Shown one piece after another: positions 1 through 51,207 of a DNA stretch of 51,207 bases (positions within the stretch are counted from its first letter, which is position 1; every line of letters begins with the position of its first letter). Source of the stretch: an uncultured Oscillospiraceae bacterium (lineage in GTDB: Bacteria > Bacillota > Clostridia > Oscillospirales > Ruminococcaceae); assembly GCA_949285935.1 (NCBI GenBank), contig CASEAH010000110.1, positions 1-51,207 on the forward strand, read 5' to 3'. The position numbers were made by a program, and so were the translations under genes. The notes below the pieces were generated by a model, which saw nothing but the letters and a program-made list of their open reading frames with translations, was not told where the DNA came from and did not search any database.

Positions 1-690
1 GACCGTTGCCTCAAAGCTCTTGGAGCAAAGAAAACCAAGATGCTTTACATGCGGGCTCCGGGTCTTGCATCCCTAACTTTAGTTCCCTTAGGTGTGTTTC
101 GTCTGTCGGACTGAAGCGGGTACTGGATGGACCGTTGCCTCAAAGCTCTTGGAGCAAAGAAAACCAAGATGCTTTACATGCGGGCTCCGGGTCTTGCATC
201 CCTAACTTTAGTTCCCTTAGGTGTGTTTCGTCTGTCGGACTGAAGCGGATACTGGTTAGGCCGTTGCCTCAAAGCCCTTGGAGCAAAGAAAACCAAGATG
301 CTTTACATGTGGGCTCCGGGTCTTGTAATCTTCCCCCTGTCCGCTTAGGTGTGTTTTGGCTGCCGGGCTGAAGCGGATACTGGTTAGGCCGTTGCCTTAG
401 AGCCTTTGGAGTAAAGAAAAACCAGGTGCTTTATATGCGGCTTCCGATTCCTGTATCCCACCCTTGGCCCCCCTTTTTAGGTGTGTTTCGACCGCTGGGC
501 TGAAGTGTGCGCTGGCTTGGCCGTTGCCTCAGAGCCCTTGGAGCAGAGAAAACCAAGATGTTTTACATGCGGGTTCCAGGTTTTGTATCCCTAACCTTGG
601 TTCCTTTAGCCGTGTTTCGTCTGTTAGGCTTAAGTGCGAACTGACTTGTCCATTGCCTCATAGCCCTCGATGTAGGGAATTTTCAGAAAA
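1..690. repeat. Tandem array of ~129-bp units (five full copies plus a decayed sixth)
   Basis: The anchor word CCGTTGCC (CCATTGCC in the last copy) recurs at 3, 132, 261, 389, 521 and 650, giving periods of 129, 129, 128, 132 and 129 bp. The first two units are identical over more than 100 bp and differ only near their junction. Later units diverge progressively toward yraN. The array therefore looks recently amplified on the left and probably continues beyond the window. Each unit can fold CTTGG against CCAAG around an A-rich loop. Because 129 is a multiple of three, one frame stays open through three units (6-371), but the 128-bp unit breaks it and there is no ribosome site, so I treat the array as non-coding. 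No promoter for yraN was seen here. Confidence 0.9.
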
Positions 691-708
691 ACAAAAGGAG
701 AGTGGAGG

Positions 709-1113
709 ATGGCGAAGGGTCAAAAGGATGGGAGGACTTTTAATGCCGCTCAGCAAACCGGACGGACAGGGGAAGAATACACCGCTCGCTGGTTGGACGG
801 CCAGGGATGGAGGATCCTGGACCGAAACTGGCGCTGCCCCTGGGGCGAGGTGGATATCATCGCACAAAAAGGGGAGACGGTGGCCTTTGTGGAGGTAAAG
901 ACCCGAACCAGAGGGTATCTGGCAGGGCCGCTGGAGGCGGTGGGCAAGGCCAAGCAACGCAGACTGCTGAAGACTGCGTGGCTCTGGCTGGAACGGACCG
1001 GAAGCACCGGGCAGCCCCGCTTTGACGCGGCGGGAGTAGTGATGGATGAAAAAGGAAACGTTCTTTCCTTTGAATACATAGAATCGGCATTTGACGGGAG
1101 CGATGTAGTATGA
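709..1113 (+). CDS. yraN: YraN family (UPF0102) endonuclease-like protein
   Basis: A 134-residue protein of the UPF0102/YraN family, a small PD-(D/E)XK nuclease-like fold of uncertain role, sometimes linked to Holliday-junction or DNA processing. It shows the family signature in order: TGRTGEEYTARWL, ILDRNWRCPWGEVDIIA and FVEVKTR near residue 60. The acidic and lysine residues of GEVD and EVK match the nuclease-like core. Length is normal for the family. AAAGGAG lies upstream of the ATG. The stop overlaps the start of the dipeptidase gene by 4 nt (ATGA), so the two are probably translationally coupled. The family is clear; the biochemical function is not established. Confidence 0.93.
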   Translation: MAKGQKDGRTFNAAQQTGRTGEEYTARWLDGQGWRILDRNWRCPWGEVDIIAQKGETVAFVEVKTRTRGYLAGPLEAVGKAKQRRLLKTAWLWLERTGSTGQPRFDAAGVVMDEKGNVLSFEYIESAFDGSDVV

Positions 1114-2096
1114 ACGGCAAAGCAAGAGCCTGGGACCTTCATTGTGACACCATTACAGACGGCTGCCGGCGGGGATATGGCCTGCGGGGCAACCAGGCCC
1201 ATTTCGACCTGGACCGGCTTCCTCCGGAGTGGGGCTGGTGTCAGACTACGGCGATTTTTATTCCGGACCAGTACCGGGGTCAGGATGCAGTAGATTACTA
1301 TGAGAAAAACTATTCTTTTTTCTGCCGCCAGCTGGAAGAAAATTCTGCAAAGGCGGAACAGGCCCGCACAGCAGCGGATGTGGACCGGCTGCTGGAGAAA
1401 GGCAAAACAGCCCTGATGCTCTCGGTGGAGGGCGGCGCAGTGCTGGCGGGACGGCTGGAAATGGTGGAACGCCTCAGGGAGTGTGGCGTGCGGATGCTGA
1501 CCCTGACCTGGAACGGTGCCAATGAGCTGGGAGGCGGCGTAGCTGCTGACACAGGCCTGACTGACTTTGGCCGGGATGCTCTCCGGGAGCTGGAGGCTGC
1601 GGGGATCGCCGCGGATGTATCCCACCTCAATGACCGCACCATGGATGATGTCCTGCGCTCAGCCAGAAGGCCGGTGCTGGCCACCCATTCTGACAGCCGG
1701 GCCATATGCGGCCACCGGCGCAACCTGACCGACGACCAGTTCCGGGCCATCGCCGAAATGGGCGGTGTAGCGGGGATCAATTTCTGCTGTCCCTTTGTGG
1801 ATCCCTGTGGGGAGCGGCAGGAAGGAGAACCGGACAGAGCCTCCACCTGTGCACGGGTCCTTCCGGATATGCTGTTGCGCCACATCTGGCACTTTTTGGA
1901 GCTGGGGGGCGAAGACGCCATCGCCCTGGGATCAGACTTCGACGGCTGTACCATTCCTGCATTCATTGGAGGAGCGGCAGGGCTTGCAACCCTGCGGGAT
2001 TGTATGCTACAATCGGGTCTGGGCGAAGAACTGACCGATAAGATCCTGTTCCGGAACGCCCGCCGCTTCCTGGAGCAGTACGACCAATCGAGGTGA
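1110..2096 (+). CDS. Membrane-dipeptidase-type peptidase, family M19
   Basis: A 328-residue renal-dipeptidase-like zinc peptidase of family M19, which hydrolyses dipeptides. The binuclear metal ligands are visible: HCDT near the N-terminus (HxD), the glutamate of SVEGG, the histidines of DVSHLND and ATHSDSR, and the aspartate of GSDFDG near residue 276. No signal peptide is seen, so it should be cytoplasmic. It overlaps yraN by 4 nt and is followed after 4 nt by thrC, so the three probably share a transcript. The substrate cannot be told from sequence; M19 members act on L,L- or L,D-dipeptides. Confidence 0.93.
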   Translation: MNGKARAWDLHCDTITDGCRRGYGLRGNQAHFDLDRLPPEWGWCQTTAIFIPDQYRGQDAVDYYEKNYSFFCRQLEENSAKAEQARTAADVDRLLEKGKTALMLSVEGGAVLAGRLEMVERLRECGVRMLTLTWNGANELGGGVAADTGLTDFGRDALRELEAAGIAADVSHLNDRTMDDVLRSARRPVLATHSDSRAICGHRRNLTDDQFRAIAEMGGVAGINFCCPFVDPCGERQEGEPDRASTCARVLPDMLLRHIWHFLELGGEDAIALGSDFDGCTIPAFIGGAAGLATLRDCMLQSGLGEELTDKILFRNARRFLEQYDQSR

Positions 2097-2100
2097 CAGT

Positions 2101-3600
2101 ATGAAATATATCAGTACCAGAGACGATTCCCGGCAATATTCCGCAGCCCAGGCCATTCACCAGGGCCTGGCACCGGACGGCGGACTTTTTTTGCCGCAGG
2201 AACTTCCCACTTTGAACCGGGATTTTTTTGAGCGGCTTTGTTCCACGGATTATTGCTGGCGTGCGACGGAGATCCTGGCGCTGTTTCTGGAGGATTACTC
2301 CCATGAAGAACTGGAGCACTGCATCCAGGCTGCTTATGGGGGAGGCCGTTTTGAAGACGACCGCCCGGCTCCTTTGGCCAAGGTTTCGGAAAGCGAGTAT
2401 TTCCTGGAGCTGTGGCACGGCCCTACCTGCGCATTTAAGGACATGGCCCTGCAGCTTCTGCCCAAGCTGCTTCCTTTGGCGGCGGCCAAGACCGGATGCG
2501 ACAAAGAAACCGTCATTCTGGTAGCTACTTCCGGCGATACCGGTAAAGCTGCTCTGGAGGGCTTCCGGGATGTGGAAGGGACACGGATCCAGGTGTTTTA
2601 TCCTGAGGATGGGGTCAGCCCCATGCAGAAGCGGCAGATGGTGACCCAGCAGGGCGGTAACGTCCGGGTCACAGGCATCCGGGGCAACTTTGATGATGCC
2701 CAGACCGGCGTAAAGAGGATTTTTGGCGACAGGAACTTTGCTGGACGGCTGGAAAAAGCGGGATATCTCCTTTCCAGCGCCAACTCCATTAACTGGGGGC
2801 GGCTGGTGCCCCAGATCGTCTACTACATCAGCGCCTACTGCGATCTGGTGGCTGATGGAGAGATCAGCATGGGAGAAAAGATCAATTTCTGTGTTCCCAC
2901 CGGGAATTTCGGCAACATCCTGGCCGCTTATTACGCTAAGAAAATGGGCCTTCCCGTGGGACGGCTGATCTGTGCCTCCAACAGCAATCATGTCCTTACC
3001 GACTTTATCCGCAGCGGTTGTTACGACCGGAACCGGGAATTTTTGACCACTTTGTCCCCCTCCATGGATATTCTGGTTTCCAGCAACCTGGAACGGCTGC
3101 TGTTTGACCTGTGCGGACGGGATCCCAGGCAGATCCGCGGAATGATGGAGGATCTGAGAACCACCGGGACCTTCCGGGTAGATGAAGGATGCTGGCAGGC
3201 GCTCCAGAAGGAATTTTTCGGAGCCTTCTGCAACGATCAGACGACCAAAGCCACCATTCGGGGCGTTTTTGACCGGTATTCCTACCTGTGTGATCCCCAT
3301 ACCGCGGTGGCGGTGGATGCGGCGGCACAGTACCGGGCCATTACCGGAGATCGTGCCAGAACAGTGATCGTTTCCACTGCCAGCCCCTACAAGTTTGCGG
3401 GGAGCGTACTGGAGGCTTTGGGCCGGGAGAATCTTCCGGAGGATGACTTTGAGAAGGCGGAACTGCTGGAACAGATTTCCGGAGTTCCTGTGCCTCAGCC
3501 CATTCTGGAGCTGCGGCAGGCCCAACCCCGCTTCCATGACTGCTGCGCACCGGAAGAAATGGAGGCCGCAGTGGCGGAATTCCTGACGCTTGCCCCCTGA
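2101..3600 (+). CDS. thrC: Threonine synthase
   Basis: A 499-residue PLP enzyme that converts O-phospho-L-homoserine to L-threonine, the last step of threonine biosynthesis. The N-terminal start (MKYISTRDDS, then LAPDGGLFLP) is that of the long yeast/E. coli-type threonine synthase. The PLP lysine is K113 in the motif FKDMAL. The segments ATSGDTGKAA and PTGNFGN bind PLP and phosphate. It starts 4 nt after the dipeptidase stop. No other threonine gene lies nearby, and no riboswitch or T-box leader is visible. Confidence 0.96.
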   Translation: MKYISTRDDSRQYSAAQAIHQGLAPDGGLFLPQELPTLNRDFFERLCSTDYCWRATEILALFLEDYSHEELEHCIQAAYGGGRFEDDRPAPLAKVSESEYFLELWHGPTCAFKDMALQLLPKLLPLAAAKTGCDKETVILVATSGDTGKAALEGFRDVEGTRIQVFYPEDGVSPMQKRQMVTQQGGNVRVTGIRGNFDDAQTGVKRIFGDRNFAGRLEKAGYLLSSANSINWGRLVPQIVYYISAYCDLVADGEISMGEKINFCVPTGNFGNILAAYYAKKMGLPVGRLICASNSNHVLTDFIRSGCYDRNREFLTTLSPSMDILVSSNLERLLFDLCGRDPRQIRGMMEDLRTTGTFRVDEGCWQALQKEFFGAFCNDQTTKATIRGVFDRYSYLCDPHTAVAVDAAAQYRAITGDRARTVIVSTASPYKFAGSVLEALGRENLPEDDFEKAELLEQISGVPVPQPILELRQAQPRFHDCCAPEEMEAAVAEFLTLAP

Positions 3601-3661
3601 AGGCAGCGTCCAACAGGCATTCCGCCGATGAAGACCGATTCCCACAGGAAGGAGGAAAGCT

Positions 3662-4345
3662 ATGTCGGTATTTGCCATCGGGGACCCGCATCTGGCTCTT
3701 TCCTGCCCCAAGCCCATGGACATCTTTGCAGGATGGAGCGGCTACCAGCAGCGGCTGGAAGAAAACTGGCGGGCTGCCGTGGCGCCGGAGGATACAGTGG
3801 TGGTGGCAGGGGATATTTCCTGGGCCATGAAGCTGGAGGATACGGTGGCGGACTTTGCTTTTCTTCACAGCCTTCCGGGCCGCAAACTGCTGCTTAAGGG
3901 AAACCACGACTACTGGTGGACCACCCGCTCCAAAATGGAGGCTTTTTTTGCCCGGCAGGGCTGGGACAGCCTTGGCATCCTGCACAACAGCGCCCAGGAG
4001 GCGGAAGGAGTCTTTCTCTGCGGCTCCCGGGGCTGGATCTTTGAAACGGGTGAAGCCGCCGACGCTTTGGTGGTGGCCCGGGAAGCCGGACGGATCCGCC
4101 GCTCCCTGGAAGCTGTACCACCGGACCGGGAGCGGGTACTGTTTCTGCATTATCCGCCTATTTACGGGCAGCAGGTTATTCCGGAATTCTTTGACCTGAT
4201 GCGGGAATTCGGCGTCCGGCAGTGTTTTTACGGCCATTTGCACGGCCCCGCGGTGTCCAGCGCCTTTCAGGGAGAATTCTTCGGCGTGGAACTGCGGCTG
4301 ATCTCAGCGGACTATCTGAAATTTGCCCCGTTGCGTATTCTCTAA
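3662..4345 (+). CDS. Calcineurin-like metallophosphoesterase
   Basis: A 227-residue cytoplasmic metallophosphoesterase. The five metal-binding motifs are present in order: GDPH (D8, H10), GDISWA near residue 44, GNHDYWW near residue 81, a histidine in FLHYPP, and GHLHG near residue 197. The proline in GDPH is typical of a subfamily common in Clostridia and Bacilli. AAGGAGG lies 6 nt before the ATG, and the gene starts 61 nt after thrC. The family includes phosphodiesterases and protein phosphatases, so the substrate is unknown. Confidence 0.9.
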   Translation: MSVFAIGDPHLALSCPKPMDIFAGWSGYQQRLEENWRAAVAPEDTVVVAGDISWAMKLEDTVADFAFLHSLPGRKLLLKGNHDYWWTTRSKMEAFFARQGWDSLGILHNSAQEAEGVFLCGSRGWIFETGEAADALVVAREAGRIRRSLEAVPPDRERVLFLHYPPIYGQQVIPEFFDLMREFGVRQCFYGHLHGPAVSSAFQGEFFGVELRLISADYLKFAPLRIL

Positions 4346-4379
4346 TTTTTCAATAACAGTAGCTTTATAGCCATAAATG

Positions 4380-4388
4380 TGCTATACT
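4380..4388 (+). promoter_or_regulatory. Extended -10 promoter upstream of tig
   Basis: TGC-TATACT forms an extended -10 element 40 nt before the trigger-factor start codon. No good -35 hexamer sits 17 nt upstream, which is normal for extended -10 promoters. It is the best promoter candidate for the tig-clpP-clpX group. Confidence 0.5.
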
Positions 4389-4427
4389 GGGATAGATTTT
4401 GAAATTACATCTGGAGGAAGTACAAGA

Positions 4428-5792
4428 ATGAAGCTGTTAGCGACCAACAAAGTGGAGGAAAATGTCTACGAACTGGAAATCCGTGTGGAGGCCGAGGAGT
4501 TTAAGGCCGCCTGCGAAAAATCTTACAAGAAGAACGCGTCTAAACTGAACATCCCCGGCTTCCGCAAGGGCAAGGCCCCCAAGGCCATGGTTCTGAAGAT
4601 GGTGGGTGAGGAATATTTCTTTGATGACGCCATTAACGACACCTACCCCGCCGCTTATGAGGCCGCGCTGGAGGAGTCCAAGCTGGAGCCTGTGGACCGG
4701 GCAGCGGTGGAGCTGGCCGATGTTTCCGCCGAAGGCTACACTTTCAAGGCGAAGGTCACCGTCCGTCCCGAGGTGAAGATCGAGGGTTATAAGGGCCTGA
4801 CTGCCCATAAGGATCCTGTGGAAGTTACCGACGAGGAAGTCTCTGCTGAGCTGAACCGGATGGCTGACCGCAACAGCCGGATGATCGCGGTGGAAGACCG
4901 TGCCGCTCAGGAGGGCGATATTGCCGTGATCGACTTCGAGGGCTTTGTGGATGACAAGGCTTTTGAGGGCGGCAAGGGCGAGAAGTTCAGCCTGACTCTG
5001 GGCTCCGGCCAGTTTATCCCCGGCTTTGAGAGCCAGGTGGAAGGCCACAAGCCCGGCGAGGAGTTTGACGTCAACGTCACCTTCCCCGAGGATTATCATG
5101 CCGAGGACCTGAAGGGCAAGGCCGCTGTCTTTAAGGTGAAGCTCCATGAGCTGAAGAAGAAGGAACTGCCCGCCATTGACGATGAGTTTGCCAAGGATGT
5201 CAGCGAGTTTGATACCCTGGAAGAGCTGAAGGCCGACCTGAAGGCCAAGGCTCTGGAGTTCAAGACCCGCCAGGCGGAGGAGCGTTTTGAAAACGAGCTG
5301 GTGGAAGCTGCCGCCCAGAAGGTGGAGGCAAACATTCCCCAGATGATGTTTGACCGCAAGATCGACGAGATGATTCAGGATTTCGGATACCGTCTCCAGT
5401 CCCAGGGCCTGAACCTGAACGATTACCTGAAATATACCGGCATGGAGATGGACGCTTTCAAGAAGTCCTTTGCCCCCCAGGCCGAGATGCAGGTGAAGAG
5501 CACCCTGGCCCTCCAGAAAATCGCAGAACTGGAGAACATCCAGGTAAGCGATGAGGAGATCGAAGCTGAATACAAGAAGGCTTCCGAGGCTTACAACATC
5601 GAGGTGGAGAAGGTCAAGACCTTCATCGACCGGGAGAGCATCGTTTCCAGCCTGACTCTGAACAAGGCCATTGACGTGCTCAAGGAGCATGCGGTGGTAG
5701 CGGAAACTGAGGAAGAAAAGAAGCCTGCCAAGAAAGCTGCCTCCAAGCCCCGCAAGAAAAAAACCGAGGAGTCCGCTGAATCTGCGGAGTAA
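4428..5792 (+). CDS. tig: Trigger factor, ribosome-associated chaperone and prolyl isomerase
   Basis: A 454-residue trigger factor. The N-terminal ribosome-binding domain contains GFRKGKAP near residue 44. A central FKBP-type domain (about 150-240: GDIAVIDFEGF, SGQFIPGFE) follows, then the helical C-terminal chaperone domain. It folds nascent chains at the ribosome exit. The start is the ATG preceded by TGGAGGA, not an upstream in-frame ATG that lacks a ribosome site. The last 25 residues are a Lys/Glu/Ala-rich charged tail, an extension seen in some Clostridia. Genes for ClpP and ClpX follow, a common order in Firmicutes and other bacteria. Confidence 0.97.
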   Translation: MKLLATNKVEENVYELEIRVEAEEFKAACEKSYKKNASKLNIPGFRKGKAPKAMVLKMVGEEYFFDDAINDTYPAAYEAALEESKLEPVDRAAVELADVSAEGYTFKAKVTVRPEVKIEGYKGLTAHKDPVEVTDEEVSAELNRMADRNSRMIAVEDRAAQEGDIAVIDFEGFVDDKAFEGGKGEKFSLTLGSGQFIPGFESQVEGHKPGEEFDVNVTFPEDYHAEDLKGKAAVFKVKLHELKKKELPAIDDEFAKDVSEFDTLEELKADLKAKALEFKTRQAEERFENELVEAAAQKVEANIPQMMFDRKIDEMIQDFGYRLQSQGLNLNDYLKYTGMEMDAFKKSFAPQAEMQVKSTLALQKIAELENIQVSDEEIEAEYKKASEAYNIEVEKVKTFIDRESIVSSLTLNKAIDVLKEHAVVAETEEEKKPAKKAASKPRKKKTEESAESAE

Positions 5793-5846
5793 ACCACGGT
5801 AAACCTGTCAATGCTACACACGAATCCATTGGAGGTGTATGCAAGC

Positions 5847-6434
5847 ATGAATCTGGTACCCTATGTCATTGAACAGACCAGCAGGGGAGAGAGATCCTAC
5901 GATATCTTTTCCCGGCTGCTGAACGACCGTATCGTGATGCTTTCCGGAGAGGTGAATGACGCCGCCGCCAGCCTGGTGGTGGCGCAGCTCCTCTACCTGG
6001 AAGGCCAGGACAGCGAAAAGGACATCAGCCTTTACATCAACAGTCCCGGCGGCTCCATTACCGCCGGTATGGCGATTTATGACACCATGCAGTACATCAA
6101 GTGTGATGTATCCACTATCTGCATCGGTCTGGCGGCATCCATGGGCTCCTTCCTCCTGTCTTCGGGAGCAAAAGGAAAGCGTCTGGCCCTGCCCAACAGT
6201 GAGATCCTCATCCATCAGCCTTTGCTGGGCGGCCTTCAGGGTCAGGCCTCGGACATTAAAATCCATGCCGACCACATTATCCGCATCCGCAGCCGCATGA
6301 ATCAGCTGATGGCTCAGCAGACCGGCCAGAGTCTGGAACAGATCGAGCGGGATACAGACCGCGATCACTACATGACCGCTCAGGAGGCCTGTGAGTACGG
6401 CCTGGTGGACCGGGTCATCGCCCACCGGGAATGA
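5847..6434 (+). CDS. clpP: ATP-dependent Clp protease proteolytic subunit
   Basis: A 195-residue serine protease that forms the two-ring degradation chamber partnered by ClpX. The catalytic triad is visible: S98 in [12 protein letters not shown]123 in [10 protein letters not shown], and the aspartate in ERDTDRD near residue 170. The start is the ATG just after GGAGGTG; the longer frame beginning at 5811 has no ribosome site. It lies 54 nt after tig and 44 nt before clpX, suggesting one operon. No CtsR operator was recognised. Confidence 0.97.
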
Positions 6435-6478
6435 TCGGCCCGGCTAAGCAAATTTTGTAAGGACAAGGGATTGAAGCT

Positions 6479-7780
6479 ATGGCAAATGACGATAAGAAGC
6501 CGCTCCGGTGTTCCTTCTGCGGCAAATCTCAGGACAGTGTGGACCGGATGATTGCCGGCCCCGGGGTTTGTATCTGCAACGAGTGCATTGAGTTGTGTCA
6601 GGCTGTTCTGGAAGGAGAGCCTGCGCCGGAGCGCAAGCCTGTCCGGGAAGAGGTGGAAATCACCATCCCGCGTCCGACGGAAATCAAAAAGTTCCTGGAC
6701 GAATATGTGGTGGGGCAGGATAATGCCAAAAAGGCTTTGTCCGTGGCAGTTTATAATCACTATAAGCGCATCTACTTCGGGTCTGACGGAGATGTGGAGT
6801 TGGCCAAGAGCAACATTCTCCTGCTGGGTCCTACCGGTGTGGGAAAAACCCTGCTGGCGCAGTCGCTGGCCAAGATCCTCAATGTACCCTTTGCCATTGC
6901 CGACGCCACTACCCTTACGGAAGCCGGCTATGTGGGCGAGGACGTGGAGAATATCCTGCTGCGGCTGATCCAGGCTGCCGATTTTGATGTGGCCCGGGCG
7001 GAAAAAGGGATCATCTATATTGATGAGATTGATAAGATCTCCCGGAAATCAGAGAATCCCTCCATTACCCGTGACGTCAGCGGCGAGGGAGTTCAGCAGG
7101 CCCTGCTGAAGATCCTGGAGGGGACCATTTCCAATGTGCCTCCTCAGGGCGGCCGAAAGCATCCTCAGCAGGAATTTATCCAGATCGATACCAGCAATAT
7201 TCTCTTTATTTGCGGCGGAGCCTTTGACGGTCTGGAAAATATTATCGAAAAGCGCACGGATAACTCTTCTCTGGGCTTTGGCGCCCAGATCAAAGCGACC
7301 AAGGCGGAGCGGACCCAAAAGCTGCTGCGCCAGGTGGTTCCCCACGATTTGGTCCGTTTTGGGCTGATCCCCGAGTTGGTGGGCCGGATTCCGGTCATCG
7401 CCACGTTGGACCCTCTGGATGAGGACGCTCTTGTAAGTATCCTCACTGAGCCCAAGAACTCCATGGTCAAGCAGTACCGCAAGCTTTTTGAGCTGGACGG
7501 CATTGGGGTGGAGTTTACCGAAGGCGCGCTGCGGGCAGTGGCCAGAAAGGCCATTGAGCGCAAGACCGGCGCCCGGGGTCTTCGGGCTATTATGGAAGAT
7601 TTGCTGGGTCCCATTATGTACGAGAGTCCGGCGGATGCCACCATTGAGCGGATCGTGATCACAGAGGAATGTGTCACCGGTAGCGGCGCCCCTCAAATTA
7701 CCCACAATCCCCTGAAAAAACCGGTAAAGCTGCGGCTCAACCAGTCTGCTCCCAGGCAGCGCCGGGGATCCGTTTCCTGA
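6479..7780 (+). CDS. clpX: ClpX, AAA+ unfoldase of the Clp protease
   Basis: A 433-residue AAA+ unfoldase that recognises substrates and feeds them to ClpP. The N-terminal zinc-binding domain has C11-x2-C14 and a second cysteine pair in CICNEC. Walker A is GPTGVGKT, Walker B is IIYIDEIDK, and the sensor/arginine-finger region is ELVGRIPV. Motifs needed for ClpP docking and pore loops fall in the conserved AAA+ block. Only a weak AAGGGA ribosome site precedes the start. Length is typical. Confidence 0.97.
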
Positions 7781-7848
7781 AAAAGCATACCTTGATTCCC
7801 ATGCTGCCTCTGCCTGCGCAGGGGCGGCATTTTCCCTATCCGGGAAAG

Positions 7849-7878
7849 TTGAAAAGTTCATATTTCATATTGTATAAT
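7849..7878 (+). promoter_or_regulatory. Sigma-A promoter upstream of lon
   Basis: TTGAAA, an 18-bp spacer, then TATAAT, about 105 nt before the Lon start codon. Just downstream, TTAGC at 7885 and GCTAA at 7906 form an imperfect inverted repeat spanning 26 bp. The outer bases resemble the HrcA CIRCE operator (TTAGC...GCTAA), but the inner bases do not match, so control by HrcA is only a weak possibility. Confidence 0.7.
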
Positions 7879-7983
7879 ATAGTATTAGCTGTTTTGGTGA
7901 AATCGGCTAATTTGGCAAGAAAAGCCGGACGAGAAATTCCATGGGGCATCCGGCACCTATTTCACCGGAAAGGCGGTAGAACC

Positions 7984-10422
7984 ATGAATCAAAAAGTAAG
8001 AATCAAACACCAGGGTCCATGGGAGGAAATGCCGGTACTGGCCCTGCGCGGACTTGTTCTTTTTCCTCATATGGTGCTTCACTTTGATGTGGGTAGAGAA
8101 AAATCCATCCTGGCCCTCAATGAGGCCATGTCCAACGGCCGAAAGGTTTTCCTGGTAGCCCAGCGGGATATCAAGGATGACGACCCTGCCGGCGGGCAGC
8201 TGTATCAGGTGGGCGTGGTGGCGGAGATCCGCCAGATCGTCCGCACCCAGGGGGATACCCTTCGGGTCCTGGTGGATGGAAAATCCCGGGGCAGGCTGGT
8301 AAGCGTCACGTCTGACGGGCCTTACCTTAAGGGTGAGGTGGAGGACTATCCAGTCAGCAGCCGGATCTCCAACAAAGCCCTCTGCGATGCGTTGGTCCGT
8401 ACCGTCAAAGAGTTATTTGAAGAATATTGCTACCTGACCCCCAAGATGCCGCGGGAGTTTGTCTCCAATGTGATGGTGTCGGAGGATCCCTTCCACATTG
8501 CGGAGTACATAGCGGGGAATATCCCCCTGCGCTACGAGGACAAACAGCGGGTGCTGGAAGAGTCTACGGTCATCCGGCGGCTGGAGACCCTGGCAAAGCT
8601 GCTGGAAAATGAAAATGAAGTTCTGAGCCTGGAGCAGGATATCCATGAAAAGGTAAAGGAACAAATTGACCGGAACCAGCGGGAATATTACCTGCGTGAG
8701 CAGATGAAGGCGATTTCCAACGAACTGGGTGAAGGGGATAACCTTTACGAGGAACTGGAAGAGTACCAGGACCGGATCCTGAAGCTGCACCTGCCCGAAG
8801 AGTCTCAGGAAAAGCTTCTGAAAGAAGTGGACCGGCTGGAAAAGATGCCCTCCAACTCCAATGAAGCGGCAGTGATCCGGGGTTACCTGGATACGGTGCT
8901 GGACCTGCCCTGGAACGTAACGACCAAAGACAAGATTGACATTAAAAAAGCCCGAAAATTCCTGGATCAGGAGCATTATGGCCTCCAGAAGGTCAAAGAG
9001 CGGATCCTGGAGCTGCTGGCTGTGCGGAAACTTTCCCCTGATATCAAGGGACAGATCATCTGCCTCATCGGACCTCCCGGAGTGGGCAAAACTTCCATTG
9101 CCCGGAGCATTGCCCGGTCCATGGGCCGCAAATACGCCCGGATGTCCCTGGGCGGCGTCCGGGATGAATCGGATATCCGCGGTCATCGCAAAACCTATAT
9201 TGGTTCCATGCCCGGACGGATCATCAACGCCGTCAAACAGGCGGGAAGCTCCAATCCGCTCATTCTGCTGGATGAGATCGACAAACTGGGCAATGACTTC
9301 CGGGGAGATCCGGCGTCGGCCCTTCTGGAGGTGCTGGATGCGGAGCAGAACAACGCCTTCCGGGATCATTTCATTGAGATTCCCTTTGATCTTTCCAAAG
9401 TGCTCTTTATCGCCACTGCCAACAGCAGGGATACCATCCCGGCTCCCCTCTATGACCGGATGGAGGTCATAGAGCTGAGCAGCTATACCCGGGAAGAAAA
9501 AATGAATATCGCCAAGCGCCATCTGGTGTCCAAACAGATGAAAGCTCATGGCATCGATCCCAAGCAGCTCAGAGTCGCCGACAGCGCCCTGTACGGACTG
9601 ATCGACTTCTATACCCGGGAGGCAGGTGTACGGACACTGGAACGGCAGATCGCCGCCCTTTGCCGCAAAGCGGCTGTGCGGATCGTTTCCTCTGATGAAC
9701 CGGTCAAAATTTCTGTTACAGCCGCTAATCTGGAAGAATTCCTGGGTCCCAAGAAGTTCCGGGACGACGAAATGGAAAAAAGCGATCAGGTAGGTGTGGC
9801 CAACGGTCTGGCCTGGACGGCAGTAGGAGGCGAAATGCTCCAGGTGGAGGCCGCCGTCATGGACGGCAGCGGCAAAAACCAGTCCACCGGCAGCCTGGGA
9901 GACGTGATGAAGGAGTCGGTAGCCGCAGCCATTACCTATATTCGGGGCGTGGCGCGTCACTATGGAATTTCCGAGAGTTTTTATAAGGATAAAGACATCC
10001 ATATTCATTTTCCCGAAGGCGCAGTGCCCAAGGACGGTCCCTCGGCCGGTATTACCACCTGCACCGCGCTGATCTCCGCATTGTCGGGCATTCCCATCCG
10101 TCACGATGTGGCCATGACGGGAGAAATTACCCTCCGGGGCCGGGTGCTGGCCATCGGCGGCCTGCGGGAAAAAACCATGGCAGCCTACAAAAACGGAATG
10201 TCCACGGTAATCATCCCCAAGGCCAATGTGCCGGATCTGGCGGAAATTGATGAAACGGTACGGAATAGTCTGACCTTTGTTCCGGCGGACAATATGGAAA
10301 CGGTCCTGCGCCATGCGCTGATTCGGTTTCCTGAAGCCGCGCGGGACAAAGCTTCACCCGGCGCGGGGACGCTGCTTCCCGTGTCTCAGGAGGACTGCGG
10401 CACGGTGACACTGCGGCAATGA
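7984..10422 (+). CDS. lon: ATP-dependent protease La (Lon)
   Basis: An 812-residue AAA+ serine protease for abnormal and regulatory proteins. The N-terminal substrate-binding LON domain begins [13 protein letters not shown] coiled middle region (about 190-270) precedes Walker A GPPGVGKT near residue 362. The C-terminal Ser-Lys protease domain has the catalytic serine in [10 protein letters not shown] and the lysine in [14 protein letters not shown]. The start is the ATG after AGGCGGTAGAACC; the longer open frame to 7792 covers the promoter and is not coding. engB follows after 35 nt, as in Bacillus. Confidence 0.96.
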
Positions 10423-10457
10423 TCGGCAGATAGCCCGCTGCCAGTAAGGAGGCAACC

Positions 10458-11096
10458 ATGAATTACAATGATGTGTCCTTTGAGACATCCTTTGGCACCA
10501 TCAGTCAGCTTCCCCCCTCCACCTCTCCGGAGATCGTCTTTGCCGGACGGTCCAATGTGGGCAAGTCCTCCCTGATAAACAAGATTTTTGGCCGCAAGGG
10601 CCTGGCCCGGGTCAGCGCCACACCGGGAAAAACCGCCACCATCAACTTTTTTCGTCTGGAAGGACTGCGTTTTGTGGATCTGCCCGGCTACGGATACGCC
10701 AAGGTATCCCGGGGAGAAAAGCGGCGTTGGGCCGACCTGATTGAAGGATATTTTGCGCAGCAGCGGGATATCCGGCTGGTTTTTTCTCTGGTGGACGTCC
10801 GGCATCCGCCCTCCCGGGACGATCTGATGATGTTGGACTTTCTCATTGACAATGAATTGCCTTTTGTGGTGGTGCTGACCAAAACCGACAAGCTGTCTCC
10901 CACCCAACTGGCGCGCCGCCTGGAAGAACTGAGGGAACAGCTGCCCTGTGGAGACCAGCTGACGCTGCTGCCCTTTTCGGCGGTTACCGGCAGCGGGGTG
11001 GAAGAGATCCGCGGCATCGTAGAGGAAATCGCAGAGGATGACGCACTTCCCGAAGAGACACCGGAAACGTCTGATTTGAATCTGGAGGGAGAATGA
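10458..11096 (+). CDS. engB: Ribosome-biogenesis GTPase EngB (YsxC/YihA)
   Basis: A 212-residue small GTPase needed for assembly of the 50S subunit. G1 is GRSNVGKSS, G3 is DLPGYGYAK, G4 is TKTDK and G5 is the FSAVTG segment. The switch I threonine lies in SATPGKTATINFF. GGAGG lies 5 nt before the ATG. Its stop overlaps the lysA start by 4 nt. The last 20 residues are acidic and not conserved. Confidence 0.95.
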   Translation: MNYNDVSFETSFGTISQLPPSTSPEIVFAGRSNVGKSSLINKIFGRKGLARVSATPGKTATINFFRLEGLRFVDLPGYGYAKVSRGEKRRWADLIEGYFAQQRDIRLVFSLVDVRHPPSRDDLMMLDFLIDNELPFVVVLTKTDKLSPTQLARRLEELREQLPCGDQLTLLPFSAVTGSGVEEIRGIVEEIAEDDALPEETPETSDLNLEGE

Positions 11097-12406
11097 CTGC
11101 CATGTATATTGCGGATTGTCTGGATGTCAATTCCCAGGGGCATCTCACCATTGGGGGACGGGATACGCTGGAACTGGCTGAGACCTATGGAACACCCCTG
11201 TATGTTATGGACGAGGGGGAGATCCGCCGGGCCTGCCGCAGCTACCGCCGTTCCATTGAAAAATATTATGACGGAAAGGGAATGGCCGCCTATGCGTCCA
11301 AAGCCTTTTGCTGCAAGGCGCTTTACCGCATCCTTGAGGAGGAAGGCATGGGGGCGGACGTGGTATCCGCCGGTGAACTGTACACCGCACAGGCTGCAGG
11401 ATTCCCGGCGGAAAAACTGATCTTCCATGGCAACAACAAAACGGTGGAAGAACTGAGCATGGCTCTGGAATATGGCGTGGGCCGCATCGTGGTGGACAAT
11501 CTTACGGAATTGCATACCCTGGATGCTCTGGCCTGTGCCACCGGCAAACACCCCGGTGTGCTGCTGCGGATCAAACCCGGCATTGACGCACATACCCATG
11601 AGTTTATCCGTACCGGTCAAATCGACAGCAAATTCGGCTTTGCCCTGGAAACAGGCGAAGCAATGGAAGCGGCCAAGGCAGCTGCCGCTTCCCGCTCTTT
11701 GCGTTTTCTGGGGCTGCATTGTCACATCGGATCCCAGATTTTTGACATCCATCCCTTTGTTCTGGCAGCCCAGGTAATGATTGGCTTTATGGCCCAAATT
11801 AAGGCAGAAGCCGGTGTGGAACTGCGGGAATTGAATCTGGGGGGAGGCTTCGGCATCAAGTATATTCCGGAGAACGATCCGGTGGAGTATGACCGGTATA
11901 TGCAGCAGGTATCCGCCGCCGTAGCGGAAAGCTGTGCCCAAACCGGTCTGGCAACCCCTTTCATCATTATTGAACCGGGACGGTCTGTGGTAGGCTCCGC
12001 CGGGATCACCCTCTATCAGGTGGGTGAGGTGAAGAAAATCCCCGGAATCCGCACGTATGTGTCGGTGGATGGAGGAATGTGCGACAATCCCCGGTATGCT
12101 TTGTACAAGTCCGATTACTGCTTTGTAGCGGCGGGGAAGGCAGGACAGCCTAAAACCTGTACCGTTACCGTGGCGGGAAAATGCTGTGAAACCGGAGACC
12201 TTTTGGGGGAGAACGTTGCGCTGCAGCAGGTGCAGCCAGGAGACATACTGGCGGTGCTGGCCACCGGAGCCTACAATTATTCCATGGCCTCCAACTATAA
12301 CCGCAATCCCAAGCCCCCGGTGGTTCTGATCGGGGAGGACGGCAAGGACCGCCTGATCGTAAGACGTGAAACTATGGACGATTTGGTGAAAAATGACCTT
12401 GATTGA
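11093..12406 (+). CDS. lysA: Diaminopimelate decarboxylase
   Basis: A 437-residue PLP enzyme of fold type III that makes L-lysine from meso-diaminopimelate. The PLP lysine is in AYASKAFCCKAL near residue 65. LHCHIGSQI and GGGFGIKY contact phosphate, EPGRSVV and CDNPRYALY are substrate loops. The ATG at 11093 overlaps the engB stop and follows GGAGGG closely. An alternative ATG three codons in (11102) is possible. No lysine riboswitch is seen. The pairing with engB looks like simple operon sharing. Confidence 0.95.
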   Translation: MTAMYIADCLDVNSQGHLTIGGRDTLELAETYGTPLYVMDEGEIRRACRSYRRSIEKYYDGKGMAAYASKAFCCKALYRILEEEGMGADVVSAGELYTAQAAGFPAEKLIFHGNNKTVEELSMALEYGVGRIVVDNLTELHTLDALACATGKHPGVLLRIKPGIDAHTHEFIRTGQIDSKFGFALETGEAMEAAKAAAASRSLRFLGLHCHIGSQIFDIHPFVLAAQVMIGFMAQIKAEAGVELRELNLGGGFGIKYIPENDPVEYDRYMQQVSAAVAESCAQTGLATPFIIIEPGRSVVGSAGITLYQVGEVKKIPGIRTYVSVDGGMCDNPRYALYKSDYCFVAAGKAGQPKTCTVTVAGKCCETGDLLGENVALQQVQPGDILAVLATGAYNYSMASNYNRNPKPPVVLIGEDGKDRLIVRRETMDDLVKNDLD

Positions 12407-12452
12407 CGTACAAATTCTACATTCCGGTAAATAAAATTCTATGGTGCCCATC

Positions 12453-12481
12453 TTTACTTTTACGCAATAAAATGTTAAACT
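12453..12481 (+). promoter_or_regulatory. Sigma-A promoter upstream of yerC
   Basis: TTTACT, a 17-bp spacer, then TAAACT preceded by TGT (extended -10), about 30 nt before the yerC start codon. The region between lysA and yerC is AT-rich relative to its neighbours. Confidence 0.6.
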
Positions 12482-12511
12482 GTTGATGAGAAAAAAGTCG
12501 AGGTGCCTGTT

Positions 12512-12814
12512 ATGAATTCTAAACTGAAAGAATGTAATGTGGAATACCTGTTTCGCGCCATATTGTCTCTCCAAACCATGGAGGAATGCTACAATTTCTT
12601 TGACGACCTGTGCACAGTGCCGGAGCTGAAGGCATTGTCCCAGCGCCTGCTGGTGGCAAAGATGCTCAGCGAACATAAGGTATACAGCGATATTGTGCAG
12701 GCAACGGGAGCCAGCACCGCTACCATCAGCCGTGTCAACCGCTCCCTCAATTACGGGGCCGATGGGTACAGCGTCGTCTTTGAACGGTTGGACAAAGAAG
12801 ATGGCCGGATATAA
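12512..12814 (+). CDS. yerC: YerC/YecD family TrpR-like DNA-binding regulator
   Basis: A 100-residue protein of the YerC/YecD family, a TrpR-like helix-turn-helix fold. The family signature is visible: an N-terminal helix pair (LFRAILSLQTMEECYNFFDDLC), PELKALSQRLLVAKML, and the recognition helix region VQATGASTATISRVNRSLNYG. The ATG at 12512 follows GAGGTG at a good distance; an in-frame GTG at 12503 is less likely. Family members are small repressors of unclear effector; in Bacillus YerC has been linked to histidine gene control. The 3' end overlaps the methyltransferase start by 14 nt. Confidence 0.9.
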   Translation: MNSKLKECNVEYLFRAILSLQTMEECYNFFDDLCTVPELKALSQRLLVAKMLSEHKVYSDIVQATGASTATISRVNRSLNYGADGYSVVFERLDKEDGRI

Positions 12815-13550
12815 TGAGGCTTTTGCCCGGTTCTACGACGCCCTTACCGGGGATGTGGATTACGGAGCCAAAGCGGATTTTTTGCTGAATACAGCTGCTC
12901 GCTTCAAGGACAAGTGCCAGCTTGTCCTTGATTTGGCGTGCGGCACAGGCTCCCTGTCGCTGGAGCTGGCCCGCCGGGGCAGGGAAGTGATCGCCGTGGA
13001 CGGTTCCCCGGAAATGCTGGCCCGGGCCGCAGAAAAAAGTGCAGGGGTCTCGCCGTCTATCCTGTATCTGTGTCAGGACATGGAAGAATTGGATCTGTAT
13101 GGCACAGTGGAGCTTTCGGTGTGTATGCTGGACAGCCTCAACCATGTGGAAGGGAAGGAGAACCTCCGGGAAGTATTCCGGCGGGTGGCCCTGTTTACGG
13201 AGCCGGACGGGCTGTTTATTTTTGACGCCAATACTCCCTATAAGCACCGGCAGGTTCTGGCGGATAACGCCTTTGTATACGAAGAAAAGGACTTTTGCTG
13301 CGTCTGGCAGAATGACTACGATCCCGAGGACGACAGCGTGGGTGTAAGGCTGGATTTTTTTGTAAGCCAGGGAAAGGGCCTTTACCGCCGCTTTGGGGAG
13401 GAGTTCCGGGAGTACTGCTACAGTACGGAGGAAATGATCCGGATGGCGGAAGAAGCGGGCTTTGAGGTGCTGGAAGTCCTGGGAGATTACCGGCAGGAGC
13501 CGCCCGCCCCGGAAGAGCAGCGGGTGGTGTATGTGACCCGCAGAAAATAA
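12801..13550 (+). CDS. Class I SAM-dependent methyltransferase
   Basis: A 249-residue Rossmann-fold methyltransferase. The SAM-binding motif I is LVLDLACGTGSLSLELA near residue 40, followed by the acidic residue in VIAVDGSPEML. The N-terminal YNEAFARFYDALTGDVDY is typical of a Firmicute family of methyltransferases encoded near yerC or hslO. The start overlaps the end of yerC, implying translational coupling. The substrate is unknown; the family has members acting on small molecules and tRNA. There are no membrane segments. Confidence 0.85.
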   Translation: MAGYNEAFARFYDALTGDVDYGAKADFLLNTAARFKDKCQLVLDLACGTGSLSLELARRGREVIAVDGSPEMLARAAEKSAGVSPSILYLCQDMEELDLYGTVELSVCMLDSLNHVEGKENLREVFRRVALFTEPDGLFIFDANTPYKHRQVLADNAFVYEEKDFCCVWQNDYDPEDDSVGVRLDFFVSQGKGLYRRFGEEFREYCYSTEEMIRMAEEAGFEVLEVLGDYRQEPPAPEEQRVVYVTRRK

Positions 13551-13578
13551 GCGTCGGTCCCAGGGACTGAGGCGCAGG

Positions 13579-14466
13579 ATGGAGTGTCACTGGTACATGG
13601 GAGAATTTGTACGGGCCATTGGAAAAACCGGAAATGCTGTTTGCTATGCCCTGGATTCCACCGATATGGTGGCCCGGGCGGAAAGTATCCACCATACCAG
13701 CGCGGTGGTGACGGCCGCCCTGGGCAGGCTGATGACGGCGGCCTCCATGATGGGAGCCATGCTTAAGGGAGAAGAACAGTCGGTGACGCTGCGCATTGCG
13801 GCGGACGGTCCCGCCGGATCCCTGATTGCGGTGTCGGACGCCAGGGGCAATGTCAAAGGCTATGTGATGAATCCTGTGGTGGAATTGCCGCTGAATGCCT
13901 ATGGGAAGCTGGATGTGTCCGGCGCTGTGGGCAAGGAGGGCAATCTTTATGTGATCCGGGATGTGGGGATGAAAGAGCCCTATGTGGGGCTGACCCCTCT
14001 GGTATCAGGAGAAATTGCCGAGGATATTACCAGCTATTTTGCGGTCAGCGAACAGATTCCCACAGCCTGTGGGCTGGGCGTTCTGGTAAACCCGGATCTG
14101 ACAGTGAAAGCCGCCGGAGGGTATATCCTTCAGCTGCTGCCGGGGGCTTCTGAAGAGGATATAGACGCCCTGGAAGAAAATGTCCGCCGGATGCCGCCGG
14201 TTTCCACACTGCTGAGCCAGGGCACCACCGCCACAGAGTTGGCCCAACTGGCTTTGGCAGGGATGGAGCCGGAGATCCTGGACCAGCGTACAGTGGAATA
14301 TCGCTGCGACTGTACCCGGGCGCGGGTGGAAAAGGCACTGGTTTCTTTGGGCGGTGCAGAACTGCGCAAGATGGCAGAAGAAGATGGGAAAGCCGAAGTA
14401 TGCTGCCATTTTTGCAACAAAAAATACCGATTTTCCAGGGAAGAAATTATTTCTTTAATTCCGTAA
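13579..14466 (+). CDS. hslO: Hsp33 redox-regulated chaperone
   Basis: A 295-residue Hsp33. The C-terminal zinc switch is complete: C-x-C in YRCDCTR and C-x2-C in CCHFCNKKY. These four thiolates bind zinc when reduced and form disulfides on oxidation, which activates the chaperone. The N-terminal domain starts FVRAIGKTG. GAGG lies 6 nt before the ATG at 13579; the in-frame ATG at 13597 (MGEFVRAIG) is also plausible. It begins 28 nt after the methyltransferase and probably shares its transcript. The tRNA promoter starts 9 nt after its stop. Confidence 0.95.
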   Translation: MECHWYMGEFVRAIGKTGNAVCYALDSTDMVARAESIHHTSAVVTAALGRLMTAASMMGAMLKGEEQSVTLRIAADGPAGSLIAVSDARGNVKGYVMNPVVELPLNAYGKLDVSGAVGKEGNLYVIRDVGMKEPYVGLTPLVSGEIAEDITSYFAVSEQIPTACGLGVLVNPDLTVKAAGGYILQLLPGASEEDIDALEENVRRMPPVSTLLSQGTTATELAQLALAGMEPEILDQRTVEYRCDCTRARVEKALVSLGGAELRKMAEEDGKAEVCCHFCNKKYRFSREEIISLIP

Positions 14467-14474
14467 TAAACCTG

Positions 14475-14503
14475 TTGACAAAGACGTAAATATTTAGTAT
14501 AAT
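14475..14503 (+). promoter_or_regulatory. Consensus promoter of the tRNA operon
   Basis: TTGACA, a 17-bp spacer, then TATAAT: a perfect sigma-A promoter. Transcription should start near 14510, about 45 nt before tRNA-Val. Confidence 0.9.
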
Positions 14504-14555
14504 AATGCTCGTCGCTGATGGCAGATGCGCACTGAAATCAGCGGTCGAGCAGTGT

Positions 14556-14631
14556 GGGAGCATAGCTCAGCTGGGAGAGCATCTGCCTTACAAGCAGAGG
14601 GTCACAGGTTCGAGCCCTGTTGTTCCCACCA
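14556..14631 (+). tRNA. tRNA-Val (anticodon TAC)
   Basis: A 76-nt cloverleaf with acceptor GGGAGCA/TGTTCCC, anticodon loop CTTACAA and T-loop GGTTCGAGCCC. The 3' CCA is encoded. First of four tRNA genes on one transcript. Confidence 0.97.
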
Positions 14632-14636
14632 AATTT

Positions 14637-14713
14637 GGCCCGGTAGTTCAGCTGGTTAGAACGCTAGCCTGTCACGCTAGAGGTCGTGGGTTCGAGCCCC
14701 ATTCGGGTCGCCA
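14637..14713 (+). tRNA. tRNA-Asp (anticodon GTC)
   Basis: A 77-nt cloverleaf with acceptor GGCCCGG/TCGGGTC, anticodon loop CTGTCAC, discriminator G and encoded CCA. It starts 5 nt after tRNA-Val. Between it and tRNA-Gly lies a 5-bp hairpin GCCGC-GCAA-GCGGC with a GNRA-type loop, perhaps a processing signal. Confidence 0.97.
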
Positions 14714-14744
14714 TTGTTTTTCCGCCGCGCAAGCGGCTTCATAT

Positions 14745-14820
14745 GCGGGTTTAGCTCATCTGGTAGAGCGCCACCTTGCCAAGGTGGAGGTAGCGAGTTC
14801 GAGCCTCGTAATCCGCTCCA
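14745..14820 (+). tRNA. tRNA-Gly (anticodon GCC)
   Basis: A 76-nt cloverleaf with acceptor GCGGGTT/AATCCGC, anticodon loop TTGCCAA, T-loop AGTTCGAGCCT and encoded CCA. Confidence 0.97.
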
Positions 14821-14825
14821 AATTT

Positions 14826-14899
<74 letters not shown>

Positions 14900-14905
14900 A
14901 CCCCA

Positions 14906-14945
14906 GAGTCCCGGAACCGGTTACGGTTTCTGGGACTCATTTTTC
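14906..14945 (+). terminator. Rho-independent terminator of the tRNA operon
   Basis: GAGTCCCGGAACCG pairs with CGGTTTCTGGGACTC around a GTTA loop, followed by ATTTTT. It lies 7 nt after tRNA-Cys. Confidence 0.9.
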
Positions 14946-15593
14946 GTACAAAAAATTTTGGCGGTGGGAGGAGCCTTCTGACAAAGCTTCGGCTGGAAGC
15001 ATAGGAGGTAATAAGTGGGCAGAAGGTTTTCCGAGGGCCAAAAGCTGCTGACAGAACGATGATCATCCCATTATGAGAACTGGAAAACGGGTAAAATAAG
15101 TGGGACAGGTGTGGCTGGAATTTTCTTTTATAAAGAGTCACTGCTATGTTTTGCTTGGCAGGAGAATGATACTGATTGAAATTTCAAAGCGCAAATGCCG
15201 TATCGATGCTGGAAAGACCATTGAGGAACCACTCATTCCATATGATGGGGGGCTGCTGTGCGGGAAAAGTCCGGCATTCAGCTTCATCCTACTTTTAGTA
15301 AGGGAAGATTTTATAGGCCGCACCGGAATCCGGCAAAAAATTCTGCGACTGGCACAAAGAAAAACAGACTTTTTTCCAATCAATTTGTCGATGGGTCAGG
15401 GCTGTTGAGGCGTATTGTCGCGAAAGGTCCGGATCAATCAAAAAGTAAACTCTCCATCTGGTTTTGCCGGTGCGTACCGTACCAATATAACCGGGACAAG
15501 CACCAAACCGGAAATCTACGTGGGAAAAGCAGCGGCTGCGCGGGACTGGACTTCGCCGGAAAATATCAGGATGCGGAGAGAGGAAAACCAACC
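14946..15593. other. Gene-free gap between the tRNA terminator and the parE promoter
   Basis: About 650 bp with only short overlapping open frames on both strands (longest 134 codons). None has a ribosome site with convincing codon use or a recognisable protein. The base composition is more AT-rich than that of the flanking genes. No riboswitch, tRNA or insertion sequence was recognised. It may be decayed sequence or a long spacer. Confidence 0.6.
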
Positions 15594-15622
15594 TTGACAA
15601 ACTTGTGGAATCAAGGGATAAT
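15594..15622 (+). promoter_or_regulatory. Sigma-A promoter upstream of parE
   Basis: TTGACA, a 17-bp spacer, then GATAAT. The start of transcription would be near 15629, about 43 nt before the ParE start codon. Confidence 0.8.
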
Positions 15623-15671
15623 TTATTATGGAACTTTATGGCCGGATTCCAATGCCGGCTGAGGTGAATCC

Positions 15672-17681
15672 ATGCAGATGGAGGAACATATGGCAAAATC
15701 GAAGCAGAACATTTATGATAACGAAAGTATTTCTTCCCTCAAGGGAGCCGACCGGGTGCGCAAACGTCCCGGCGTCATTTTTGGCTCGGATGGTCTGGAG
15801 GGGTGCCAGCATTCTATTTTTGAGATTCTTTCCAATGCCATTGACGAAGCGCGGGAAGGGCATGGCGACCGGATCATTGTCACCCGGTTTCTGGACCACT
15901 CGGTAGAGGTACAGGATTTTGGCCGGGGCTGCCCGGTAGATTATAACCCCAAGGAAGAACGGTACAACTGGGAACTGGTGTTTTGCGAACTGTATGCGGG
16001 AGGCAAATATGGCGGGGGCGGGGACAACTATGAGTTTTCCCTGGGACTTAATGGCCTGGGCTCCTGTGCAACCCAGTACGCTTCCCGATATATGGATGTG
16101 GAGATTATCCGGGACGGATTCCGGTATAACCTCCATTTTGAAAAAGGCGAGAATATCGGCGGCCTTCAAAAAGCGGCTGTAAGAGGAAAGCACACCGGCA
16201 CCCGGATCCGCTGGCTGCCTGATTTGGAGGTTTTTACCGATATTGATGTGCCGGTGGAGTATTACACCGATGTGTTGAAGCGGCAGGCCGTAGTCAACCC
16301 CGGTGTCCGGTTCCTATTGCGGGTAGAGGAAACAGGAGGCGCCTTTTCCGAGACAGAGTACTATTACCAGCAGGGCATCAAGGATTATGCGGAAGAACTG
16401 GCGGGCTCCGGCGCTCTGACCCCGGTACAGTTCTGGACCGCAGAGCGGGAAGGCAGGGACAGAGAGGACAAACCTGATTATCGGGTAAAACTGAATGTGG
16501 CCCTCTGTTTTTCCAATAAGGTGAGCCTGACGGAGTACTACCACAATTCCAGTTATCTGGAGCACGGCGGCAGCCCCGAGCGGGCGGTAAAGGTGGCCAC
16601 GGTGGGACAGATCGACGCCTGGCTCAAGCAGAATGGAAAGTATCTGAAAAATGAGTCCAAGATCAGCTATCAGGATGTGGAGGATTGCCTGCTGCTGATC
16701 TCCTCCAGCTTTTCCACCCAGACCTCTTATGAGAACCAAACCAAGAAATCCATAACCAACAAATTTATTTATGAGTGTATGGCAGATTTTTTGCGGCATC
16801 AGCTGGAGGTTTACTTTATTGAAAATCCGGATGACGCTGCCCGTATTGCCGAACAGGTATTGGTAAATAAGCGCAGCAGGGAAAATGCGGAAAAAACTCG
16901 CCTGAACCTGAAAAAGAAGCTTTCCGGCACACTGGATATGACCAACCGGGTCCAGAAGTTTGTGGACTGCCGAAGCAAAGATGTCTCCCGGCGGGAGATT
17001 TACATTGTGGAGGGCGATTCAGCCCTGGGCTCCTGCAAACTGGGACGGGACTCGGAGTACCAGGCTATTATGCCGGTACGGGGGAAGATCCTCAATTGCC
17101 TCAAGGCCGACTACGATAAAATCTTTAAAAATGATATCATTGTGGACGTCCTTAAGGTGCTGGGATGCGGAGTAGAGGTCTCCTCCAAGGCCAATAAGGA
17201 ACTGAATTCCTTTGACCTGAACAACCTTCGCTGGAGCAAGGTGGTCATCTGCACCGATGCGGACGTGGACGGGTTCCAGATTCGGACCCTGATCCTCACC
17301 ATGCTGTACCGGCTTACCCCCACCCTCATTCAGGAGGGATACGTCTATATCGCCGAATCCCCGCTGTATGAGATCAATACAAAAGATGAAACCTATTTTG
17401 CCTATGACCAGCAGGAAAAGCAGAAAATCTGCCGGGAGCTGGACACGGAGAAGAAAAAATATACCCTCCAGAGATCCAAGGGACTGGGCGAAAATGAACC
17501 GGAAATGATGTGGCTCACTACCATGAATCCCGAGACCCGGCGTCTCATCAAGGTAACGCCTGCCGCCGCTCAGGAGACAGCAGAAGTATTTGAATTGCTG
17601 CTGGGAGACAATCTGACAGGGCGGAAAGAGTACATTGCAGAATACGGCGGCAGCTATCTGGAACTGGCAGATATCAGCTGA
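15672..17681 (+). CDS. parE: Type IIA topoisomerase subunit B, ParE (topoisomerase IV)-like
   Basis: A 669-residue GyrB/ParE-family ATPase subunit. The N-terminal GHKL ATPase has EILSNAIDEA near residue 50, DFGRGCPVD, and GLNGLGS where GyrB usually has GLHGVG. The TOPRIM domain has EGDSALGS near residue 455 and the metal-binding aspartates in CTDADVDG. GAGGTG lies 5 nt before the first ATG; a second in-frame ATG (residue 7) also follows GGAGGA. The partner parC-like gene is two genes downstream, and gyrA/gyrB are normally elsewhere, so topoisomerase IV is the likelier assignment. Sequence alone cannot fully exclude a second gyrase. Confidence 0.87.
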   Translation: MQMEEHMAKSKQNIYDNESISSLKGADRVRKRPGVIFGSDGLEGCQHSIFEILSNAIDEAREGHGDRIIVTRFLDHSVEVQDFGRGCPVDYNPKEERYNWELVFCELYAGGKYGGGGDNYEFSLGLNGLGSCATQYASRYMDVEIIRDGFRYNLHFEKGENIGGLQKAAVRGKHTGTRIRWLPDLEVFTDIDVPVEYYTDVLKRQAVVNPGVRFLLRVEETGGAFSETEYYYQQGIKDYAEELAGSGALTPVQFWTAEREGRDREDKPDYRVKLNVALCFSNKVSLTEYYHNSSYLEHGGSPERAVKVATVGQIDAWLKQNGKYLKNESKISYQDVEDCLLLISSSFSTQTSYENQTKKSITNKFIYECMADFLRHQLEVYFIENPDDAARIAEQVLVNKRSRENAEKTRLNLKKKLSGTLDMTNRVQKFVDCRSKDVSRREIYIVEGDSALGSCKLGRDSEYQAIMPVRGKILNCLKADYDKIFKNDIIVDVLKVLGCGVEVSSKANKELNSFDLNNLRWSKVVICTDADVDGFQIRTLILTMLYRLTPTLIQEGYVYIAESPLYEINTKDETYFAYDQQEKQKICRELDTEKKKYTLQRSKGLGENEPEMMWLTTMNPETRRLIKVTPAAAQETAEVFELLLGDNLTGRKEYIAEYGGSYLELADIS

Positions 17682-17740
17682 ACAGTCTGATTTGACGGAA
17701 TAGCATCCCCCACAGAAAAGACGAAAGGAAGGTTTGCAGC

Positions 17741-19012
17741 ATGGAACAGCGCACAGCTGAAATTTTGTGCATCGGCACCGAGATCCTCATGGGAGACATT
17801 GTAAATACCAATGCCGCAGTAATTGCCAAGGAGCTGGCGGCGGCCGGCATCAATATGTATCATCAGACGGTGGTGGGAGACAACCCCCAGCGTCTTAAGG
17901 ATGCTTTGGATCTGGCCTTTTCCCGGTCGGATATCGTCGTTACCACCGGCGGCCTGGGGCCCACCTATGACGACCTTACCAAGGAAGTGATCGCCCAGTG
18001 GTTTGGCCTTCCTCTGGAAATGCATGAGGCAAGCCTGCGGGGGGTGGAAGAATTCTTCCGGGCCCGGGGCATCACCATGACCGAAAACAACAAGAAGCAG
18101 GCCATGCTGCCCAAGGGCTGTACGGTATTTTATAATGCCCACGGCACCGCGCCCGGGTGCGCCATCGAAGGAAAAGGCAAGACTGCCATTATGATGCCCG
18201 GACCGCCCCAGGAAATGGAGCCTATGCTGAAAAATGAGGTAATGCCCTTCCTCCACAAGGAGAGCGGCTTCCGGCTGGTATCCCGGAACCTGTACTTCTT
18301 TGGGATCGGAGAATCAGCATTGGAAGACCGGCTTCATCAGATGATGATTGAAAGCCAGAATCCCACCGTGGCCCCTTATGCCAAAATTGGGGAAGTAATG
18401 CTCCGGGTCACCGCCCGGGTCACTGAGGAGCAGGACCCGGCAGCCCTGTTGGATCCCGCAGTGGCCAAGATCCAGGAAGCAGTTGGAGAATACCTGTACG
18501 GCGAAGATGTGGGAGACCTCCAGACGGCGCTGGTGTGGGAACTGAAGAAGCGGGGTCTCACCATTGCCACTGCGGAGAGCTGCACTGGCGGCTATGTGGC
18601 CAAGCGGATCACTGATGTCCCCGGCGCATCTGCGGCGCTGCTGTGCGGTCTGGTCACCTATACCAATGAAATGAAGCAGAAGCTGCTGGGTGTTTCTGCC
18701 GGGACACTGGCGGAGCATACGGCTATTTCGGCGGAGGTCGCCGCAGAAATGGCTGCCGGAGCCCGGAAGGCCTCCGGAGCGGATCTGGCTGTGGCGGTTA
18801 CGGGAAACGCCGGCCCTGAAGCGGCAGACGGCCGGGAGGTAGGCGAAGTATATGTGGCTGTGGACAGCGCCTGGCACCGGGAAGTACTGCCCCTGCAGCT
18901 GCACCGTCGCCCCCAGGATACCCGGGAGGTGGTGCGCTATCTGGCGGCTTCCCATGCCCTGCATCTGGCTCTGTGCACCGCACGCATGGCTCCCGCATCG
19001 GATGCTGAATAA
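17741..19012 (+). CDS. cinA: CinA family protein, nicotinamide-nucleotide amidase
   Basis: A 423-residue two-domain CinA. The N-terminal MoCF-like (COG1058) domain shows ILCIGTEILMGDIVNTN and VTTGGLGPTYDDLTKE. The C-terminal PncC amidase domain has the catalytic serine in TAESCTGGYVAKRIT near residue 285. It deamidates nicotinamide mononucleotide in NAD salvage, and is historically named for competence/damage induction. It sits 59 nt after parE and 15 nt before parC, inside what would otherwise be a topoisomerase operon. No LexA box was seen next to it. Confidence 0.94.
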   Translation: MEQRTAEILCIGTEILMGDIVNTNAAVIAKELAAAGINMYHQTVVGDNPQRLKDALDLAFSRSDIVVTTGGLGPTYDDLTKEVIAQWFGLPLEMHEASLRGVEEFFRARGITMTENNKKQAMLPKGCTVFYNAHGTAPGCAIEGKGKTAIMMPGPPQEMEPMLKNEVMPFLHKESGFRLVSRNLYFFGIGESALEDRLHQMMIESQNPTVAPYAKIGEVMLRVTARVTEEQDPAALLDPAVAKIQEAVGEYLYGEDVGDLQTALVWELKKRGLTIATAESCTGGYVAKRITDVPGASAALLCGLVTYTNEMKQKLLGVSAGTLAEHTAISAEVAAEMAAGARKASGADLAVAVTGNAGPEAADGREVGEVYVAVDSAWHREVLPLQLHRRPQDTREVVRYLAASHALHLALCTARMAPASDAE

Positions 19013-19027
19013 AGGAGCGCAGTAAGA

Positions 19028-21259
19028 TTGGCCAAGAAGAAGGAACCAAAAGTCAACCATCGCACTGTTCCGGGCGGGCATATTGAAAATGCCGGCCTGG
19101 TGGTGCAGCAGCCCATTGTGGATACGCTGCGCCAAAACTATATGCCCTACGCCATGAGCGTGATCATCTCCCGGGCCATCCCGGAGATCGACGGATTCAA
19201 GCCCTCCCACCGCAAGATCCTGTACACCATGTACCGCATGGGCCTGCTTTCAGGGGGCAAGATCAAGTCGGCCAACGTGGTGGGGCAGACCATGCGCCTC
19301 AATCCTCATGGCGACGCAGCCATTTATGAGACCATGGTCCGCCTCTCCCGGGGTTACGGCGCCCTGATCGTTCCCTATGTGGACAGTAAGGGCAACTTCG
19401 GCAAAGCCTATTCCCGGGATATGGCCTATGCCGCCTCCCGGTATACCGAAGTAAAGCTGGAGAAAATCTGCACCCAACTTTTTGCCGATATTGACAAGGA
19501 AACCGTGGACTTTGTGGACAACTACGACAATACCATGCAGGAGCCCACCCTGCTCCCGGTTACCTTCCCCTCCATTCTGGTCAACTCCAATACCGGCATC
19601 GCTGTGGGTATGGCCAGCAATATTGCTTCCTTCAACCTGGCGGAGGTCTGTGAGACGGCCATTGCCTGGCTCAAAGATCCCGGCTGCCGGATCCTGGATA
19701 CCCTGAAAGCCCCTGATTTCGCCGGAGGCGGACAGCTGGTTTACAATGAGGAAGAGCTGGAGAAGATCTACCGGACCGGAAGAGGTTCGGTGCGGGTGCG
19801 GGCCGTCTGGAGTTATGACAAAGCCGGCAACTGCATCGATGTTACCCAGATCCCTCCCACCACCACGGTGGAAGCCATTATGGACAAGGTGGTGGAGCTG
19901 GTCAAAAGCGGCAAGGTCCGGGAAATTGCGGATATTCGGGATGAGACGGATCTGTCCGGATTGAAGCTGACCATGGACCTGAAGCGGGGAACCGACCCGG
20001 ATAAGCTGATGCAGCGGTTGTTCCGTTCCACTCCTCTGGAGGACAGCTTTTCCTGCAACTTTAATGTCCTCATCGGAGGCACCCCCCGAGTGCTGGGAGT
20101 AGGCGAACTGCTGGAGGAATGGTCTGCCTTCCGGCGGGAATGTGTACGCAGGGGGATCTATTATGATCTCCAGAAAAAGAAGGAAAAACTGCACCTCCTG
20201 AAGGGCCTCAAGAAAATCCTGCTGGATATAGACAAGGCGGTCCGGATCGTACGGGAAACAGAGGAAGAACGGGAAGTGGTGCCCAATCTTATGATCGGCT
20301 TTGGCATCGATCAGACCCAGGCTGAATTTGTAGCGGAGATCCGGCTGCGCCACCTGAACCGGGAATATATTCTCAAGCGTACCGAAGAGATCGACGCCTT
20401 GGGCCGGGAGATTGAGGAGATGGAAAGCATCCTCCAGAGCCCCAAAAAAGTGGATGCCATCATCATCAGCCAGCTGAAGCAGGTGATCCGGGAATTCGGA
20501 GAGCCCCGCCGCACCCAGCTGGTCTATGCTTCCGAAGAGGAAAATGTGGAGGAAGAAGAGGAAGTCCCCAGTTACCCGGTCCGTCTCTTCTTTACAGCGG
20601 AGGGATATTTCAAAAAAATCACCCCTCAATCCCTGCGGATGAGCGGCGAACACAAGCTGAAAGAAGGAGACCACATCCTCCAGGAAGTGGATGCCCTTAA
20701 CAGCAGTGAGCTGCTGTTCTTTACCGACAAAGCCCAGGTCTATAAGAGCCGCTGCAGCGAGTTTGATGACACCAAGGCCAGTGTGCTGGGGGACTATCTG
20801 CCTACCAAGCTGGGAATGGACCCGGGGGAGCTTCCGATTTATATGGCTGTTACCAACGACTACAAGGGTTGGATGCTCTTTGCCTTTGAGAACGGGAAGG
20901 CTGCCAAGGTGGAACTGAGTTCCTATGAAACCAAAACCAGGCGGCGCAAGCTGATGGGCGCCTATTATGCCAAATCTCCTCTGGTGTATATCTCTTGCTT
21001 GCCGGAGGATGGCGAGTACCTGTTTGCTACCTCCGCGTCCCGGATGCTGATCGTCAATACAGCCATGGTACCCGCAAAAACCACCCGGGATACCATGGGC
21101 GTTCAGGTGATGACTCTGAAAAAAGGGGTTCGGATGATTTCCGGAAAGCCATGGCAGGAGGGAATGATTGAAAACTCCCACCGGCTGCGCACCAAAAACC
21201 TGCCGGCTGCAGGGGCCTTGGTACGGGATACCGATTCAGGTGAGCAGCTGACCCTCTGA
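19028..21259 (+). CDS. parC: Type IIA topoisomerase subunit A, ParC (topoisomerase IV)-like
   Basis: A 743-residue GyrA/ParC-family breakage-rejoining subunit. The catalytic tyrosine is Y139 in AASRYTEVKL. The winged-helix DNA gate region RAIPEIDGFKPSHRKILYTM lies at residues 49-68. The coiled-coil tower follows at about 350-490, with an acidic EEENVEEEEE stretch. The C-terminal domain is short and I see no GyrA box (QRRGGKG type), which favours a decatenating topoisomerase IV over gyrase. It uses a TTG start 10 nt after AAAGGAG; no ATG start fits. A strong terminator follows. Confidence 0.87.
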   Translation: MAKKKEPKVNHRTVPGGHIENAGLVVQQPIVDTLRQNYMPYAMSVIISRAIPEIDGFKPSHRKILYTMYRMGLLSGGKIKSANVVGQTMRLNPHGDAAIYETMVRLSRGYGALIVPYVDSKGNFGKAYSRDMAYAASRYTEVKLEKICTQLFADIDKETVDFVDNYDNTMQEPTLLPVTFPSILVNSNTGIAVGMASNIASFNLAEVCETAIAWLKDPGCRILDTLKAPDFAGGGQLVYNEEELEKIYRTGRGSVRVRAVWSYDKAGNCIDVTQIPPTTTVEAIMDKVVELVKSGKVREIADIRDETDLSGLKLTMDLKRGTDPDKLMQRLFRSTPLEDSFSCNFNVLIGGTPRVLGVGELLEEWSAFRRECVRRGIYYDLQKKKEKLHLLKGLKKILLDIDKAVRIVRETEEEREVVPNLMIGFGIDQTQAEFVAEIRLRHLNREYILKRTEEIDALGREIEEMESILQSPKKVDAIIISQLKQVIREFGEPRRTQLVYASEEENVEEEEEVPSYPVRLFFTAEGYFKKITPQSLRMSGEHKLKEGDHILQEVDALNSSELLFFTDKAQVYKSRCSEFDDTKASVLGDYLPTKLGMDPGELPIYMAVTNDYKGWMLFAFENGKAAKVELSSYETKTRRRKLMGAYYAKSPLVYISCLPEDGEYLFATSASRMLIVNTAMVPAKTTRDTMGVQVMTLKKGVRMISGKPWQEGMIENSHRLRTKNLPAAGALVRDTDSGEQLTL

Positions 21260-21324
21260 TTCTATGGAGACTCCCATATAGGGGATTGACGCACGCGGGC
21301 CTAACGGCAGCCGCAAAGCGCAAA

Positions 21325-21368
21325 CGCCAGGAAGACTGCATGACTGACAGTTTTCCTGGCGTTTATTT
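21325..21368 (+). terminator. Rho-independent terminator after parC
   Basis: CGCCAGGAAGACTG pairs imperfectly with the arm ending TTTTCCTGGCG, followed by TTTATTTATTT. It closes the parE-cinA-parC unit. The remaining 180 bp up to the convergent EndoQ-UvrD stop show nothing recognisable. Confidence 0.85.
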
Positions 21369-21541
21369 ATTTGTATTTCTTCCGATTGGGAGGAAAATGT
21401 CAGCAGCGTGCTGTCTCCTTTCAGAATGGTGGGGCCGCAACTTCATTTTACCAGAGATCAACAAATCTTGCCCACTTTTCATTTGGGAAGCTTAGTCTGC
21501 CTTATCAAAATACCGTGGGAATCCATGTTTTCAATACCGGA

Positions 21542-24500
21542 TCAAAACAGAGAGAGTTGCTGACTGCGAGGGGAGAAATGAGGAGTTGGGGCGGTGCTGG
21601 TTACAACCTCCTCCGGAAGCTGTTCCAAAAAAGAAGAGAAGGGAGGGGTGGCAAGGAGAATTAGTTCTTCCCGGGTGCGGGTGATCCCCACAAAAAACAG
21701 CCTTCGCTCCTCCTGCGGGTCGGCGGGGCCCCGTGAGGATTCCAGAGGAAGCACTCCCTGCCGGAGCCCGGCCAGAAAGACCACCGGGAACTCCAGCCCT
21801 TTGGCCCCGTGAAGGGTGGATAATGTAACAGCACCGGAGGAATAAGCGGTTCCCGACACCCGGCGAAGGTCCCCCTCCTCGCCCAGGAGCAGCCCGTCAA
21901 GAAAAGCCGGCATATCCCGATAGAAGGCAGCCATTCCCCGCAAACGTTCCATCGCAGGGGAAGAGGGTTTGCCACCCACCCACCGGTCCAGCAGTTTTCC
22001 GGGAGCTTCTTTTTTTCGGGAGGAGAACTCCTCTGCCCGGGCTGCCCAAAGAGCCAGCGGGCCGTCTCCAAACCGCTCCCGCAGGGAAGAGGCGTCCAGC
22101 AGGGCTGCTTCTCCGGCAAGCGGAATCAGATCGGCCGGGCAATCCCAAAGAAGCTTGAGGCATACAGAAAGGGAGGCTCTGTCCCCAGGGGTAAAGAGCC
22201 AGCGAAAGAATCCCAATACGCCCCGAACTTCCTGGTCCATCAAAAAATCATCCCGACCGCAGACGACGCAGGGAATGTCTGCCTGACGAAGAGACTTTTC
22301 GATCCGCTCCAACTGGCGGTGGGTACGGCACAGAACGGCCATGTCGGAGAAGGCCCGGATAGTCTGGCTGTGAGGACCGGCCTTCTGTGTTTCCAACAAA
22401 TCCATGCCGCCGGTCATTCGCCGGATTTCTTCCGCTATATAAGAACTTTCAGCAAAATCACTTTTCGCTGTTACCAGCCGTACCGGTACTCCTGCGGACC
22501 GAGACGGGCGCAGCGAGCGGTTGCCACCGGGATTGGCGGAAATCACCGGCAGCGCGCAATCCAGAATTTGAGGGGTAGAACGGTAATTATGCAAAAGGCG
22601 GATGGTGCGCAGGTCAGGGAAATCCTCAGCCAATCGGGCAAAGCAATCGCTGCGGGCGCCACGAAAACCATAGATGGCCTGATCCGGATCGCCGATCACA
22701 AACAAATGCTCCCGACTCCATTGGCAGACCAGGCGGTACTGCAAATCATCAATATCCTGAAATTCGTCCACCAGCAAATAATCAAAACAGCGGCGGCGGG
22801 AAAAATCATTTTGAAGGGCGCTCAGGAGTAAATCGTCAAAATCCATGGCACCCAGGCGTTTCAAACGTTGGCAGTAGTCCTCTACAGCATTTGAAAAGTC
22901 GTCTAAATACTGACAAGTTATTTTACTTTTCACTTGAGAAACCCGCTGTAAAAGCTGCTGTGCAGAACATGACAGTTTTTGCTCGTCAATCACTTGAGCA
23001 GCCAGGTCCAAAGCGTCATACTGGGTGATGACAGAGACTTCTCCCAAAAATTTCAAACAAAGGGAATGGAAGGTGCCGATGGAAAGACCCTTTACAGCGC
23101 CGGCTCCGCCCAAACGTTTTTCCAGGCGCTGCCGCATTTCAGCGGCGGCTTGGTTAGTAAAGGTGACGGCGGTGATTTGAGGGGGACGTACGCCCCGTTC
23201 CTCCACCAGATATGCAATCCGGGAAACCAGTGTCATGGTTTTGCCTGTACCGGGACCGGCAATCACTGCCACTGCTTGCTCCGGGGCAGATATGGCTTCC
23301 CATTGTTCCTGATTGAACTGCGGCTTAGGGACAGAAGGGGAACTGGAAACGGAGGTTGAAGAGGGCTGAGAGGAGGAAATGTTGCCGGAGCTGGAGGGAC
23401 GCTTGGATTTTTTAGGTACAGAAGCCGCCTCGGCCATACCGAAAAGCGACACCTGTCCGCTTAACAGGGAACGCTCGCCCTCAGCAAACAAAGAAATTGT
23501 GCCATATTCTCCGTCATACCCACCCTTGCGGCTTACCTGTCCTAAGCGCATGCGACGGATCCCTTCTGCAACCAGTGGTCCGGCGATCCGGGTGATTTCA
23601 TCCAGAGGTGCTTCCCGGAGAATATAAAACTCAGGCCCCAGGCTGTTCAGTAAAGTTTCAAACAGGGAAGAAGTCTTAACGCTCCCCACCGAAAAGCCGG
23701 CGGAAGCAGCAATGACCTCTGGAAGCGGGGCCAGACTTTGGAATGGCAAGTGGTTGGGACGGACAAAACCAGACGGCCTGTCAGCCAGTTCCAGGACCCG
23801 GTGCAAAACGCCAATGGTAAGCTTTTTGCCGCAAACCGGGCAGATGCCGCCCATTTTGGCGGCCTCCTCCGGGGAAAGACAGACGCCGCAGTTTCGGTGT
23901 CCATCCAAATGATACTTCCCCTCTTCAGGGAAAAATTCCAGAGTTCCGGCAAATCCATCTCCGGTATTCAGGGCCTTTGCCAGGCCGGTATAGGAAAGCT
24001 CTCCATCCAACAGGTTGGCTTCACGCCCCAGCCGCGCGGGGGAATGGGCGTCGGAATTGGACACCAGCAAAAAGGGATCCAGAGCGGAAACCTGCCAGTT
24101 CATAGGCGGATCGGAAGAAAGGCCGGTTTCCAGGGCGTGGATGTGGGGAGTCAGATCTTCGAAGCACTCCTCAATGGAATCAAACCCGGAAAAAGCGCCA
24201 AACAGGGAGAAATGCGGGGTCCAGATATGCGCCGGAATAAAAATCGCTTCCGGGCAGGACTCCAGGGTGATTTCCAGTAAGTCCCGGCTGTCCAACCCCA
24301 GAATGGGGCGGCCGTCTGAATGGATATTCCCAATCACTTCCAGACGTCTGGCGAGAGTTTCAGCTTCTTCCAATCCGGGAAGCAGGATCAGGTGATGCAC
24401 CTTGCGGGTGCGTCCATTTTTTTTATAGATACAGCTGATTTCTCCCGAAACCACAAACCGCGGCTGCAACGATTCCGCTCCCGGAGGAGCGGGAAGAGCC

Positions 24501-24706
24501 AGCTCGGGCGCCAGGGTATACAGCCCGTCTTCGGCGGGAACAAGCTGCGCTTTCAGTTCTTCCCGCCAGGCTGGATGGGTGAAATCTCCGGTTCCAATCA
24601 GTGAGATCCCTTTGCGGCGGGCCCAAAGGTCCAGATGCGGCGCGTCGCCGTCCCGGCTGGTAGCACGGGAATATTTGGAATGAATGTGCAGGTCAGCAAT
24701 ATACAT
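21542..24706 (-). CDS. EndoQ-UvrD fusion: PHP-family endonuclease joined to a superfamily 1 helicase
   Basis: A 1054-residue two-part protein. Residues 1-408 match the TIGR00375/endonuclease Q family: PHP metal motif DLHIHSKYSRAT, GTGDFTHPAW, KVHHLILLPG, SNSDAHSPARLG, a four-cysteine zinc site (CGVC...CPVC, 273-292) and a C-terminal core ending GGYDGEYGTI. EndoQ nicks DNA 5' of deaminated bases. A Ser/Pro-rich linker (about 425-460) leads to a complete UvrD/Rep helicase: AGPGTGKT near 483, DEFQD, GDPDQAIYGFRG and VGITRTREEL. The protein ends in QLSLF, the beta-clamp consensus, and has QVSLF at about 418-422, where the EndoQ part ends. The start is the ATG after GGGAGG; the longer frame to 24919 covers the promoter. 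The pairing suggests incision plus unwinding at deaminated bases. Confidence 0.88.
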   Translation of the reverse strand: MYIADLHIHSKYSRATSRDGDAPHLDLWARRKGISLIGTGDFTHPAWREELKAQLVPAEDGLYTLAPELALPAPPGAESLQPRFVVSGEISCIYKKNGRTRKVHHLILLPGLEEAETLARRLEVIGNIHSDGRPILGLDSRDLLEITLESCPEAIFIPAHIWTPHFSLFGAFSGFDSIEECFEDLTPHIHALETGLSSDPPMNWQVSALDPFLLVSNSDAHSPARLGREANLLDGELSYTGLAKALNTGDGFAGTLEFFPEEGKYHLDGHRNCGVCLSPEEAAKMGGICPVCGKKLTIGVLHRVLELADRPSGFVRPNHLPFQSLAPLPEVIAASAGFSVGSVKTSSLFETLLNSLGPEFYILREAPLDEITRIAGPLVAEGIRRMRLGQVSRKGGYDGEYGTISLFAEGERSLLSGQVSLFGMAEAASVPKKSKRPSSSGNISSSQPSSTSVSSSPSVPKPQFNQEQWEAISAPEQAVAVIAGPGTGKTMTLVSRIAYLVEERGVRPPQITAVTFTNQAAAEMRQRLEKRLGGAGAVKGLSIGTFHSLCLKFLGEVSVITQYDALDLAAQVIDEQKLSCSAQQLLQRVSQVKSKITCQYLDDFSNAVEDYCQRLKRLGAMDFDDLLLSALQNDFSRRRCFDYLLVDEFQDIDDLQYRLVCQWSREHLFVIGDPDQAIYGFRGARSDCFARLAEDFPDLRTIRLLHNYRSTPQILDCALPVISANPGGNRSLRPSRSAGVPVRLVTAKSDFAESSYIAEEIRRMTGGMDLLETQKAGPHSQTIRAFSDMAVLCRTHRQLERIEKSLRQADIPCVVCGRDDFLMDQEVRGVLGFFRWLFTPGDRASLSVCLKLLWDCPADLIPLAGEAALLDASSLRERFGDGPLALWAARAEEFSSRKKEAPGKLLDRWVGGKPSSPAMERLRGMAAFYRDMPAFLDGLLLGEEGDLRRVSGTAYSSGAVTLSTLHGAKGLEFPVVFLAGLRQGVLPLESSRGPADPQEERRLFFVGITRTREELILLATPPFSSFLEQLPEEVVTSTAPTPHFSPRSQQLSLF

Positions 24707-24752
24707 ACAGGTGGCCTCCCCGGGAAGTCCCGTTTTCAGGTATTGCCATTTC

Positions 24753-24781
24753 ATTATACGGCGTTTGCTTTTCCTGGGCAA
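24753..24781 (-). promoter_or_regulatory. Sigma-A promoter of the EndoQ-UvrD gene
   Basis: Read on the minus strand: TTGCCC, a 17-bp spacer, then TATAAT. It lies about 47 nt before the start codon. No LexA box is visible in the spacer. Confidence 0.65.
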
Positions 24782-24885
24782 GAGATACGGAATGAAACAG
24801 ATGTGCAGAGAGAGCAATCCGGTATGCTGCAAAAGAAAGGCAGCAGCAATTGTCGGACCCGTTTTGCGACGATTCTTCTGCGTAC

Positions 24886-24942
24886 ACACAAACCCGGGGA
24901 CTTCTTGTGCTGCAATCACTTAAAAAGGCCCCGGGTTTGTGT
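24886..24942. repeat. Perfect 14-bp inverted repeat with a 29-nt loop
   Basis: ACACAAACCCGGGG at 24886-24899 and its exact complement CCCCGGGTTTGTGT at 24929-24942. It lies in the 301-bp gap between the trxA stop and the EndoQ-UvrD promoter. No T-tract follows either arm; a run of five A/T sits inside the loop. It could end trxA transcripts or be an operator. A weaker 5-bp stem (GGGCT/AGCCC, 24956-24975) is closer to trxA. Confidence 0.8.
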
Positions 24943-25007
24943 ATTGGATTTTGGCGGGCTATTTTGAAACAGCCCCTCTGAAAACGAAAGATTTTAGCAG
25001 GAAGAAA

Positions 25008-25322
25008 TTATTTTCTGATCATTTCCTCCACAGAGCTCTTGGGCTGGACACCCACAGAAGAAGCAGCAGGCTTGCCATTTTTGAAGAGAACCAGAGTGGG
25101 AATGCTCATGACGCCGTACTGGGAAGCCAGTTCCGGTTCCTCGTCGATGTTGATTTTGCACACCTTGACGGATCCGGCGTTTTCCTCCGCTACCTGATCC
25201 ACAATGGGAGCGAACATCCGGCAGGGGCCGCACCAGGGAGCCCAGAAATCAACCAATACGGGCTGAGAAGAGGAGAGGACCTCCTGCTGAAAATTGTTTT
25301 TATTGAGGGCGATAACAGACAT
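25008..25322 (-). CDS. trxA: Thioredoxin
   Basis: A 104-residue thioredoxin with the active site WCGPC near residue 30, preceded by VDFWAPW, and the conserved cis-proline in SIPTLVLFKNG. It reduces protein disulfides in the cytoplasm. The start is the ATG 8 nt after AAAGGAG; the longer frame includes the leader. It lies 113 nt downstream of the Crp/Fnr-type gene on the same strand, with a 27-bp palindrome between them. No thioredoxin reductase gene is nearby. Confidence 0.96.
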   Translation of the reverse strand: MSVIALNKNNFQQEVLSSSQPVLVDFWAPWCGPCRMFAPIVDQVAEENAGSVKVCKINIDEEPELASQYGVMSIPTLVLFKNGKPAASSVGVQPKSSVEEMIRK

Positions 25323-25361
25323 TATGATTTCTCCTTTCATGTATATCAATTGCAATGGGTG

Positions 25362-25388
25362 ATCTGGTGTCTTTAGGATACACCAGAT
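25362..25388. promoter_or_regulatory. 27-bp palindrome between the Crp/Fnr-type gene and trxA
   Basis: ATCTGGTGT, a 9-nt centre, then ACACCAGAT, a perfect 9-9-9 inverted repeat. It lies 40 nt upstream of the trxA start codon. There is no T-tract, so an operator, perhaps for the neighbouring regulator, is as likely as an RNA hairpin. It does not match the classic Crp or Fnr half-sites. Confidence 0.55.
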
Positions 25389-25435
25389 TCCAAAGAATTA
25401 CCGTGACAAAATCACATTGAAAAAATTTCCTTAGA

Positions 25436-26104
25436 TCAGCGAAGGCTGCTTTGGGCCATGGCGGTAAGTCGGGAAGGATCATCCAGAGAAACGCCGCCCC
25501 GGAACAAGGTTACCAAACCCTCCTGCTGGAAGTATTTGAGCATCCGGGTCACCACCTCCCGGGCGCTGCCAAGATGTCGGGCAATCACATCGTGGGTAAG
25601 ATACAGCCGGGAAGAGCCTTCCAACTCCGATTCTTCCAGCAAAAAGGCGGCCAGCCGGGAATCAAGGCGTTTGTACAGCACCTGATCCAGAAGCCACATT
25701 ACGTCGGAGAACCGGGCCGCCATGACTTCACTGGTGTAGTTGGCCACCGCGGCAGACTCCTCCATCAAAGCCTGATAAACTGCTACAGGGATTTGGATGG
25801 CTTGTGTAGCGCGCTCCGCAGTAATGATGATATCAAACTGAATGCTGCGCAGCATACAAGAGGCGGAGAATAGACAAAAATCCCGGTCCAACAGGCGGTA
25901 CAAAGTAATTTCCCGTCCTTCATCCGACAAGGTAAAGGCCCGCAGCTGGCCGCTGATTATGATCAGAAGTCCCACACAGTCCTCCGATCCGCTATGAACC
26001 ACAGCACCCGGCGGCAATTCCCGAAGGATGGCAGAATCCAGCAAACGCTGCTGCTGCTCCGGCCGGAGCTGCTTCCAAAAAGGAATATATTCCTGAAGAT
26101 CCAT
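25436..26104 (-). CDS. Crp/Fnr family transcriptional regulator
   Basis: A 222-residue regulator. An N-terminal cyclic-nucleotide-binding-type beta barrel (about 15-125, LPPGAVVHSGSEDCVGLLIIISGQLRAF) is followed by a dimerisation helix and a C-terminal winged helix with recognition segment VIARHLGSAREVVTRMLKYFQQEGLV. It lacks the N-terminal cysteine cluster of Fnr, so an iron-sulfur oxygen sensor is unlikely; the effector is unknown. The start follows AAGGAGG by 8 nt. A small hairpin (GGAAGC-CATT-GCTTCC, 26139-26154) lies in its presumed leader. trxA is next downstream, suggesting a redox-related role, which is inference only. Confidence 0.88.
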   Translation of the reverse strand: MDLQEYIPFWKQLRPEQQQRLLDSAILRELPPGAVVHSGSEDCVGLLIIISGQLRAFTLSDEGREITLYRLLDRDFCLFSASCMLRSIQFDIIITAERATQAIQIPVAVYQALMEESAAVANYTSEVMAARFSDVMWLLDQVLYKRLDSRLAAFLLEESELEGSSRLYLTHDVIARHLGSAREVVTRMLKYFQQEGLVTLFRGGVSLDDPSRLTAMAQSSLR

Positions 26105-26940
26105 GAATATCGCCTCCTTGGACCAATTAGGCTTAAAAGGAAGCCATTGCTTCCCGGTTTTATCAAATAAGAAAATTGTCGTATAGTGGAGATTTCCGCA
26201 AACATCCTTTGCCGGGAGGGCGGACAAAATGTGCCAACAACGGCAGTCTGACAGCGATGGAAGCTCACCGTAAGCTGCTGCAGCCTCTTTACAGAGGGAA
26301 AACAGAACTTAGAGCACATACCGGCATACAATTTTTACAAATCGATTCCGTTCTCCGGCTAAGCCGGCAGTTATCCAAGTAAGAGGATTTTAAGAGGAAA
26401 TATACGGCAGATTTTTATTATAAAGCTTTTGCTCTTCCACCGCAAGGCAGAGAAGAAAAATCCTTATTCATTCTCTGAACTTTTTTGCTCCTTAAAACTG
26501 AAGAGGCATTACAGTCAAAGAAATATCCTTTCGCCAGGCCCGCGGCAGAGAAAAATCAGAAGGTCCATGCCAATGAAATATGAGACTCTCCCAGCTGGAA
26601 TGCCATCGTTTGTGGCTGGTGCCAATTCTCAGGCTGTCCCCCACAAAAAAATGCAGCATTTTCCGTGGTGCTTAAAACAGATCTTTGCTTTTATGGTTCC
26701 CTTAAAGCTTTTTGTACAGTGCGTGGGCTTATCTGCACATCAAAATTGGAAAGACTGCGTAGTACGATAAATGGTTTTGGGCCTTGCATAAAGCAAAGAT
26801 TCACACTTTAATTGTAAAAGGACAGTCTGGAAATTTTTCTGGCAATGGCAGGCAAAAGCGGTTATAATAAAACTGATTATTGAAAGAATGAAAAATATCC
26901 GGTCAAGTGACTGCAGAAAATAAAGGACAGGAGAAAGATA
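26105..26940. other. Divergent gene-free gap between the Crp/Fnr-type gene and the NYN gene
   Basis: 836 bp, AT-richer than the genes. The longest open frame (26429-26770 on the plus strand, 113 codons) has no good ribosome site and no recognisable family, so I do not call it. A possible promoter for the NYN gene is TGGCAA, 17 bp, TATAAT at 26840-26868. No repeats or RNA family were recognised. Confidence 0.55.
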
Positions 26941-27801
26941 ATGGCTGAAGACCGCAGATTTGCCGTACTCATTGATGCGGACAATATCTCTGAAAAATAT
27001 GTAAAAGTGATTTTAGACGAGATTTCCAGCGATGGGGTGGCAACCTATAAAAGGATCTACGGAGACTGGACCAAGCCTGCTTTGGGGCCGTGGAAGAATG
27101 TGCTTTTGGAATATTCCATCATTCCCATTCAGCAGTATGGCTATACCACCGGCAAAAATGCCACCGACGCGGCCATGATTATCGATGCTATGGACATTCT
27201 CTATTCCGGCAATGTGGACGGCTTCTGCCTGGTGACCAGCGACAGCGACTTTACCCGCCTGGCAGCCCGCCTGCGGGAGTCGGGGATGGACGTGGTAGGT
27301 ATGGGAGAACGGAAAACGCCCAAAGCCTTCATTGCCGCCTGCAATAAATTTAAATATTTGGATATTCTGGTCCGCCAGGATGCGGAAAACGAAAAGAGTC
27401 AGGAAAAACCGATCCAGACCAAAGCAGATTCCAAACGCAGGCCATCCCGGCCTTCTCCCGAAAAGGTAACGGAGGAGGTTCGGGAAGAGCCGGAGATGAC
27501 CTCGCTGGACACTATTCATGCCTCAGTTATGACCATTCTGCGGGAGAATTCCGACGAGGATGGATGGCTGACTCTGGGGGATATGGGAACTTTATTGCTG
27601 AAAAGGCATCCGGATTTTGATGTGCGCAATTTTGGTCATAAAAAGCTGACGCCCTTTCTCAGTTCTCTGGGAGATGTAGAGTTATGGATGGATTATCACG
27701 ACGATGTCCGCAACGTATACGCCCGGGAAAAGACGCCCCAGATTCCCCGGCAGGAGACCCCGACCCGACAGCCCAAGAGCAGAAGCCGTAAAAAACGGTA
27801 A
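26941..27801 (+). CDS. NYN-domain RNase-like protein with OST-HTH/LOTUS domain
   Basis: A 286-residue protein. Residues 1-140 form a NYN (PIN-like, LabA/DUF88) domain with the acidic metal residues visible: D12/D14 in LIDADNIS, D76 in GKNATDAAM, and D101/D103 in TSDSDFTRL. A charged linker (about 145-185) leads to a C-terminal OST-HTH (LOTUS) domain at about 188-265, which binds RNA in other proteins. NYN/LOTUS proteins are predicted RNases acting on structured or G-rich RNA; the bacterial role is unknown. AGGAG lies 8 nt before the ATG. It stands alone between two long gaps. Confidence 0.88.
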   Translation: MAEDRRFAVLIDADNISEKYVKVILDEISSDGVATYKRIYGDWTKPALGPWKNVLLEYSIIPIQQYGYTTGKNATDAAMIIDAMDILYSGNVDGFCLVTSDSDFTRLAARLRESGMDVVGMGERKTPKAFIAACNKFKYLDILVRQDAENEKSQEKPIQTKADSKRRPSRPSPEKVTEEVREEPEMTSLDTIHASVMTILRENSDEDGWLTLGDMGTLLLKRHPDFDVRNFGHKKLTPFLSSLGDVELWMDYHDDVRNVYAREKTPQIPRQETPTRQPKSRSRKKR

Positions 27802-27887
27802 TGTTGGTGCCTGCTGCCGGCCACTCTGCCTGAAGCAGTCCTTCTGCAGCATGATTTTCCATAAGATCTGTCCACAGAAATGAAATG

Positions 27888-28344
27888 TGGTATACTGGCA
27901 TACCGATAGAAGGATGCAGCGGAAGATTTCATAAAATCTTATAAACTTTTTGCAGACGGTTGCCCGGCAGACCTCCCGGAAGATCCAGATCATGCCCTGT
28001 TCTTTGTATTACAGAAGCAGCCGGCCCCGGGCCAAAGTGAAAAAATGACCTTTATTTTTCAGCAATCCGGGGCGACGGCTTGGGTAAGGTAACGATACCG
28101 AAAACACTGCTGCCAGTTTACAGGACCCGGAGAAAGCGGTATATAAAAATCATGCCTGAAAATTTTGCGAAGCAGGTCAAATGATGCCCGGAAAAATTTC
28201 TCCAGGCAGGCTTCCTGCTCCTTCCGCTGGGTTACCTGAGACTTTGGAATACAGAAGCCTGGGAAAGCCCGCAGAGATTGCAGAAGTTAGACACAAGAAA
28301 AAACGCCCCCTGCCGACAGTAAGTTTATGCTGGCAGGGGGCGTT
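27888..28344 (+). ncRNA. Candidate non-coding transcript with its own promoter and terminator
   Basis: An extended -10 element (TGG-TATACT at 27888-27896) would start a transcript near 27903. A strong hairpin terminator ends it at 28344. No plausible protein of 60 or more codons lies on the plus strand between them, so a roughly 440-nt RNA is possible. It matches none of the common structured RNAs I know (RNase P RNA, tmRNA, 6S, SRP RNA). The -35 region is weak, so the promoter is uncertain. Confidence 0.3.
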
Positions 28345-28348
28345 TACA
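28302..28348 (+). terminator. Strong GC-rich terminator hairpin
   Basis: AACGCCCCCTGCC pairs exactly with GGCAGGGGGCGTT around a 17-nt loop. The plus strand continues TTAC, and the minus-strand copy runs into TTTTTCTTG, so it can also act on the minus strand. The only annotated plus-strand gene upstream (NYN) ends 500 bp earlier. Confidence 0.75.
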
Positions 28349-28842
28349 TAATTTGTCGTATTTCCGAACAATGCGAGCAAACAGGGATTTTCTCCGGCCA
28401 ACCGCCGGAATCAGGCATACCGGTAAATACCTTTTGAAGCGGCGGAAATATTCCGGAAAAGAAAGAAAAAGCCGCCTAATATAAAAGTAAGATTTATATC
28501 CTTTCCGGAAGGAAATCCCTGGGAGCGGCTCAGCTGTCCGGCTGTGGAAAACAGCCCTGGTTTGAAAGGCAGGAGGGAGATGTGCCTGAAAAGGAAACCG
28601 GCATCCTGCCAAAATGCAAAAATCAGGCTTCTGACAGGTCAGGAGCCTGAAGAATTTGAGGGAGGTTCTGTCTGGCAGCTTCTGCCGGGAAGCCCTGCCC
28701 CGCGGTGGAAGAGCAGGCCTTCCATATGACCGCTAACACGCCTTCCTGCAAAAGCATGGATGGGTCTGTGTTTTGCCAGCTTTTTACCCAGATAACGGCG
28801 GCAGCCGGTTTGTTCACATCAAAAGGCCCCCCAAGCTGGCGG
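28349..28842. other. Gap downstream of the pseudouridine synthase gene
   Basis: About 490 bp with no recognisable gene on either strand. It contains the pseudouridine synthase terminator at 28617-28650. The rest shows short open frames only. Confidence 0.55.
28617..28650 (-). terminator. Rho-independent terminator of the pseudouridine synthase gene
   Basis: On the minus strand TCAGGCTCCTGA pairs with TCAGAAGCCTGA (one G-T pair) around CCTG, followed by TTTTTGC. It lies about 190 nt after the stop codon. Confidence 0.8.
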
Positions 28843-29790
28843 TTACCGGGGAAGAGAAAAAGGGAGCCGGGAAAGGGAAACGGCCTTTCCCCGAAGGTAC
28901 TCCAGATGATCAGCAGGGGTGGTAAAGGAAAAGACCAGCTTCCAGGAGCAAAGCGCCTGATACCGATAGGGAAGTCCCTGATTCTGGCGGTTGGTCCCAT
29001 ATTTGGTGTCTCCCAGCAGAGGATGCCCGATATGGGCCATGTGAGCCCGAATCTGATGGGTGCGCCCGGTGTGCAGACGGACCTCCAGCAGGCTGTACCG
29101 GCCGTTGGACTCCAGGACCGTGTATTCGGTAATCATCGTCCGGCCCCCAGGCAGAGCCCGGTCGTAAACACGCACCTGATTTTCCGACGCGTCTTTGACC
29201 ATATACGCTCGTAGAACAGCGTGGTCCGGCTGGGGACGGCCAAATACCAGGCACCGGTAGTATTTGTCAATTTCCCGGTCTTTGATTTTCTGGTTCATCA
29301 CCCGGAGCGTGGCAGCGTTTTTGGCACAGATGACGATGCCGCTGGTATTGCGGTCGATGCGGTTACAGAGAGCGGGGGCAAATGAATTTTCATCCTCAGG
29401 CCGGTATTCCCCTTTTTGGTACAGATATTTCAGGACACGGTTGATGAGGGTATCCTGCTGTCCCGATTCGTCCTCATGGACCACCAGCCCCGCAGGTTTA
29501 TCCGCCAGAAGCAGGTTCTGATCCTCGTAGACAACCTCCACACCATCTTTGGCCGCCAGAAAAGGGAATTCCTCCCGGGCAGGCTCAAAAAATTCATCGC
29601 TGATATACAGCTCCACCTGTTCTCCCACGGCCAACCGGTGAGAGATCTGGCAGCGTTTCCCGTCCACCTTGATGCGTTTGAGCCGAATATATTTATACAA
29701 AAGGTTCTGGGGCAATAGAGGTACCGCTTTTGTAAGAAATTTATCCAACCGTTGTCCGCTGTCGTTGGGACCGATGGTCAATCTTTTCAT
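28843..29790 (-). CDS. RluC/RluD-type ribosomal RNA pseudouridine synthase
   Basis: A 315-residue RluA-family enzyme that isomerises uridines in 23S rRNA. An N-terminal S4 domain (about 12-70: RLDKFLTKAVPLLPQNLLYKYIR) precedes the catalytic domain. The catalytic aspartate is D146 in RIDRNTSG, followed by the family motifs EVRLHTGRTHQIRAH and GHPLLGDTKYG. The ATG at 29790 follows AAGGAG by 6 nt; the longer frame covers the leader. It diverges from radC. The exact target uridine cannot be assigned. Confidence 0.92.
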   Translation of the reverse strand: MKRLTIGPNDSGQRLDKFLTKAVPLLPQNLLYKYIRLKRIKVDGKRCQISHRLAVGEQVELYISDEFFEPAREEFPFLAAKDGVEVVYEDQNLLLADKPAGLVVHEDESGQQDTLINRVLKYLYQKGEYRPEDENSFAPALCNRIDRNTSGIVICAKNAATLRVMNQKIKDREIDKYYRCLVFGRPQPDHAVLRAYMVKDASENQVRVYDRALPGGRTMITEYTVLESNGRYSLLEVRLHTGRTHQIRAHMAHIGHPLLGDTKYGTNRQNQGLPYRYQALCSWKLVFSFTTPADHLEYLRGKAVSLSRLPFSLPR

Positions 29791-29895
29791 TCCGTTCTCC
29801 TTAACAGGCCGGCACCATTGATATGGAGGGCCTCTTGCAAAATAAAGCTGGATGGGTCTGCTTTGCATTCCACCCCCAGGACGGCTGCCGCCGAA

Positions 29896-29924
29896 TTGAC
29901 AGGAAGGCGCAAAGTGAGTATTCT
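29896..29924 (+). promoter_or_regulatory. radC promoter
   Basis: TTGACA, a 17-bp spacer, then TATTCT. It lies back to back with the divergent pseudouridine synthase promoter, and the two start sites would overlap. Confidence 0.7.
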
Positions 29925-29929
29925 AATAA

Positions 29930-29959
29930 AGTATAGCACAAGCGCCCTCTTTTTCACAA
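29930..29959 (-). promoter_or_regulatory. Promoter of the pseudouridine synthase gene
   Basis: On the minus strand TTGTGA, an 18-bp spacer, then TATACT with an extended -10 TGC. The leader before the start codon would be about 130 nt. Confidence 0.65.
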
Positions 29960-29988
29960 CAGGGAATGGCGCAGCGGGGGAGAGAGCC

Positions 29989-30723
29989 ATGGAGAATGTC
30001 CATAAAGGTCACCGGCAGAGGGCCAAACGACGGTTTCTGGAGCAGGGGCTGGAAGACCTGCCGGTCCATAATGTGCTGGAACTTCTGCTGTATTACGGCT
30101 TGCCCCGGCAGGATACCAATGAAATCGCCCACGCATTGGAGGAGCGGTTTGGTTCTCTTTCAGGAGTGCTGGATGCCCCGGTGGAGGAACTGGTCCGGGT
30201 TCCGGGGATTTCGGAGCATACGGCGGTGCTTTTCAAGCTGATCCCTGCAATTTGCAGCCGGTATCTGGAAGAGAAGAACGACCTGAGCGGCACGGGAAAT
30301 GTTATGGACGCCATCGCGCAGAAGCTGGTGGCCCGGTATGTGGGGAAAACCACCGAGGTGGTGTATCTGGTGTGCGTGGACAACAAGCTGCGGGTCCTTT
30401 TTCTGGGACCTGTCAGCGAGGGAAGCACCGACGCAGTCAATATTCTCACCCGGAAAATTGTAGAGATCGCCCTTCGGCACAATGCGTCAGGAGTGATTCT
30501 GGCCCACAACCACCCCAACGGCCTGGCGATTGCGTCCCGGCAGGACATCCTCACTACCATCCGGCTTTCCGATGCGCTCCGGCCTATTTCTCTGCGGCTG
30601 CTGGACCACATTGTGGTATCAGGGGACGATTACACTTCCATGCGGGAATCAGGAATGCTTACAGAAGAATTTATGTCCTCCCTGCGCAGCGGCGGCGCAG
30701 GCGGAGAAGAGGAATCCCCATGA
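29989..30723 (+). CDS. radC: RadC family JAB/MPN-domain protein
   Basis: A 244-residue RadC. An N-terminal helix-hairpin-helix region (LVRVPGISEHTAVLFKL) is followed by a JAB/MPN metalloprotease-like domain with the metal motif HNHPNG-x6-D near residue 170 and upstream EGSTDAV. The family was once linked to DNA repair, but its role is unproven. The start at 29989 is preceded by a GGGGGAG stretch; the longer frame to 29752 covers two promoters. ybaK-like follows after 27 nt. Confidence 0.93.
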   Translation: MENVHKGHRQRAKRRFLEQGLEDLPVHNVLELLLYYGLPRQDTNEIAHALEERFGSLSGVLDAPVEELVRVPGISEHTAVLFKLIPAICSRYLEEKNDLSGTGNVMDAIAQKLVARYVGKTTEVVYLVCVDNKLRVLFLGPVSEGSTDAVNILTRKIVEIALRHNASGVILAHNHPNGLAIASRQDILTTIRLSDALRPISLRLLDHIVVSGDDYTSMRESGMLTEEFMSSLRSGGAGGEEESP

Positions 30724-30750
30724 TGGGGGCAAGACGAAGGAGCGGCGATC

Positions 30751-31239
30751 ATGTCTATTGAGAAAGTGCGGAGTTATTTGGAACAGATGGGAATGGCAGA
30801 CCGGATTCTGGAATTTTCCCAGTCCAGCGCCACCGTGGAACTGGCAGCCCAGGCTCTTGGATGCGAGCCGCAGCGTATTGCCAAAACTCTTTCCTTCATG
30901 GCGGGAGACCGGGTGATTCTGGTAGTGGCCGCGGGAGACACCAGGATCGAGAACCGCAAGTTTAAGGAAGAGTTTGGTGTCAAAGCCAAAATGCTGCCGC
31001 CGGAAGAAGCGGAACAGCGTATTGGACACCAGGTGGGGGGCGTCTGTCCCTTTGCTGTGCATCCGGGCGTAGAGGTGTACTTGGACGTTTCCCTGCGGCG
31101 GTTTTCTGCCGTATATCCCGCCTGCGGCAGCAGCAACAGCGCCATTTGCCTGTCTATCCCCGAGTTGGAACAGTGTTCCGGGAGCCTGGGATGGGTGGAT
31201 GTCTGCCGGACAGCAGATTCTGCCCCGGCCGGAAACTGA
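30751..31239 (+). CDS. YbaK/EbsC family aminoacyl-tRNA deacylase-like protein
   Basis: A 162-residue YbaK/ProXp-type editing domain that hydrolyses mischarged tRNA, for example Cys-tRNA(Pro), in related proteins. The invariant lysine is K45 in IAKTLSFM; GGVCPFAVHPG and the FSAVYPACGSSNSAICLS segment are family hallmarks. AAGGAG lies 8 nt before the ATG. Which tRNA it edits cannot be read from sequence. Confidence 0.88.
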   Translation: MSIEKVRSYLEQMGMADRILEFSQSSATVELAAQALGCEPQRIAKTLSFMAGDRVILVVAAGDTRIENRKFKEEFGVKAKMLPPEEAEQRIGHQVGGVCPFAVHPGVEVYLDVSLRRFSAVYPACGSSNSAICLSIPELEQCSGSLGWVDVCRTADSAPAGN

Positions 31240-31258
31240 AAAAGAGAAGGCGCAGGGG

Positions 31259-31287
31259 TTGTAACCCAGCGGGTTTTGTGGTAAAAT
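31259..31287 (+). promoter_or_regulatory. yebC promoter
   Basis: TTGTAA, a 17-bp spacer, then TAAAAT with TGG in front (extended -10). It lies 41 nt before the yebC start codon. Confidence 0.65.
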
Positions 31288-31327
31288 TTTTAAGGTTATT
31301 GCTTATTGAAGAAAGGACGAAAAGAGA

Positions 31328-32077
31328 ATGTCAGGTCACTCCAAATGGAACAATATAAAGAGGAAAAAGGGCGCTTCCGACGCGCAAAAGGCTAAGGTTT
31401 TCACCAAGGTGGCCCGGGAAATCTCGGTAGCTGTCAAGGAGGGCGGAGCGGATCCCACCAGCAACGGTAAGCTGCGGGATGCCATCGCCAAAGCCAAATC
31501 CTGCAATATGCCCAATGACAACATTGACCGCTGCATTAAAAAGGCCGCCGGTGACGGAGATAAAAATAACTATGAAGAGATGGTCTATGAGGGCTACGGC
31601 CCCTCTGGCGTAGCGGTAATTGTAGAGGCTCTGACCGACAACCGCAACCGTACCGCCGGAGATCTGAGGCATTTCTTTGACAAATGCGGCGGCAATCTGG
31701 GACAGACCGGCTGTGTTTCCTTCATGTTTACCCAGCGGGGTGTGGTGCTGGTAGACAATCCCGATAACAAGCTGGACGAGGATAAGGTTCTGGAGGACTG
31801 CTTTGACGTTGGCGCGGAAGACGTCAATTATGAGGATGAGACCATTGAGGTCCTTACTGCTCCCAACGATATCCGGGTAGTGCGGGAAGGCCTGGAAGCA
31901 AAGGGGTACACCCTCAGCTCCGCTCAGGTGGAATATATCCCCTCTACCATGACCGCCATTGCCGACGAGGAAGCTGCCACCAAAATGAGCCGTCTCCTGG
32001 AGTTGTTGGAGGATAACGACGACGTACAGAACGTCTGGCATAACTGGGAAGACGAGCCGGAAGAAGAGGAAGAATGA
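31328..32077 (+). CDS. yebC: YebC/PmpR family protein
   Basis: A 249-residue YebC-family protein. The N-terminal signature SGHSKWNNIKRKKGASDAQK is present, followed by the three-domain core (GYGPSGVAVIVEALTDNRNRT, GGNLGQTGCVSFMF) and an acidic C-terminus. YebC homologues were described as transcription factors, and more recently as translation factors relieving stalling at proline stretches; both are family knowledge. It has its own promoter. Confidence 0.94.
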   Translation: MSGHSKWNNIKRKKGASDAQKAKVFTKVAREISVAVKEGGADPTSNGKLRDAIAKAKSCNMPNDNIDRCIKKAAGDGDKNNYEEMVYEGYGPSGVAVIVEALTDNRNRTAGDLRHFFDKCGGNLGQTGCVSFMFTQRGVVLVDNPDNKLDEDKVLEDCFDVGAEDVNYEDETIEVLTAPNDIRVVREGLEAKGYTLSSAQVEYIPSTMTAIADEEAATKMSRLLELLEDNDDVQNVWHNWEDEPEEEEE

Positions 32078-32110
32078 TTCCTTCCCCCGCCCAACAGAAA
32101 GACATAAGCC

Positions 32111-32140
32111 GCGCCCAGGCACCCTTGTGCCCGGGCGCTT
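32111..32140 (+). terminator. Possible terminator after yebC
   Basis: GCGCCCAGGCAC pairs with GTGCCCGGGCGC (one mismatch) around CCTT. The following T-tract is weak (TTGCTGTTT), so read-through into the thioesterase gene is possible. Confidence 0.5.
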
Positions 32141-32182
32141 GCTGTTTGAGTCATTTTCAGGAAAGGAAGGCAAAAGCATCTT

Positions 32183-32659
32183 ATGATTCAAAAGTCAAAG
32201 CATGTATCCGACTCCCTTACGGAGCAGATCCAGATCGTAATGCCGCAGCACATTAACGGAGCGGGGCGGCTTTTTGGCGGACGCCTGATGGAATGGATCG
32301 ATGTGGTGGCCGGTGTGGTGGCGCGCCGCCATTCGGAGCGGAATGTGATCACCGCCGCTGTGGATAACCTCCAGTTTAAGGAGGGAGCCTATCCCAACGA
32401 TACCCTGGTCCTGGTGGGCCGGATGACGCATGTGGGGCATACTTCCATGGAAGTACGGGTAGATACGTATGTGGAATCCCTGTCCGGAATCCGCAGGCCG
32501 GTGAACCGTGCTTATCTGGTGCTGGTGGCCCTGGATGAAAAAGGCTGCCCAACAGAGGTGCCGGGTCTGGTTTTGGAAAACGAGATGGAACGGGCGGAAT
32601 GGGAAGCCGGACAACGCCGCCGTGATCTGCGGCGGCAGCGCAGGGCGGAAGGGTACTGA
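32183..32659 (+). CDS. Acyl-CoA thioesterase, hotdog fold (YciA/BFIT type)
   Basis: A 158-residue hotdog-fold acyl-CoA hydrolase. It shows the family segments VMPQHINGAGRLFGGRLMEWIDVVAGVVARRH, with the active-site region at NGAGRLFGG, and TAAVDNLQFKEGAYPNDTL. It would cleave acyl-CoA thioesters in the cytoplasm; chain-length preference is unknown. The basic C-terminal tail (RRRDLRRQRRAEGY) is outside the fold. The ribosome site is weak (AAGGAAGG, far upstream). Confidence 0.88.
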   Translation: MIQKSKHVSDSLTEQIQIVMPQHINGAGRLFGGRLMEWIDVVAGVVARRHSERNVITAAVDNLQFKEGAYPNDTLVLVGRMTHVGHTSMEVRVDTYVESLSGIRRPVNRAYLVLVALDEKGCPTEVPGLVLENEMERAEWEAGQRRRDLRRQRRAEGY

Positions 32660-32677
32660 AGCAGCGGCCTTTTTCCT

Positions 32678-32773
32678 TCCTGCCGTGTGTCCGGAAATGC
32701 GCCGAAAGATATGCAAGCGTCTCCGGAGCCAGAGGCGATCTAACCGTATCCGGAGACGTCCGGAAAGGCAGGA
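32678..32773. other. Nested inverted-repeat element downstream of the thioesterase gene
   Basis: Three nested complementary arms stack on one axis: TCCTGCC (32678) with GGCAGGA (32767), TCCGGA (32690) with TCCGGA (32759), and CGTCTCCGG (32718) with CCGGAGACG (32750), leaving a 23-nt apical loop and one 22-nt bulge on the 5' side. No T-tract follows directly. As RNA on either strand it would be a long, stable structured element of about 96 nt. I do not recognise the family. Confidence 0.6.
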
Positions 32774-33325
32774 TAGGCAGTTCCATGTTTTAGCAGCTTT
32801 TTTGCAGCAGCATAAAAGGGAACTATACCGATAAACACGTTAAAAAGACTTAGGTTTTACTTCGCGGTACCCTCCATGTCGGCTTATAAAAAGGAAATTT
32901 CCATTGTTTGATCCTTGCCATCCCCAAAAGCAGGAAGTGCTTCGGCCAGTGGCAGTGGCTGCCCCTGACCGGTAAGTTATGATTGCAGGTTCAGGAGCGG
33001 CTTGGATTTGCAAGGGCGGTTGTCGGAAGTTTTTCCGAAAGACACCCAAAATCCGCTTCTGGCATTGCTGCCCTGGTGCCCATAAAGGGGTGCCTCTCAT
33101 TTGGGCCATGGCATGCCGCATCTTGGAAGCCGGCTGTCGCAACTTCTTCTCACGGTGCTTAAAGGGAAAACTTTTTGCAGGGAACCCGCCGGAAAAGCCG
33201 GTGGTCGCTCACTTATAATACAAAATGCGCTCTGGATTGGGAAAAAGACCCGCTCCAGGGCGCGTTTTTGTACATACAGGCGGCAGGGCGAAACTTTCTG
33301 ACACACTTAAGGACATAGCGGCAGA
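32774..33325. other. Gene-free gap between convergent thioesterase and aldo/keto reductase genes
   Basis: About 550 bp with no credible reading frame (longest about 100 codons, no ribosome site). It contains the terminator at 33227-33269. A TATAAT word at 33214-33219 has no -35 partner. Confidence 0.55.
33227..33269 (+). terminator. Bidirectional terminator before the aldo/keto reductase gene end
   Basis: GCGCTCTGGA pairs with TCCAGGGCGC (one G-T pair), followed by GTTTTTG on the plus strand. On the minus strand the same hairpin is followed by ATTTTG, so it can also end the aldo/keto reductase transcript, whose stop is 57 nt away. Confidence 0.75.
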
Positions 33326-34153
33326 TCAGACGGCATCCGGATCCAGGTGGGACCATCCGGTGCAGGGTATGGACAGAAGTGCCTTCAGGTCGGAAGAAGC
33401 CAGAGAAAAGGAAAAAAGATCCAGGTTTTGCCGCATCCGTTCTTCTGAAGAAGCTTTTGGGAGAGGCATGACCCCCAACTGAAGGAGAAACCGGAGACAG
33501 ATTTGAGCAGGGGATACGCCGTATTGGGCTGCCAGACGGCAGATAACGGGATCATCCAGAAGCCGGGCACGGCCCATGGGGCTCCAGGCCTGCACCAAAA
33601 TATTTTGCTGCCTGCACAGGTCCCTTACAGCCGTCTGACAGTAACCGGGATGCAGCTCCACCTGATTGACTGCCGGCTTCACCTGACAGTGCTCCAGAAT
33701 ATTTTCCAGATGATGGGGAAGGAAGTTGCTGACGCCGATTGCCCGGACCTTACCGGCAGCGTACAACTCCTCCAGTACCTTCCAGGTATCCAGATCCAGC
33801 TGTTTCCAGTCGGAAGTCAGGTCAGGCCGGGGCCAGTGGATGAGATAGAGATCCAGATAATCGGTCCCCAGCCGGTTGAGAGAAGCGTAGAAAGCTTCCC
33901 GGGTCTGGCGGAAGCTCATTTCCGTTTTCCATACCTTGGAGGCAAGAAAAAATTCATCCCGGGGAAGGCCGCTTTGGCTTAAAGCCCGTCCCACCATTTC
34001 TTCGTTGCCATAATAGGAAGCAGTATCGAAATAACGGTATCCGCAACGGACAGCTGTTTCAATTACCTGGGGACCACCTTCTTGAGTCCGGTAAGTCCCG
34101 AACCCCACAGCCGGAAAACAGACCCCATTATTAAGCGTAAAGGAATACGACAT
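33326..34153 (-). CDS. Aldo/keto reductase
   Basis: A 275-residue NADPH-dependent aldo/keto reductase (TIM barrel). The catalytic tetrad is visible: D43 and Y48 in DTASYYGNE, K73 in ASKVWK, and H106 in LIHWPRP. NADPH-binding residues fall in the LPKASSEERMRQN segment. It resembles the 2,5-diketo-gluconate reductase/glyoxal reductase (YvgN) group; the real substrate is unknown. GGGAGG lies 9 nt before the ATG. It starts 58 nt after the idi stop on the same strand and may share its transcript. Confidence 0.92.
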   Translation of the reverse strand: MSYSFTLNNGVCFPAVGFGTYRTQEGGPQVIETAVRCGYRYFDTASYYGNEEMVGRALSQSGLPRDEFFLASKVWKTEMSFRQTREAFYASLNRLGTDYLDLYLIHWPRPDLTSDWKQLDLDTWKVLEELYAAGKVRAIGVSNFLPHHLENILEHCQVKPAVNQVELHPGYCQTAVRDLCRQQNILVQAWSPMGRARLLDDPVICRLAAQYGVSPAQICLRFLLQLGVMPLPKASSEERMRQNLDLFSFSLASSDLKALLSIPCTGWSHLDPDAV

Positions 34154-34211
34154 TACACCAGTCCTCCCTTCGATTTTGGCGGTCTCAGCCTTGGACGGTT
34201 GGGCGCTGTGC

Positions 34212-34748
34212 TTAGTTTTCCTGACGGCTGCGGAGCAGGGAGAGAACTTTGGGGGCAGCCGTAAGAAACCATACGGAAAAATCCTGCGGGCGCTCCAACA
34301 GCCACTGTTCCAGTTCTGCAAACGGGACCCATCTCAGTTCTTCCACCTCTTCCGGATTGGGGCAGAGAGGCCCGTCATACCGGCCGGTAAAAACATGATC
34401 GTATTCATATTCGTATAAGGCTTCGTGAAACCGGTGGCAGTAAACAAAAGAAAACTCTTCCCGAAGCTGGCAGTCGGCGCCCACCTCCAGAATGGTCCGA
34501 TTCCGTGCGGCCTCCGCCAGATCTTCTTCCGGCCGTGGATGGGAACAGCAGGCATTGGTCCAAAGGCCGCCGGAATGATATTTGTCACGGGCCCGTTTTT
34601 GGAGAAGCATTTCGTCTTTCCGGAAAAGAAAAACGGAGAAAGCCCGGTGCAGCAGCGGTTTGCAGTGGGCCTCGGACTTGGAGATGGTTCCTATTTTATG
34701 GTCATACAGGTCAACCAGTATAAGCTGGTCCTGAGTTTGATTCATCAT
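34212..34748 (-). CDS. idi: Isopentenyl-diphosphate delta-isomerase, type I (Nudix)
   Basis: A 178-residue Nudix-fold isomerase that interconverts IPP and DMAPP. The catalytic cysteine lies in GLWTNACCSHPRP (C67/C68) and the catalytic glutamate in EYEYDHVFTG near residue 115. GGGAGG lies 7 nt before the first of two adjacent ATGs. It diverges from ispDF, so the isoprenoid genes flank one regulatory region. Idi is not essential in MEP-pathway organisms because IspH yields both isomers; here it probably balances the pools. Confidence 0.93.
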   Translation of the reverse strand: MMNQTQDQLILVDLYDHKIGTISKSEAHCKPLLHRAFSVFLFRKDEMLLQKRARDKYHSGGLWTNACCSHPRPEEDLAEAARNRTILEVGADCQLREEFSFVYCHRFHEALYEYEYDHVFTGRYDGPLCPNPEEVEELRWVPFAELEQWLLERPQDFSVWFLTAAPKVLSLLRSRQEN

Positions 34749-34810
34749 GTGGTAACCTCCCTGATAAGGGGCCCGGGCGATGCCATGGCTGCCCGGAGCC
34801 GGATGGTACC

Positions 34811-34840
34811 AGTATAAAGACAAATCGGGAAGTTTGTCAA
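34811..34840 (-). promoter_or_regulatory. idi promoter
   Basis: On the minus strand TTGACA, an 18-bp spacer, then TATACT, about 60 nt before the start codon. Confidence 0.75.
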
Positions 34841-34909
34841 GGAAAGGAAGCTGTGTACGGATTTTCACAACAAGTTGACAAACTGTTTTCAAATTGCTGG
34901 CAGGAAGCA

Positions 34910-34918
34910 TGGTATAAT
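34910..34918 (+). promoter_or_regulatory. Extended -10 promoter of the ispDF operon
   Basis: TGG-TATAAT, 53 nt before the ispDF start codon. A TTGACA at 34875 is too far upstream (32 bp) to be its -35 element, so this looks like an extended -10 promoter. Confidence 0.6.
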
Positions 34919-34970
34919 AAACAATCAGTTGGTTCGTTGCTGCAAAATAATACGCGTAAGGAGTGAGCCG

Positions 34971-36128
34971 ATGCTGGGGGGAAAAAAGGTGCAGGCGGTG
35001 GTACTGGCGGCGGGAAGCAGCCAGCGCTATGGAAAACGGGATAAGCTGTATGAACCATTGAATGGGGTTCCACTGCTGTGCAGAAGTGTTGAAACCTTGC
35101 TGGATTACCCAGCGGTGGATGGTGTGATTCTGGTGGTTCGGGAGGACAGGCTGGAGGATTGCAGAAGCCTGTTTGCCGGGAAAAAACGCCTGGAAATCAT
35201 CTCCGGAGGGAATACCCGGTGCGCCTCCGCTCTTCTGGGCATCCGCCGGGCGGACTGCCATCTGGTGCTGACCCACGATGGAGCCAGGCCGTTTTTGACC
35301 GGAGAGGTGATTACCCGATGCCTGGAAGCAGCGCTGGAGACAGGAGGCGCTGCTGCGGGATTACCGGCTGTAGATACCGTCAAGGTTTGCGACGAAAGCA
35401 GGAATGTGCTGTATACCACCCCCCGGAGGGAGACCTGGCTCATTCAATCCCCTCAGGCTTTTTGGAGGCCCAGACTTCTGGAGGCTTATGCCAAAGTGGA
35501 TCCCGAAGACGCCTCCCTGACCGATGACTGCATGGTCATGGAACGGGCAGGATTCCCGGTGCGGGTGGTTCCGGGAGACCCGGATAACTTTAAAATTACT
35601 GGCCCCGGGGATTATCGGCGCGCATTAAATCTTTGCGGCTGCGGTTCCGGCAGGGCCCGGACGGGCATCGGACAGGACAGTCATCGGTTTGAAGAGGCGG
35701 GAAGCAATAAACCGCTGATCCTGGGAGGCGTGCTTTTCCCGGAGCATCGGGGGCTTGCAGCCAACAGCGATGGGGATGTGGTGCTCCACGCCCTGTGCAA
35801 TGCCATCTCCGGCATTACCTGTGAAAATGTTCTGGGAGCCAGAGCAGATGCTATCTGCAGCGCGGGACAGAAAGACAGCAGTGCATATGTCCGGGAAGCA
35901 ATGCGGTATCTTCATGGCAGATTGACCCACCTTTCCTTTACCATTGAGTGCCGCAGCCCCATCATCAGCCCGCGCATTCCCGAAATGCGCAAAGCCATAG
36001 GCGGTCTGACAGGGCTGCCGGAAGATGAAGTGGGCATCACGGCCACCTCCGGAGAAGGACTGACCGATTTTGGCCGGGGGGAGGGGATCAGTGTTTTCTG
36101 CATTGCCACAGCCTGGGAGGTGGAATAA
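34971..36128 (+). CDS. ispDF: Bifunctional IspD-IspF enzyme of the MEP pathway
   Basis: A 385-residue fusion. Residues 1-220 are IspD (MEP cytidylyltransferase): AVVLAAGSSQRYG, HDGARPF near residue 102 and LTDDCMVME. Residues 228-385 are IspF (MECDP synthase): GIGQDSHRF with the zinc D-x-H, LANSDGDVVLHALCNAI and a GEGLTDFGRGEGI end. It performs steps 3 and 5 of the pathway. Step 4 (IspE) is encoded directly downstream with no gap, consistent with the IspD-E-F association proposed for fused enzymes. The ATG follows AAGGAG by 7 nt; the longer frame to 34875 covers the promoter. Confidence 0.95.
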   Translation: MLGGKKVQAVVLAAGSSQRYGKRDKLYEPLNGVPLLCRSVETLLDYPAVDGVILVVREDRLEDCRSLFAGKKRLEIISGGNTRCASALLGIRRADCHLVLTHDGARPFLTGEVITRCLEAALETGGAAAGLPAVDTVKVCDESRNVLYTTPRRETWLIQSPQAFWRPRLLEAYAKVDPEDASLTDDCMVMERAGFPVRVVPGDPDNFKITGPGDYRRALNLCGCGSGRARTGIGQDSHRFEEAGSNKPLILGGVLFPEHRGLAANSDGDVVLHALCNAISGITCENVLGARADAICSAGQKDSSAYVREAMRYLHGRLTHLSFTIECRSPIISPRIPEMRKAIGGLTGLPEDEVGITATSGEGLTDFGRGEGISVFCIATAWEVE

Positions 36129-37046
36129 ATGGAGGAAGGAAAAACACTGATCCTGTATCCCTGTGCCAAAGTGAATTTTACCATGGAGGTCCTTGACAAA
36201 CGTCCGGACGGCTATCATCTTGTCCGTACGGTGATGCAAAGCGTCAGCCTGCGGGACCGGCTGACCATAGAGCGGACCAGGGAGCGCGGCATCCTTTTTA
36301 CCTGCACCCTTCCGGAACTGGCGGGTGAAGATAACCATGTGGTGCGGGCGTTCCGCCTGCTGGAACGGGAATTTTGCCTGCCTGGCGGTATACGGGCCCA
36401 CCTGGATAAAAGGATCCCCTGCCAAAGCGGTATGGGAGGGGGAAGCAGTGATTGTGCCGGTGCGCTGCTGGGGGTAGTCCGGCTGTTTGATCTGCCGGTT
36501 TCGGCGAAAGAGCTGGCGGCCCTGGGAAAACAGCTGGGGGCGGATGTCCCGTTTTGTCTGGGGGGGCGTCCTGCTTTGGCCCAGGGAATCGGGGAAAAGC
36601 TGACGCCTCTGACGGTGGGACCACCCATGGAACTGGTGGTGTTGATGCCTCCTGCGGCTTTTTCCACACCGGAAATGTACCGGCGGCTGGACAGCAGGAC
36701 CCAGCGGCCGCCGCTGATGGATTTGGAACCACTGCTTCATGGTCTGGCTGCAGGGGATTCTTGCGCGGTTTCCGGGGCATTATGTAACCATTTTGAGGCG
36801 GCAGCCCCCTGCCCGCATCTGATTGATGAGGCAAAGCAGGCTCTTCTGTCTGCAGGTGCGCAGGGAGCCTCCATGACGGGCGCAGGCGCGGCGGTATTTG
36901 GCATTTTTTCTTCCCGGGAAAAGGCGGATGCGGCGGCATTCCGGCTGCGGCGGAAGGAAGGATTCCGGGTCTTTCGGTGCCACACCCTGGCGGATGCATG
37001 GTCTGCCGCAGCACAGGAAGGAGAAGAAAAATGGAATATGGAATGA
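36129..37046 (+). CDS. ispE: 4-diphosphocytidyl-2-C-methyl-D-erythritol kinase
   Basis: A 305-residue GHMP kinase catalysing MEP step 4. The N-terminal CAKVNFTMEVLDKRPDGYH is typical of IspE, and the glycine-rich ATP loop is PCQSGMGGGSSDCAGAL near residue 97. The C-terminal ASMTGAGAAVFGIF is GHMP motif 3. Its ATG directly follows the ispDF stop codon, and its last 16 nt overlap the next gene. The operon order suggests coordinated production with ispDF. Confidence 0.95.
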   Translation: MEEGKTLILYPCAKVNFTMEVLDKRPDGYHLVRTVMQSVSLRDRLTIERTRERGILFTCTLPELAGEDNHVVRAFRLLEREFCLPGGIRAHLDKRIPCQSGMGGGSSDCAGALLGVVRLFDLPVSAKELAALGKQLGADVPFCLGGRPALAQGIGEKLTPLTVGPPMELVVLMPPAAFSTPEMYRRLDSRTQRPPLMDLEPLLHGLAAGDSCAVSGALCNHFEAAAPCPHLIDEAKQALLSAGAQGASMTGAGAAVFGIFSSREKADAAAFRLRRKEGFRVFRCHTLADAWSAAAQEGEEKWNME

Positions 37047-38338
37047 GCAGGGAGCTGGCATACCTGGAAGAAAAACGTCCGGTTCGGCTGGGGATCATCG
37101 GGATCGGGCAGATGGGCCGGGCGCTGTTGACCCAGACCTTGGGGCTTCCCGGCTTCCGGCCCTGTGTGCTGGTAGATCACCAGCCCCGGCGCGCCAGACA
37201 TATTTTGGAGCAGGCGGGGGTCCCGGCAGTAGATATTGTGGAAACACTGCATCCGGATCGGGCAGCAGCGGCACTGGAATCGGGGCGGGTGGTGATCAGT
37301 GAGGATGACACATTGCCTGCCCGGCTTGGCGGGATAGATGTTGTGGCAGAGGCGACCGGCTCCCCGGAGGACGGCGGCAGGATTTGTTCCCACGCCATTG
37401 AGGAAGGGAAAAATGTGGTTTCCCTGAACGTGGAAAGCGACGTGGTGGTAGGACCGCTGCTGGCCAGGATGGCCCGGGAAGCAGGCGTCCTTTATACCGG
37501 ATCGGCAGGAGATGAACCGGCGGCCGTGATGGAACTGTATGATTTTGCCCTGTCCATGGGAATGACGCCACTGGTGGTGGGAAAGGGAAAAAATAACCCG
37601 CTCAATGTGGAGGCGACTCCGGATACTGCAGCGGAGGCGGCCCGCAAAGCGGGAATGAATCCACGAATGCTGGCCTCCTTCCAGGACGGGACCAAAACCA
37701 TGGTGGAGATGACCGCCATGGCCAACGCCACCGGATTCCTGCCCGATTGTCCCGGCGCCCACGGCCCCAGCGGCGGGGTGGGAGATTTGTTGGACCTGTA
37801 CCGGCTGCGGCGGGAAGGCGGCATTCTGGAACGTTATGGAGTGGTGGATTACACCAATGGCGTGGCGCCCGGCGTTTACCTGATTTATACCACTGACAAA
37901 CCGGAACTGCGGAGGGAGCTGGCATATCTTTCCCAGGGGGAGGGGCCCAATTATCTTTTGTACCGTCCCTATCACCTGACCAGCCTGGAAACCCCCAGGA
38001 GTATCGTTAAAATGATCCTGCACCGGGAGGCATCTATCCTGCCGGCGCCCGGAGCCCCCTATGCCGAAACTGCGGCGGTGGCAAAGCGGGACTTAAAGAC
38101 CGGAGAATATCTGGATGGAATCGGAGGATATACCGTCTACGGTAAAATCCTTACCCGGCAGCAGGCCATCCGGGACGGAGCGCTTCCCATAGGGCTGGTA
38201 AACCGGAAAACCCGTGTGCTGCGGGACATCCCCCGTGGAACAGTCATTACCTGGGAAATGGTGGATGTGGATGAAAGCTCTGTACTGCTGAAGCTGCGGC
38301 GGGAACAGGACCGTCTGGAAGCAAGGGGGAGTCTTTAA
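37031..38338 (+). CDS. DXR-II/DRL-like reductoisomerase (COG4091 oxidoreductase with SAF domain)
   Basis: A 435-residue oxidoreductase of the COG4091 family, often misannotated as homoserine dehydrogenase. The N-terminal Rossmann fold has GIIGIGQMGRAL (glycines 24, 26, 29); a central catalytic region holds VVSLNVESDVVVGP and TGSAGDEPAA; the C-terminal SAF domain is about 350-435 (AVAKRDLKTGEYLDGIGG). A member of this family in Brucella replaces DXR as the second MEP enzyme (DRL or DXR-II). Position directly after ispDF and ispE, overlapping ispE by 16 nt, makes that function likely here. AAGGAG lies 7 nt before the ATG. Family call is firm; the reaction is inferred from context. Confidence 0.8.
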   Translation: MEYGMSRELAYLEEKRPVRLGIIGIGQMGRALLTQTLGLPGFRPCVLVDHQPRRARHILEQAGVPAVDIVETLHPDRAAAALESGRVVISEDDTLPARLGGIDVVAEATGSPEDGGRICSHAIEEGKNVVSLNVESDVVVGPLLARMAREAGVLYTGSAGDEPAAVMELYDFALSMGMTPLVVGKGKNNPLNVEATPDTAAEAARKAGMNPRMLASFQDGTKTMVEMTAMANATGFLPDCPGAHGPSGGVGDLLDLYRLRREGGILERYGVVDYTNGVAPGVYLIYTTDKPELRRELAYLSQGEGPNYLLYRPYHLTSLETPRSIVKMILHREASILPAPGAPYAETAAVAKRDLKTGEYLDGIGGYTVYGKILTRQQAIRDGALPIGLVNRKTRVLRDIPRGTVITWEMVDVDESSVLLKLRREQDRLEARGSL

Positions 38339-38593
38339 AACTCTCCGGCTTTTCAGTCTGTCCCGGCACGCCGCATGAACAGAGGATCCTGCGGGTCAGG
38401 ACTGTTCCTCGTTTCCGCACCCTTCCATCCGTCGGTTTGTGGATTCTATCCTTCAGACGGCGGAATTTGATGATTTCAGCATAGCGATCATTTCTCCACG
38501 GTCCCGTGGGGACCATCCCGCAGGCCACCATAGAAGCGGGCCATATAAAAAGAGAAAAACGGCGAATGCTGCTTCTGCGGCCTCGTAAGCGGC

Positions 38594-39562
38594 CTAATCA
38601 TGAGATTCAGGTTCCGGTTTATCCAACTGGGAAGGAAAAGATGACAGAGCGTTTTCCAAAACCGGATTTTCCTCCAAAGCCGGTGCTTGATAGGAGAAAT
38701 GATTTGCGTCCAAAGTTTCGGTCCGGCCGGGAGCCCCCGGGGATGTTGATTCCCCCCGGGGGCTTTGAAATGTCACAGGCAGCTTACGGGGTCTGCGGAG
38801 CCGGGGACCCGGATCCGGCATTTCCGGCATATCCTTCCAGAAGCGTTTGGGACACATGGTTTGCTGGCACCTGGGATTGAGTCGTCCGGAAATGGCAATG
38901 GCGGTATGGAAGGTCTGCCAAAGGCTGCGGACATACTCCTCTTCCACTCCGGGTCGTGGGGGAGAGAAATCCTCCATGGGCATGAGTCCGCACTGACCAT
39001 CCCGCCGGTGGACCAAAGCCATATGGTGCACATCGTCGTAAACAAGAAAATCCTCCTGGGAATACCGGTTGATGAAATGGTCTGCTACAAGGGGGAGAAT
39101 TTGGTTTTTGGGAGAGATAACGGCGGTGAGAAATCCCGCGTTTTCTGAAAAGCGGAGAAATCCCATGAAATGGTGGGCCTCAAACCACAGGCTTTTGATG
39201 GCGCGGGTGAGAGTCATGACCGTTTCATCCCCCAGCTGCTGGGTAACTTTACCGCCCTGCTGCAAGCCCAGCCGGACAAAGCGCAGGATCAGCAGTTCCT
39301 TGTGGGGGAGACAGGTGAGAAAAGCCCGGACCACCATTTCCCGGGCCAGGGGGGAAATCTTGTGATCCAGAGCATCCCAGACGCGCCGGGCCCGGTCAGG
39401 CTGAGTGACAACGGTATGCAGGGCCCAGAGAGACTGCTGCTCCCGATCCGCAGGCAAAATGTCCAGAGGTTCCTCATTGCGCAGAAAGCTTTCAAAAATA
39501 CAGCAAAGAAGCCCATCCAGAGAGCCGTCATATTGGTAGATCAAATTTGTCCGCTCAGGCAT
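38594..39562 (-). CDS. DUF4130/TIGR03915 protein, partner of the radical SAM DNA-repair protein
   Basis: A 322-residue protein. Residues 1-248 match the DUF4130 (TIGR03915) family, encoded beside TIGR03916 radical SAM proteins or fused to UdgX-type uracil-DNA-binding proteins. Conserved features are YDGSLDGLLCCIFESF at the start, RFVRLGLQQGG, LWFEAHHFMGFLRF and the terminal block RCQQTMCPKRFWKDMPE with two cysteines. Residues 249-322 are an extra Pro/Ser/Glu-rich tail, likely disordered, replacing the UdgX domain found in some relatives. It overlaps the radical SAM stop by 22 nt, so translation is coupled. The biochemical function is unknown. Confidence 0.87.
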   Translation of the reverse strand: MPERTNLIYQYDGSLDGLLCCIFESFLRNEEPLDILPADREQQSLWALHTVVTQPDRARRVWDALDHKISPLAREMVVRAFLTCLPHKELLILRFVRLGLQQGGKVTQQLGDETVMTLTRAIKSLWFEAHHFMGFLRFSENAGFLTAVISPKNQILPLVADHFINRYSQEDFLVYDDVHHMALVHRRDGQCGLMPMEDFSPPRPGVEEEYVRSLWQTFHTAIAISGRLNPRCQQTMCPKRFWKDMPEMPDPGPRLRRPRKLPVTFQSPRGESTSPGAPGRTETLDANHFSYQAPALEENPVLENALSSFPSQLDKPEPESHD

Positions 39563-40848
39563 TTGCGTAAATCCTCCGGAGTGGGATCGTTGGGTGGGAA
39601 CAGAGAAAGCTGTTGTGCCTCGTCCGGCTGGGGAAGGGAAGGCCTTTCAGCGGCAACCAGTCCCTGCAGGATGGTATTTTCGGAGATCCGCAGCCCCTCC
39701 AGCATTCTGCCGCCGCAGGTGATAAAGTATTGGGCACGTTTGAGGACCACGCCCATCCGTTTCAGGGCAGCCCAGTCCAGCCGGCCGACCTTCCGGGCCG
39801 CAGTGATCCGATTGGCGGAAGTGACCCCGATCCCCGGCACCCGCAGCAGCGTTTCATAGGAGGCGCGGTTGATCTCCACAGGAAAAAGTTCCAGGTGGTT
39901 CAGCGCCCAGTTGCATTTGGGGTCCACCAGCGGGTTAAGACTGGGATGCGCCTCATCCAAAAGTTCGGAAGCGGAAAACCCATAGAATCTCAGCAGCCAG
40001 TCGGCCTGGTAGAGACGATGCTCCCGCAGGAGGGGAGGGCGGGTGTCGACGGCGGGGAGAAGAGGATTCTCCACCATGGGGATGTAAGCGGAAAAAAAGA
40101 CCCGGCGCAGGCCATACCGTTGGTACAGAGCCTCGGACAGATGCAGGATCTGAAAATCATTCTCAGCAGAAGCTCCTATGATCATTTGCGTGCTTTGCCC
40201 GGCGGGAGCAAATCGTGGAGCGGAGCGATAGCGCGCCAGATCGTGGGTATTTTCAGTAATGCGGGAGCGAATCTGCTTCATCGGTTCCAAAATATCGGAG
40301 CGGCTTTTGTCCGGGGCCAGCAGACCCAGGCTTTGCCGGGAAGGCAGCTCGATATTGACGCTCATTCGGTCGGCCAGCAGCCCAAGCCGGTCAATCAGAC
40401 GGCTGTCGGCTCCCGGGATGGCTTTGACATGGATATAACCCTGGAAGTGGTACTCCCTGCGCAGAATGGTCAGAACCTCCGCCATCTGTTCACAGGTATA
40501 GTCGGGATTTTTAAGGATGCCCGAGCTGAGGAACAGACCCTCGATATAGTTCCGCCGGTAGAAAGCCATGGTCAGATCGGACAGTTCCCGGGGGGTGAAG
40601 GCAGCCCGGGGGACGTCATGAGAACGGGCGTTCACGCAGTATTTGCAGTCGTAGGCACAGTAGTTGGTCATCAGTACCTTAAGCAGGGAGACACACCGAC
40701 CATCGGCGGAAAAGCTGTGACAAATTCCCGCCGAAACGGCATTTCCCACCCCATCGCCCCGGTTACGGCGGTTTACGCCGCTGGAGGTGCAGGCTACATC
40801 ATATTTGGCGGCGTCGGTAAGGATGCGCAGTTTTTCCATCAGGTCCAC
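39541..40848 (-). CDS. Putative DNA modification/repair radical SAM protein (TIGR03916)
   Basis: A 435-residue radical SAM protein. The [4Fe-4S] motif is C64-x3-C68-x2-C71 in NYCAYDCKYC. The N-terminal LRILTDAAKYDVACTSSG and a C-terminal helix-hairpin-helix (VPGIGVTSANRITAA) are typical of TIGR03916. Near the C-terminus (412-417) is QQLSLF, a consensus beta-clamp-binding motif, followed by an 18-residue tail. The best start is a GTG 7 nt after GGAGG (giving MDLMEKLRIL); an ATG three codons later is possible. Two LexA-like sites lie in the promoter. The family is predicted to act on DNA, but substrate and product are unknown. Confidence 0.9.
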   Translation of the reverse strand: MDLMEKLRILTDAAKYDVACTSSGVNRRNRGDGVGNAVSAGICHSFSADGRCVSLLKVLMTNYCAYDCKYCVNARSHDVPRAAFTPRELSDLTMAFYRRNYIEGLFLSSGILKNPDYTCEQMAEVLTILRREYHFQGYIHVKAIPGADSRLIDRLGLLADRMSVNIELPSRQSLGLLAPDKSRSDILEPMKQIRSRITENTHDLARYRSAPRFAPAGQSTQMIIGASAENDFQILHLSEALYQRYGLRRVFFSAYIPMVENPLLPAVDTRPPLLREHRLYQADWLLRFYGFSASELLDEAHPSLNPLVDPKCNWALNHLELFPVEINRASYETLLRVPGIGVTSANRITAARKVGRLDWAALKRMGVVLKRAQYFITCGGRMLEGLRISENTILQGLVAAERPSLPQPDEAQQLSLFPPNDPTPEDLRKCLSGQI

Positions 40849-40864
40849 AGCGGCCCCTCCCGTA

Positions 40865-40878
40865 AAAACATTTGTTCT
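40865..40878 (-). promoter_or_regulatory. Second LexA-like site, over the start of transcription
   Basis: Read on the minus strand, AGAACAAATGTTTT matches 12 of 14 positions of the Firmicute LexA consensus CGAACRNRYGTTYC. It covers about +3 to +16 of the predicted transcript. Its centre is 33 bp, close to three helical turns, from the first site. Confidence 0.6.
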
Positions 40879-40887
40879 GTATGCTTT

Positions 40888-40917
40888 ATTATAGTTTCGA
40901 ACAAACGTTTTTGTCAA
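40888..40917 (-). promoter_or_regulatory. Promoter of the radical SAM/DUF4130 operon
   Basis: On the minus strand TTGACA, an 18-bp spacer, then TATAAT. Transcription would start near 40881, giving a leader of about 33 nt before the GTG start. The spacer contains the LexA box. Confidence 0.85.
40898..40911 (+). promoter_or_regulatory. LexA (SOS) box inside the promoter spacer
   Basis: CGAACAAACGTTTT matches 13 of 14 positions of the Bacillus-type LexA consensus CGAACRNRYGTTYC. It lies entirely between the -35 and -10 hexamers, where bound LexA would block RNA polymerase. SOS induction of the cassette is therefore predicted. Confidence 0.8.
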
Positions 40918-40922
40918 GAGAC

Positions 40923-40956
40923 AAAAAATTCCATCGGCGGAAAATGGCCGATGGAA
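40923..40956 (-). terminator. Rho-independent terminator upstream of the radical SAM promoter
   Basis: On the minus strand TTCCATCGGC pairs exactly with GCCGATGGAA around an 8-nt loop, followed by TTTTTTG. It would end transcripts from the aldehyde dehydrogenase gene and insulate the LexA-controlled promoter just downstream. The 263 bp between it and that gene hold no convincing gene. Confidence 0.85.
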
Positions 40957-41219
40957 TCAGTGAACTTGAAAGATGCTGAAAACACAGCAAAGCCTCATCC
41001 TCTGCCCGATTGCATAGTGTTTGGGGGTCATAAAAGCTTGGTTTAACAGCTGTTTTATAGAATTTAATGTGTAAAGCCGATTGACATTACACTTTACAAA
41101 ATGGCTGAATAAAAGGATTTTTGGCATACGCCATAGAAAGAGAGAAAAATTCTTTCGGAGAGGAAATACATCCTTCTTTCCGGATGCCGGACTGGAGGAA
41201 GTACTGCACCCTCGTGCAG

Positions 41220-42599
41220 TCACCCCAAAAAACGGCGAAGGCGCCGGGCATTGCGGGCGGTATAAGGGCGGTATCGGATGGGGAGGTCGGGCCAGGGGTA
41301 TTTTTTAAGAATACTCCGATGATGGCTGAAGGTTTCGAAACTGGCTTTGCCATGGTAACTGCCCATACCGCTGTTTCCCACTCCGCCAAAAGGCATGTGA
41401 CTGGTGGCAAGGTGGACTACCGTGTCGTTGATGCAGCCGCCGCCAAAGGAACAACGGTCCAGAAAAAGACGTTCCGTCTGCCGGCTGCCGGTAAACAGAT
41501 AAAGGGCCAGCGGCCTGGGACGGGCATTAATAAAGTCCACGGCTTCTTCCAGCTGCCGGAAGGTAAGAACCGGGAGGATGGGACCGAAAATCTCTTCTGC
41601 CATAACAGGGCTTTGGGGGGAAGCGGGTTCCAGAATGGTGGGGGCGATACGCAGGGTTGCAGGATCTGCCTCACCCCCTTCCAGAGGAGTTTCCCCTTCC
41701 AGCAGAGAAAGCAGCCGGCGAAAATGCTTTTCATTCACAATTTTCCCATAATCGGGACATTCCAGCGGCCGGGGACCCAAGGACCGATGGATTTCCTTGC
41801 GCAGCAGCGCCACAAGGCGGTCTTTTACTCCCTCCTGGACCAACAGGTAGTCGGGAGCCACACAGGTCTGCCCCGCGTTGAGGATTTTACCGAAAATGAT
41901 CCTTCTTGCCGCCAACGGCAGATCGGCTGTCTCATCCACAATGCAGGGACTTTTGCCTCCCAGTTCCAGACAAACCGGGGTCAGGTTCCGGGAGGCCTTT
42001 TCCATCACCAGCTTGCCCACCTCCACGCCGCCGGTAAAGAAGATAAAATCAAATTTCTCATCCAGAAGAGCGGCGTTTTCTTCCCGTCCTCCCTGGACAA
42101 CGGCAACAAATTCGGGCTGGAAGCAGCTGTTAATAAGGTCTGCGATAGCCTGACTGGAGGCGGGAGCATAGGCCGAAGGTTTCACCACCGCGCAGTTGCC
42201 CGCCGCGATGGCCCCGATCAGAGGCTCTATGGCCAACTGAAAGGGATAGTTCCAGGGAGACATGACAAGGGCCACTCCGTAGGGTTGGGGAGAAATGAAG
42301 CTGCGGGCGGGAAACTGAGAGAGAGGAGTGGGAACGCGCTTTTCTCTGGACCATTGCCGCAAATGCTTTTGGACATATCGGATTTCTTCCAGAACCATGC
42401 CGATTTCGGTCATGTAGCTTTCCAAGGCGCACTTATTCAAATCTTTTTCCAGCGCCGCGCAAATTTTATTTTCCTGGCGAAGGATCGCCTGCCGGAGGCT
42501 CTCCAGGGCGGCGACGCGCCAGTGGACGTCCAGGGTGACCCCGGAAGCAAAAAACGTCCGTTGAGAGGTAACCAGTTCATGAATGGATGCGGATACCAT
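41220..42599 (-). CDS. Aldehyde dehydrogenase (class 3-like)
   Basis: A 459-residue NAD(P)-dependent aldehyde dehydrogenase. The catalytic cysteine lies in NAGQTCVAPDY near residue 245 and the general base glutamate in LELGGKSP near residue 212. MSPWNYPFQL binds the cofactor and EEIFGPILPV is conserved near the C-terminus. The short N-terminus and PWNYPFQLAIEPLIGAIAAGN are typical of class 3/fatty-aldehyde-type enzymes such as YwdH. AGGAGG lies 8 nt before the ATG. It diverges from the his operon. The natural aldehyde is unknown. Confidence 0.93.
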   Translation of the reverse strand: MVSASIHELVTSQRTFFASGVTLDVHWRVAALESLRQAILRQENKICAALEKDLNKCALESYMTEIGMVLEEIRYVQKHLRQWSREKRVPTPLSQFPARSFISPQPYGVALVMSPWNYPFQLAIEPLIGAIAAGNCAVVKPSAYAPASSQAIADLINSCFQPEFVAVVQGGREENAALLDEKFDFIFFTGGVEVGKLVMEKASRNLTPVCLELGGKSPCIVDETADLPLAARRIIFGKILNAGQTCVAPDYLLVQEGVKDRLVALLRKEIHRSLGPRPLECPDYGKIVNEKHFRRLLSLLEGETPLEGGEADPATLRIAPTILEPASPQSPVMAEEIFGPILPVLTFRQLEEAVDFINARPRPLALYLFTGSRQTERLFLDRCSFGGGCINDTVVHLATSHMPFGGVGNSGMGSYHGKASFETFSHHRSILKKYPWPDLPIRYRPYTARNARRLRRFLG

Positions 42600-42727
42600 T
42601 ATTTAAACCTCCTGTTTTCATGGGGCGGAATCCATGCTACACTATGACTTAGAAAAAGATAGGAAATCATGGAAGGTTGATGCTTGATATTATGCCCTCA
42701 AAAGAAAAAATTTAATGATTTTCTTCC

Positions 42728-42736
42728 AGTATACCA
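42728..42736 (-). promoter_or_regulatory. Extended -10 promoter of the aldehyde dehydrogenase gene
   Basis: On the minus strand TGG-TATACT, about 130 nt before the start codon. The -35 region is poor. Confidence 0.45.
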
Positions 42737-42773
42737 TAGGGCCGGAAACGGGAAAAGCAAATGGAAAAAAGAA

Positions 42774-42802
42774 TTGACAGAAATACTTTATTATGATAAC
42801 AT
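42774..42802 (+). promoter_or_regulatory. Histidine operon promoter
   Basis: TTGACA, a 17-bp spacer, then TAACAT. The leader to hisZ is only about 30 nt, so there is no room for a T-box or a histidine leader-peptide attenuator. Confidence 0.65.
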
Positions 42803-42836
42803 ATTAGCGAATTAAAGCAACTGGGAGGAATGGGGA

Positions 42837-44045
42837 ATGCCCAGCTATAACAAGATCACCCCGGAAGGCATCCGGGACACTTTGTTTGAGCAATGCGAAA
42901 CCCGACGGCGTGTGCAGCAGGCGCTGGCTGCACTTCTGGAGAGCCGGGGCTTTGACGAAGTCATGACGCCGGGGCTGGAATTCTATGATGTTTTTTCCTC
43001 CAGCGCCGCCCATTTTCCCCAGGAGAGCATGTATAAACTCAGCGATAACAAGGGACGGCTGCTGGTGATGCGCCCGGACTGCACCATCCCCATTGCCCGG
43101 CTTACAGCCACGAAACTGGGAGGGCTGCCCAGACCCTTACGGCTCTATTACAGCCAGCAGATCTACCGCCGCCATTCCGCCATGCGGGGAGTCAGCGACG
43201 AATTTTGCCAAATGGGTGTGGAATTGATCGGAGCCTCCGGGGAAGGGGCCGATCTGGAGATGCTGCAGCTGGCGGCACAATGCCTGGCGTCCTGTGGATT
43301 GGAAGGGTTCCGGCTGGAAATCTGTCACATCGGATTTTTTAAGAAGCTGGTTGCCGCAGCAGGCCTGACCCCGGAAGCGGGAGAGGAGGCCCGGCAGCTG
43401 ATCGAAGCCAAAAATTATGCGGCGCTTAATGACCTGCTGGATAACGGCATGGACTCCCCGGCGCTGCGGTCTTTGCGTTCCTTGCCCCGTCTGTTTGGCC
43501 CGGTGGAGATCCTGGAGCAGGCGGAATCCCTGCTGGAGGAGGCGTCCCCGGAGGTGGAAGCGGTACGGCGGCTCTGCCGGGGAATGGAGAACCTGGGCCT
43601 GAAAGATAAGGTCATGGTGGATCTGGGACTGGTGAATCAGGCCGAATACTATACCGGGGTCATTTTTCGGGGATATCTGGAGGGAGTGGGAGAGCCGGTG
43701 CTTTCCGGCGGACGGTATGACGGTTTGATGGCCGATTTTGGAGAACCGGCTCCCGCCACAGGGTTCGCCGTCAATGTGGATCTGGTGGCGTCGGCCTTGC
43801 TGCAAAGCGATCCAGGCCGGCGGCAGCCCATCGCCTTTCTGATTCATGGCGGCCCCGGCTACTGGGAGAAGGCCCTCCGGGAGGGGGAGCGGCTTGCCCG
43901 GGAAGGCTTCCGCTGCGAGGTCAGCCCTTTTGAAAGGGAAGAAGAAGCGATGGATTATGCCCGCCGCCGGGGAGTGCGTACCCTTCGTCTGGTGGGGGAA
44001 CGCCCGGGAGATATTATCCTGACAAACGAAGGAGAGAGGCCATGA
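42837..44045 (+). CDS. hisZ: ATP phosphoribosyltransferase regulatory subunit
   Basis: A 402-residue HisRS-like protein that forms the regulatory partner of short-form HisG. Class II synthetase-like motifs are visible: FDEVMTPGLEFYDVF, MRPDCTIPIAR (motif 2 region) and YYSQQIYRR. It lacks the C-terminal anticodon-binding domain of a true HisRS and is encoded directly before a short hisG, so it is HisZ. GGAGG lies 8 nt before the ATG. It overlaps hisG by 4 nt. Confidence 0.93.
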   Translation: MPSYNKITPEGIRDTLFEQCETRRRVQQALAALLESRGFDEVMTPGLEFYDVFSSSAAHFPQESMYKLSDNKGRLLVMRPDCTIPIARLTATKLGGLPRPLRLYYSQQIYRRHSAMRGVSDEFCQMGVELIGASGEGADLEMLQLAAQCLASCGLEGFRLEICHIGFFKKLVAAAGLTPEAGEEARQLIEAKNYAALNDLLDNGMDSPALRSLRSLPRLFGPVEILEQAESLLEEASPEVEAVRRLCRGMENLGLKDKVMVDLGLVNQAEYYTGVIFRGYLEGVGEPVLSGGRYDGLMADFGEPAPATGFAVNVDLVASALLQSDPGRRQPIAFLIHGGPGYWEKALREGERLAREGFRCEVSPFEREEEAMDYARRRGVRTLRLVGERPGDIILTNEGERP

Positions 44046-44680
44046 GACCGCTGCGCCTCGCCCTGACCAAGGGGCGGTTGGAAGAAATTACGGTGGAACT
44101 TTTGGAGCGGATGGGATGCGATTGCTCCCAGATCCGGCAGAAGGGGCGCCGCCTGATCCTGCCGGTACCGGGTGAGAACCTGGAAGTGGTGCTGGCCAAG
44201 TCCGCGGACGTGATCACGTATGTGGAACGGGGCGTCTGCGACATGGGAGTAGTGGGCAAAGATACGATCATGGAGATGGGAAGCTCCTTTTATGAGGTGC
44301 TGGACCTGGGGTTTGGGGCCTGCCGGTTTATGCTGGCCGCCCCCAAAGGCACGGATTTTTACGGTGGATACCGGACCAAGGTGATCGCCACCAAATATCC
44401 CGCGGTCGCCCGCCGCTTCTTTGAGAAAAAGGGAATGGACGTGGATGTGGTAAAAATTGAAGGGTCGGTGGAGCTGGCACCCCTGCTGGGACTGGCGGAC
44501 GCCATTGTGGATCTGGTGGAAACAGGCGCCACTTTGCGGGAAAACGGCTTGGAAACCTTGGAAGAGGTAGCGCAGGTTTCCGCCCGGCTCATCGTCAATG
44601 TGGCCAGCCAGAAGCTGCGCCAGGAGGAGATCGGGGCTTTTCTGTCCCGGGCGGAGGCTCAACTGAAGGAAGGACGGTAA
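44042..44680 (+). CDS. hisG: ATP phosphoribosyltransferase, short form
   Basis: A 212-residue catalytic subunit for the first step of histidine biosynthesis, joining ATP and PRPP. It starts LRLALTKGRLEE and has the PRPP-binding loop DAIVDLVETGATLRENGL near residue 160. The regulatory C-terminal domain of long HisG is absent, so it depends on HisZ for activity and histidine feedback. It overlaps hisZ (ATGA) and is followed after 2 nt by hisD. Confidence 0.96.
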   Translation: MRPLRLALTKGRLEEITVELLERMGCDCSQIRQKGRRLILPVPGENLEVVLAKSADVITYVERGVCDMGVVGKDTIMEMGSSFYEVLDLGFGACRFMLAAPKGTDFYGGYRTKVIATKYPAVARRFFEKKGMDVDVVKIEGSVELAPLLGLADAIVDLVETGATLRENGLETLEEVAQVSARLIVNVASQKLRQEEIGAFLSRAEAQLKEGR

Positions 44681-44682
44681 CC

Positions 44683-45969
44683 ATGCTGATCAACAAGGTA
44701 ACGGCCAACGGCAGCGACGAGATCCGGCTGCTGGCGGCGCTGAAAAATCGCAGCGGAGAGACGGACCGGAAGGTCACCGCCGCTGTGTCGGAGATTATCG
44801 AGGCGGTGCGGCTCCGGGGAGATGAGGCGGTGCGGGAGTTTTCCCTTCGTTTTGACGGCTGGGCCCCGCCGGCCTTTGAAGTCGACCGGGAGGAGATCAA
44901 CGACGCCCTTACCGCGGCGGATCCGGATTTTGTGGAAGCCCTGCTGGCGGCCCAGGAGAATATTGTAGCCTTCCATCAGAGGCAGAAGCGGCAGAGCTTT
45001 GTGGATACCCGGCCGGATGGGGTCATCCTGGGCCAGCGGGTCCGCGGCCTGGACCGGGTGGGGATTTACGTTCCCGGCGGGACGGCCGCCTATCCTTCCT
45101 CTGTGTTGATGGATGCCATCCCTGCAAAAATCGCGGGCGTGCGGGAAATTGTGATGGTCACGCCGCCGGGAAAGAACGGCAAAGCCAATCCGGATATTCT
45201 GGTGGCCGCGGCCCTGGCGGGGGTAGACCGGGTTTTCCTCATGGGCGGGGCTCAGGCCATTGCGGCGCTGGCCTTCGGAACCGGCAGCGTCCCACGGGTG
45301 GATAAAATCGTGGGCCCCGGCAATATCTATGTGGCCACTGCCAAGAAGCTGCTGTATGGTCAGGTGGATATCGACATGGTGGCAGGCCCCAGCGAGATCC
45401 TGATCATCGCCGACGACACTGCTGACCCCCGTTATCTGGCCGCCGATATGATGGGCCAGGCGGAACACGACGCTATGGCGTCCGCCATCCTGCTTACCAC
45501 CTCTCCCCGCGTAGCGGAAGAGACGGAGCAGGAGCTTGTCCGGCAGCTGGAGGGACTTTCCCGCCGGGAGATCATCGAAAAATCCCTCCGGGATTACGGC
45601 GCCATTATCCTTTGCCGGGATACGGAAGAGATGGTCCGTACCGCCAACGACCTTGCCCCGGAACACCTGGAAGTGATGATGGAGGATCCCATGCGGTATG
45701 TGGGGAAGCTGGATAACGCCGGCTCCGTCTTTTTGGGAAAATATTCCCCCGAGGCACTGGGAGATTACTATGCCGGGCCCAACCATGTACTGCCAACCAG
45801 CGGTACCGCCCGGTTTTTCTCCCCCCTGTCGGTAGACAGTTTTGTGAAACGGTCCTCCTTTATTTATTACACCCGGGAAGCCCTGGAAGAAGCGCAGGAC
45901 GCGGTGGTGCGCATTGCCCAAAAGGAGGGCCTTACCGCCCATGCCCATTCTGTCAAAGTGAGGTTTTGA
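44683..45969 (+). CDS. hisD: Histidinol dehydrogenase
   Basis: A 428-residue zinc enzyme that oxidises L-histidinol to histidine, the last two steps of the pathway. Characteristic segments are VPGGTAAYPSSVLMDAIPA, VAGPSEILIIAD, AEHDAMASAIL with a zinc/catalytic histidine, APEHLEVM and GPNHVLPTSGTARF. Length is normal. Confidence 0.97.
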   Translation: MLINKVTANGSDEIRLLAALKNRSGETDRKVTAAVSEIIEAVRLRGDEAVREFSLRFDGWAPPAFEVDREEINDALTAADPDFVEALLAAQENIVAFHQRQKRQSFVDTRPDGVILGQRVRGLDRVGIYVPGGTAAYPSSVLMDAIPAKIAGVREIVMVTPPGKNGKANPDILVAAALAGVDRVFLMGGAQAIAALAFGTGSVPRVDKIVGPGNIYVATAKKLLYGQVDIDMVAGPSEILIIADDTADPRYLAADMMGQAEHDAMASAILLTTSPRVAEETEQELVRQLEGLSRREIIEKSLRDYGAIILCRDTEEMVRTANDLAPEHLEVMMEDPMRYVGKLDNAGSVFLGKYSPEALGDYYAGPNHVLPTSGTARFFSPLSVDSFVKRSSFIYYTREALEEAQDAVVRIAQKEGLTAHAHSVKVRF

Positions 45970-45973
45970 GCCC

Positions 45974-47020
45974 ATGGAACTGACACGGAAGATCCGGGAG
46001 CTGATCCCTTATGCACCTGCAGAAGGGAAATATGCTCTCCGGCTGGACGCCAACGAAAGCTTTATTCCTTTGGAAGGACCTGTGCTGGAGCGAGCCATGG
46101 CAGCGGTGGCGGCAGTGGAGTTCAACCGTTATCCCGACCCCTGCTGCACTGCTTTGTGCCAGGCCTTTGGAGAATATTACCGGATTTCCCCCCGGCTGGT
46201 GACGGCAGGCAACGGCAGCGACGAGCTGATTTCCATTTTGATGAACTGCTTTTTTGCCAAGGGGGATACGGTGCTCACCATCACCCCGGATTTTTCCATG
46301 TACCGGTTTTATGGTCAGCTGGCAGAACTGAAGGTGGCGGAACTTCCCCGGGGAGAGAAACCGCTGGATGCGGCGGCCGTGGTGGCTGCAGCCAGGGAAC
46401 AAAGTGCCGCGGGGCTGATTTTCAGCAACCCCTGCAATCCTACGTCGTCGGGAGTGGATCGGGAGTCCATTCGCCAGATCCTTAAGGCGCTGCCGGATAC
46501 GCTGGTGGTGCTGGACGAAGCCTATATGGATTTCTGGGACCGCTCCATGCTGGCGGAAGCGGAGACTTATGAAAATCTCATCATCCTGCGTACCTGCTCC
46601 AAGGCGATGGGGCTGGCCGGGATCCGGTTGGGCTTTGCCATAGCCTGCTCCCGTCTTACCGACGCTTTGCGGGCGGCCAAATCACCCTATAACGTCAACG
46701 CAATGACGCAGGTAGTAGGGGAAACGGTGCTGCGGGACCGGGAGTATCTGGAAAACTGTGTGCAAAAAATCAAGGAAGCCCGGGAAGATCTGTACCGTGG
46801 CCTTTGCAGGCTGGCGGAGCGCCGGCCAGGAACCATCCTGGAGATCACTCCTCCGCTGACCAATTTTGTCTGGCTGCGGACGTGGGACAACAACCGGGTG
46901 TTTGAAGGGCTCCGTGACCGCTCCATCATGATCCGCAGGCTGGGAGATCATCTGCGGGTCACCGCCGGAAGCCGGGAAGAAAACAGGATCCTGCTGGAGG
47001 CTCTGGAAGAACTGCTGTAA
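45974..47020 (+). CDS. hisC: Histidinol-phosphate aminotransferase
   Basis: A 348-residue PLP aminotransferase of fold type I. The PLP lysine lies in RTCSKAMGLAGIRLG near residue 215, with NPCNPTSSG and LDEAYMDF in the PLP site and NGSDELI at the phosphate end. It converts imidazole acetol phosphate to histidinol phosphate. It starts 4 nt after hisD. Confidence 0.95.
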   Translation: MELTRKIRELIPYAPAEGKYALRLDANESFIPLEGPVLERAMAAVAAVEFNRYPDPCCTALCQAFGEYYRISPRLVTAGNGSDELISILMNCFFAKGDTVLTITPDFSMYRFYGQLAELKVAELPRGEKPLDAAAVVAAAREQSAAGLIFSNPCNPTSSGVDRESIRQILKALPDTLVVLDEAYMDFWDRSMLAEAETYENLIILRTCSKAMGLAGIRLGFAIACSRLTDALRAAKSPYNVNAMTQVVGETVLRDREYLENCVQKIKEAREDLYRGLCRLAERRPGTILEITPPLTNFVWLRTWDNNRVFEGLRDRSIMIRRLGDHLRVTAGSREENRILLEALEELL

Positions 47021-47133
47021 GGTAAACACATACCTGTATCACGTTTCTTCCATCCATGAAAATTTGGGAATACCGGACCGCCGGGATCATGCGGCATCGG
47101 CTGAAAAGATATTTTCAACAAGGAGGCTGTATC

Positions 47134-47715
47134 ATGGACGCCATCACCATCACCCGAGCCACCAAAGAGACGGACATCTCCCTGACCCTGACGCTGGGAG
47201 GGAGCGGCAAGACCCGGATCCACACCGGGATCGGCTTCTTTGATCATATGCTCACTGCCTTTGCCCTCCACGGTTCCATGGATATGGAACTGACGGTGAA
47301 GGGGGATCTGGAGGTGGACGGCCACCACACGGTGGAAGACACTGGGATCGTTCTGGGTCAGGCGCTGGCCCGGCTTCTGGCGGACAAATCGGCCATCCGC
47401 CGGTACGGCAGCTTTTCCGTCCCCATGGACGAGAGCCTGGTCACCTGCCACCTGGATATCAGCGGCCGGCCTTTTCTGGTATTTCGTATGGATTTCAGGA
47501 ACCAGACCTGCGGCGGTTATGACTGCTGCCTGACCCGGGAATTTTTCCGGGCACTGGCCATGAACGGAGGGCTGACCCTGCACATTCTGGAGGAATACGG
47601 CGACAATGACCACCATAAAATCGAAGCGGCCTATAAAGCGGTGGGACATGCACTGGCGCTGGCGGCGGCCCCCCGGGAGGGCGGGGTCCTGTCCACCAAA
47701 GGCACACTGGAATAA
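47134..47715 (+). CDS. hisB: Imidazoleglycerol-phosphate dehydratase
   Basis: A 193-residue manganese enzyme with the family motifs GIGFFDHML and DGHHTVEDTGI, and the second metal set in DNDHHKIEAAYKA. It is the single-function form, lacking a fused histidinol-phosphatase domain. AAGGAGG lies 7 nt before the ATG at 47134; the longer open frame to 47056 has no ribosome site. The 113-nt gap after hisC is the longest within the first half of the operon. Confidence 0.96.
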   Translation: MDAITITRATKETDISLTLTLGGSGKTRIHTGIGFFDHMLTAFALHGSMDMELTVKGDLEVDGHHTVEDTGIVLGQALARLLADKSAIRRYGSFSVPMDESLVTCHLDISGRPFLVFRMDFRNQTCGGYDCCLTREFFRALAMNGGLTLHILEEYGDNDHHKIEAAYKAVGHALALAAAPREGGVLSTKGTLE

Positions 47716-47729
47716 AGGGGAACTGCCAT

Positions 47730-48353
47730 ATGATCGCCATTATTGATTACGGTGCGGGGAATCTGTTCAGCGTCTGCAACGCTCTGGAGTATCTGGGGCT
47801 GCCCGCTTCCGTGACCCGTGACCCGGCGGAGCTGCGCCGGGCCAGCGGCCTGATCCTTCCGGGAGTGGGAGCTTTTCCCGACGCCATGGAGATGCTGGAG
47901 GCCACCGGCCTGGTGCCCACCATCCGGGAGGAAGCGGAGAAAAAGCCATTTCTCGGCATCTGCCTGGGAATGCAGATGCTCTTTGACCGGGGGTTTGAAT
48001 TCCGGGAGCGCCCCGGTCTGGGGCTGATCCCGGGCAGCGTCCGGAGATTGGAGCCCGGGCCTGGCCTGAAGATCCCTCATATGGGCTGGAACAGCCTGCG
48101 CATTTTGCAGCTCTCCCCGCTGACGGAAGGGGTGGAAGCGGGAAGCTTTGTGTATTTCGTTCATTCCTATATGGCGGATACCCCGGCGGAATACCTGTGT
48201 GCCGTCAGCGACTATGGCGAGCCGGTAACGGCGCTGGTGCGCAGAGGAACCATTTACGGCGCACAGTTCCATCCGGAAAAGAGCGGCCGGGACGGATTGC
48301 GGATGCTGAGGAATTTTGGCCGCCTGTGCGGCGAGGGAGGGGCAGAGGAATGA
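47730..48353 (+). CDS. hisH: Imidazole glycerol phosphate synthase, glutaminase subunit
   Basis: A 207-residue class I glutamine amidotransferase. The catalytic cysteine lies in FLGICLGMQ near residue 77, and the histidine and glutamate in QFHPEKSG near residue 180. YGAGNLFSV at the N-terminus is typical. It supplies ammonia to HisF. It overlaps hisA by 4 nt (ATGA). Confidence 0.96.
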   Translation: MIAIIDYGAGNLFSVCNALEYLGLPASVTRDPAELRRASGLILPGVGAFPDAMEMLEATGLVPTIREEAEKKPFLGICLGMQMLFDRGFEFRERPGLGLIPGSVRRLEPGPGLKIPHMGWNSLRILQLSPLTEGVEAGSFVYFVHSYMADTPAEYLCAVSDYGEPVTALVRRGTIYGAQFHPEKSGRDGLRMLRNFGRLCGEGGAEE

Positions 48354-49069
48354 TCGTTTTTCCCGCCATTGACATTCAGGAGGGGCGCTGTGTCCGGCTG
48401 GTAAAGGGAGACTTTTCCACCTCCAGCCAGGTGGCGGAGGATCCGCTGGAAACCGCCCGGGCATTCCGTCGTGCCGGCGCGGAGTGGATCCACATGGTGG
48501 ATCTGGACGGGGCGCGGGAAGCCAGTCCCCGCAACAGCGGGATTTTCCGGGAAGTGGCGGCCCATTCCGGCCTGAAGGTGGAACTGGGCGGAGGAATCCG
48601 GACCATGGAGGCCATAGAAGACTGCCTGGAGAGCGGGATCAGCCGGGTGATCCTGGGTTCTGCCGCTCTCCGGGATCCGGAACTGGTCCGCAGGGCCGCG
48701 GCCCGGTACGGCTCCCGCATCGCGGTGGGCATTGACGCCCGTGACGAGATGGTGGCCGCCGACGGATGGCTGGATACAAGTTCCGTTCATTACCTGGACC
48801 TTGCAAAAGCCATGGAGCAGGCAGGGGTAGGCTGTATCATTTATACCGATATCAGCCGGGATGGCACCCTTTCCGGACCCAACCTGGAGCAGCTGGCCCG
48901 CCTCAGGGCGGCGGTAAGCTGCCAGATCACCGCCAGCGGCGGGATCCGGGACCTGGAGGACATCAGGGCATTGCGGGAGATGGGGCTGTATGGAGCCATC
49001 TGCGGCAAGAGCCTGTATCAGGGAACATTGGATCTGAGCGCCGCGCTTGCCCTCTGCCGGGAAGAATGA
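48350..49069 (+). CDS. hisA: ProFAR isomerase
   Basis: A 239-residue TIM-barrel isomerase acting between HisI/HisE and HisF. Phosphate-binding half-barrel repeats are visible: [13 protein letters not shown] with the catalytic aspartate near residue 8, [22 protein letters not shown] and [12 protein letters not shown]. The start is the ATG overlapping the hisH stop; a longer frame to 48197 is a shadow inside hisH. Confidence 0.96.
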
Positions 49070-49183
49070 TCTCCCGTCCGGGGAAGGCGGCAGGCAGCCT
49101 TGCCGGTTTTCTTCGCCCGGTGGGGACTTTGTCCATCAATAAATTCTGCGCCGGTGCGAAGCGGCGGAATGGAGCGGCTGACT

Positions 49184-49942
49184 ATGCTGGCAAAACGCAT
49201 CATCCCCTGCCTGGATGTACGGGACGGCAGGGTGGTCAAGGGCGTCAATTTTGTAGGGATCCGGGATGTGGGGGATCCGGTGGAATGCGCCATGGAATAC
49301 GACCGCCAGGGGGCGGATGAGATCACGTTTCTGGATATTACCGCCACCCATGAAGGAAGGGGAACCATGGCGGATGTGGTCCGCCGCACCGCCCGGAAGG
49401 TATTTGTACCGCTGACGGTAGGCGGAGGCATCCGAACCATTGATGACTTCCGGGAAATTCTCCGGGCGGGAGCAGACAAGGTTTCCGTCAATTCCGCCGC
49501 GGTACGTAACCCCCGGCTTATCGCCGACGCGGCCGATAAATTCGGCAGCCAGTGTGTGGTGGTGGCGGTGGATGCCCGCCGCCGCCCGGACGGCGGCTTT
49601 ACGGTGGTCATCGCCGGAGGCCGCATCGATACGGGTCTGGATGCTCTGGAATGGGTCAGACAGGTGGAGGACCTGGGAGCCGGGGAGATCCTGCTGACCT
49701 CCATGGACGCGGACGGTACCCGGGATGGCTTTGATCTTCCCCTGACCAGAGCTGTTACAGAAGCGGTCAGGATCCCGGTTATCGCCTCAGGAGGATGCGG
49801 CAGGCTGGAAGACTTTTCCCGGGTGTTTGAGGAAACGGGGGCGGACGCGGCTTTGGCAGCCAGCCTTTTCCATTACCGGGAGCTGACGGTGGGCCAGGTG
49901 AAGGACCATCTGGCCCGGCACAACATTCCGGTGCGCCGGTAG
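49184..49942 (+). CDS. hisF: Imidazole glycerol phosphate synthase, cyclase subunit
   Basis: A 252-residue TIM barrel. It shows [13 protein letters not shown] with the catalytic aspartate D11, [34 protein letters not shown] and [11 protein letters not shown]. With HisH it makes IGP and AICAR. The start MLAKRI is the family norm and follows GGAG; an upstream in-frame ATG at 49169 is less likely. The 114-nt spacer after hisA holds no gene. Confidence 0.95.
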
Positions 49943-49957
49943 CAGGGAGGAATCTGT

Positions 49958-50323
49958 ATGGAGCCAAAAGAATTGGAACGGTATTTCGAAAAAGGAACGC
50001 TGATTCCGGCGGTGATTCAGGAGGCCGGCACCGGAGAGGTGCTGATGCTGGCTTATATGAACCGGGAAAGCCTGGAACGGACCCTCCGCACGGGATATAC
50101 CTGGTTTTACAGCCGTTCCCGGCAGGAGCTTTGGAACAAAGGAGCCACCTCGGGGCATGTACAGCGGGTCTTGTCTGTGATGGGGGACTGCGACCGGGAT
50201 ACTCTGCTGATACAGGTGGAACAGACGGGGCCCGCCTGTCACACCGGGAGCCACAGTTGCTTTTTCCGTCAGCTGACCCAATGGGAAGCAACCGCCGGAA
50301 AGGAGAATGAGGAGAATGAATGA
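49958..50323 (+). CDS. hisI: Phosphoribosyl-AMP cyclohydrolase
   Basis: A 121-residue zinc enzyme catalysing step 3. The metal cysteines lie in GDCDRDTLL and in [20 protein letters not shown] and TSGHVQRV are conserved. It is separate from HisE rather than fused as HisIE. GGGAGG lies 7 nt before the ATG. Confidence 0.96.
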
Positions 50324-50642
50324 AACACTGGAAGGCCTTTATCAGGTCATCCGCCAGCGGAAGGAAGAGCCCCAGGAGGGTTCTTATACCTGCTATTTGT
50401 TTGAAAAGGGACTGGACAAGATCCTGAAAAAGGTAGGAGAGGAATGCAGCGAAACCATTATCGCCGCTAAAAACGGCTGTCCGGAAGACACGGTGGGGGA
50501 GATCTGTGATCTTTTCTATCATCTGCTGGTAATGATGGTGGAGCAGGAGATCCCCCTGGAGAGGGTTACAGAGGTGCTGGAGCAGCGGAGGCAGAAAATT
50601 GGAAATCTCAAAACCTTTCGCCAGACCGACCGGGAAACATGA
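50316..50642 (+). CDS. hisE: Phosphoribosyl-ATP pyrophosphatase
   Basis: A 108-residue all-helical MazG-like pyrophosphatase for step 2. The metal-binding acidic residues lie in [15 protein letters not shown] and [13 protein letters not shown]. The ATG at 50316 has AGGAG 10 nt upstream; an in-frame ATG at 50307 sits too close to that site. It overlaps the hisI stop by 8 nt and ends the operon. No clear terminator follows immediately. Confidence 0.94.
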
Positions 50643-51130
50643 ACATAACGGGAGGGATACCCCCCACAAGGGCGATCCGGCATATCAACCTCCGGCTGTC
50701 ATCCCAAATGCCGCTGTTCTCAAATAGGACATCCGCCCTGTTTTCCTCCGGCTTCTGAGGGGAAAAGATAAATCTTATAGATTTTGCACGTTTAATTTCA
50801 AATTGAGAGTACGGGCGATTTTTTAAACTAACCTTGCACGTTTTGTGGCTGTTGCGGAATAACTTTGCCGAAAAAGAATACACCAAAACCGGTTCTCCAA
50901 AGGAGCAGAAGAGCTTCCCCGGAGGGCCGATTTTATTGTTCGTGTCTTGCTCTTTGGCAGAGTGCCATTGCATTCTCATTTTGCAGCAGACCCATTTTAT
51001 TTGAGAAGCGCCCTTCTGCCCCCAAAAAGCGCCGGAAAAAGCCAATTAAAAAAGAAAAAATACCGGGAAAGCTACGGACTGATAACGAAGTATTGAGCAA
51101 AACAGTTTATCAGGCGTAGCAAAGGCAAAT
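50643..51130. other. Gene-free gap after the his operon
   Basis: About 490 bp, AT-rich compared with the his genes. The longest frame (minus strand, 145 codons) overlaps hisE and has no ribosome site or known family. Nothing else was recognised before the terminator at 51131. Confidence 0.55.
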
Positions 51131-51172
51131 AAAATCACCGAGAGAAGCAAAAAGCATTTCTCGGTGATTTTA
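51131..51172. terminator. Bidirectional terminator at the right edge
   Basis: AAAATCACCGAGA pairs with TCTCGGTGATTTT around a 15-nt loop; both strands then run into T-rich sequence. It may close the his transcript or a minus-strand gene beyond the window. Confidence 0.85.
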
Positions 51173-51207
51173 TTATATGGGGAGTTGGAACGGTACCTTT
51201 TCAGATT

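Follow-up and report, generated by a model that had tools for sequence, protein, structure and literature searches.

A candidate SOS-regulated radical SAM/DUF4130 DNA-repair operon with a predicted beta-clamp-binding peptide in an uncultured Oscillospiraceae bacterium

Described relatives of the gene pair

Spore photoproduct lyase is a radical SAM enzyme that acts on DNA, and the best known of those that repair it. The radical SAM family considered here, TIGR03916 (rSAM_link_UDG), bears the NCBIfam name 'putative DNA modification/repair', and no reaction was found for it in the searchable literature; we take it to be the same as COG4277, so that this same radical SAM family would stand under LexA in the COG4277 operons. 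LexA control of the operon has already been published for other bacteria (PMC3828012, PMC8565304). For Clostridium acetobutylicum a LexA site was predicted upstream of CAC3343-CAC3344, in footprinting and microarray work on one species whose accessible portion mentions neither a clamp motif nor a function (PMC3828012), and the COG1573-COG4277 operon is described as SOS-regulated in Bacteroidetes and reported too for Verrucomicrobia and Alphaproteobacteria (PMC8565304). The physiological role of UdgX, a protein to which DUF4130 can be fused, is called largely unknown, and the available part of the paper in question mentions no radical SAM link (PMC10359453). The window analyzed here (positions 1 to 51,207 of contig CASEAH010000110.1, assembly GCA_949285935.1) contains an operon whose two genes are clear members of TIGR03916 and TIGR03915/DUF4130, both being full-length matches far above cut-off in the known adjacent pairing.

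Layout of the operon and its promoter

The features of the locus, all on the minus strand, are as follows in the direction of transcription:

40927..40958, minus: intrinsic terminator (12-bp stem and T run), just upstream of the promoter
40912..40917, minus: -35 hexamer TTGACA, containing a mis-assigned TTG start
40898..40911, minus: LexA box 1, AAAACGTTTGTTCG, within the -35/-10 spacer (13/14 match)
40888..40893, minus: -10 hexamer TATAAT (promoter match)
40865..40878, minus: LexA box 2, AGAACAAATGTTTT, at or just past the predicted transcription start (12/14 match)
40854..40861, minus: Shine-Dalgarno GGGAGGGG (from sequence)
39541..40848, minus: radical SAM protein, TIGR03916, 435 aa from GTG 40848 (profile match; Shine-Dalgarno and orthologue starts)
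40693..40791, minus: C20, C43-H44 and C52 (C-X22-CH-X7-C, numbered from GTG 40848; alignment)
40636..40659, minus: radical SAM CX3CX2C, residues C64, C68 and C71 (motif; alignment)
39790..39879, minus: helix-hairpin-helix (HHH) DNA-binding motif (HHH_3, E 1e-5)
39598..39612, minus: QLSLF, predicted beta-clamp-binding peptide (consensus, conservation)
39577-39572, minus: DUF4130 Shine-Dalgarno GGAGGA (from sequence)
39541..39562, minus: 22-nt overlap with the DUF4130 start codon (sequence; orthologue comparison)
38594..39562, minus: DUF4130/TIGR03915 protein, 322 aa (profile matches)

The TIGR03916 profile scores 670.1 bits on the radical SAM protein (cut-off 343.5; residues 26-440 against profile positions 1-415), and the partner scores 217.5 bits with TIGR03915 (cut-off 112.25) and 149.2 bits with PF13566, the DUF4130 domain (cut-off 27). 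The general Pfam Radical_SAM profile reaches 25.2 bits, under its gathering cut-off of 29.5, while HHH_3 reaches 26 bits, slightly below its cut-off of 27. Solved-structure relatives of either protein, sought by sequence, amounted to weak matches at most, chiefly HHH motifs and radical SAM cysteine stretches, the best match of the family profile to a solved chain being the HHH stretch against a ComEA-related protein (E 0.004). An earlier note on this DNA had described a CxxxCxxC radical SAM gene with a helix-hairpin-helix overlapping a DUF4130 gene by 22 nt, and profiles, motif and overlap all agree with that description, HHH_3 falling just under its cut-off. Its start codon for the radical SAM gene, TTG 40917, must be abandoned because this codon belongs to the -35 hexamer, and translation from it would read through promoter and LexA box for its initial 23 residues. 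Translation more likely begins at GTG 40848 or ATG 40839; GGGAGGGG ends 5 nt 5' of the GTG, near which we place the true start.

The promoter hexamers match at 12/12 positions with a spacer of 18 nt. Scored against the LexA consensus CGAACRNRYGTTYG, the two boxes, which stand 33 bp apart, bear out the 13/14 and 12/14 matches claimed for them on the better strand of each; the opposite strands give 11/14 and 10/14. The insulating terminator that had also been proposed is located at 40958-40927, where it would shield the operon promoter from upstream transcription. In the 2.44-Mb genome the exact pattern GAACRNRYGTTY has 13 matches (11 distinct places), in effect no excess over the 12 of a reversed control, yet two of the 13 fall in the operon promoter; about 0.002 pairs within 50 bp would be expected by chance. 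Boxes of the same type in this genome precede recA, lexA and uvrB.

The overlap probably couples translation of the two genes; with the start codons chosen here, 68 of 80 clostridial loci share its length of exactly 22 nt. DUF4130 is the sole domain found in the window partner; it spans 38819-39538, and the last 74 aa are unconserved. The most general residues of DUF4130 are R137, R166, R227, E247 and W215, while D12 and D176 do not hold up in a divergent subfamily (2/13 and 0/13), so that a metal nuclease is not favored. When the fetched DUF4130 frames were searched for GEQPG or KRR[IL]H, only three loci were positive (L183, L185 and L188), all alphaproteobacterial; these fusions carry GEQPG in all three, KRRLH in two, and RRRLH, seen by eye, in the third.

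Conservation across homologues

Of 398 genomes sampled from this phylum, 91 had a TIGR03916 match above cut-off, and homologues occur in three further phyla. Two main samples were used, in both of which the homologues are related and counts are therefore not independent events. The first, 80 clostridial loci found by six peptide patterns, is not a clean test of the LexA box or the tail because one of the patterns is the translated LexA box and another lies in the tail; the second, 91 phylum-wide loci, was chosen by protein profile alone (90 above the TIGR03916 cut-off and one, G045, slightly below). The two families are known to co-occur; a DUF4130 match was found in 90 of the 91 genomes with TIGR03916 above cut-off. 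Among the 12 largest neighbor clusters of the clostridial loci, judged by eye from one example each, no conserved extra neighbor was recognized. The top two of these clusters are minus-strand open reading frames (ORFs) resembling shadow frames. Ten records of a phage collection contain the gene, and in seven of these the match extends over 80% or more of the query; eight of the ten are unannotated fecal contigs that may be bacterial DNA. A defense-system or phage-family reading was rejected, there being no PADLOC and no PHROG match.

With at least 7/8 of GAAC-N4-GTTC as the LexA core, we found a core upstream of 63 of the 80 clostridial orthologues (62 of the 79 pattern-found loci anchored in a first count, in which the window also scored, plus L036, scored later) and of 61 of the 91 phylum-wide loci (48/76 in a first scoring and 13/15 of the remainder), against 5.1% and 9.2% of random windows for the two sets; L036 and those 15 loci were scored with looser anchors and carry no random control. 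Enrichment of LexA sites upstream of orthologues, one of the checks proposed beforehand, is thus borne out, and no core of at least 7/8 was found at 17/80 and 30/91 loci. Paired cores, each at least 7/8, occur in 14 of 80 upstream regions including the window, eight of the 14 spaced 29-33 bp (L008 dropped). Outside the phylum the clade's own LexA repeat, GAAC-N7-GAAC, is present at 3/3 alphaproteobacterial loci, while no LexA box was found at the Acinetobacter and Fusobacterium loci and nothing convincing at three Bacteroidota loci. The promoter region holds a conserved, clade-specific box of the kind that marks a LexA/SOS regulon. At spore photoproduct lyase genes, whose upstream regions were counted back from the first Met in each open frame, the core was present in 1/30. 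Cores of at least 7 were found in 1/6 genomes for which the listed LexA match was poor or absent, versus 47/70 others (p 0.02), a hint at most given a threshold chosen post hoc and counts entered by hand.

The beta-clamp-binding consensus is a QL[SD]LF-type peptide. A C-terminal peptide of this type, alternating between penta- and hexapeptide forms, was present in 177 of 180 homologues including the window (80/80 clostridial, the window itself, 74/77 phylum-wide, and 14/14 and 8/8 others), the three exceptions being phylum-wide members with EPMSLF or EPMDLF in its place. The strict form is found in 50/80 clostridial and 20/77 phylum-wide members, and shuffled tails carried the pattern in means of 7.6/80 and 4.7/77; these two counts leave out 13 loci lacking a tail anchor, all of which were scored for the 177/180 count. 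Tail windows were 120 residues for homologues and for 415 other ORFs of at least 250 aa (gene status unchecked), where the broad pattern occurred in 44 (11%), and 60 residues for spore photoproduct lyases, with 0/30 strict and 1/30 broad. The pentapeptide pattern is also found within 19/167 radical SAM protein bodies. In 69 aligned proteins the Gln of the peptide is invariant while most of the tail varies, and third codon positions of the peptide vary (entropy 0.61 to 1.98 bits), so that selection acts on the peptide itself. The conservation of QLxLF that had been put forward as a check is accordingly seen in its penta- and hexapeptide forms, orthologues retaining a QL[SD]LF-type peptide within a variable tail. 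We found no published report of a clamp peptide in this family. A clamp motif in DUF4130 itself was ruled out (6/81, 2/84 and 0/8, all six being one in-domain string).

The CX3CX2C cysteines are kept in 180/180 aligned homologues. From the alignment, the nearly invariant N-terminal C-X22-CH-X7-C is probably a second metal or Fe-S site: C20, C43, H44 and C52 are kept across four phyla, with losses only in the divergent subfamily (C43 in one and H44 in two of 180). C312 was rejected as a general conserved Cys (80/80 clostridial, but 11/77 phylum-wide and 0/22 others).

Proposed role and competing explanations

Because members usually carry an SOS site and nearly always a clamp-docking signal, the family is probably one of DNA repair, and we consider it likely from these sequence patterns that the operon is an SOS-regulated two-gene DNA-repair system in which an SOS-induced, clamp-docked radical SAM enzyme works with DUF4130. 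LexA, bound to the spacer box and the transcription-start box, would keep the operon off until RecA-driven cleavage of LexA switched it on. Its transcript would encode the radical SAM enzyme, equipped with the HHH DNA-binding motif and the second Cys/His site, and coupling at the overlap would yield the DUF4130 partner. Through the clamp peptide in its variable tail the enzyme would reach DNA under replication and there react with a damaged base, or with an adduct recognized or held by DUF4130, which in the alphaproteobacterial loci examined is fused to a UdgX-type uracil/AP-site capturer. The reading in the earlier note thus fares well in its SOS control, clamp docking and DUF4130 partnership, all strongly supported by conservation with controls, while repair or removal of a lesion is a reasonable inference, with DUF4130 as its putative recognizer or processor.

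SOS control alone would equally suit mutagenesis or regulation, and SOS induction together with clamp docking is typical of Y-family polymerases. The protein might therefore, like DinB, be induced in the SOS response and docked on the clamp to help bypass, as an accessory of translesion synthesis or mutagenesis and not a repair enzyme: DinB of the same phylum has a clamp-type motif in 17/27 tails of 60 residues (3/30 DinB loci dropped), and DUF4130 has been predicted to be a 'mutagenesis-related enzyme' in a survey whose available text we cite (PMC3765255). We regard this as unlikely, since the intact radical SAM motif and the second Cys/His site argue for catalysis on a substrate, and no polymerase or ImuB-type gene was recognized in the 12 largest neighbor clusters of the 80 loci (one example each).

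A reverser of photodamage akin to spore photoproduct lyase, the most familiar DNA-repairing radical SAM enzyme, is already weakened and appears quite improbable. DUF4130-associated radical SAM proteins were termed SplB-like photolyases in the consulted part of that 2013 survey (PMC3765255). However, the family profile (built from about one third of homologues) reports no match up to E 10 among 30 spore photoproduct lyases, the clamp-peptide and LexA counts at those proteins are as low as given above, TIGR04070 has no match in the bacterium's own genome (89% complete) and is not one of the protein's NCBIfam matches, and the TIGR03916 family has the HHH motif and second Cys/His site.

Still less probable is a system that makes a hypermodified base. 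Radical SAM enzymes do make modified nucleosides, and the NCBIfam name allows modification, but SOS-type boxes in several clades and the lack of PADLOC and PHROG matches speak against it, and we infer repair over modification. That the C-terminal conservation reflects only coding overlap with DUF4130 has a negligible chance of being right and is refuted for the clamp peptide: the last codons and Shine-Dalgarno are indeed constrained (start codon in the overlap in the 68/80 loci above; a Shine-Dalgarno-like stretch in 53/54 KCLTGQ-type tails), but the end of the peptide lies 17-21 codons ahead of the stop codon in 63/80 clostridial loci, outside the overlap, its third positions vary, and it forms the extreme C-terminus of 14 proteins, of which 12 are not in the clostridial set. 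The overlap explanation holds for the last residues, as the DUF4130 Shine-Dalgarno and start codon account for the conservation of KCLTGQI, which was rejected as a functional motif.

Returning to clamp-docked repair, the clamp peptide and damage-control boxes give a family named 'putative DNA modification/repair' a hypothesis of replication-coupled repair that can be tested, with an evident partner and with the clamp peptide, the second Cys site and the CX3CX2C as clear targets for mutation. Tentatively, and with some doubt, this could be the first example of a radical SAM enzyme that repairs DNA in step with replication: SOS-induced, clamp-tethered and furnished with a second site for a metal or Fe-S cluster, it would, together with DUF4130, repair or resolve a lesion held at the fork. 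In bacteria with the UdgX fusion that lesion might be the covalent UdgX-AP-site adduct, and in Clostridia its uncaptured equivalent. If so, the different LexA motifs of Firmicutes and Alphaproteobacteria would point to a core but overlooked SOS function, and the system may give UdgX a biological context.

Among described systems, the COG1573-COG4277 operon is presented, in the part of the source consulted, as a uracil-DNA-glycosylase excision-repair pair (PMC8565304), whereas the window partner is without a UDG domain. The GEQPG-type motif of UdgX (PMC10359453, as far as accessible) is common to the alphaproteobacterial DUF4130 fusions, and here too the window protein differs in having no UDG domain. 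Spore photoproduct lyase (TIGR04070) differs in profile, tail and promoter. For the TIGR03916 family the clamp-type peptide, the second Cys/His site and the phylum-wide LexA counts are new.

Layout of the operon and its start codon

The operon, together with the terminator ahead of it, occupies positions 40958 to 38594 on the minus strand, and the features, in order of transcription, are as follows:

From 40958, minus strand: terminator, upstream of the promoter
Minus strand: promoter whose hexamers match the consensus perfectly (TTGACA and TATAAT, 18 nt apart)
Minus strand, in the promoter spacer: LexA box 1
Minus strand, 33 bp downstream of box 1: LexA box 2
Minus strand, ahead of the radical SAM gene: strong Shine-Dalgarno sequence
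Minus strand: radical SAM gene, overlapping the DUF4130 gene by 22 nt
Ending at 38594, minus strand: DUF4130 gene, sharing that 22-nt overlap

By profile score both window proteins lie far above the cut-offs of their families, TIGR03916 (radical SAM) and TIGR03915 (DUF4130). The start codon proposed in the earlier note, TTG 40917, has to be abandoned: it falls within the -35 hexamer, and the 23 residues read from there onward are encoded by promoter and LexA box sequence. In orthologues the conserved protein starts at about a [DE]KLxIL stretch, which fits GTG 40848 or ATG 40839 as the start in the window.

The window DUF4130 protein runs on for 74 amino acids past the conserved domain (38594-38820, minus strand). 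Within this C-terminal extension a G+C-rich inverted repeat was seen by eye near 38730-38772, so that the end of the frame may be intergenic sequence or the terminator of a convergent gene. Many members lacking the 22-nt overlap (homologous loci L093, L096, L144, L147 and L154-L160) have a TGE[LI] end. The codons for these residues could hold a Shine-Dalgarno-like stretch together with a start-stop overlap, which would be another kind of coupling.

LexA boxes upstream of the orthologues

Taking at least 7 of the 8 positions of GAAC-N4-GTTC as a LexA core, we found one in 63 of 80 upstream regions (79 of the 80 clostridial loci retrieved by peptide patterns, plus the window), with the full 8/8 in 39, versus 5.1% of random 200-bp windows from the same loci. 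L036, the clostridial locus omitted from this count, has a full core when scored separately. Because one of the retrieval patterns was itself a translated LexA box, a second, phylum-wide set was taken by protein profile only, yielding 91 loci in 398 genomes (90 above the cut-off and one just under). Here the core was present in 48 of 76 script-anchored loci versus 9.2% of random windows, and in 13 of the remaining 15, or 61 of 91 overall. The enrichment of LexA sites that the earlier note had set as a test is seen in both sets. A pair of cores, each matching at 7/8 or better, is present in 14/80 clostridial and 9/76 phylum-wide upstream regions, and in 8 of the 14 clostridial pairs, the window's among them, the spacing is 29-33 bp.

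The core was found in only 1 of 30 spore photoproduct lyase genes of the same phylum. The recA, lexA and uvrB genes of the window's own genome have the same type of box; the uvrB-like frame, named by eye, has its LexA-type box directly upstream (G000:C97:26277, locus L197).

The site recognised by LexA in Alphaproteobacteria is another one, the direct repeat GTTC-N7-GTTC (PMC8565304). This repeat lies 33-122 bp upstream of the match in all three alphaproteobacterial loci, where about 0.01 per 300 bp would be expected by chance (an arithmetic estimate). The box, wherever found, thus has the form read by the clade's own LexA. No LexA box was seen upstream of the Acinetobacter and Fusobacterium loci, and no convincing one upstream of three Bacteroidota loci.

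A clamp-type peptide and a second Cys/His site

The window radical SAM protein carries QLSLF near its C-terminus, and such a peptide, of the beta-clamp-binding type, proved to be conserved family-wide. A clamp-type pentapeptide was present in the tails of 80/80 clostridial and 71/77 phylum-wide proteins (shuffled-tail means of 7.6 and 4.7, respectively), and the six misses have the hexapeptides QLPLDF, QLPLNF and QLQFSF or, in three cases, EPM[SD]LF. Penta- and hexapeptide forms together cover the window, 80/80 clostridial, 74/77 phylum-wide and 14/14 divergent-subfamily proteins, as well as 8/8 from Bacteroidota, Pseudomonadota and Fusobacteriota, versus 44 of 415 other long ORFs (broad pattern, last 120 residues). 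The strict form QL[SD]L[FW] was found in none of the 415 control ORFs (last 60 residues) and in none of 30 spore photoproduct lyases. Members of the DinB family bind the sliding clamp, and among these the broad pattern occurs in 17 of 27 and the strict one in 3 of 27. The Gln is invariant in 69 aligned proteins and is kept in approximately 98% across all aligned, third codon positions of the peptide vary, and in 14 proteins (12 from outside the clostridial set) the peptide forms the very C-terminus. The DUF4130 partner lacks a clamp-type peptide. A further C-terminal candidate, KCLTGQI, forming the last residues of clostridial proteins, is accounted for by the translation start of the downstream gene, namely its Shine-Dalgarno sequence and start codon.

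On the N-terminal side of the radical SAM cysteines are C20, C43, H44 and C52, which are nearly as invariant as those cysteines: C20 and C52 are present in 180/180 aligned homologues, C43 is absent in one and H44 in two, all exceptions belonging to the divergent subfamily. Judged by conservation, the simplest reading is that they would form a second Fe-S cluster or metal site. Against solved structures the radical SAM profile gave weak matches only (best E 0.004), chiefly to helix-hairpin-helix (HHH) motifs and the radical SAM cysteine stretch, and DUF4130 gave a single match (E 0.35).

The DUF4130 partner, a proposed role and known systems

A TIGR03916 match above cut-off was found in 91 of 398 genomes, and TIGR03915 is matched at E ≤0.001 in 90 of these; in the exception, G041, the contig stops 54 bases past the radical SAM gene. 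TIGR03915 was matched in 94 genomes in all (78 above its own cut-off), and the four without an above-cut-off radical SAM protein have either partial matches (G090, G125, G153) or a DUF4130 paralogue only (G266). Of the 91 fetched loci, 84 have DUF4130 downstream in the same orientation. Among the other seven, four genomes, all of family f60, encode it away from the radical SAM locus, as does G286, there at a contig edge; the G041 locus is truncated by the contig end, and that of G045 has no DUF4130 match. The f60 genomes with both genes present but apart are G050, G089, G303 and G325 (L121, L106, L125, L108). Genus g105 (G103, G137, G266) has an extra DUF4130 match whose alignment covers approximately profile positions 1-195 to 1-211 and no more. 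In G103 and G137 this match is on a different contig from the radical SAM gene, and in G266 it is the sole copy found.

Three alphaproteobacterial loci encode DUF4130 as part of a fusion protein whose other domain bears the UdgX motif GEQPG, accompanied by KRRLH in two and RRRLH (by eye) in the third. At L183, on an Azospirillum plasmid, a TnpB-family gene on the opposite strand separates the radical SAM and UdgX-DUF4130 genes. R137, R166, R227, E247, W215, N229 and E128 of DUF4130 are kept in nearly all members, a residue pattern that suggests phosphate or DNA contacts more than it does a metal nuclease.

The two control signals and the gene pairing are facts of sequence; that DNA is the substrate, and repair the role, is what we infer. 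Most likely the pair would be induced by the SOS response, the clamp would bring the radical SAM protein to replicating DNA and its HHH would hold it there, and radical chemistry would act on damaged DNA. DUF4130 would serve as the near-obligate partner in binding or processing. Sequence similarity does not place the enzyme among the spore photoproduct lyases.

Several elements have precedents in the literature. CAC3343-3344 of C. acetobutylicum is a predicted LexA target (PMC3828012), and the COG1573-COG4277 operon is LexA-controlled in Bacteroidetes, with Verrucomicrobia and Alphaproteobacteria likewise reported (PMC8565304). In PMC3765255 DUF4130 is linked with UDGs as well as SplB-like radical SAM proteins and is predicted to be a mutagenesis-related enzyme, and UdgX is treated in PMC10359453. 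Proteins bearing the radical SAM family's name are upregulated in desiccated Acinetobacter (PMC13130816) and in Fusobacterium co-culture (value 1.585; PMC9848294), and a table of repair genes includes a 'putative DNA modification/repair FeS-containing radical SAM protein' (PMC8307549). LexA-controlled radical SAM proteins, of a family not identifiable from the text, are also named in Streptomyces (PMC9380542) and in Gram-positive and Balneolaeota regulons (PMC7739468). Searches of one limited literature collection turned up no clamp motif described for TIGR03916. LexA control of the operon was known before; what is new, to the extent that the literature searched shows, is the clamp-type peptide across the family, together with the second Cys/His site.
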